From: a virus
DNA: 30,297 bases
Reading direction: 5' to 3' (one strand)
IMG/VR virus record: IMGVR_UViG_3300047564_001749
Coordinates: 1 to 30,297 of that record
Within the stretch, counting starts at the first letter, position 1; every line of letters starts with the position of its first letter. Both the position numbers and the translations under genes were made by a program. Positions 1 to 30,297 of the stretch are shown piece after piece. The notes under the pieces are model-generated. The model saw only the letters and a list, made by a program, of their open reading frames with translations. It searched no databases and was not told where the DNA came from.

Positions 1-1
1 G

Positions 2-1279
2 GGGCTTGGTGGGTGGGGTGGGGGTGCAGTGACCTCTCAAATCAGGCTCTGGTCTCAGTCTAACTTCGGAGAAGATCTGATCTTTGGCCCGCGTGGGGGC
101 GGCATCTATTACTGGGATACATCTGCAGGTCTTACGACTCGTGCTGTAGACCTTACTACGCAGAGTGGAGCGTCAGATGTACCGGTAGTGCAGAATTTCG
201 TATTGGTGTCAGACATTAGCCGCTTCGTATTTGCCTTCGGCTGTAACGATTATGGTAATACCTCACAAGACCCCATGCTGGTTCGGTGGTCAGACCAAGA
301 AGACTCCGTAAATTGGACGCCTTCTATTACCAATCAAGCCGGTAGCCTGCGGCTCTCTCGGGGCTCTGAGATCATCACCGCTGTACAAGCACGGCAAGAG
401 ATTCTTGTGTGGACAGATGCGTCTCTCTATGCGCTTCAGAATTTGGGAGCCCCTACTGGTTGGGGTGCGCAGCTTGTCGGTGAGAACATATCGATTGTTG
501 GGCCGAACGCGATCGCATACGCTAATGGCGTGGCTTTCTGGATGGGTGTGGATAAGTTCTACATCTATGAAGGTACGACAAAAACGCTTCCATGCGATCT
601 GAGGCAGTACGTATTTTCTGATATAAACATCAGCCAGTTTTATCAGGTTTGCTCTGGTACGAACGAAGCGTTTAACGAGGTCTGGTGGTTCTACCCCAGT
701 GCGGACTCCTTGGTGAACGATCGCTACGTTATCTACAATTATGAAGAGAAAGTCTGGTATTACGGTACCATCGGTCGCACGGCTTGGCTTGACTCCGGCT
801 TGCTTGTATACCCCCTTGCCGCTACGTACGACAACAACCTTGTTGATCATGAGTTTGGGGTAGATGACAACACTACACCTATTACCCAGCCTATCGAAGC
901 TTATATTGAGTCTGCAGAGATCGACCTGCAGGATGGCGACAAGTTTATGTTTGTTAAGCGGCTGCTCCCAGATATTACGTTCCGGGGCTCTACTGCCGGG
1001 TCTCCGACCGGTACGCTGACCATCCGCCCGCTTATCAACTCAGGTTCTGGGTATCTTAGCCCTGCTTCGATGGGCGGCACGTCGTCAACCGCTTCCGCCT
1101 CTGTAACCCGCACAGCTACTGTTCCTATTGAAGCGTTTACTGGTCAGGTGTATATTCGGTTCAGGGCGCGACAGGTTTCAGTTAAATTCGAGTCCTCGGC
1201 ACTTGGTGTGCAGTGGCAGTTGGGTTCGCTACGTATGGATGCTAGGAACGACGGGCAGAACTCGGGGTATGGCGTGTGA
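2..1279 (+). CDS. Phage virion structural protein, 5'-truncated at the window edge
   Basis: The frame is open from base 2, and the residues before the GTG at 29 (GLGGWGGGAV) read as a continuation of a Gly/Trp-rich N-terminal part, so the gene is very likely cut by the window edge rather than starting at 29. The visible 400-odd residues have features of a widespread phage structural family as I recall it: NFGEDLIFGPRGGGIYYWD near the start, DPMLVRWSDQE, ISIVGPNA, FNEVWWFYPS, DRYVIYNYEE and a beta-rich C-terminal half. The family is seen in podovirus-like environmental phages beside tail and neck genes; its exact virion position is not established here. It overlaps the next gene by four bases (GTGA), which fits translational coupling in the late operon. 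There is no membrane segment and no enzyme motif. The assignment as a virion protein rests on family resemblance plus context; a tail-tube or connector role is only a guess. Confidence 0.8.
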   Translation, partial: GLGGWGGGAVTSQIRLWSQSNFGEDLIFGPRGGGIYYWDTSAGLTTRAVDLTTQSGASDVPVVQNFVLVSDISRFVFAFGCNDYGNTSQDPMLVRWSDQEDSVNWTPSITNQAGSLRLSRGSEIITAVQARQEILVWTDASLYALQNLGAPTGWGAQLVGENISIVGPNAIAYANGVAFWMGVDKFYIYEGTTKTLPCDLRQYVFSDINISQFYQVCSGTNEAFNEVWWFYPSADSLVNDRYVIYNYEEKVWYYGTIGRTAWLDSGLLVYPLAATYDNNLVDHEFGVDDNTTPITQPIEAYIESAEIDLQDGDKFMFVKRLLPDITFRGSTAGSPTGTLTIRPLINSGSGYLSPASMGGTSSTASASVTRTATVPIEAFTGQVYIRFRARQVSVKFESSALGVQWQLGSLRMDARNDGQNSGYGV

Positions 1280-2613
1280 ACAACCTTACCTACAACTTCA
1301 AAGCTCCGGCTTTACCCCTGCCTCCTGTACAGTACGACTCTCGGTACCACAATCAGTACAACAACGTACTGCGCATCTACTTCAACCAGTTAGACAACCT
1401 GTTGAGGGAACTCGTGGCTTCTAGCGGACCCTACGGTATCTTTGCATCAGGCTCTGCCGGGGATGCCTTTGGGCGGCTTCGTGCTAGTCAGCCGTACACA
1501 ATCTTTGACTCTCAGAATCGCTACGCTCAGTCTGGTGATTTTTCGGAGACAACCGCTACAGGCGGTAGCAGCACGTATTTACCCAACGAAAGTTCTGTCC
1601 AGTTGGATGTTACGACAAGCTCTGGTAGTGAGGTAGTACGTCAAAGTTATCGAGTGTTCCCATACCAGCCGGGTAAGAGCTTGCTGGTTATGAATACGTT
1701 TGTGTTTGGCGCGGGGCAGAGCAACCTGCGGCAACGAGTGGGATACTTCTCTACACAAAACGGCGTGTTCCTTGAGCTTGACGGAACCACACTTTACTTC
1801 GTTAAACGATCCTACGTCACTGGATCTGTAGTAGACACACGGGTTGCACAAACTGACTGGAACACAGACAAGCTAAACGGCACGGGTAATAGTGGGTTTA
1901 CGCTAGACATCACCAAGTCCCAGATATTTTGGCAGGACTTCGAGTGGCTTGGAGTGGGCTCGGTGCGGTGCGGTTTCGTCATCGATGGGCAGCTCATCAT
2001 TGCGCATGTGTTTCAGAATGCTAACGTAGCAGCTAACGTCTACATGACGACTGCTACACTTCCGATCCGGTATGAGATCACAGCCACTGCTGGGATTGGT
2101 TCCGCTGCTTCGATGAAACAGATCTGCTCAACGGTGGTATCTGAAGGTGGGTACGAGCGGAAGGTCGCAGCTACAGTCGCTCGTATGACTACAGCTACTA
2201 CAGTAGGTACTTCGTTCGAGCCGCTAGTTAGCATCCAGCTTAACTCCAGCCGTCTTGATTCAGTCATTATTCCGTTTCGGTATAACGCACTTCCTACCGG
2301 TAGCGCTGATTATGAGATTGCCCTGATTAAAAATGCCACTTTGACCGGCGCTTCGTTTGTCGCCAGTGATTCTCCTAATGCTGATTACGATGTGTCAGCT
2401 ACCGCGCTTAGTGGAGGTACGATCGTGAGGACTGATTATGTAGCTTCCACGAATCAAGCTTCTGCGCAGTTGGACAGTGATCTTGAATACAACTTCGACT
2501 TACAACTCGGTCGAACGATTGGTGGTACCAGCGATATTTACACGCTTGCTGCTCGGGTGCTAAGCGGTACCGACCCGATCATTGGCTCCCTTGAATTTTA
2601 TGATTTGACGTGA
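1276..2613 (+). CDS. Conserved phage structural protein (445 aa)
   Basis: It starts at a GTG that overlaps the previous stop (GTGA). The middle section has a recognisable phage signature: DKLNGTGNSGFTLDITKS, QIFWQDFEWLGVGSVRCGF, then VIDGQLIIAHVFQNAN and YMTTATLPIRYEI. In other phages this block belongs to a virion protein of unknown role, often annotated as structural or tail/receptor-binding associated. The N-terminal 45 residues are proline- and asparagine-rich (LPLPPVQYDSRYHNQYNN) and may be an attachment segment. The rest is Ser/Thr/Val-rich and likely beta-structured; the last 100 residues resemble a beta-sandwich domain. No enzyme motif or membrane helix is visible. Position between two structural genes supports a particle component. 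The name stays general because the role is not known. Confidence 0.75.
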   Translation: MNNLTYNFKAPALPLPPVQYDSRYHNQYNNVLRIYFNQLDNLLRELVASSGPYGIFASGSAGDAFGRLRASQPYTIFDSQNRYAQSGDFSETTATGGSSTYLPNESSVQLDVTTSSGSEVVRQSYRVFPYQPGKSLLVMNTFVFGAGQSNLRQRVGYFSTQNGVFLELDGTTLYFVKRSYVTGSVVDTRVAQTDWNTDKLNGTGNSGFTLDITKSQIFWQDFEWLGVGSVRCGFVIDGQLIIAHVFQNANVAANVYMTTATLPIRYEITATAGIGSAASMKQICSTVVSEGGYERKVAATVARMTTATTVGTSFEPLVSIQLNSSRLDSVIIPFRYNALPTGSADYEIALIKNATLTGASFVASDSPNADYDVSATALSGGTIVRTDYVASTNQASAQLDSDLEYNFDLQLGRTIGGTSDIYTLAARVLSGTDPIIGSLEFYDLT

Positions 2614-2620
2614 GGGTAGT

Positions 2621-5032
2621 ATGGCTGACCGATTCACCAGAGACAAACTCGACCCCATCGGGCAAAAGCTTTACGACCAACTCAAGGAGCAGAAAGAAGG
2701 TATCACGCCTAACATTGAAGCTGATCAAGCGAAACGACTTTATGGGTCTATCCCCAACTTAGGGGAAGACGAAACACTTGCGTTTATGGCGGAGCGTCTG
2801 CGCGATTCCGGCTTGACTGACATCTATAAAATTAAAAAACAAGAAGGGGTTCAGCAAGTACCGATTCAGTACGGTGAAATTGAATCCGCTGGAGAAGGAA
2901 TGAGTCGGGATGGGTATTACTACCTTGACCCTCGTACTAAAGAAATTGTTGAAGTATCACCAAGCCAAGTTAAGGATTTTCAAGCCGCCATACCCGGTGG
3001 GTATTTTGATTCTGGAGAAGGCGTTGGTGAGTATGTACCCGGTTCTGCTCCTTCCGGTTATGTAGAGCTACCTAAAACTTCTTACATCAATACGGAAACT
3101 GGCGAAGCGCTTAAAGGCCCTGCAGAATCATGGGTACTTGGAGACGTTCCGTTTGGCGCAAGCCCTAGTATTTTTCAAGGGCAGTTTCTTGGGGATCGCA
3201 CTACGGGTGGAGTGGGCGTAGAGTTTACAGCGGAAGGGGCCCCTGTCTATTTTGCGGAAGGGTATCGACGCCCTTCTAGCTGGGTTAAGTTTAGAGAAGG
3301 CATTCTTGAACCCGTAACTGCTGCGATTGTGGGGGCTTACCTTGGACCTGCTGCGGCTGCAACAGTTCGAGGGCTGCAGACTTATCACGATACCGGTAGT
3401 CTGGGCGATGCGGCTAAAGCCGCTGCGCTGTCGTATGCGGGTTCGCAGGTAATGGGGCAGCTTACCGGTGGTAGCGCCTTAGATGCCGGTATGGGTACGT
3501 ATGACGTATCAGGATTTAGCCCCCCTAGTGGGTTGGATGCCGGTATGGGCGCGTATGACGTGTCGGGATTTAACCCCCCTAGTGGGCTGGATGCTGGCTT
3601 GGGCGCGTATGATTTCTCTGGGTTTAGCCCCCCGCCTGATATAACTTCGGATTTGCTACAGGCAGGCGCAGCAAGCACAGCGGGAGAAGCCGCAACAGGC
3701 GCAGCGGGAGAAGCCGCAGCAGGCACAGCGGGAGAAGCCGCAACAGGACCAGCTATTGATATTGGACCGGATGATTTCTTTGGTGAGCCTACGCTAGAAG
3801 AGCTTGCTCAGATGGGGCAACCCCCGGCCCCGCCTCCTACACAGCCTGATTTAGGCTATTTAAACACGGGTGCAGCCCAAGAAGCTGCTGCGGCGGGTAC
3901 AGATACGGGTCCGCTGGATGGTTCTACTTCTCCTATTCTAGGAGATCCAACTTCAGTTGCAGGCGGTACACCTATTGAGTCCGTTCCCGGTGATCCCACT
4001 TCAGTTGCCGGGGGTACGCCGATTGAAGGTATGACTCCCGGCGAGACAGGTTTAGCGCTTGGTGCTGAGGGTGCTGGAGATCCGTATATTGCTTCGGAAC
4101 TTGCAGGATCTGATCCGTCGTCTTGGGATCCTAGCTTGCTTAACTCGCTAACAGCATTTGCTGCTACTCCACTCGGTAAACTTGCTTTGTCTCTCGGGGG
4201 TTCCGCGCTTCTTAATAAGGTCTTCGCAGAGCAACAAGGCGGTGGTGGGGGTGGGCCTGTTGGGTGGTCTGGTGAAATCCCCAAGTACACTGCGGTTCGT
4301 GAGCGCGTGCCCCTTGCCGATACTGAGCGTCGTCCGGGCGAGTATGGCCGTCGGTACTTCTCTGACACGACTTACGTTCCTATGGTGACTGGTGAGGAGT
4401 CGGCGGAAACCAATCTCGCTAACATCGCTGCTGCAAAAGAACTGGCTCAGCAACAAGCGCAAGGACTGGCTAGCATTCCCACAAGAGCGTCTAGACCTGT
4501 GTACACCCCTAAGTACATGACTAACCCCACTGCTGCCCCTGCTGATACCGCTACCGCTACCGCCACTGCTACCGGCTTGCCATCCCTTCCTACGTATGAA
4601 AACGAACCGCGTTTGACCTACGGACTGCCTAGTGTGGACGAGCGGCTCGCGGCTACCAATTTCCGTACCGCAGAAGAAGAACGGTTAGGCATACCGTCAA
4701 AACAGCTAGCGGCTTCGCCGTTGACTGCGGGCACTCCGCCTGTTCGTCGTGCTGCCGGTGGGCTCATGGGGCTTGCAAAAGGGCGGTATCTGAACGGTAC
4801 TACTGATGGTATGGAAGATAAACTGCGTACCACTATCGACGGGGAACAGCCTGCGGCACTAAGTCATGGTGAGTTTGTAATTCCTGCAGATGTGGTTAGT
4901 CACTTGGGTAACGGCAACTCTCAAGCTGGCGCTAAGCGGCTCTACGAAATGATGGACAGGATTCGTCAGGCTCGAACTGGCACTAAGCAGCAAGGCAAAC
5001 AGATTAACGCTAACAAGTACCTACCGGTGTAA
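2621..5032 (+). CDS. Large repeat-containing virion protein (803 aa)
   Basis: The ATG follows a GAGGG ribosome-binding site. Residues 1-250 are a mixed charged domain. Residues 235-285 are Ala/Gly-rich and somewhat hydrophobic (VTAAIVGAYLGPAAAATV). Then come three low-complexity tracts: an 18-residue unit repeated three times (DAGMGTYDVSGFSPPSGL type, residues 288-341), an AGEAATG-type 8-residue repeat (near 350-375), and two copies of GDPTSVAGGTPIE (near 440-470). The C-terminal 90 residues carry a motif I recognise from environmental phage virion proteins: AAGGL, then DGMEDKLRTTIDGEQPA, LSHGEFVIPADVVSHLGNG, AGAKRLYEMMDRIRQARTG. The function of that domain is unknown. It is most plausibly an internal or tail protein because it sits among structural genes. 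No catalytic motif was found. Confidence 0.72.
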   Translation: MADRFTRDKLDPIGQKLYDQLKEQKEGITPNIEADQAKRLYGSIPNLGEDETLAFMAERLRDSGLTDIYKIKKQEGVQQVPIQYGEIESAGEGMSRDGYYYLDPRTKEIVEVSPSQVKDFQAAIPGGYFDSGEGVGEYVPGSAPSGYVELPKTSYINTETGEALKGPAESWVLGDVPFGASPSIFQGQFLGDRTTGGVGVEFTAEGAPVYFAEGYRRPSSWVKFREGILEPVTAAIVGAYLGPAAAATVRGLQTYHDTGSLGDAAKAAALSYAGSQVMGQLTGGSALDAGMGTYDVSGFSPPSGLDAGMGAYDVSGFNPPSGLDAGLGAYDFSGFSPPPDITSDLLQAGAASTAGEAATGAAGEAAAGTAGEAATGPAIDIGPDDFFGEPTLEELAQMGQPPAPPPTQPDLGYLNTGAAQEAAAAGTDTGPLDGSTSPILGDPTSVAGGTPIESVPGDPTSVAGGTPIEGMTPGETGLALGAEGAGDPYIASELAGSDPSSWDPSLLNSLTAFAATPLGKLALSLGGSALLNKVFAEQQGGGGGGPVGWSGEIPKYTAVRERVPLADTERRPGEYGRRYFSDTTYVPMVTGEESAETNLANIAAAKELAQQQAQGLASIPTRASRPVYTPKYMTNPTAAPADTATATATATGLPSLPTYENEPRLTYGLPSVDERLAATNFRTAEEERLGIPSKQLAASPLTAGTPPVRRAAGGLMGLAKGRYLNGTTDGMEDKLRTTIDGEQPAALSHGEFVIPADVVSHLGNGNSQAGAKRLYEMMDRIRQARTGTKQQGKQINANKYLPV
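3482..3643 (+). repeat. Three 54-bp tandem repeats inside the 803-aa virion gene
   Basis: Units begin at 3482, 3536 and 3590, each starting GATGC and containing a GGTTTAG/GGATTTA CCCCCC core. Each unit encodes 18 residues of the form DAG(M/L)G(T/A)YD(V/F)SGF(S/N)PPSGL. The first two units differ at only a few bases; the third has diverged more. They are in frame, so copy-number change would lengthen or shorten the protein without breaking it. Confidence 0.9.
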
Positions 5033-5079
5033 TTATGATCACTCAACTGCTACAATCCCCCAAACAGACTGGAGGTGCC

Positions 5080-5919
5080 ATGAAGCGCCGAGTGAAGCGA
5101 TACGCGGATGGTGGTGAAGTGGGTAGCCCACTTACAGAAAGCTCTACCCTGTCCCCTTGGGCGGCTCCGTATGTAACGGACGTTCTTGCTAGAGGGCAAG
5201 CTGAAGCGAATAAACCTTACCAAGCATTTGAGGGGCCTCTCACCGCCGGTGAGTCTGATCTACAGAAAACTGCGTTCTCTGGGTTGGCAAATCTAGCTCT
5301 TCCAACGACAGAAATGACGCAGTTTAACCCGGGTACGTTCACTGCCAGTACTGCTACGCAGTATATGAACCCTTTCTTGCAGGCCTCGCTCAACCCACAG
5401 CTTGATGAGGCGCGTAGACAGGCTGAGATATCGCGGGTTGAGCAGGCTGGACGGCTCACACGTTCCGGTGCATTTGGTGGGGGGCGTCAGGCTATTATGG
5501 AGTCTGAGCTTAACCGGAACCTGCTGCGCAATCTAACTGATGTTACTGGTAAGGGGTACGCCACGGCCTACGATAAGGCTATGGACCAGTTCAATCGAGA
5601 GCAACAGCTTGGTCTTCAATCGGCTGGTCAGGCTCAGAACTACGGACTTGCAGCGCTGGACGCCATCTCTCGTGGTGGGGCTACGCAGCGTGGTATTGAA
5701 CAAGAAGGTATCACTGCTGATATCAATCAGTTCCGCGAAGAGCGAGACTACGACAAGGCTAATACTCAGTTTCTGCGAAACCTAATCGGGCAAGGCTCGT
5801 TGCCAATTTCCACTCAGGTAAATCAATATCAAGAACCCGGTACATTGTCGCAAATTATGGGTACTGGTGCGGGTATTCTAGGTTTGCTTAAACTGTACAA
5901 CGAAGTTTTCCCGGGGTAA
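5080..5919 (+). CDS. Conserved phage virion-associated protein (279 aa)
   Basis: I place the start at ATG 5080, preceded by GGAGGT four bases upstream and giving the N-terminus MKRRVKRYADGGEV, typical for this family. An in-frame ATG at 5035 would add 15 residues but has no clear ribosome-binding site. Recognisable blocks are PYQAFEGPLTAGESDLQ, QYMNPFLQASLNPQLDEARRQ, then GAFGGGRQAIMESELNRNLL and long Gln/Ala-rich helices (AMDQFNREQQLGLQSAGQAQ). The C-terminus ends in a short hydrophobic segment, IMGTGAGILGLLKLYNEVFPG. The protein is predicted largely helical. Homologous blocks occur in late modules of marine and freshwater podovirus-like phages, where the product is annotated as hypothetical or structural. 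I infer an internal or ejected virion component from the context and from the helix-rich, Gln/Ala-rich composition; this is not demonstrated. Confidence 0.68.
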   Translation: MKRRVKRYADGGEVGSPLTESSTLSPWAAPYVTDVLARGQAEANKPYQAFEGPLTAGESDLQKTAFSGLANLALPTTEMTQFNPGTFTASTATQYMNPFLQASLNPQLDEARRQAEISRVEQAGRLTRSGAFGGGRQAIMESELNRNLLRNLTDVTGKGYATAYDKAMDQFNREQQLGLQSAGQAQNYGLAALDAISRGGATQRGIEQEGITADINQFREERDYDKANTQFLRNLIGQGSLPISTQVNQYQEPGTLSQIMGTGAGILGLLKLYNEVFPG

Positions 5920-5924
5920 GCACG

Positions 5925-7604
5925 ATGATCGACCAAGACATCCAGCGTCGGATGGACGCATACCGGGGGAACCCGCAGGCGCTGATGCAACGGTATCAGC
6001 AGAACCAACAGCTTATTGACCTCCTTGCGCTTCAGAAGCTCAAGTCTGAGAAAGAGGCTGCGGCTCGCTCACTCCAGATGGCTGCTGCACAGAGCCAAGG
6101 CGAGCCTCCCACGGTTGCTCAGCAGCGCGAGCAAGAAGTTCTTGGTATGACGCAGCAAGAAGTCGCCCAGCAGGTGGGTGCAGAGGGTCAGCGTCGTCAA
6201 GCTCAAGAGCGTCAGGCTCTCCAGCGGCTTATGGGTGGTATCGCTGGGGCTCCGGGTGCTGGTGCTGCTATGCCTGAGCGTGCGATGGCCGCTGGGGGTA
6301 TCGTGGCGTTTCAGGAAGGCGGCTATAACGACATGATTCGTCGGCAACAAGCGGAAAAAGGTAGCATCTACAGCCGTTCGTTTGGGTTGCCGCCCGACGA
6401 ACGCGCCATTTTGCAGGATCCTGAGTTTGTAAAGCAGCTTATCGATCAGATGACTCTGCCAGAGTTGCAGGAGTTCAACCGGTCTGGGCGTCGTGCTATT
6501 CCAGAGAGGCTTAAAACTTTTAAGCCGGAACGAAGCCAACCTGCGGAAGGTCGACCCACCCCGGGCACGATGGCTGCTGAAATCGAAGCAACTACACCTC
6601 CGGTAGAACCCCCTCGTGCGCCAGTAGACTACCCCCCACAGCCTTACCGTGGGCCGATGCGAGATAGCGCTGAGGCAGTACGAGAAACTCCGCCCATTAC
6701 ACCGCAAGCTGCCCCCACCCCTGCCCCCGTCCCGGCTACAGCGGGCATCCCCGCTGTAGCACCAAGCAATCCCCAGCTTGACGAGCTTCGTGCTGTTCTT
6801 ACAGGTGCGATGAAGCCAGATCGAGAGGCCCTGCGTCAGCAATATGCCGGGCTTATTCCCGGGCTTAACCAAGAGCGTATTGCAGCACGTCAGCGTGATA
6901 TTGCTGAGCTTGAGCGGTTGAATCAGGAGGCAAATGACCCGAAAAAAGTAGGGTTAGAGAAACTAATTGCGTTTTTGTCGGGCGGTGCTAATAAAGCTCG
7001 GACATCTTCGGCACTTGGTGGGGCTGCGCAAAGCTACCTTAAATATGCTGGTGAACAGCAAGCTGCCCAACGTGCTCGTCTCAAAGAGCTCACCGCCGCC
7101 CGTGAAGGTCTGCGGTCTCTCGAAGAAGCTCGTGAGCTTGCCCAAGCCCAAGCCGGTCTCGAAGGGTTTAAGGCTGCAGAACAGGGTGCGCGTTCTGCTA
7201 TGCCTGCTGCGGTTAGCTTGGCTGGTGCTGAGATGCAAGCACAGGTTTCTAGGGATAACGCGGAAGCGCAGCGTACTCTGCGGGCTATTGAGATTGCAGG
7301 TCGGCAAGCGGAAAATGATCTTCGCCGTGAGGGCCTAGACGTTACCCGTTATGTTGAGATGAAACGAGATAGGGAAAGGCTCGCAGCTAAATTGTTTGGC
7401 GAGCTCAGGGGAGATCTTAGTAACCGTAAGCTAACAGATGCACAAATTGAAGCTTCAGTAAACTCCAGATTGCGGAGTTTTGATTCTATACTTAGTGAGC
7501 TTGGTAAGAGAGCTGGGATGCCTGAAACATCTGCAACCTCCGGTGTAAACTTGCCTTCCGCCGATGCTATCCAAGCTGAACTCCGTCGCCGTGGAGCCCA
7601 ATAA
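5925..7604 (+). CDS. Helix-rich virion-associated protein (559 aa)
   Basis: The ATG at 5925 lies five bases past the previous stop; the TAA overlaps the next ATG by one base (TAATG). Residues 1-115 are Gln/Arg-rich coiled-coil-like sequence (REQEVLGMTQQEVAQQ). Residues 121-133 read MAAGGIVAFQEGG, a motif often seen in environmental phage structural proteins. Residues 200-285 are proline-rich and probably a disordered linker. Residues 290-560 are long charged helices (QERIAARQRDIAELERLNQE, ARLKELTAAREGLRSLEEAR). There is no enzyme motif or signal peptide. Coiled-coil internal virion proteins are common just before the last giant gene of podovirus late operons, which is the basis for this call. 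The precise role is unknown. Confidence 0.65.
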   Translation: MIDQDIQRRMDAYRGNPQALMQRYQQNQQLIDLLALQKLKSEKEAAARSLQMAAAQSQGEPPTVAQQREQEVLGMTQQEVAQQVGAEGQRRQAQERQALQRLMGGIAGAPGAGAAMPERAMAAGGIVAFQEGGYNDMIRRQQAEKGSIYSRSFGLPPDERAILQDPEFVKQLIDQMTLPELQEFNRSGRRAIPERLKTFKPERSQPAEGRPTPGTMAAEIEATTPPVEPPRAPVDYPPQPYRGPMRDSAEAVRETPPITPQAAPTPAPVPATAGIPAVAPSNPQLDELRAVLTGAMKPDREALRQQYAGLIPGLNQERIAARQRDIAELERLNQEANDPKKVGLEKLIAFLSGGANKARTSSALGGAAQSYLKYAGEQQAAQRARLKELTAAREGLRSLEEARELAQAQAGLEGFKAAEQGARSAMPAAVSLAGAEMQAQVSRDNAEAQRTLRAIEIAGRQAENDLRREGLDVTRYVEMKRDRERLAAKLFGELRGDLSNRKLTDAQIEASVNSRLRSFDSILSELGKRAGMPETSATSGVNLPSADAIQAELRRRGAQ

Positions 7605-10600
7605 TGGACTTGTCTAGATTCTCTACTGAAGATCTTAAAGCGCTTCGTGATAATGATTTAGGTAGAGTATCTACAGAAGGTCTTAAACTTCTTCAGTCCA
7701 TGGTACCGGGTGCGCCGGTTGTTGCACCTCGACAATCCACCATCACTGGTGAAGCTAAGCGTGGCTTAGAGCAGCTTGTCTCAGGTACGGTTACCGGTGT
7801 TGGTGCTATTACTGGTTCTCCTGAGGAAGCTGCGCGTCGTGGCCTTGAGCGCGGTGAGCGTATCGCTACAGAGGCGGGTGAAGGTCCGTCATTTGAGCGT
7901 CTCCAGCGCATTTTCCAAGAAAAAGGTTTCCTCGAAGCCAGTAAAGCTGCGCTGGGTGACGTACCTCGTGTAGTGGCTGGGCAGCTCCCTCAGCTTGGTG
8001 CGATGGCTGCTGGGGCTAAGCTTGGTGCTATGGCTGGGGCTCCGTTAGGTGGTCCGGTGGGTGCTACAGTTGGTGGAGGTCTTGGCGCACTGGCCGCACT
8101 TGCTCCGTCTGTATATGGTCAGATGATTGAGCGGCAGGCTGCTGAGCAGCAACAACGCGGCGAACCGATTGATATTCAACAAGGACGTGCGGCTGCTGCT
8201 ACGGCGGGGTCTCTGGCCCTTGAGGTTGGTGGTACGGCTGCGGCTCTTGGTAAGTCGTTGGTAAAGAAAGTTATCGGTGTAGCGGACGATCCGTTGCTTG
8301 CAACTCGTGCCGCCCAAGAAGGTCTTGTATCTGCTGCTAATCGTAGTTTGTCGGGTGCGGCTGCTCGTGGTGTTGGGCGCGGCGCTGTTGTCGAGATGCC
8401 GGTTGAGGTTGCACAGACTGTTATTGAGCGTGCGCAGGCTGGCCTGCCTGTGACAGGCGATGAAGCATTTAAAGAGTACGGCGAAGCGGCTTACCTTGGT
8501 GGTGTAGCTGGCGGTGCCCTTGGTGGTGCCGGTGGTGTATATGGCCGTGGCGCAGCGCGTAGAGGTTTAGCGGCTCAAGAAGAGCAGCAGCGCGTAGCGC
8601 GGGAAGCGGAGCTAGACCGTACCGCTAGGGAAATGGGCCCTCCTGAGCAACCCCCAGCGCAAGCTGAGATGTTCGAGCGTCCGAGGCAAACGCGAGTCGA
8701 AGAAGCTCCCACTGCTGAAGAGCGCGGTGCAGAGATGGCTGCACGGCGGGAAGAGTTCGACCGACTCCAGCGTGAGAATCAGCGGCTTAAATCGCAGTAT
8801 GACCAAGAGACTGACCCGGCAAAAAAGGCTGAGCTATACGCCGAAGCTGAGAAACTCGCACCCCAACTGCGAGCGGTATCGCAGGAGCTTAGTGATCTTC
8901 GTGCAGTCACCCCTAAGGAAGCGCCCGGTGCGCGTCGCCCCACGACGCCCGAAGGACAGCTTGAGCTGCCCCTCGATGGAACGCTTCGCCTGCAAGACCT
9001 GCCCAACTACGGCATCCCAATGGAAGGTGGGTCTCCTGCGATTGTAGGGGTACGAGGCTGGCTGCGAGACAACGTGCTGGGTAAGACTCCTGAACAAGTT
9101 CGTCGTATGACGGAGAAGCAACCCGATCTTTTGCAAGGTAAGGGCTTGCGTGCTCGCGTGCTTAAGGAGATGATCGCTCCATCACCGCAACCGCAGGCTT
9201 TCCAACAACCGACGGAGACTCCCAGTGAACCAAGAGCAGAAAGTCGTCCTACCGAGCAACCGGAGCTTGACCTTGGCGGAACTGAGCCAAGCGTGGGAGT
9301 ATCTGGAGAGCCTGCCGCAGCACCCGCTGGGCGAGTGGAACCCACCGAGCAACCTAAGGGAGCTGAGCCTACTGGACTGGGAGGTGGTGAGCCACCTGCT
9401 GCTGGAAGAGTTTTACCAGAAGTCGGAGAGCGAGGTGCACTAGGTGCGCGTGTAGCTGCAGAAGAATGGGAAGAGTTCAAGCCTGAAAATGCTCCTACGT
9501 ACGATCAGTTGCCGCTAAGCGCCCAGAGTGAGTGGGCCAAACGTGCTACCCGTCCGACGGGTGCCGTGACTATTCAAGATGCGGATGAGATTTTCGATGC
9601 TGCTATCCGTGACGTAGGTTTCCAAGCGCATAGCTTCAAAGAGCAGAACCCGAAATCTGAGCAGATGTTTGCGGACACGACTGAAGGTCGTGTGGCTAAG
9701 GCGTTCTATGATGCCCTGCCCGAGCAGGATAAGAAGCGTGTAGAGCGTGAGCGGGATACATTCGCTGAACAGAAACGTTCTGGGTCTGCTGCTAGAACAC
9801 GTTTTGACGAAGAGAAAAAACGTAAGACCGAAGAAGAAAAAGAGTACGCCGAATCTGAGAAAGAGCGGCAACGCGAAGAAGCCAAACGTAAAAAGGCAGA
9901 GGAGAAAGAGCCGCCTAAGCCTAGGAGAGAACGTCGGGCTGAGAAGTTTGGTACCGCCAAGCCTGCCGAGAAGCCTGCCGAGAAGCCTGCCGAGAAGCCT
10001 GCCGAGAAGCCTGCCGAGAAGCCTGCCGAGAAGCCTGCCGAGAAGCCCGCTGAGAAGCCCTCACGTATCCAAGGCACTTCGGAACAGAGGGAGCAAGCTC
10101 AACATCACGCCAATGATCTAGGCGGTTCTGTTGTTTGGCAGGACGGCGACTATTCGCTAGTGCGGGGTTACAGCAGCCTTACCGGTAAGCCCCTATATTC
10201 AGGTACGAACGATACTACACGTACTACTGTTGGCATTGAAAGCTTCACAGGAGATTTTATTCCTAAAGAAGTTGTACGCGAAATGATCGCGGTTAAAAAA
10301 GAACTTGAAAAAGAAGCCGCCGCCAAACATACCTCTGATCCGTTCATAAAGTTTGATAAAGACGGCGTAGCGCTATCCCAAGACATACCGGCTGAATACG
10401 AAGGCATCATCCGCGAGTGGAAGAAGCTCCTTAAGCTGGATGCCAACATATATGTATCTACTATTGAGGATGCTAGAAAAAATAAAGAAAACTTCACTGG
10501 CCCTCATCGTGCTATTGGCAGCGGTACGCTTAGCTCTACGGAAGGTGGGTCCATCCGTAAGATGGATGACAACACTTATTACATTCTGTTTGAATATAGC

Positions 10601-13600
10601 CCCAAGAAAACAAAAAATCTAGAGATCCTCGCCCATGAAATGGGGCATCTTCATCAAAGACTGTTCTTCGATTCCGCAACCACTACAGAACAGGATGCGC
10701 TTAGAAAAGCCCATGCAGATTGGTTAGAGAGCACCAAAGGCAAAACCGCTAAAGATCTTATTGAGTCAATGCGGGGGCGCGCTACCGCAGATGTAGATGG
10801 TGATTTGTCGTACCCCTCTGAAAGCTTGTCGGGCTACTGGCGCTCATTCAGCGAGTGGTATGCAGACCAGACCGCTCGTTGGGCTATGTCTGCTGATAAA
10901 CCAACTACCATCGTCGAAAAATTCTTCGCTCGACTGGGTGCTGCGCTACGCAATTTCTATAACACGCTTAAAGCCAAGAAGTACCTGCCGAACGAAACGT
11001 TTGCGCAGTACATCGAAGCGACTATCTCACGCCCCGATAAGCTCGATTTGCAACCGGTAGATGCTAAAGACGACCGTACTGCTTCAGCTATGGTTACCGG
11101 CACTACTGGTGCAACCCCACCCCCGCTCCAACAAGGCTTCTCCCCAGTCCCCGGTGGGTTGAACAAAGTCACCGCCGACGCGGTGTGGGAGGGTATCCTC
11201 AAGCTACGTACTCAGCTTGTTGATAAAGGCGCGTACGTATTTGACCGGATCGCTAAGGGCTTCAATGATGAGGTTAACACTGCACTGAAAGGTAAGCAGG
11301 TAGAGGCAGCGTTCCGTCAGGCCGAGGCGTCAGATCAGTTTTTGCCGCAGCTATTCCGGCTTGGGGCTATGCGAAAAGACAAAACCTCCGGCCAATGGGA
11401 GGCAATAAACAAAGACGGTATTAAACCCCCTGCCGAGATCATCGACGATGTGCGTACCTATGCCAAGGACAACGACCTAGATTTCGACGCTGCATATAAA
11501 GAAGTCTCTGACATTCTGCAGGCAGCGCGTGAGCATACCTTCCGCGAACACAACGCCACCCGTCCCAAGGGTGCACAAGCCATGCCCCGGCACATGCCGG
11601 ATGATGAAGTGGATCGTCTGTACCCCATTTACCAGTCTGATGCCACGATAAAGAAGATCGTTCAGACGATGGACAAGGTGCGGTTTGATTTGATCGACCA
11701 TCTGGTAGACGTTGGACGTATCCCCAAAGAGCTTGGGCAAGAGTGGAAGGATGCCTCTAACTACGTGCCGTTTGATCGATTGGTTGATCTAGGCACTAAA
11801 CCCCGCACCCCGCAGAAGCGCACCGGACGCGGTATCGGTCAGCTTGGTAAACTGCCTGAGCTTGTGGATGCAGAAATGGTCAGTCTGCCGCCTAAGAATA
11901 CGATCGACAATTACTTCGGTACGATCGGCTGGATGGCTCAGCAGGTTATCCGTCAGGACGCCACCCTGCGTACACTTCGCGCTTTGGAGGACATCGGAGA
12001 AGCCAAACTACTGCCGACTCGCATCCTCCCCCGGCAAATGGCTGACCGTGTAGCTACTGCGTATATCAAAGGTGAAGAGCGGTACTTCGAGGTTGCATCC
12101 CCGTACCACAAGGTCGCATTCAACGTAATGTCGGCCCCCACCCTGCCAATCTTCAAAGTATTCCAGCGGTTCTCTCAGGTGCTGCGACACGCTATCACAG
12201 CGGTGCCTACCTTCACGGCGGCACAGCTTCCTCAGGATATCCAGCGGGCCATCATGTACTCAGGGGTGCAGAACCCTGCTGCATTAACCGCCAAGGTGCT
12301 TGCAAACTTCAAGGATTTCTCCAAGGCCGCTGTGCTGGGTAAGTTGACAGATGTTGCGCCTGAGCTGGGTACCTTCGGTGTGGTTGGTGGTGTGGACTTT
12401 CACATGAATGATCCGGCTAAGACATTCCTCACAGACATGGGGGTGTACAAGGATAAGCTGCTTGGATCTACGAAGTTTGCTACTTTGCTTAAGCGTCTGG
12501 AAGGTATTGCTATGGCATCCGATATTGCGATGCGCAAGGCGATCTATGACCAGACGCTGGAAGAGACCCAAGGGGACCGTCTGCAGGCCCTCACCCGCGC
12601 ACGAGAGATCATCAACTTCCGGCGATTCGGTGCTGGTGACAAGCTTGGACTACTCCATCTGGCTACGCAGACGGTGCCGTTTTACAACGCTTACCTGCAG
12701 GGCACGGATGTGCTGTTCCGCTCGCTCACGGGTAAGAACGCCGTCTCTGGGTTGGAGCGCAATGCTGCACTGAAGCACTTCTACAAGAACGTCGGTTACC
12801 TCATGGCCGCTTCGACTGTCTATGCAATGATGATGGCAGACGAGGAAGACTATGAGAACATGGATCTGCGTGAGCGGGACAAGACGTGGGTCATCGGCGG
12901 CGGTATCGGCATCCCTGTAGCCTCTGAGCTTGGCGTGCTATTCAAGGCCATCCCTGAACGTGTGGTTGAGTATTACCGCAAGGCCGGTACGCCGGAAGAA
13001 GCCGTGGCGATGGAAGCCATCATCGCGCACTTCAAGACTGGGATTGCATCGGAGTACTTCGGGCGTTCGATACCTATGCCGGTTGCCACCAAGCCTTTGC
13101 TTGAAGTGTGGACGAACTACTCATTTCTTACGGGCCGTGAACTTGAGGGTATATCTCAGAAGCAGCTTGAAGCCAGCGAGCGTGTGACTAGCCGTACCTC
13201 AGAGCTTGCTAAAGCAGTCGCTCGGTTCGCAGCGGATGCAACTAATGGTTCTGTACAGATTTCCCCAATCGCTATCGACACGGTGCTCCAAGGGTATCTT
13301 GGCACCACCGCTTCTCTAAGTATGGCCGTTGCCGACCAAGCGCTTAACCCCAACCGTGCCGACAGGCCGCTGCATCAGATCGTAGGGGCTACGCCGTTTG
13401 CTTACGACCCGGTGGGTACCCGCAGGGCTACGGAATTCTACGAACTTCGTGAGAAGGTCGTGCAGTCTCAGAACACGTTGAACCGTCTTATCAAGCAGGA
13501 TCCGGAGCGGGCGGCTGAGTACTACGAGCGTAACGCCGAGCGCCTTGCTCTCTACAAGATGGTCAACAGCACTCTGCAGCAGCTTGAGGATAGCCGTCGG

Positions 13601-13741
13601 TATAAGCAATGGCTCGATACCGAGATGGCTGCGGAGACGATGAGTTCAGCCGAGCGGATGAAGATGAAGCAAGAAGTGCAGGCTTACGAGCAGAAGCTCG
13701 TGGAGTGGGTCCGTGACGCTAAGAACGAGATGAAGCTCTAA
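7604..13741 (+). CDS. Giant virion-associated protein with HExxH metallopeptidase signature (2045 aa)
   Basis: This is the last gene of the late module. Visible regions in order: two Gly/Ala-rich hydrophobic stretches (about 126-170 and 283-320) that could insert in a membrane; a coiled coil (376-433); a long Glu/Pro/Gly-rich disordered stretch (500-620); a highly charged Lys/Glu region (713-786); eight PAEK repeats (787-818); and a zinc-peptidase-like centre EILAHEMGHLHQR with His1011, Glu1012, His1015, followed by EWYADQ with Glu1084 as a likely third ligand. The remaining 950 residues are mostly helical. The segment around 1660-1700 (ALTRAREIINFRRFG, PFYNAYLQGTDVLF) resembles the LPD38-type domains of large polyvalent phage proteins. 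Such proteins are often packaged and ejected with the DNA; ejection and peptidase activity here are inferences. A 72-codon gene is nested in frame +1 over residues 541-613. Confidence 0.78.
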   Translation: MDLSRFSTEDLKALRDNDLGRVSTEGLKLLQSMVPGAPVVAPRQSTITGEAKRGLEQLVSGTVTGVGAITGSPEEAARRGLERGERIATEAGEGPSFERLQRIFQEKGFLEASKAALGDVPRVVAGQLPQLGAMAAGAKLGAMAGAPLGGPVGATVGGGLGALAALAPSVYGQMIERQAAEQQQRGEPIDIQQGRAAAATAGSLALEVGGTAAALGKSLVKKVIGVADDPLLATRAAQEGLVSAANRSLSGAAARGVGRGAVVEMPVEVAQTVIERAQAGLPVTGDEAFKEYGEAAYLGGVAGGALGGAGGVYGRGAARRGLAAQEEQQRVAREAELDRTAREMGPPEQPPAQAEMFERPRQTRVEEAPTAEERGAEMAARREEFDRLQRENQRLKSQYDQETDPAKKAELYAEAEKLAPQLRAVSQELSDLRAVTPKEAPGARRPTTPEGQLELPLDGTLRLQDLPNYGIPMEGGSPAIVGVRGWLRDNVLGKTPEQVRRMTEKQPDLLQGKGLRARVLKEMIAPSPQPQAFQQPTETPSEPRAESRPTEQPELDLGGTEPSVGVSGEPAAAPAGRVEPTEQPKGAEPTGLGGGEPPAAGRVLPEVGERGALGARVAAEEWEEFKPENAPTYDQLPLSAQSEWAKRATRPTGAVTIQDADEIFDAAIRDVGFQAHSFKEQNPKSEQMFADTTEGRVAKAFYDALPEQDKKRVERERDTFAEQKRSGSAARTRFDEEKKRKTEEEKEYAESEKERQREEAKRKKAEEKEPPKPRRERRAEKFGTAKPAEKPAEKPAEKPAEKPAEKPAEKPAEKPAEKPSRIQGTSEQREQAQHHANDLGGSVVWQDGDYSLVRGYSSLTGKPLYSGTNDTTRTTVGIESFTGDFIPKEVVREMIAVKKELEKEAAAKHTSDPFIKFDKDGVALSQDIPAEYEGIIREWKKLLKLDANIYVSTIEDARKNKENFTGPHRAIGSGTLSSTEGGSIRKMDDNTYYILFEYSPKKTKNLEILAHEMGHLHQRLFFDSATTTEQDALRKAHADWLESTKGKTAKDLIESMRGRATADVDGDLSYPSESLSGYWRSFSEWYADQTARWAMSADKPTTIVEKFFARLGAALRNFYNTLKAKKYLPNETFAQYIEATISRPDKLDLQPVDAKDDRTASAMVTGTTGATPPPLQQGFSPVPGGLNKVTADAVWEGILKLRTQLVDKGAYVFDRIAKGFNDEVNTALKGKQVEAAFRQAEASDQFLPQLFRLGAMRKDKTSGQWEAINKDGIKPPAEIIDDVRTYAKDNDLDFDAAYKEVSDILQAAREHTFREHNATRPKGAQAMPRHMPDDEVDRLYPIYQSDATIKKIVQTMDKVRFDLIDHLVDVGRIPKELGQEWKDASNYVPFDRLVDLGTKPRTPQKRTGRGIGQLGKLPELVDAEMVSLPPKNTIDNYFGTIGWMAQQVIRQDATLRTLRALEDIGEAKLLPTRILPRQMADRVATAYIKGEERYFEVASPYHKVAFNVMSAPTLPIFKVFQRFSQVLRHAITAVPTFTAAQLPQDIQRAIMYSGVQNPAALTAKVLANFKDFSKAAVLGKLTDVAPELGTFGVVGGVDFHMNDPAKTFLTDMGVYKDKLLGSTKFATLLKRLEGIAMASDIAMRKAIYDQTLEETQGDRLQALTRAREIINFRRFGAGDKLGLLHLATQTVPFYNAYLQGTDVLFRSLTGKNAVSGLERNAALKHFYKNVGYLMAASTVYAMMMADEEDYENMDLRERDKTWVIGGGIGIPVASELGVLFKAIPERVVEYYRKAGTPEEAVAMEAIIAHFKTGIASEYFGRSIPMPVATKPLLEVWTNYSFLTGRELEGISQKQLEASERVTSRTSELAKAVARFAADATNGSVQISPIAIDTVLQGYLGTTASLSMAVADQALNPNRADRPLHQIVGATPFAYDPVGTRRATEFYELREKVVQSQNTLNRLIKQDPERAAEYYERNAERLALYKMVNSTLQQLEDSRRYKQWLDTEMAAETMSSAERMKMKQEVQAYEQKLVEWVRDAKNEMKL
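9225..9443 (+). CDS. Nested small gene overprinted in frame +1 inside the giant gene (72 aa)
   Basis: GTG start at 9225, preceded by GGAG with seven bases of spacing; TAG stop at 9441-9443. The product is acidic and leucine/tryptophan-rich (SLTLAELSQAWEYLESLPQH, LRELSLLDWEVVSHLLLEEF) and ends in H. It does not have the Arg/Ser/Cys-rich look of the other shadow frames in this gene. It resembles, from memory, short phage proteins of the form LTLxELxxAWxYLxxxPxxP...Lxx(D/E)W..L..LL..; I cannot verify that. The host frame here encodes bland Glu/Pro/Gly/Ala-rich linker, exactly where overprinting costs little. Function unknown; no membrane segment, so it is not an obvious holin or spanin. The alternative is a chance open frame in a GC-rich linker. 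Confidence 0.6.
   Translation: MNQEQKVVLPSNRSLTLAELSQAWEYLESLPQHPLGEWNPPSNLRELSLLDWEVVSHLLLEEFYQKSESEVH
9962..10057 (+). repeat. 12-bp tandem repeat, eight units (PAEK)n
   Basis: Seven identical copies of CCTGCCGAGAAG are followed by one variant copy (CCCGCTGAGAAG). Read in the giant gene's frame they give PAEK eight times, residues 787-818: a stiff, charged linker between the Lys/Glu-rich region and the peptidase-bearing half. Such a perfect repeat is prone to slippage and could also be an assembly weak point. Confidence 0.97.
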
Positions 13742-14016
13742 TACATCCGCCACACCCTGACCCCGTAGTATCCGAACTCACAGCGCGTCGCTGCCACAAG
13801 GATGTAGTTGAAGTAGGCTTCTGCGGGGTTAAGGAGTGGTGCTACGGTCTTAGCATCTGCTGCAGTCTTAAGGAAAAAGCTATCCCCGGGGAGCATGCGC
13901 TCCCAAGGGACCCAGTACCGCACACCATGTATAGTTAGAAATCGTATCTCATCCGGTAACTTTGGCGGCTCCAGCAGTTCTCTCAGCTCCTTCTTCGTCC
14001 GCTCCTTTGAACGCAT
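13738..14016 (-). CDS. Small conserved phage protein (92 aa)
   Basis: I place the start at ATG 14016, so the gene overlaps the 3' end of the primase-helicase by 68 bases. No strong Shine-Dalgarno site precedes it, so it probably relies on coupling; a shorter GTG start (VRYWVPW) is also possible. The last 60 residues look genuine: VRYWVPWERMLPGDSFFLKT, then a spacer, then EFGYYGVRVWRMY. A W...GxSFF...GVRVWR pattern recurs in small phage proteins of unknown function. The stop overlaps the stop of the convergent late gene. Function unknown; the position as last gene of the replication operon suggests a minor accessory role. Confidence 0.6.
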   Translation of the reverse strand: MRSKERTKKELRELLEPPKLPDEIRFLTIHGVRYWVPWERMLPGDSFFLKTAADAKTVAPLLNPAEAYFNYILVAATRCEFGYYGVRVWRMY

Positions 14017-16864
14017 CTGCTGTAATACCGAGTGCACTTGCTTTAAAACAATAGGCACGAAGGACGCCTCCTTCGAGTCCCGCAATCGCTCCCGCCGTGA
14101 TGCGTTTCGCCGTCGAGTTCGCATTTCTGAGATACCCCTTGTGCACAAACTCCTTGATGGCTTGCCTGCTATCAATCTGCCGGTCAGTGAGAAAGTCTTT
14201 TAATGTAGATGCTGCAATCCATAGCTCATCCGTATCTGGCTCGACTCGGAATTTGAGCGCCCCCTTGGGAGTGTGGATCGGCATAGCAGGAAGCCCGTTC
14301 ATACCGGTGCGGTTGACCACCAGCGCATAGGGCAGGTTCTCGCTCAGGAAGAAGGCCAGTGCCTCTGATGCAACGTTATTAAAATCCGATACTGGCAAAA
14401 CGACTTCCGTACGGATGGTACCTAGCTGCTTCACGGCAAAGTCAAACACCGGAGCGATAGGTATAGAGTGCAATCCAAGGGTGCTAGCGATCGATGCACC
14501 TGCAAAAATACACGCGCACACGATGCTGTAGAACCGGTCGGACTGGTCAAGGTTGAGCGCTTCATCGAACTTGGTTTGGAAGGACCGCACAAGGGCAACC
14601 ACCTCTGCCATGTTATTTAGTATGTACTTGATATACGCAGGACCGGCTACTCCGTAGTTATCGTTGAGCGCTCCGAATACTGCGTCTGACTCTGCCTTTG
14701 TGATGTCCTCCGGGCGGCTGATGCGGATCTCGATAAGCCTGCGAAGCTCTCCGTCTGGGGTGCCCTTTAGCCGTGTCAGCTTGTCATAGAGCGATGAGTT
14801 ACTGGAGGTGATGAGAAACGTAGACCACGAGATATTGTTAGCCCGTAGCTTGTTACTCTGCGACTCCATGCGATGCCTACCCCGCCCCTGCGGGATGTCG
14901 TAAATCAGTTCAGAGATCGCCTCGTCGGTCATGTTAGTGACCTCATCCATCGTTGCGGCGATAGAGTTCAGCATACCTACCCACTGCATCTTGGCTAGCT
15001 GCGTGTCGTTCTTACGCATGAGAAGCCCAGAAGGGTGACCAAAGATGCTGTTCACGACCATCTGTGCAGTGGTTTTACCCGTGCCGCTCTTGTTCGACAT
15101 CAGGTTGATAACCGCGCCTTTGACCTCCATTCCGCCCACAAGCCGAAGCAGTGGTGCACCGAACCCAGCGAACAATGCAAGTGCATGCGCTTCCATGCCG
15201 GGACGGGCGTAGAAGTTTGCGATGTTTGACCAAGCTTCTACAGAACCTTTTGATGATAGTAAGGGCGCAAGTTCCCTTAACCCCGTCGATGCCGGTGCCA
15301 GCAGCAAGCTGCGGGCGGTATATTCAGCCTCTCCAATAACAAATGCATTGCCTTCTGGGGTCCAGCCCATCTGGCTGCGGGTGCGGGTAGCAGCGGCTTG
15401 CTGCTGTAGCTTCTTGAATGTAGATGCAAAGTAAGCCATAAGCTCGTCCACCTTTTTGTACAGTACCGCCACTCCCTGCTGAAGCAGCAAGTCCCGTAGT
15501 TTTTCTTTGACCAATAGCTTGACCGTGGGTACAACCAGCCGTCTGATGCCGTCATGTGGCGAGTGTATGTTCAGCCCGACTAGCTCGCCCTCTCCTACCC
15601 CATACTCGTCATAGTCGTAGAACCGTGTAGTAAGGTAGATGTCGTATGGGTAGATCTCAACCTCAGTCGGGTTGCCGTCATCATCCTTAATCCGCTTGTA
15701 CACACCTCCCCCAGAAGGGCGGAAATACGGCGCAGGGTAGGTGGGTATAGTGACCGTAACGGTCTGAGGGGCTGCGGTGCTGTCCTCAGGGTTTAGCTTT
15801 GCCTCTACTACATACTCACCGTCAACTGCTTGCGCTTCCTCAATTTTGCGACCGAGGATGATGGGGCTACCGATTTTGTGCTTACAACCTTTACATAACT
15901 CTGGGTTGTTATTCCTATACCACTCACAAGTAAATGGGCCTTTGGTAGCCTCTGCTTTGGCGATAGTCGCTTCAGGGGTGTATCCCGGGTAAGCGCTAGA
16001 GAGGGTATGTATAGACTCTTCGCCGTCCACACACCGCCATGCGATAGAGAGCGCGGCTCTCCATAACGGCTCGGAAAGTACTGCAGAGTCTGTGATGGCA
16101 TGTGCAATTTGTGCACACCCCGAACCCTTGAGGCTTCGCCTTGCTAAGCGTACGAACGACGTAGGGGGGAAGTCCCGCTGTGCAGCCGCGTGGGTGAAGT
16201 CATCCATCCCGAACTGCTTGGCTTCAAAGATATCAGCGGCAATGGTAGGAAGCTTGTTTTCGATCTCTGCTAGCGAGAACGTACGAAGCTCAGTCCAAAT
16301 ATCTACCGGCGAAGGTGGATTGGTCTTAAAGTTTAGCGTACCCGGCATGCGCAAAATACGGGCAGCATCAGCAGGGACTGTGGCGTCGATCTCAAAGCCT
16401 GCAGCGATACAGAATCGCTTGAACCCGGACGCTACCGCTTTCCAACGGGAGGTGGGTAGCACTCGATCCAGCGGCCAATAGACATGTACCCCACGCCCGG
16501 AGGACACCATGAGAGGCTCAGGGAAATCATTCTCTTCACAGAATTTTAGAAGCGCAGCCTTACCCTCAGCCTGCGTGGCATGGGGCTTTTCTGCGCCGCA
16601 GTCGATATCTAGAAACAGCGAGCGAAGTTCTAGTGCGTTGTCAGCTTTGCGGCTTGATGCGTCTTTGAAAGACGCTAGTGCGAAATAGGCGTTGCGTCCC
16701 TCGCTTGCAATTTCATCTCCTCTTGCAATGAGTTCGTCGATTGTGTCGTGAAATGTTTGTCTTACCGAATCTCCAAGGATCGCTACTGCACAGTACGGTC
16801 CGGTGGGCGGCAATACGGTCTCATAGAATTGTTTTCTCACGTTACCCCACGGTGTCAGGCGCAC
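13949..16864 (-). CDS. Primase-helicase fusion (AEP-type primase + P-loop helicase)
   Basis: The first 230 residues are an archaeo-eukaryotic-type primase domain: SLFLDIDCG gives the metal-binding Asp86 and Asp88, SSGRGVHVYW gives the His motif (His127), and AARILRMPGTLNFK is typical of phage primases of this group. A Cys cluster near residues 310-330 (CEWYRNNNPELCKGCKH) could bind zinc. The C-terminal half is a DUF927-like helicase ATPase with Walker A SNKSGTGKT (Lys597) and an acidic ATMDEVTNMTD segment that fits Walker B, then LITSSNSSLYDKL. It should synthesise primers and unwind DNA at the fork. The GTG at 16864 lacks a ribosome-binding site; a second GTG at 16840, after GGGGT, is an equally good start and would remove eight residues. 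The gene lies downstream of the ssDNA-binding and HTH genes in the same operon. Confidence 0.85.
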   Translation of the reverse strand: MRLTPWGNVRKQFYETVLPPTGPYCAVAILGDSVRQTFHDTIDELIARGDEIASEGRNAYFALASFKDASSRKADNALELRSLFLDIDCGAEKPHATQAEGKAALLKFCEENDFPEPLMVSSGRGVHVYWPLDRVLPTSRWKAVASGFKRFCIAAGFEIDATVPADAARILRMPGTLNFKTNPPSPVDIWTELRTFSLAEIENKLPTIAADIFEAKQFGMDDFTHAAAQRDFPPTSFVRLARRSLKGSGCAQIAHAITDSAVLSEPLWRAALSIAWRCVDGEESIHTLSSAYPGYTPEATIAKAEATKGPFTCEWYRNNNPELCKGCKHKIGSPIILGRKIEEAQAVDGEYVVEAKLNPEDSTAAPQTVTVTIPTYPAPYFRPSGGGVYKRIKDDDGNPTEVEIYPYDIYLTTRFYDYDEYGVGEGELVGLNIHSPHDGIRRLVVPTVKLLVKEKLRDLLLQQGVAVLYKKVDELMAYFASTFKKLQQQAAATRTRSQMGWTPEGNAFVIGEAEYTARSLLLAPASTGLRELAPLLSSKGSVEAWSNIANFYARPGMEAHALALFAGFGAPLLRLVGGMEVKGAVINLMSNKSGTGKTTAQMVVNSIFGHPSGLLMRKNDTQLAKMQWVGMLNSIAATMDEVTNMTDEAISELIYDIPQGRGRHRMESQSNKLRANNISWSTFLITSSNSSLYDKLTRLKGTPDGELRRLIEIRISRPEDITKAESDAVFGALNDNYGVAGPAYIKYILNNMAEVVALVRSFQTKFDEALNLDQSDRFYSIVCACIFAGASIASTLGLHSIPIAPVFDFAVKQLGTIRTEVVLPVSDFNNVASEALAFFLSENLPYALVVNRTGMNGLPAMPIHTPKGALKFRVEPDTDELWIAASTLKDFLTDRQIDSRQAIKEFVHKGYLRNANSTAKRITAGAIAGLEGGVLRAYCFKASALGITADAFKGADEEGAERTAGAAKVTG

Positions 16865-16940
16865 GGAAAAAGGGTGGGGCGGCGGTCCGTGGTCCGCCTT
16901 GTCAAGGAGAGATCAGCTCCCTCTAGCCCCGGGGTATCGA

Positions 16941-17201
16941 CTATACGGCAGTAGTGTCGCTTGACGCAACACCAAGCATCTCTTCGATCTTCGTTACTTG
17001 CTTAGCTCGGGGGGCGAACTCCCCCCTAAACCATGCGTAGATCGTGTGCCGAGATACTCCAAACTTTTCTGCCACTGCTCCAACACTTAGGTTGTGCTCG
17101 ATACAATGAAGCCCCAACCGGACCCCGATATGCTCAGGGTTAGCCGATTGAACTTCTTTGACGAACGAATATGAGTAGCCTCTAGAATCACTCGTCATCA
17201 T
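16941..17201 (-). CDS. Helix-turn-helix DNA-binding protein (86 aa)
   Basis: Residues 36-65 (LSVGAVAEKFGVSRHTIYAW, then FRGEFAPR) form a clear helix-turn-helix of the type found in phage regulators and small Cro-like proteins. The start ATG lies inside the acidic tail codons of the upstream ssDNA-binding-like gene (14-base overlap) with GGGGG just upstream, so the two are translationally coupled. It may regulate this operon or help origin or replication functions; the sequence does not say which. A 76-base spacer separates it from the primase gene. Confidence 0.75.
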   Translation of the reverse strand: MMTSDSRGYSYSFVKEVQSANPEHIGVRLGLHCIEHNLSVGAVAEKFGVSRHTIYAWFRGEFAPRAKQVTKIEEMLGVASSDTTAV

Positions 17202-18069
17202 CGGACCCCCACTGCGCCAGTACAGCGTCTACGCTCTTGGGCGTAACCGGATCGGCTTTCTTGGACTCCCGTTTGACAGGCTCCGCTACAGCCTCAGGCT
17301 CTGCCTTGGGCACTTCCGCATCCTTAAACGCCGGGGGGAGTGCGGGCATGGCTTCCTTCTTTACCTCTACAAACTTAACCTCAATGGCGCGGGTTGCATC
17401 CTGCGATTTCCCCTGTGCCCGGGCCTCTTCGTACTCGCCTTTAGTCAGCGGACGCACTGCCTTGAAGGTAAGCACAGGCACCGACTCGGAGGTATCGAAG
17501 CGAGCCTCAGTCACCACACCACTCATAGGAATGTTGTGTCCGGCGAGGAACCGTGCATACGCTTGGAAGGGCATCTTGTCGCCATCAGGCTTGCCAAAAT
17601 ACGATTTGCTAGGAAGCTGCAGACGGTACACGTTGCCACTGATGTCACCCTCAAGCACAACTGCCGTACGTACAAAGAACCTACACGCACGAGATTTGCC
17701 TTGGCCGGAGCCCTCGATGTTCTGGGGGCAGGTTGCGCAGGCAGAGGACTGCGGGGTCTTAACACTGGCGTCCGGAGCCTTACCATCCGCAGAGAAGCAG
17801 TCCGGCGCGCTGGCCTGACCCTTGACGTAGACGCCCTTGTAGAACGAACGAGCGACGGTAGGCGCAGCGTTAACCACCACGAAATTCATGGCACGGTCTT
17901 CGTTCTTGGCGATCTCCTCACCGCCCACGATCATGCGCCACACACCACCTTCGATGGAGATGGTCTTGCCTTGTGAGCCACCTGCTAATGCTTTGGTAAA
18001 GTCATCCTCACCGGCGACGAGGTAGTCAGGGAGTGCAGCACCGGATTTGAAAATGGTCATGTTAGACAT
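17188..18069 (-). CDS. Putative ssDNA-binding protein (293 aa)
   Basis: The ATG at 18069 follows AAGGA by five bases. Residues 36-75 (ISIEGGVWRMIVGGEEI, AMNFVVVNAAPTVARSFYKG) and a four-Cys cluster (Cys91, Cys111, Cys114, Cys129: CATCPQNIEGSGQGKSRACR) match a conserved phage family commonly linked to ssDNA binding in replication modules. The C-terminal 60 residues are Pro/Glu/Lys-rich and disordered and end in WGSDDDE, an acidic tip like that of SSB proteins, which recruits replication partners in known SSBs. Neighbours are primase-helicase, SNF2 helicase and polymerase, which fits. The zinc site and DNA binding are inferred, not shown. Confidence 0.68.
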   Translation of the reverse strand: MSNMTIFKSGAALPDYLVAGEDDFTKALAGGSQGKTISIEGGVWRMIVGGEEIAKNEDRAMNFVVVNAAPTVARSFYKGVYVKGQASAPDCFSADGKAPDASVKTPQSSACATCPQNIEGSGQGKSRACRFFVRTAVVLEGDISGNVYRLQLPSKSYFGKPDGDKMPFQAYARFLAGHNIPMSGVVTEARFDTSESVPVLTFKAVRPLTKGEYEEARAQGKSQDATRAIEVKFVEVKKEAMPALPPAFKDAEVPKAEPEAVAEPVKRESKKADPVTPKSVDAVLAQWGSDDDE

Positions 18070-18087
18070 GTTAGTCCTTTGGTTGAG

Positions 18088-18477
18088 TTACTTCGACGCA
18101 CGACGAACAGTAATTGAATACTTGCTGTCGGTATTGAGCCCCTCGGGCAAAAGCCCGGGGTTTTCGGAGAGGAACTGCTTCATGTTCCCCTGATGCACGC
18201 GCTGTTCCAACAATTGAATAGCATCATGTTCCTTAATGAAGTTGTACATGCTGCCCCAATCGTTAGTCCAGTAGCGAGTCTTTACGGTGCGGGTAAAGCT
18301 GCCGTAGGCGGTTCTGCCGCCGTCTTGGCCGGTCTCTTTGCAGATCTCCAATAGAGCTTGTTCAACAAGCTCCATCTGCTCCTTGACCTCGTTGACTTTA
18401 GCCTCGTACTCCCGGGTAAGGGCGTCCTTGGCATCCCGCATCTTGATGTAAGCAGAAACGAGTTTTGTGGCGTCCAT
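18088..18477 (-). CDS. Conserved phage protein in the replication operon (129 aa)
   Basis: The start is ATG 18477, six bases after a clean AGGAG; a longer TTG-initiated frame at 18501 would begin next to the -10 box and is unlikely. The N-terminal 50 residues are a charged coiled coil (MRDAKDALTREYEAKVNEVK). The rest contains TRYWTNDWGSMYNFIKEHDA and LLEQRVHQGNMKQFL, features I know from phage proteins of unknown function that sit next to ssDNA-binding genes. It is the first gene after a strong promoter at 18502-18529. Role unknown; a recombination or replication accessory is likely from context. Confidence 0.7.
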   Translation of the reverse strand: MDATKLVSAYIKMRDAKDALTREYEAKVNEVKEQMELVEQALLEICKETGQDGGRTAYGSFTRTVKTRYWTNDWGSMYNFIKEHDAIQLLEQRVHQGNMKQFLSENPGLLPEGLNTDSKYSITVRRASK

Positions 18478-18501
18478 TGTTTTCTCCTGTGTGAAGTTCA
18501 A

Positions 18502-18529
18502 ATTATACAGAGTTAGCTCATTGTGTCAA
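18502..18529 (-). promoter_or_regulatory. Sigma70 promoter TTGACA-16-TATAAT
   Basis: On the - strand, TTGACA (18529-18524) and TATAAT (18507-18502) both match consensus perfectly with 16-base spacing. The -35 box overlaps the TGA stop of the SNF2 helicase gene. Transcription would begin about 18495 and run into the 129-aa, ssDNA-binding, HTH and primase genes, giving that sub-operon host-polymerase-driven expression independent of upstream genes. Confidence 0.85.
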
Positions 18530-20079
18530 GCGGTAACCTCCTGATGGAAGAGATCTACAAGTCCTTGATGAAGATCGAGTTTGCCGTCTAGTAGCCCATA
18601 AATACGGCGCTCGACCGAGCTACCCTGCAGTCGCACCACTGTTACTGGATGTTTCTGTCCTGCGCGATGGGCTCGTGCGTTACCCTGCATGTAGAGTTCC
18701 GCTGACGGCACCGGCCCCCACCACACCACGGTATCTGCTTGTGTGAGCGTGATGCCATGCGCAGCCGCTTGAGGTTGTAGCAAAATGACTCGTGGGTCAG
18801 TTTCGGTCTGAAAGCGACGGATGTAGTCCGCTCTCGTTGTGCTGGTCACCCCACCGTGTATTGCCACAACGCTTAGCCCCTTAGCCGTAAGGTCGCGCTC
18901 CAGCCTCTCCAGCACATGCCGGAAGGGTACGAATACGATTACTTTCTGCTTGGTACCCTCGATGACATCCATAAGCTCGGCCATGCGGTTTGAGATATCG
19001 AACTCAATGACCTCCCGCTCGATGCCATATACAGACCCCGCGCTTACCTGTAGGAGCTTGCCCAGCAGTGTCGCCGCATTGACAGCGGTGATCTCTACAC
19101 CTGCCGCTTGTGCAACGAGGTTCTTACGAATAATTTCGTAGTAGTGAGTCTGTTGCTTTGTAAGTGGTACTTCTCTCGTGGTGTAGAGAAGGTCGGGCAG
19201 GTCTAAGCATTCGGCTTTGGTGAACCGGATGGCTGGTTGCAGAATCTTGTGTACAGTCTCTGCTGCATCTGCCTTGGGTGCCCATTTGAAGTTAGAGATC
19301 TTGTACATAACCTGATCGCGGAAAGCCCCAAAGAACCGAGGCACCGCCGACGGGTTGACCAGCTTAGCCAGACCGTAGGCTTGCACAGGCGACTGCGCAG
19401 CGGGTGTGCCGGTCATCATCCAAAGACGGGTGGTGGGCTTAATAAGTTGCGCGAGGCTCTTCCAACGGTCGGTGCTTACGTTTTGTACGGCATTGCATTC
19501 GTCAACGATGATGAGATCAAACGCGGCCTTCTCCAACGTGGAGGTCATAACCTTCACACCGTCAAAGTTGATAATGACAAACTCGTAGTCCCCCTCAATG
19601 ATGCGCCGTCTAGACTCTCGGTTCCCGGATGCGATACCTACCGTACGGTGCATGACCGTCCTGAAGAGATCCGCTTTCCATGCAGTGTCCATGATGGACA
19701 CCGGGCATACGACCAGCACGCGCTTGATCTGCTGCCGATCCATCAGGTAGTCCGCAGCCCATGCTGCCGCTGACGTCTTGCCTGTGCCCGCATCACTCAG
19801 ACAAAAACATCTCGGGTTCGCCGCTAAAAACGCAGCGGTTGTCTTCTGATGGTCGAACGGTGTGTACACCCCGGGCCACTTGTAGCTTCGCAGGATAGGC
19901 GAAGGTACGTTTTTTATCTTGAGGTTACGCAGGATGCGTGTCTCATCGAACCCCCAGTGCACCAGCACCCTACCTACTTCTCCATACCGATCGAGCAACT
20001 TACTCTTTGGGATTAGATTGACGATCTGATCGGCCTTCTTCGTTGTGATGAGTAACGCTTTGTTATCTACGATTTGCAC
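18526..20079 (-). CDS. SNF2-type DNA helicase/ATPase (517 aa)
   Basis: I choose the GTG at 20079 (N-terminus VQIVDNKALL after GGGGG), because family members start at this point and the upstream GTG at 20118 lies inside a hairpin. Motifs in order: YTPFDHQK, Walker A DAGTGKT (about 98-102), motif II VDECN (193-196), motif III MMTGTP (223-226), then the C-terminal lobe VIVFVPFRHVLE, AIHGGVTSTTRADYIRRF, LLQPQAAAHGITLT and motif VI ARAHRAGQKHPV. This is a full two-lobe superfamily 2 motor without accessory domains. In phages such proteins accompany replication and recombination genes, probably remodelling replication or recombination intermediates. Its 3' end holds the -35 box of the next promoter. 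Confidence 0.9.
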   Translation of the reverse strand: MQIVDNKALLITTKKADQIVNLIPKSKLLDRYGEVGRVLVHWGFDETRILRNLKIKNVPSPILRSYKWPGVYTPFDHQKTTAAFLAANPRCFCLSDAGTGKTSAAAWAADYLMDRQQIKRVLVVCPVSIMDTAWKADLFRTVMHRTVGIASGNRESRRRIIEGDYEFVIINFDGVKVMTSTLEKAAFDLIIVDECNAVQNVSTDRWKSLAQLIKPTTRLWMMTGTPAAQSPVQAYGLAKLVNPSAVPRFFGAFRDQVMYKISNFKWAPKADAAETVHKILQPAIRFTKAECLDLPDLLYTTREVPLTKQQTHYYEIIRKNLVAQAAGVEITAVNAATLLGKLLQVSAGSVYGIEREVIEFDISNRMAELMDVIEGTKQKVIVFVPFRHVLERLERDLTAKGLSVVAIHGGVTSTTRADYIRRFQTETDPRVILLQPQAAAHGITLTQADTVVWWGPVPSAELYMQGNARAHRAGQKHPVTVVRLQGSSVERRIYGLLDGKLDLHQGLVDLFHQEVTA

Positions 20080-20129
20080 ATAGCCCCCAATGCAAAATAG
20101 CCGAAGTGCGGTCTGCACTCGGCATTACG

Positions 20130-20159
20130 AAAAAAGCGAGGTGGTACCAACCACCTCGC
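20130..20159 (-). terminator. Intrinsic terminator upstream of the helicase gene
   Basis: On the - strand, GCGAGGTGG, a six-base loop and CCACCTCGC form a perfect 9-bp stem (20159-20136), followed at once by TTTTTT (20135-20130). It lies after the small HNH gene and before the helicase. It can end transcripts arriving from the polymerase genes or act as an attenuator for the promoter at 20208-20236. A second hairpin with one bulged base (20123-20100) follows but lacks a good T-run. Confidence 0.85.
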
Positions 20160-20201
20160 AAGCATCACACAGGAAGACGTCCGGGGAGGAGAGACCCAGA
20201 C
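20130..20201 (-). ncRNA. Candidate short RNA or leader between promoter and terminator (about 70 nt)
   Basis: Inferred transcript from the promoter at 20208-20236 to the terminator at 20130-20159. The 5' half can fold CGGGG against CCCCG, and the 3' end is the terminator hairpin with its U-tail, the usual outline of a bacterial small RNA. It has no convincing reading frame. It may instead be an attenuated leader of the helicase mRNA. No match to a known RNA family was recognised. Confidence 0.35.
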
Positions 20202-20207
20202 GCCCCG

Positions 20208-20236
20208 ACAATACCCAACTAGCCTACGCTAGTCAA
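20208..20236 (-). promoter_or_regulatory. Likely sigma70 promoter TTGACT-17-TATTGT
   Basis: On the - strand, TTGACT (20236-20231, five of six consensus bases) and TATTGT (20213-20208, four of six) are separated by 17 bases. The site starts just after the stop of the small HNH gene, in the only sizeable gap of the replication module. It would drive the short leader region and, if the terminator is bypassed, the helicase gene. Confidence 0.5.
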
Positions 20237-20241
20237 GCGCT

Positions 20242-20493
20242 TTATTTCATCCTCGCCCCGCGAGTCCTCGGGAAGCTGCGGTTCTCACTCTTCGGCACAG
20301 CCTTCAGGTTCTTACGGTCTACGCTGCCACCTTTTATCAGCGGCTTCACATGGTGCACGTCCTTGCCGTCGCCCTTACTGACTACCCCTTCCTTCTCCAT
20401 GAGAAGTCGGGCGCGGTTACGCGCTGCACGGTTGGCCCTTTGCTTAGGCTTGCCATGATACGCATCGTATTCACTTCGGTAGTTTCGTGGCAT
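20242..20493 (-). CDS. Small HNH endonuclease (83 aa)
   Basis: The N-terminus MPRNYRSEYDAYHGKPKQRANRAARN is interrupted here only for length; the pattern (MPRNYR..YD.Y.G.P.Q...RA.RN.AR) and the core GDGKDVHHVKPL (Asp45, His47, His48), then Asn62 and Asn71 in KNLKAVPKSENRSF, identify the compact HNH proteins common in T7-like and other phages. The basic N-terminal helix should bind DNA. In many phages it is a free-standing nuclease of uncertain role, either selfish or involved in DNA processing. It sits between the Cas4-type nuclease (three bases away) and the helicase promoter. Confidence 0.85.
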   Translation of the reverse strand: MPRNYRSEYDAYHGKPKQRANRAARNRARLLMEKEGVVSKGDGKDVHHVKPLIKGGSVDRKNLKAVPKSENRSFPRTRGARMK

Positions 20494-20496
20494 ATA

Positions 20497-22119
20497 TCAC
20501 CTATGTTCACACACGTCCTCAGACACCGGGCAGAACTTACAAAGTCCGCTTGGGCTCGCATTCCATACGTCGTTTGTGAGATTAGCCTCTACCATCGAAG
20601 CGTACCCCGCCCATTTGGACAGGATATCTGACATCTGATCTCGTTTGTACAACGACTGAATAATATCGTTAGGTACGATAAAGAACAACATAGACTTAAC
20701 CTTCTCCACTTCTGGGAAGTGAGTCATCGTCATAGCAGCCATCAACTCAAGCTGCGACGTGTCGGCATAACGACTGCTCTTACCGGTGTTGTGTGTCGGT
20801 ATCATCCTCTCCGTGCATAAGAAAGTGTGGTCGGGGGATGATACCGCTATACATTGGGTTGGTACGATAGGTATAGACTCTACTTTAACTGCATGCCTCG
20901 TGTTGGATCCTATGTTAGACCATTCTTTTTTTATGGCGTCCGCTTTTCGTGGGAGTTTGAACGGATTTATATTTATGGGCCTAAACGACACTGGAAATGC
21001 CGTAACAGTTTTACCAAACCCGTTAGCAGTAACTCTACTTTGTAGAGGACGCTGGCCCAACGAGCAGAGCAGCTCACAAATATCATCCGAAAGTTGCTTG
21101 CTGGTCGTAGTAAACACAGCGGATTTGCGTGTAGGGTTGGCGTTACCATCCCCGTCCATCAACCCTTGGAGTAGCTCTAGCCTTTGGTTATGACTCGCTC
21201 TCAAATAAACTTTAGGAATATGCTTCGGTACACCTAGCAAATTCGCTAAGCGAAGTTGTGTGCGCAAACCTTTTGCAGTACGCGTTGGGCAGGCACCGTA
21301 ACTACCAGTACCCATATCTACTGGGTACCCCCGCCGCTGGATTTCCTCCCACACGAAGGCATCCGGTTTACTTATCTCACCCGAACCTACGGAGCCGTCC
21401 GCTATCCACAGCCCTAACACGTACGGATCTATGGGCAAACTTATATCAGGCAAGTTAAGAGAACCAGTCAAAGGTATCTTTGGTATATAAGTTCGTTGCT
21501 TTTTATTACGTTTACCCATTAAGTCTTTTACATTTATAGCACTGCCATCGGTCAGCTTCCATAAGTGCTCTTCATCACATATAACCGTAGATGTGTCTGA
21601 GAACGTGACTCGGTAGCATGGTATGTACTTAACCTGTGACTTACCAACAACATTACACACCGCCCCTGTGGCATCAAATACCTCGTCACCAACACGGATA
21701 TCCCGCATCGTAGTGAAGCCCGTGGGGGTGGGGATTTTAGTATCTAGGGCTAAGCCTTTCCAATCACCCACCCACGCCGTCTTACCGTTGACAACCAACA
21801 GATCGGGGATACCTCGGAACCACACACCTTCTTCAAAAAACCCGCAAGGCTTGAAGTCCTTGGTCATGCCTAGCTTAAGCTCACAGTGCCGGTCTCCCGG
21901 CATGGCTTTGATCTTATCCAGTACGGATTGGTGTTTACCAAGATGCTCAGGTAGCGGAGTATCCTCCATCAAGTACTTCTCAAACGCCTCATGCACAAGG
22001 TTGCCGTAGAGGGTAGCCTCCGTGGGTTGGGACTTGAAGCGCTTGAGAATCCGTACTTGGTGGTACCGCCTAGCACAGCCTTGGTAGTCTTTGATTGATG
22101 AGTGTGAGTGGATGAGCAT
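20497..22119 (-). CDS. Cas4/RecB-type PD-(D/E)XK exonuclease interrupted by an intein (540 aa precursor)
   Basis: After splicing the enzyme would have 217 residues. Nuclease motifs: FRGIPDLLVV (Asp106), WVGDWK (Asp119, Lys121) joined by splicing to TGKSSRY, then QLELMAAM. Cys15 (DYQGCARRYH) plus a C-terminal trio Cys527, Cys530, Cys537 (CKFCPVSEDVC) is the layout of the iron-sulfur cluster in Cas4, AddB and related nucleases. It should degrade or resect DNA ends during phage replication or recombination, alongside the SNF2 helicase and polymerase. Residues 122-444 are an intein inserted between Lys121 and the Thr of the TGK motif, so the unspliced protein should be inactive. The ATG lacks a clear ribosome-binding site; it follows the polymerase C-half gene by 14 bases. 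Confidence 0.88.
   Translation of the reverse strand: MLIHSHSSIKDYQGCARRYHQVRILKRFKSQPTEATLYGNLVHEAFEKYLMEDTPLPEHLGKHQSVLDKIKAMPGDRHCELKLGMTKDFKPCGFFEEGVWFRGIPDLLVVNGKTAWVGDWKGLALDTKIPTPTGFTTMRDIRVGDEVFDATGAVCNVVGKSQVKYIPCYRVTFSDTSTVICDEEHLWKLTDGSAINVKDLMGKRNKKQRTYIPKIPLTGSLNLPDISLPIDPYVLGLWIADGSVGSGEISKPDAFVWEEIQRRGYPVDMGTGSYGACPTRTAKGLRTQLRLANLLGVPKHIPKVYLRASHNQRLELLQGLMDGDGNANPTRKSAVFTTTSKQLSDDICELLCSLGQRPLQSRVTANGFGKTVTAFPVSFRPININPFKLPRKADAIKKEWSNIGSNTRHAVKVESIPIVPTQCIAVSSPDHTFLCTERMIPTHNTGKSSRYADTSQLELMAAMTMTHFPEVEKVKSMLFFIVPNDIIQSLYKRDQMSDILSKWAGYASMVEANLTNDVWNASPSGLCKFCPVSEDVCEHR
20788..21756 (-). mobile_element. Class 3-type LAGLIDADG intein in the nuclease gene (323 aa)
   Basis: Boundaries Gly122 and Asn444, with Thr445 as +1 residue, are set by rejoining VGDWK to TGKSS. 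Block A is GLALDTKIPTPTGF with VGDEVFD; block B is VICDEEHLWKL; block F is TQCIAVSSPDHTFL; block G ends MIPTHN. The first residue is Gly, not Cys or Ser. Trp187 two after the block B His, Cys423 at block F position 4 and Thr442 before HN form the W-C-T signature of class 3 inteins, where the block F Cys is the first nucleophile. Two LAGLIDADG motifs (YVLGLWIADGS and LLQGLMDGDGN) show a homing endonuclease domain that looks intact. Class and boundaries are inferred from motifs. Confidence 0.88.
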
Positions 22120-22133
22120 GATACGTTTTTAGG

Positions 22134-23069
22134 TTAGCAATCCCCGTATGATGCACCCCATCCCGATTCACATGCAAGCGGCAATCCTGCAGCCCATGAC
22201 GGACGCCAAGACATACACTCCTCCACATAGCGCACAGCCTCCTCCCGCTCGTCGATAGGGGCGATACACCCGATGGCATCATGCACGGTCAGCACGACCT
22301 TATAGCGCTTGGCGATCCTCAACATCTGTTCAGCGATGATGCAACGGGCGATTGCCTGTGTGTAGTTCTCACAAACTTTCCCGGGATATATATCGATCGT
22401 CTGCCCCTTGGACTTGTAGTACCAACGCCCCTGCTCGCCCTGCTTAAGCTCAGGGTACTGAATATGCAGCCCGCTCGGTAGCGTCAACCCTTTACCCGGT
22501 TCGACACGTACGATACCCCGAGTGTCCACAACGAACGGCATACCCGCAGCCAGCATGTGGAGTGCTGTGCCTGAATTAGTCCACAACTCAGGGATGCGGT
22601 TGTAAGCTTTACGGTACACGGTAACAATCCGCTTCGCTTCCTCTTCAGTAACCGTCACCCCCGCACCAGTCTTTAAGAATAGCTGTAACTTCTTAGCTCC
22701 AACGCCGTAGCCACACCCAAGCACGGTGGACTTACCGATAAACCGCTGCTCTTTTGATATCTGATCAGGAGCAATCCCGTAGATGTGTGACGCCATGATT
22801 CGATACACATCTTCTTTTCTAGCGAAAGCTTCAACCAGATCATCCTGCCCAGCCAACCACGCAAGGGTGCGCGCCTCGATTTGCGACGAGTCTGAGTCGA
22901 TAAATACGTAGCCCTCGGGAGCGAGGATCGCCTTCTTAAGCCGCCCAGCCATAGCTGTGCGTGAGGGGAGGTTCTGAAGGTTAACATTGTCTGAGTTGTG
23001 AACAAGTTTGCCGTTGGCAACAAACCTATGCCGGGGTCCGCAGTTCTTTATGTCGTATACCGCAACCAT
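22134..23069 (-). CDS. polA: DNA polymerase I C-terminal half with N-terminal C-intein (311 aa)
   Basis: The start ATG 23069 has AGGAG eight bases upstream; an earlier in-frame ATG at 23099 lacks one. The first 25 residues are a C-intein ending KLVHN, followed by Ser as +1. The rest is the family A polymerase palm and fingers: DNVNLQNLPSR, motif A FIDSDSSQIEAR (catalytic Asp60), motif B RFIGKSTVLGCGYG (Lys113) and motif C LTVHDAIG (His263, Asp264). Motif C has Ala where E. coli Pol I has Glu. Alone it lacks the exonuclease domain and the start of the polymerase domain, so it needs protein trans-splicing to the product of 23672-24961. The extein join GRWGG+SDNVNLQN is one of the most conserved sites of the family. 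Confidence 0.9.
   Translation of the reverse strand: MVAVYDIKNCGPRHRFVANGKLVHNSDNVNLQNLPSRTAMAGRLKKAILAPEGYVFIDSDSSQIEARTLAWLAGQDDLVEAFARKEDVYRIMASHIYGIAPDQISKEQRFIGKSTVLGCGYGVGAKKLQLFLKTGAGVTVTEEEAKRIVTVYRKAYNRIPELWTNSGTALHMLAAGMPFVVDTRGIVRVEPGKGLTLPSGLHIQYPELKQGEQGRWYYKSKGQTIDIYPGKVCENYTQAIARCIIAEQMLRIAKRYKVVLTVHDAIGCIAPIDEREEAVRYVEECMSWRPSWAAGLPLACESGWGASYGDC
22995..23069 (-). other. C-intein of the split polymerase intein (25 aa)
   Basis: It encodes MVAVYDIKNCGPRHRF plus VANGKLVHN. Block F (VYDIK..GPRHRF) and block G (KLVHN, then Ser) are intact. Its own Shine-Dalgarno site and ATG show that it is translated separately from the N-intein, so it should act in trans. It overlaps the 3' end of the HNH gene by 44 bases. 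Confidence 0.9.
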
Positions 23070-23820
23070 CGTGTTTTCTCCTCTGTAAGATTTCATCATC
23101 AGTAGCTCCCCTCTTTATCCATGTGCGCAAAGTTTCATAAGTCACATCTGTTCTAAGTTTCTGTAATCGTCGTATCCGCTCTCCCGTTTCGGTTCGCTTA
23201 TAAGCTCGTTTGTTTCTGGCTTGTTCTACTCGCGTAGCCCATCGAAGGTTGCCCGGTTCGTAGTGCCTATTGTTATCTATACGATCTATGCTATGGGTAG
23301 GTGTTGGTTTGGGCCCTAAGTTGTTCAGTACCCATTCCACAGCGCTACGTGTGGTAGGGAATAAGAACCTAATACCTCTACCGCCATAGTCAACGTACGC
23401 CACATTGTTCTTATTTGCACACCTACCTTTAGCCTGCTGCATTAGAGTTCTTACATGGGTTACTACATCCCGCCCAAAGCGCTCTGTTAGAGGGTCCGTT
23501 CGTTTTGCTGCCACTTCTGCTGCCTTGTGTGCTGCGACCTCAGCCATGCGCACACGGTTCTCTTTACTCATGGCGAGCATACGATTGCGTACCGAGCACG
23601 ACATACAAGACTTAGACTTATCGGCCAATAACTCACGCACCCTTACAAACTTCTCTACGCCGCATTTACACTTACACAAAAGCTTTTCTTTTGTTGACTT
23701 GTGCAAGTCTTCGAGCGGCGTCCACAGCGTCTTGGCTAGGGCTGCTGGCAATCTGGATGCGACATTCTCTCTGCATTGCCTCTCGTAAGCTAATCTCACC
23801 TGAGTCTGTGAATACGACAT
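23026..23820 (-). CDS. HNH homing endonuclease between the two intein halves (264 aa)
   Basis: A Cys-rich finger at residues 49-75 (CKCKCG..., SCMSC) is followed by a helical linker and the nuclease core THSIDRIDNNRHYEPGNLRW (His176, Asp179, Asp182, Asn191), then ARNKR. This is the HNH architecture of phage homing endonucleases that cut a gene's uninserted allele. The gene overlaps the N-intein gene by 149 bases and the C-intein gene by 44. The zinc-finger part starts almost exactly where the N-intein frame stops, so the first 40 residues may not be translated and a later alternative start is possible. The ATG at 23820 lacks a strong ribosome-binding site. Its likely target is the polymerase gene, from position. 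Confidence 0.8.
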   Translation of the reverse strand: MSYSQTQVRLAYERQCRENVASRLPAALAKTLWTPLEDLHKSTKEKLLCKCKCGVEKFVRVRELLADKSKSCMSCSVRNRMLAMSKENRVRMAEVAAHKAAEVAAKRTDPLTERFGRDVVTHVRTLMQQAKGRCANKNNVAYVDYGGRGIRFLFPTTRSAVEWVLNNLGPKPTPTHSIDRIDNNRHYEPGNLRWATRVEQARNKRAYKRTETGERIRRLQKLRTDVTYETLRTWIKRGATDDEILQRRKHDGCGIRHKELRTPA

Positions 23821-24007
23821 GGTCTTCTGTCCCTGTTACACCATCCCACGAAATGACTTCCTGAAACCCGCTGAACTGAACTCCTTCATGCTCAACAAAC
23901 TCCACGCCATCCCACACTAAATCATCTGCTAGCACGTCAACTATGCGCTTCTCAACTACCCCTTTATCTACATCGTACACTAACACCGCTGTATCGGCAA
24001 CTAAGCA
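23672..24007 (-). other. N-intein of the split polymerase intein (111 aa)
   Basis: It starts with Cys (class 1 nucleophile) in CLVADTAVLV; block B is GTEDHVVF with Thr and His in the TxxH pattern. After ISLREAMQRECRIQIA it runs on in SSPSQDAVDAARR and stops. There is no endonuclease domain. With the 25-residue C-intein the total is 136 residues, the size of a minimal splicing domain. Its last 49 codons are also read in another frame as the start of the HNH gene. Confidence 0.88.
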
Positions 24008-24961
24008 ACCACCCCACCGACCCGAGTGTGCAGCGTAGTATCTCAACGGCACAGGGAAGTCACCTCTATAGGAGATGTCAATAAAGCGCTGCGTTCTCGT
24101 CTCCTCCAGCGTACTCTTCACCCCCAGTCGTGCAGCGACGATAGCCTGTACCTCCAGATCCTCGTGCTCCAGCAAAGCTTTGAACGCTTCATCTGTCTTA
24201 GCGAAAGCGTAAGTCTCCTTGCCGGTGGTCGGGCTGATCTTCATGGGTGGCGCTATGCCATGCTCACGCAGCATGTCCGCAAGCTGCGGGTTACTCATCA
24301 GCCGTGCCTTGTCATCTGCACTTAGCTTACTCAGCAGTGCTTCCTTCTGTGCTACGACGTCCGCAAGGTGATCCTTCAGCAGCTCACGGTCAAGCGTCAG
24401 CCGGGGGTCGGTAAACATCTTGAGTGTCAGGTCGATAAGCCTTAGCTCCTGACGTGGGAACCCTGCCTTTAGATAGCGTTTGAAGAGTGTGTGCGTCAGC
24501 TCAACGTCGTTGACACAGTACGCCCCGTACCGGGCAAGAGACTCTTGGTCGAAGTCTTTGTAGCGCTTACCCATCGCATGCACTACCTCGTCGCCCTTCT
24601 GCCCGATGCCCATACGCTCGGCTTGCGTCTTGAGGCTATGGCTCTTCTCGTGAGGATAGAGTGCCCGGGACATACACATAGTATCGGCTAGCCCAGCGGG
24701 TTGTATCCCGTAGCGCCACGCGAGGATGGCAGCGTCAAACATTGTGTTTTGGCACAATACCAGCGCTTCGCTCCAGTCAATCGCTTTAAGCGCCGCCTCT
24801 ACTTGAGGTTGCGGATACCACGTCGTTTCCTCCTCATCAATTTTGATGGCTACCCCAATCGTCTCAAACAACGATGATCGCACATACTCCTCTGTACTTA
24901 TTTTGGATAATGAGTATTCGCGGTCATAGAAAGTCTCCGTGTCTATTGTGATGAGTTTCAT
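23672..24961 (-). CDS. polA: DNA polymerase I N-terminal half with C-terminal N-intein (429 aa)
   Basis: The start is ATG 24961 (MKLITIDTETFYD); a TTG at 24997 would lie inside the upstream HNH gene. Residues 1-190 are a 3'-5' exonuclease: Asp7 and Glu9 in IDTETF, Asn72 and Asp76 in QNTMFD, Tyr148 and Asp152 in YCVND. Residues up to 318 enter the polymerase domain and stop at YYAAHSGRWGG, the conserved TGR-like element. Cys319 begins an N-intein of 111 residues (CLVADTAVLV, WDGVEFVEHEGV, GTEDHVVF), and the frame stops there. Splicing in trans to the product of 22134-23069 would give an intact polymerase of about 600 residues with proofreading and synthesis. It is the main replicative polymerase visible in the window. 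Confidence 0.9.
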   Translation of the reverse strand: MKLITIDTETFYDREYSLSKISTEEYVRSSLFETIGVAIKIDEEETTWYPQPQVEAALKAIDWSEALVLCQNTMFDAAILAWRYGIQPAGLADTMCMSRALYPHEKSHSLKTQAERMGIGQKGDEVVHAMGKRYKDFDQESLARYGAYCVNDVELTHTLFKRYLKAGFPRQELRLIDLTLKMFTDPRLTLDRELLKDHLADVVAQKEALLSKLSADDKARLMSNPQLADMLREHGIAPPMKISPTTGKETYAFAKTDEAFKALLEHEDLEVQAIVAARLGVKSTLEETRTQRFIDISYRGDFPVPLRYYAAHSGRWGGCLVADTAVLVYDVDKGVVEKRIVDVLADDLVWDGVEFVEHEGVQFSGFQEVISWDGVTGTEDHVVFTDSGEISLREAMQRECRIQIASSPSQDAVDAARRLAQVNKRKAFV

Positions 24962-24965
24962 TGTG

Positions 24966-25469
24966 TTAAACGTCCTTGTAGGTTTCTCGTCTGACAATCA
25001 AACTAATTGCGCGTTGTGATACACCAAATTCCAAAGCTAGTTGCCCCTGCAGGCTCCCCCCCGCGTCGTATCGACGACGTATTTCAACCACTTGCTCCGC
25101 TGTCAACTTGGCGTTAGCGTGTTTACTTCTGGGTTGTACCTTTCTTCCTTTGGCGTATGCGTCTAGCTGATTGGCCCGCATAGAACCAAGAAACAGGTGC
25201 TCTGGATTACAGCAAGGCCTGTTATCGCATTTGTGTAGTACGAATCGCTGATACCGCCTAGCTACATTTTTCTGTCGGAAGTTAGTTGGTAGTTTGATAC
25301 CTCCTTTAGCTAGGAAATACGCTACCCGGTGCGCTTGTACTTGCATACCGTGCCAAGATAAATTGCCGTAACCACCACTGGTCCTAGATCCTTGCCACTC
25401 CCAACAGTCGTTAGCGGCACCTATCTTGACGCGGCTCCAAAAATTTTGAGGTGTGTTTTTTGCAGACAT
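24966..25469 (-). CDS. Free-standing HNH endonuclease with C-terminal HTH (167 aa)
   Basis: Residues 1-60 (FWSRVKIGAANDCWEWQG, AHRVAYFLAKGGI) and the core VLHKCDNRPCCNPEHLFLG (His79, Asn83, Asn88, His91) match the HNH_3-type phage endonucleases. The C-terminal 50 residues (LTAEQVVEIRRRYDAGGS, LALEFGVSQRAISLIVRRE) form a helix-turn-helix for DNA recognition. It is inserted between the VRR-NUC gene and the polymerase gene and stops four bases before the polymerase ATG. The start ATG has no Shine-Dalgarno site. It is most likely a selfish homing endonuclease targeting this junction. Confidence 0.87.
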   Translation of the reverse strand: MSAKNTPQNFWSRVKIGAANDCWEWQGSRTSGGYGNLSWHGMQVQAHRVAYFLAKGGIKLPTNFRQKNVARRYQRFVLHKCDNRPCCNPEHLFLGSMRANQLDAYAKGRKVQPRSKHANAKLTAEQVVEIRRRYDAGGSLQGQLALEFGVSQRAISLIVRRETYKDV

Positions 25470-25475
25470 GTAGAA

Positions 25476-25505
25476 AGTTTACTACGTCTCGCTACCTAGA
25501 GTCAA
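25476..25505 (-). promoter_or_regulatory. Possible promoter for the free-standing HNH gene
   Basis: On the - strand, TTGACT (25505-25500) and TAAACT (25481-25476) are spaced by 18 bases. The -10 box lies six bases before the HNH ATG, so the message would be leaderless, which would explain the missing ribosome-binding site. The -10 match is only four of six, so this is tentative. Confidence 0.25.
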
Positions 25506-25511
25506 CTTCAT
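25482..25511 (-). other. Possible relic of an older polymerase start codon region
   Basis: A nine-codon frame, ATG at 25511 overlapping the VRR-NUC stop (ATGA), encodes MKLTLGSET and then a stop. The present polymerase begins MKLITIDTET. The ATGA junction is the operon's normal gene-to-gene arrangement. It may be the original polymerase start left behind when the HNH cassette inserted. The match is short and could be chance. Confidence 0.35.
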
Positions 25512-25813
25512 CTAAACCCCTTCCTGATTTCTCGGATCGTGAGCCTCACGTCCTCTGTGTTGTTCTCCCGTACCACCATAGCCCAACCCTTGGCGGCACG
25601 GATAAGATCCATCTCTCGGTTCTGCAGTGGTGTGGGTTTGTTATCCCCTGCCTTGCATTCGATACCTAGGAACACGCCGTCTACGCAGCATATGAAGTCC
25701 GGCACCCCAGACTTCCCATACCCACCCGTTGCAGGCATGAAGTAGTAGACTTCTAGTTCTTTGAGCAGTTTAGCCACTGCGTCCTTTACCCTACCCTCCG
25801 GTGTACGTGCCAT
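25508..25813 (-). CDS. VRR-NUC domain nuclease (101 aa)
   Basis: The whole protein is one VRR-NUC (PD-(D/E)XK) domain: MARTPEGRVKDAVAK, then GKSGVPDFICC (Asp39), GIECKAGDNKPTPLQNRE (Glu52, Lys54, Gln64) and WAMVVRENN. These small phage nucleases are related to junction-resolving and flap enzymes and are thought to process branched DNA in replication or recombination. The ATG follows the stop of the DUF3310 gene directly (TAAATG). The ancestral neighbour downstream was probably the polymerase, now separated by the HNH gene. Confidence 0.9.
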   Translation of the reverse strand: MARTPEGRVKDAVAKLLKELEVYYFMPATGGYGKSGVPDFICCVDGVFLGIECKAGDNKPTPLQNREMDLIRAAKGWAMVVRENNTEDVRLTIREIRKGFR

Positions 25814-26122
25814 TTACTTTCCTTGTACTTCTTGAAGTTTCTGAACATAGTGTTTCCATTTACCAACATCGTCGGAATCTTTACGCCCCTGCCGCATTGA
25901 ATACTTGATGATGTTACCTTTGAGAAATCCTATGAACTCCTCACGGGTCAGCACGGCCTCCATGACTTCCCACGGCTGCACCCCCATGTCTTTGTAGTGC
26001 GTACCACCTACCTGCATATCATTCGCTTTCATCTTCCACGCTTCCTCTTCTTCCGGAGTTACCGGAGCTTCAGCAAGTTTTGCTTGGATAATATCTTTTA
26101 GGGTTTGGGGGTTGTTCACCAC
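25814..26122 (-). CDS. DUF3310 protein (102 aa)
   Basis: The GTG start at 26122 has GGAG seven bases upstream. The C-terminal 65 residues are a standard DUF3310 domain: MQVGGTHYKDMGVQPWEVME, FLKGNIIKYSMRQGRKDS, DVGKWKHYVQKLQE. The family is common in phage early regions; it is sometimes named as a nucleotide kinase, but its biochemical role is not established. The N-terminal 35 residues are a charged helix. Confidence 0.9.
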   Translation of the reverse strand: MVNNPQTLKDIIQAKLAEAPVTPEEEEAWKMKANDMQVGGTHYKDMGVQPWEVMEAVLTREEFIGFLKGNIIKYSMRQGRKDSDDVGKWKHYVQKLQEVQGK

Positions 26123-26176
26123 GGTGGATCTCCATATTCAATGAGGGACTCCTCGCGGAGCGTTCGGTTGCTATCT

Positions 26177-26653
26177 TTAATTGGCACGGGCCCGCTTGGT
26201 GGTATTGACTCTGTTGGGAACGGCCACCGGGCGGCAAATAGCGAAGAAGGGGTCGAAGCTGTCTCGGATTTTCTTTCTCTCCCGGTATCGTTTGGAGATG
26301 AGTTCTTTGGGTAAGGGTTTGGGTTTCTCGGCATCGGTCTTGTCTCCCATTTTGTACTGCGGTAGTTTGACGCGGTTGTTGTAAGTGGTCTGCCATCCGG
26401 AGATATACACCAGCTTGTGCTTCTTAAGTTCTTTCAGAAACTTCTGTACAGCTTGGACATTACTGTTGGACAGGTGTGCAATCTCTTGGGCGGTCGAGCC
26501 GCCTTCGATAAGGTGACGCAGCATCTCCGTGTACAACTCTAGCGGCGTTCGATTTTTCCTCCGGGCAGTGGTTCCGGAGTCCCCAGAAACCGGGCTGCGA
26601 TCTCGTAGCTCTCGAACACTGCCTGACAGTCGTTGCATTTCTTTCTTCTCCAT
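26177..26653 (-). CDS. Winged-helix/HTH DNA-binding protein (up to 158 aa)
   Basis: The core TPLELYTEMLRHLIEGGSTA, EIAHLSNSNVQAVQKFLKEL, HKLVYISGWQ is a helix-turn-helix with wing as in phage early regulators; PQYKMGDKTDAEKPKPLP follows, a typical end of that family. The C-terminal 40 residues are basic. The first 40 residues overlap the zinc-ribbon gene by 115 bases and have no recognisable domain, so the true start is uncertain: ATG 26638 has GGAG nine bases upstream, and the ATG at the domain edge (MLRHLIEGG) is another option. It probably controls early or replication gene expression; its target is unknown. Confidence 0.7.
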   Translation of the reverse strand: MEKKEMQRLSGSVRELRDRSPVSGDSGTTARRKNRTPLELYTEMLRHLIEGGSTAQEIAHLSNSNVQAVQKFLKELKKHKLVYISGWQTTYNNRVKLPQYKMGDKTDAEKPKPLPKELISKRYRERKKIRDSFDPFFAICRPVAVPNRVNTTKRARAN

Positions 26654-26730
26654 CGCCAGTTGTACCTCGTATCCTTTCTTGTCTCAAGTGTTTTGGTGTT
26701 CCAAGACCCACACTCAGCACACATACTCAT
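26539..26730 (-). CDS. Zinc-ribbon protein (63 aa)
   Basis: The start ATG 26730 follows GAAGGAG by five bases; the longer frame to 26796 uses a weaker start. Cys4, Cys7 (MSMCAECGSW) and a second CxxC (KKCNDCQAVFESYE) about 30 residues later form a zinc ribbon like those of NrdR or Ogr-type regulators. The stretch between them is basic and aromatic (RYNWRWRRKK), suited to nucleic acid binding. It may act with the overlapping winged-helix gene as a regulator pair, but that is inference. Confidence 0.72.
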   Translation of the reverse strand: MSMCAECGSWNTKTLETRKDTRYNWRWRRKKCNDCQAVFESYEIAARFLGTPEPLPGGKIERR

Positions 26731-26762
26731 CCGTTCTCCTTCAGGGGCCGAAGCTCCGTTTG

Positions 26763-27104
26763 TTAATACTTCCAGGTTGCAGCTTTCACAGCCCACATCT
26801 GGCCCGACTGGATCTCAGTGATGGCAACGCTCGCCATCCGAACAATCTCCGCGTTGGGTTGGTTCGTGCGAAGCTCATGGATCTCGTCAATCAGATCCGC
26901 ACACTTGCGCTTGATAGCTTCCACCGTCGGGTCACCACTCGGGTTGAAGGTCAGGCCAACTGCTTTCTCACCAAAGGTCATCGGGCGTTGGTTCATTTCA
27001 GTTCCTTTTAGCGGCGTGGAGTTTTTGCACGGGCCAAGGCCGCAATCTTGGCAAGTGCGTGGTGCTGGTTTTCCAAGGGCCATAAGTTCTTGTTGACAGG
27101 TCAT
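26763..27104 (-). CDS. Candidate Acb2/Tad1 hairpin-type anti-defence protein with Cys-rich N-terminal extension
   Basis: Residues 37-113 (MTFGEKAVGLTFNPSGD, AIKRKCADLIDEIHELR, RMASVAITEIQSGQMWAVKA ending in ATWKY) match my recollection of the family related to phage Acb2, a small helical hairpin that sequesters cyclic nucleotide signals of CBASS and Thoeris defences. The AxT...A.MWA.KA segment corresponds to the conserved helix of that family. Activity here is untested. The frame has two usable starts: ATG 27104 with GGAG, adding 36 residues with RTCQDCGLGPCKN, and ATG 26996 with AAGGA, giving the hairpin domain alone. The extension resembles part of the protein at 28443-28676, suggesting a fused remnant. 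Confidence 0.65.
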   Translation of the reverse strand: MTCQQELMALGKPAPRTCQDCGLGPCKNSTPLKGTEMNQRPMTFGEKAVGLTFNPSGDPTVEAIKRKCADLIDEIHELRTNQPNAEIVRMASVAITEIQSGQMWAVKAATWKY

Positions 27105-27325
27105 GTGTTTTTCTCCTTTAGTTTTGCTTCAATGACGTTAAACAGTTCTTCCCATTCTTCGCTCGTCATCTGATCGGCACGCCAAAACCCAGCCTTATCA
27201 TCATCCGTCAGCCCTTGCCATAGCTCGTCAGGTTTCCAAGGCAGCGGGTGGCCTGATGCCTCGTATGCTTTGTTTCTCCACATTGCTGCACTCTTTTTGT
27301 GTCGCTCACAGTCGGGGCAGGTCAT
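27101..27325 (-). CDS. Small phage protein with CPDC and WQGLTDDD motifs (74 aa)
   Basis: The start ATG 27325 follows AAAGGTGAACAC; the longer frame to 27466 is an overlap with the next gene and lacks such a site. The N-terminus MTCPDCERHKKSAAMWRNKAY and the motif DELWQGLTDDDKAGFW recur in early regions of phages from Proteobacteria; function unknown. The stop overlaps the next ATG (ATGA). The same WQGLTDD motif appears in the gene at 28443-28676. Confidence 0.7.
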   Translation of the reverse strand: MTCPDCERHKKSAAMWRNKAYEASGHPLPWKPDELWQGLTDDDKAGFWRADQMTSEEWEELFNVIEAKLKEKNT

Positions 27326-27329
27326 GTGT

Positions 27330-27569
27330 TCACCTTTGCACAAAGCCGAGTCGCCGTATGCCCAGCTCAAGCAGCATAGCCGCATCCTCAAGCCCGTTGT
27401 CACTGGAGCTGAATGACGTTTGCCACTCGCCACCGACTCGTTTTCCAACAAGCCCAACGGACACAATCTCCCCGTCCTTTGCTGCCTCCAGCCACTCCTC
27501 CAGCATGGCGATGGCGTTCTCGTTGTGCGGGGCTGTGGCCTTGATGAAGGGTTTGATGTTGTCGGTCAT
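27330..27569 (-). CDS. Small conserved phage protein (79 aa)
   Basis: The start ATG 27569 follows AAAGGAGAACAC and overlaps the previous stop (ATGA). The segment DGEIVSVGLVGKRVGGEWQT, then SFSSSDNGLEDAAMLLELGI, resembles a small alpha/beta phage protein seen near early genes; function unknown. No motif for catalysis or membrane insertion is present. Confidence 0.7.
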   Translation of the reverse strand: MTDNIKPFIKATAPHNENAIAMLEEWLEAAKDGEIVSVGLVGKRVGGEWQTSFSSSDNGLEDAAMLLELGIRRLGFVQR

Positions 27570-27874
27570 GTGTTCTCCTTTAATGCTTGCCTTACAACTG
27601 TGATGGCTTCGTCGTACCACTCAGTGCCTTCAGGGTGCTTGATCTTCTCGCGTGTGGTCACAAACACCCGGCTCTGTTCCAACGCCTCCAACGCCAGCCT
27701 TAACGCGGCTTCCAAGGTGGTGATGCGGGTTTGCTGTCGTTGAGTCTTGTCTTGGTATAGCTCGTGCAACTCATGCAGCCTTCGCAATTCGGTGGTGACT
27801 CTCTCGTCTAGCTCCGTCGGTCCGTGCAAGGCCAGCAACTCGTCAGCCAACCGCAATGCTTCTGGTTGGTTCAT
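27566..27874 (-). CDS. Coiled-coil early phage protein (102 aa)
   Basis: It starts MNQPEALRLADELLALHG, a common opening of small phage proteins, followed by an extended coiled coil (TTELRRLHELHELYQDKTQR, LEAALRLALEALEQ) and ends WYDEAITVVRQALKENT. The ATG follows the previous gene's TAG directly, with GGAG upstream. The function is not known; such proteins are usually annotated hypothetical. Confidence 0.75.
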   Translation of the reverse strand: MNQPEALRLADELLALHGPTELDERVTTELRRLHELHELYQDKTQRQQTRITTLEAALRLALEALEQSRVFVTTREKIKHPEGTEWYDEAITVVRQALKENT

Positions 27875-28147
27875 CTAAAACTCCATGGATATTAGACTTA
27901 TGGGTTGTAGGTCTACCCGACCAATAACTGGCCGTTCTCGTAGCGCACCTTTGAGGTAACTTGTGGTGGACACAGGTAAACCGTCCGCACTAAACCCGAT
28001 GCAGTGTGCGCCAGTATCACTTGTGGCGACCACCAACCAGAACTCAGTGCCCGGAGTTCTTCGTCCGCCTTTTGCGGGGTATACATTGCCGGGTAAAACA
28101 TCGCTTCGATCCTTCAAAATCTTTAGTGTGTTTGGGTTAAGGTTCAT
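27875..28147 (-). CDS. Conserved hypothetical phage protein (90 aa)
   Basis: Residues 20-85 (NVYPAKGGRRTPGTEFWLVV, GAHCIGFSADGLPVSTTSYL, RPVIGRVDL) form a beta-rich domain that I recognise from phage early regions without a known role. The ATG immediately follows the upstream TAG, with GGAG nine bases before it. Confidence 0.72.
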   Translation of the reverse strand: MNLNPNTLKILKDRSDVLPGNVYPAKGGRRTPGTEFWLVVATSDTGAHCIGFSADGLPVSTTSYLKGALRERPVIGRVDLQPISLISMEF

Positions 28148-28450
28148 CTAAATCTCCAACGCGTCGTGAACGACACACAAGTTAGTGATCGTTCGTTCGA
28201 GTGTGGTGTTTAGGGAATATAAATGCCTGCTCAACGGTGAGTAGCTGCCAGTTGGTTCTGGTGCGGGTTTGCAGTTCGGTTCCTCCGTGGGCCGCATCAA
28301 CGGCGACAATCGTCCCTCTAACTGCACAACGATCTCTTGTAGACGATTTAAATTCTTCTCGAAAAGCTCGATCTGATACGGGATCGACTTTGGTCCCTGA
28401 TATTCAGCCACAGGCTCTTCAACAAACCGACCAAGTTTTTCATTACGCAT
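28148..28450 (-). CDS. Hypothetical helical phage protein (100 aa)
   Basis: The start has GAAGGAG seven bases upstream. Two helical segments (YQIELFEKNLNRLQEIVVQL and HLYSLNTTLERTITNLCVVH) flank a proline-rich linker (LSPLMRPTEEPNCKPAPEP). It may oligomerise through the helices. No known domain was recognised. It overlaps the upstream gene by eight bases. Confidence 0.65.
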   Translation of the reverse strand: MRNEKLGRFVEEPVAEYQGPKSIPYQIELFEKNLNRLQEIVVQLEGRLSPLMRPTEEPNCKPAPEPTGSYSPLSRHLYSLNTTLERTITNLCVVHDALEI

Positions 28451-28676
28451 GATTCTTCTCCTTCAGCCTTTCCATTACAGTTTTCACAAACGCAAAACGA
28501 TCTTCCGTTTCCGCCGGGGACTTCATCCAAATCGCAAAAAGTTCATCATCCGTCAGCCCTTGCCATTGGCGCGGGGTGGTGTTTTTGCAGACCTTGCCGA
28601 GCTGACATCGCACGCTCCAGCACCCTCGTGGGTCTTTGTCGCATACCGGCTCCTGCTTCATTGCTTCGATGGTCAT
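28443..28676 (-). CDS. Cys-rich small protein with WQGLTDDE motif (77 aa)
   Basis: The start ATG follows GGAGGCGAA and overlaps the previous stop (ATGA). It has an N-terminal Cys cluster (CDKDPRGCWSVRCQLGKVCK) followed by NTTPRQWQGLTDDE and a charged helix. The same pieces occur separately in the genes at 27101 (WQGLTDD) and 26763 (CxLGxCKNSTP). The cluster could bind zinc; the role is unknown. Confidence 0.7.
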   Translation of the reverse strand: MTIEAMKQEPVCDKDPRGCWSVRCQLGKVCKNTTPRQWQGLTDDELFAIWMKSPAETEDRFAFVKTVMERLKEKNHA

Positions 28677-28957
28677 TTCGCCTCCGCTTTGTCGATGGCG
28701 GCGCGGGCTTGCTTTACCGCGCTGAAGTCTTCTTCAGGCGGATAGCCCTGCATTGGGTCCAAGTCTGCCGTGTGGTTGAGCATGGCCTTCAGCGCTTCCA
28801 GCAGATCAGGCGCGGCGGCGATCAGGCGGGCGTCTGCCGCCAAGTGTTCAGGCACTACTGCAACTGGAGTGCATTGCTCAGCCATGATGCGTCGATTGCC
28901 GTTTGCATGTGCCTTGATTGGGTCGATGTGCCACGGCCCCGGTGTGTGCTTGCTCAT
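28673..28957 (-). CDS. HTPGPW-family small phage protein (94 aa)
   Basis: The N-terminus MSKHTPGPW, the central DARLIAAAPDLLEALKAML and the terminal ARAAIDKAEAK are hallmarks of a very common phage and prophage early protein of unknown function. Start and stop both use ATGA overlaps with neighbours. Its presence supports a proteobacterial host. Confidence 0.88.
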   Translation of the reverse strand: MSKHTPGPWHIDPIKAHANGNRRIMAEQCTPVAVVPEHLAADARLIAAAPDLLEALKAMLNHTADLDPMQGYPPEEDFSAVKQARAAIDKAEAK

Positions 28958-29193
28958 TTCCCACCCATCGCTCTAATTGCTGCGGCACAGTTGTCTGCAC
29001 CCGTCCCTGCTGGACTTCCGTCGTAGTCGTTTGCGATCTCATCACACAACTTCGCACACAACTCACGCTCCCTCGCCGCAACCAGATAGGCAAACTTCTG
29101 CAACCACTCAAACGTCGCACTTGTCACCCCATGACCCGTCACAAACGTAATGCCTGACCGATCTGCTAGCTCCGTAATTTCTTCTTCAGTCAT
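28954..29193 (-). CDS. Small early phage protein (79 aa)
   Basis: The start ATG 29193 follows GGAG (MTEEEITELADRSG); the longer frame to 29313 overlaps the upstream gene and is not needed. The part ERELCAKLCDEIANDYDGSP, then GADNCAAAIRAMGGK, is a frequent C-terminal pattern in small early phage proteins; function unknown. Confidence 0.8.
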   Translation of the reverse strand: MTEEEITELADRSGITFVTGHGVTSATFEWLQKFAYLVAARERELCAKLCDEIANDYDGSPAGTGADNCAAAIRAMGGK

Positions 29194-29194
29194 C

Positions 29195-29437
29195 TCAGTC
29201 TCCAATAAGCAGCCCGATGTTGCTCGGGCGGTAGGTCGGTTCAATCTCCTGACGGATAACTTCTGGAATCTTGGGCAGCGGAAACCATCCCACGTACCAT
29301 ATGTCTTTACCATCGTAGTGCCCGGTCTGTGCGATACCTGCTTTGTTTAGCAGGAGGACCTTAGGCCCCGTAGGGCAGTCCTCCATTGTTCTCCAGACAA
29401 GAGAGGCGTCGGTGATGGCGTCTTTATTTGTAGTCAT
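29195..29437 (-). CDS. DUF551-like protein (80 aa)
   Basis: WRTMEDCPTGPKVLLLNKAG, then GHYDGKDIWYVGWFPLPKIP, matches the general layout of the DUF551-like phage proteins (conserved Trp, Pro and a WxPLP end). The biochemical role is unknown. The ATG follows AAGGTGAGAA. Confidence 0.75.
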   Translation of the reverse strand: MTTNKDAITDASLVWRTMEDCPTGPKVLLLNKAGIAQTGHYDGKDIWYVGWFPLPKIPEVIRQEIEPTYRPSNIGLLIGD

Positions 29438-29669
29438 TTCTCACCTTTTTAGCCGGTTTGGGTGGTGCTACAGGTTGGATCGGATACACGCATGATTCGT
29501 ACGGAATGTTCATCCCCGGCTCACTCACAAACTTTCTGTACTTAAGCTCATGCGGTTGCAAAAACATTTGTGGATACGCCGACCGTATAAGCTCAATCGT
29601 CCTTTCCAACTCCACGTTATCTTTAGACCAGTCTTTAGACTTCGGCACCAACCGCAATACGTCAAACAT
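29424..29669 (-). CDS. Hypothetical phage protein (81 aa)
   Basis: The start ATG 29669 lies six bases after AGGAGG; earlier in-frame starts overlap that site. It is a charged N-terminal helical half (MFDVLRLVPKSKDWSKDNVE, LERTIELIRSAYPQMF) followed by a proline-rich tail (YPIQPVAPPKPAKKVR). No domain recognised. It overlaps its neighbours by 8 and 14 bases. Confidence 0.65.
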   Translation of the reverse strand: MFDVLRLVPKSKDWSKDNVELERTIELIRSAYPQMFLQPHELKYRKFVSEPGMNIPYESCVYPIQPVAPPKPAKKVRNDYK

Positions 29670-29832
29670 TTTCATCCTCCTGTGCACCGATCTTGGCTTT
29701 GGTTAGACGTGCGGTGACGATGATTTCATCGCAGATATTTTTTGCTTCTTTAGCTCTGTTCCACAACATAGCGTTGTAAAGCTCTTTGACGAGACGATTC
29801 AGCTCATGCTGACCTTCTGACCAATCAATCAT
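29662..29832 (-). CDS. Hypothetical small helical protein (56 aa)
   Basis: The start ATG 29832 follows GAGGAAGAAA (MIDWSEGQHELNRLVKELYN). The product is a single charged helix pair ending KAKIGAQEDENV. No known family was recognised; tight overlaps and the ribosome-binding site support it as real. Confidence 0.62.
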   Translation of the reverse strand: MIDWSEGQHELNRLVKELYNAMLWNRAKEAKNICDEIIVTARLTKAKIGAQEDENV

Positions 29833-30205
29833 TTTCTTCCTCGTTAAAATCAAGAGGCAGGTTGTCTCTAAGTTTTTCCCACATTCTGTAGTTGTACCTA
29901 AAGTTCCTGCGATCCATAGACTCGAATCCGTTTATCCGATGCGCGGAGCTGTCCCACATAACTTCTTTGAGACGTCTCCTATACTGCCCTGCATCAATGT
30001 CAAACCAAGCAAGGTACTCATTCAGACCGGATACGCTCGTATCAAAGAAAAACCGCATCGCTGTAAACGCATCCGTACTGATGGGCATACCACCCACACC
30101 CCGCTTAGGCGGCACCGAGCAAGCGTCACGCAAGGCAACCACCACCACTGCAGATAGCAGTCGCCTACACGCCTCAGCTTGTGAGTCTCTGGGAAATATA
30201 TCCAT
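29825..30205 (-). CDS. Conserved hypothetical phage protein (126 aa)
   Basis: The start ATG 30205 overlaps the stop of the upstream partial gene (TGATG), so the longer GTG-initiated frame at 30244 is unlikely. The segment DAFTAMRFFFDTSVSGLNEY, then LAWFDIDAGQYRRRLKEVMW, recurs in phage early proteins of unknown function; it is helical and rich in aromatic residues. The C-terminus is acidic (LPLDFNEEEND). Confidence 0.7.
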   Translation of the reverse strand: MDIFPRDSQAEACRRLLSAVVVVALRDACSVPPKRGVGGMPISTDAFTAMRFFFDTSVSGLNEYLAWFDIDAGQYRRRLKEVMWDSSAHRINGFESMDRRNFRYNYRMWEKLRDNLPLDFNEEEND

Positions 30206-30297
30206 CAGGCACGCCCCCAAGCCCACAGCTTGAACCGCTGCCACAACGTGAGCGGAGGAGGGGGCGGGGGCGGGCCCTCCAGCTCTTTAACCTCACC
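30205..30297 (-). CDS. 3' end of an upstream gene, cut by the window edge
   Basis: Thirty codons are open from the edge, then TGA. They read GEVKELEGPPPPPPPLTLWQ followed by RFKLWAWGRA: a poly-proline linker and a Trp-rich tail. The TGATG junction with the next gene supports it. The rest lies outside the window and no function can be given. Confidence 0.7.
   Translation of the reverse strand, partial: GEVKELEGPPPPPPPLTLWQRFKLWAWGRA

Follow-up and report, generated by a model that had tools for sequence, protein, structure and literature searches.

The DNA polymerase gene polA of a 30.3-kb viral contig is broken on the minus strand at GRWGG|S by a split intein, and an HNH endonuclease is encoded in a third reading frame that overlaps both halves of the gene. 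We consider it likely that this arrangement is a fractured gene that is restored by protein trans-splicing, spreads by homing and goes back to an intein in which an endonuclease was nested out of frame. Throughout, the window denotes the whole stretch of 30,297 nucleotides that was analysed.

Architecture of the interrupted polymerase gene

The N-half of the window polymerase comprises an exonuclease, the start of the polymerase domain and an N-intein (Table 1). Its extein has a Pfam match to 3'-5' exonucleases (1.3e-5) and is 90% identical to the uninterrupted homologues L004 and L005; its intein begins with CLVADTAVLVYD, contains TGTEDHVVFT and shares its last 149 bp with the DNA coding for the HNH N terminus. 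The preliminary description had drawn the N-half in this way, from the exonuclease via GRWGG to a Cys-led N-intein and a stop codon, and every element was recovered in place. Its C-half, a C-intein ending in KLVHN followed by Ser (22994) and the polymerase, was confirmed by the family-A Pfam match. Upstream ATGs occur in the C-half frame at 23099 and 23096; the start is most likely the internal ATG at 23069, which follows a strong Shine-Dalgarno (SD) site and occupies a position that is conserved in the relatives.

The insertion point falls in TGRxSxxxxNLQN, which we take to be a conserved motif of family-A polymerases (Pol I). Scans of the window for Rfam families (at gathering scores) and for tRNAs returned no match, so a group I or group II intron RNA structure was not found and the insert is no intron.

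Table 1. Parts of the interrupted polA locus, in window coordinates
Feature	Position	Strand	Remarks
polA N-half CDS, 429 aa	23672..24961	(-)	ATG at 24961; kept in ~30 split relatives
N-extein, 318 aa	24008..24961	(-)	ends RYYAAHSGRWGG (...GRWGG at 24008)
N-intein, 111 aa, then stop	23672..24007	(-)	Cys1 at 24007; block B TEDH
SD-like AGGGA for the HNH start	23830..23834	(-)	within the N-intein T-G-T codons
HNH endonuclease ORF, 264 aa	23026..23820	(-)	+1 frame relative to the N-intein
Strong SD AGAGGAG of the C-half	23078..23084	(-)	SD energy -9.1
polA C-half CDS from its likely start	22134..23069	(-)	MVAVYDI...
C-intein, 25 aa	22995..23069	(-)	ends GKLVHN (...VAVYDIKNCGPRHRFVANGKLVHN)
+1 Ser codon, predicted splicing nucleophile	22992..22994	(-)	Gln in the empty allele of sister L005
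C-extein, 286 aa	22134..22994	(-)	family-A polymerase domain, Pfam 1.5e-34

Splicing residues of the two halves

Together the window halves carry the residues of a class 1 intein, namely C1, TEDH, the terminal HN and +1 Ser. Cys1, TxxH, the aromatic-Asp pair of block F and the terminal Asn are present in 41/41 split inserts (every split layout included, non-redundant at 90%). Of these residues only TxxH and block F count as independent evidence, because the search for loci already selected in part for Cys1 and for Asn followed by C/S/T. The residue that follows the intein is Ser in 25 and Cys in one of the 26 inserted alleles. A nucleophile (S/T/C) thus stands at +1 in 26/26 inserted alleles versus 8/36 empty ones (Fisher p = 1.4e-10), and the closest empty relatives have Gln. 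That Ser or Cys at +1 tracks the presence of the insert is hard to explain without splicing of the halves.

The HINT fold is supported by way of a contiguous relative (L057), whose AlphaFold model has confident N- and C-parts (residues 1-82, ~95; residues 243-271, ~93) flanking a stretch that scores <50 (residues 115-239), and whose matches in the PDB are inteins and HINT domains, with gp41-1 best (E 1.3e-3).

It could be argued that the two polymerase fragments form a working enzyme unspliced and that the intein pieces are relics, as the HEG-split NrdA of phage Aeh1 functions as two peptides (cited in PMC10448857). Such a gene in pieces appears very unlikely here, since TxxH and block F are retained in all 41 split inserts, Ser or Cys stands at +1 in every inserted allele, and the intein halves are better conserved than the exteins. 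Moreover, one relative (L098) from which most of the HNH gene is gone still has a split polA and has kept both intein halves. Trans-splicing of the polymerase, like DNA cutting by the HNH protein, is therefore our preferred reading of the window cassette, in both cases as an activity predicted from sequence.

Three overlapping frames with separate starts

In ~30 non-redundant split inserts the layout is fixed, with the N-intein in frame 0, the HNH gene in +1 and the C-intein in +2, and the insert measures ~1.0 kb. The HNH ORF shares 149 bp with the N-half and 44-74 bp with the C-half, each in a different frame. Of the earlier view that a 264-aa HNH gene lies between the halves, the ORF with its own start was retained, whereas its position between them must be revised to an overlap with both. 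The preliminary description had missed this three-frame overlap, as well as the link to the contiguous inteins with a hidden HNH gene described below.

An ATG at intein position +187, or at +190 in two of the inserts, starts the HNH gene; it is made up of the His codon of block B plus the G that follows (CAT|G). The C-half ATG lies 78 bases before the end of the C-intein in nearly all split relatives and 75 bases before it in the window, which leaves a C-intein of only 25-26 residues; the 25-aa C-intein of the window is short compared with that of gp41-1 or DnaE. Each of the three ORFs has its own start and SD site. Mean SD energies are -5.4 kcal/mol for the HNH gene and -7.0 kcal/mol for the C-half, against -3.0 kcal/mol at random positions, and energies of -4 kcal/mol or lower precede the +187 start in 93% of the split loci versus 32% of random positions. 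These signals above background suggest that the three polypeptides of the split cassette are probably initiated independently.

The HNH endonuclease

Among the PHROG families of HNH endonucleases, the ORF matches phrog_374 at 6.8e-34. Its invariant residues include Cys51, Cys53, Cys72 and Cys75, which form the finger, and S-x-D-R-x-D-N...G-N-L-R-W-A...Q..N. The initial assignment to an HNH type with a Cys finger, as opposed to a Vsr-like enzyme, is borne out by this match and by the four invariant Cys residues. Identity between the window HNH protein and those of the split relatives is 46-64%, and its AlphaFold model has a pLDDT of 86. Pfam gave no HNH match for the ORF, NCBIfam has no family for it, a PDB fold search with the model produced no usable match and a PDB sequence search with the HNH profile produced none; the identity of the enzyme thus rests on the PHROG profiles and the motifs.

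Recurrence, empty sites and probable mobility

The cassette layout recurs in ~30 viral contigs from independent metagenomes (90% non-redundant), and a further split group has its C-part in frame 0 at a related site. Identical layouts in so many independent contigs exclude both chance and misassembly as the source of the cassette. That a contiguous intein was mis-sequenced or misassembled, conceivable since the contigs are metagenomic, is accordingly refuted as an explanation and can be given almost no weight: frames, start codons and stop positions are identical across the ~30 contigs, and the former linker frame has accumulated stops at the unconstrained expectation. Reads with both halves in one frame had been named as the outcome that would reduce the locus to such an error, and this objection fails.

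The metagenome search for the junction with and without insert, which had been suggested as a check, yielded, besides the ~30 split inserts, 36 distinct uninterrupted polA homologues. The sister L005 has an empty site and shares 90% protein identity with the window in the N-extein, 92% in the C-extein and ~84% identity at the DNA level. On a tree of 53 polymerases from which the insert was omitted, the insert is patchy: 13 changes (gains or losses) are needed, at least 11 of which are enforced by branches with good support. N-inteins are more similar than exteins in 99% of pairs. Taken together, the patchy insert and the greater similarity of the N-inteins fit repeated gain and loss, as would be expected of homing.

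The single insertion site, the fixed architecture and some clustering of the insert-present and insert-absent labels on the extein tree would also suit an old split intein in vertical descent that carries a passenger HNH gene and no longer homes. We regard this as unlikely, because of the at least 11 enforced gains or losses, the sister phage with an empty site and the HNH gene itself, in which invariant Cys and motif residues persist while identity to the window is 46-64%. Homing of the HNH cassette, which we prefer, is inferred from the patchy distribution of the insert. We observed no clear identity gradient, as a co-conversion tract would leave, around the insertion site in comparisons with L004 and L005. 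Scanning genome contigs for a prophage copy by alignment with the split N-half gave 63 pattern matches, none of which was confirmed. Among the matches listed, no named phage carries the split cassette, and the nearest is a contiguous mini-intein of Moraxella phage Mcat21.

As regards the preliminary reading as a fractured gene, the splicing residues and the insert-linked +1 nucleophile speak for it, as do the patchy distribution, the empty close relatives and the conserved HNH ORF.

Contiguous inteins with a hidden HNH gene

Related inteins are unsplit and form one open frame from Cys1 to the terminal Asn, with an HNH gene out of frame within. In 82 such contiguous inserts (90% non-redundant) the hidden HNH gene lies in the +1 frame in 71 and in the -1 frame in 11. 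Their hosts include several polA sites, SNF2-like and other helicase-like genes and further genes of unassigned type. Named phages with such inteins are the Jerseyvirus vB_SenS-Ent2, Escherichia phage Pubbukkers, Shewanella phage SFCi1, Pseudomonas phage MR14 and APSE-7. The hidden HNH gene is unannotated in all named-phage records inspected; that of the Salmonella phage vB_SenS-Ent2 describes the intein only as 'encoding splicing domains'.

In the +1 contiguous forms, start signals in the HNH frame beat those in the other two frames (p ~2e-9 and ~4e-11), and the candidate starts cluster at +133, +145 and +187/190. The start at ~+187 is common to many contiguous forms and the split inserts. 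At +145, the SD site is supplied by the E-V-I codons and the ATG by the following codon pair (for example, aaaggaggtaataacctATG in L258).

Stop codons expected by chance were estimated by permuting synonymous codons within the HNH ORFs, which keeps protein and codon use. The intein frame of the 82 contiguous inserts holds no stop versus 618 expected, a count that is partly definitional because contiguity was defined by an open frame; for the first 19 of them, which were found by homology, 113 stops were expected and each open frame has p <= 0.025. The third frame is not depleted (832 stops versus 786 expected). In 36 split inserts the former intein frame contains 592 stops versus 570 expected, and hence the open-frame constraint is gone.

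Across 35 related pairs, identity amounts to 70% in the HNH frame and to 45% in both the linker frame and the third frame, and the HNH frame exceeds the linker frame in 35/35 pairs. Substitutions at positions 1, 2 and 3 of the HNH codons number 1019, 841 and 2239. The HNH frame is thus under selection, while the linker must merely stay open. The L057 model, with confident ends and a disordered linker, agrees with a linker for which openness is sufficient.

Origin of the split

Trees of the splicing domain (~109 columns) place the split inserts inside the contiguous forms with a hidden HNH gene. Contiguous inteins of other sites surround the group at the GRWGG site of polA, which comprises 40 rows and has 95% support. 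This group includes the contiguous hidden-HNH inteins L166 and L167 at nearly the same polA site, as well as split forms that have kept the C-part in the old frame (L151, L154, L157, L158 and L255). When L166 was used to scan for contiguous forms at the same site, most matches fell on the extein end of that sequence. The insert L178, at another polA site, and the pair L161/L249 look like separate splits, and L161 may carry a GIY-YIG-like nuclease in place of the HNH enzyme. As many forks in the splicing-domain trees are weak, the number and direction of the splitting events are given here as inferences.

Conversely, the contiguous inteins with a hidden HNH gene might be re-fused split inteins. 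The contiguous L166 and L167 and the mini-intein L061 lie within or beside the split clade, with weak support, as this reverse course would predict. We nevertheless judge it improbable: hidden-HNH contiguous forms span most of the tree, many sites and several genes, whereas splits are limited to a few sites, and each re-fusion would have to restore ~190 stop-free codons. The direction from contiguous to split is the likelier one.

We propose that the polA insert is a mobile composite element. Exonuclease and N-polymerase with the N-intein, and the C-intein with the polymerase, would be made from separate ribosome-binding sites; the intein halves would associate and trans-splice at GRWGG|S to give a polymerase of ~604 residues. 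The HNH protein would be translated from the third, overlapping frame, with its start inside the block-B His codon of the N-intein, and would cut intein-free polA at the insertion site, which would lead to copying of the insert into that allele. In the proposed ancestor, a contiguous intein with an HNH ORF nested out of frame, the same DNA would have encoded the nuclease and a stop-free linker simultaneously. Once the C-part acquired its own start codon and SD site, the linker frame would be free to take up stops and indels, resulting in a split intein released from double coding.

More broadly, we think it probable that many apparently endonuclease-free phage inteins nest an out-of-frame HNH gene, that such inteins are the direct precursors of split inteins and that fracturing has happened more than once. 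This joint reading comprises SD sites drawn from conserved intein codons, and splits at the main polA site, in L178 and in L161/L249.

Discussion

The findings bear on how natural split inteins originate and on how endonuclease genes enter inteins without destroying them. Both states are found here in one family, as contiguous inteins with a hidden nuclease and as split inteins freed of double coding, and their coexistence suggests how split inteins arise. Some phage inteins for which the annotation lists nothing beyond splicing domains, those of common Salmonella phages among them, may be active in homing. In addition, protein engineering gains from the split inserts a new natural split-intein family whose C-part is short (25-26 aa).

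Like the fractured genes, the window locus is a phage replication gene that is broken by a split intein and has an endonuclease gene between the halves. It shares the sequence hallmarks of that class, namely uninterrupted homologues, ends made of intein parts and a separate endonuclease gene. The fractured genes of Dassa et al. 2009 reportedly have Vsr-like endonucleases in about half of the loci; the window cassette differs from them in that its endonuclease is HNH and not Vsr-like and its host gene is a family-A polymerase. We also surveyed 44 gp41-1 loci with a query sequence checked against PDB entries 6qaz and 6riz. In these loci, the stop of the N-half precedes a spacer, usually of 52 bp, and then a GIY-YIG-like endonuclease or another or no ORF, and the frame of the C-half is variable. 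Spacers and a free C-half frame in gp41-1 thus contrast with an HNH gene that overlaps both halves in fixed frames in the window, and as the gp41-1 loci have no overlap, the window type is a distinct variant of the fractured gene.

An out-of-frame HNH gene is also known from the ShiLan domain of mycobacteriophage methylases, an insertion that is open in the host frame and patchy in distribution (PMC11855218). Its authors find no splicing domain and do not regard it as an intein, and the patchy distribution is taken to suggest homing (PMC11855218). In the window family, by contrast, an intein splicing domain houses the HNH gene, and the host frame of the split form is closed. The break of the Aeh1 NrdA type has no splicing element, whereas the window retains conserved intein blocks.

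In an open-access literature search, we found no intein described as containing an endonuclease out of frame. Gosselin et al. 2025, which the reference list of PMC11855218 gives as a study of actinobacteriophage inteins of 'non-canonical architecture', may report overlapping or out-of-frame endonucleases, and our claim to novelty is limited accordingly. Within this limit, contiguous inteins with a nested out-of-frame HNH gene as likely precursors of split inteins are the more novel part of this work. A close counterpart in a named phage is the polA intein of vB_SenS-Ent2, which has homologous splicing blocks and a hidden HNH gene as in the window family, but is unsplit, occupies another insertion site and encodes the HNH protein in the -1 frame.

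Endonuclease genes and a second intein in the window

The polymerase gene polA of the window is directly preceded by a free-standing HNH_3 gene. The sister contigs L004 and L005 lack this gene upstream of polA, their alignment to the window skipping across it, and it therefore looks like a second endonuclease insertion adjoining polA. Near the small HNH-like ORF, the alignment places about 257 additional bases in both sisters.

The window also encodes a PD-(D/E)XK nuclease whose gene is interrupted by a contiguous LAGLIDADG intein, with the junctions WVGDWK|GLALDTKIP...THN|TGKS. Its residue 1 is Gly, block F carries a Cys and the +1 residue is Thr; the block-F Cys and the +1 Thr we take to suggest a class 3-like intein.

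Inteins, endonuclease genes and ORFs in the window and related loci
Locus	Positions	Strand	Feature
Window	24966-25469	(-)	Free-standing HNH_3 gene
Window	20497-22119	(-)	Nuclease gene with LAGLIDADG intein
Window	20242-20493	(-)	Small HNH-like ORF with the nuclease and helicase genes on either side; sub-threshold Pfam HNH match, E 0.017
L105	4001-6126		Two-intein polA
L106	1966-4100		Two-intein polA
L257	3501-4441		HNH in the N-intein's own frame; C-intein in another frame
L161			Split polA intein at GRF|SG; GIY-YIG-like endonuclease replacing HNH
L164	3522-4751		As L161
L061	2231-3163		Contiguous mini-intein, 139 aa, Moraxella phage Mcat21

Variant layouts in related loci

Two inteins occupy polA in L105, L106, L096, L128, L129, L136, L143 and L250, where the split cassette at GRWGG is followed further on by a contiguous hidden-HNH intein. 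Despite near-identical split inserts, the second inteins of L105 and L106 clearly differ at the same site, suggesting replacement.

L257 is the sole case found of an N-intein and HNH sharing a frame, a layout that could be a frameshift or another kind of split. The endonuclease of L161 and L164 was assigned by eye from the L161 translation. The L061 mini-intein has a polA-like flank (PLRYASAHTGRYGG), and the start of the surrounding ORF we read as ThyX-like; this ORF is possibly a chimera retaining only intein and polA-like flank.

Among the classical gp41-1 fractured loci (L272-L320), the gap resembles a site for cargo genes, holding varied additional ORFs besides the GIY-YIG-like gene, including a methyltransferase-like ORF in L296, L297 and L306. 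In some of the loci it spans only 231 bp, without an ORF.
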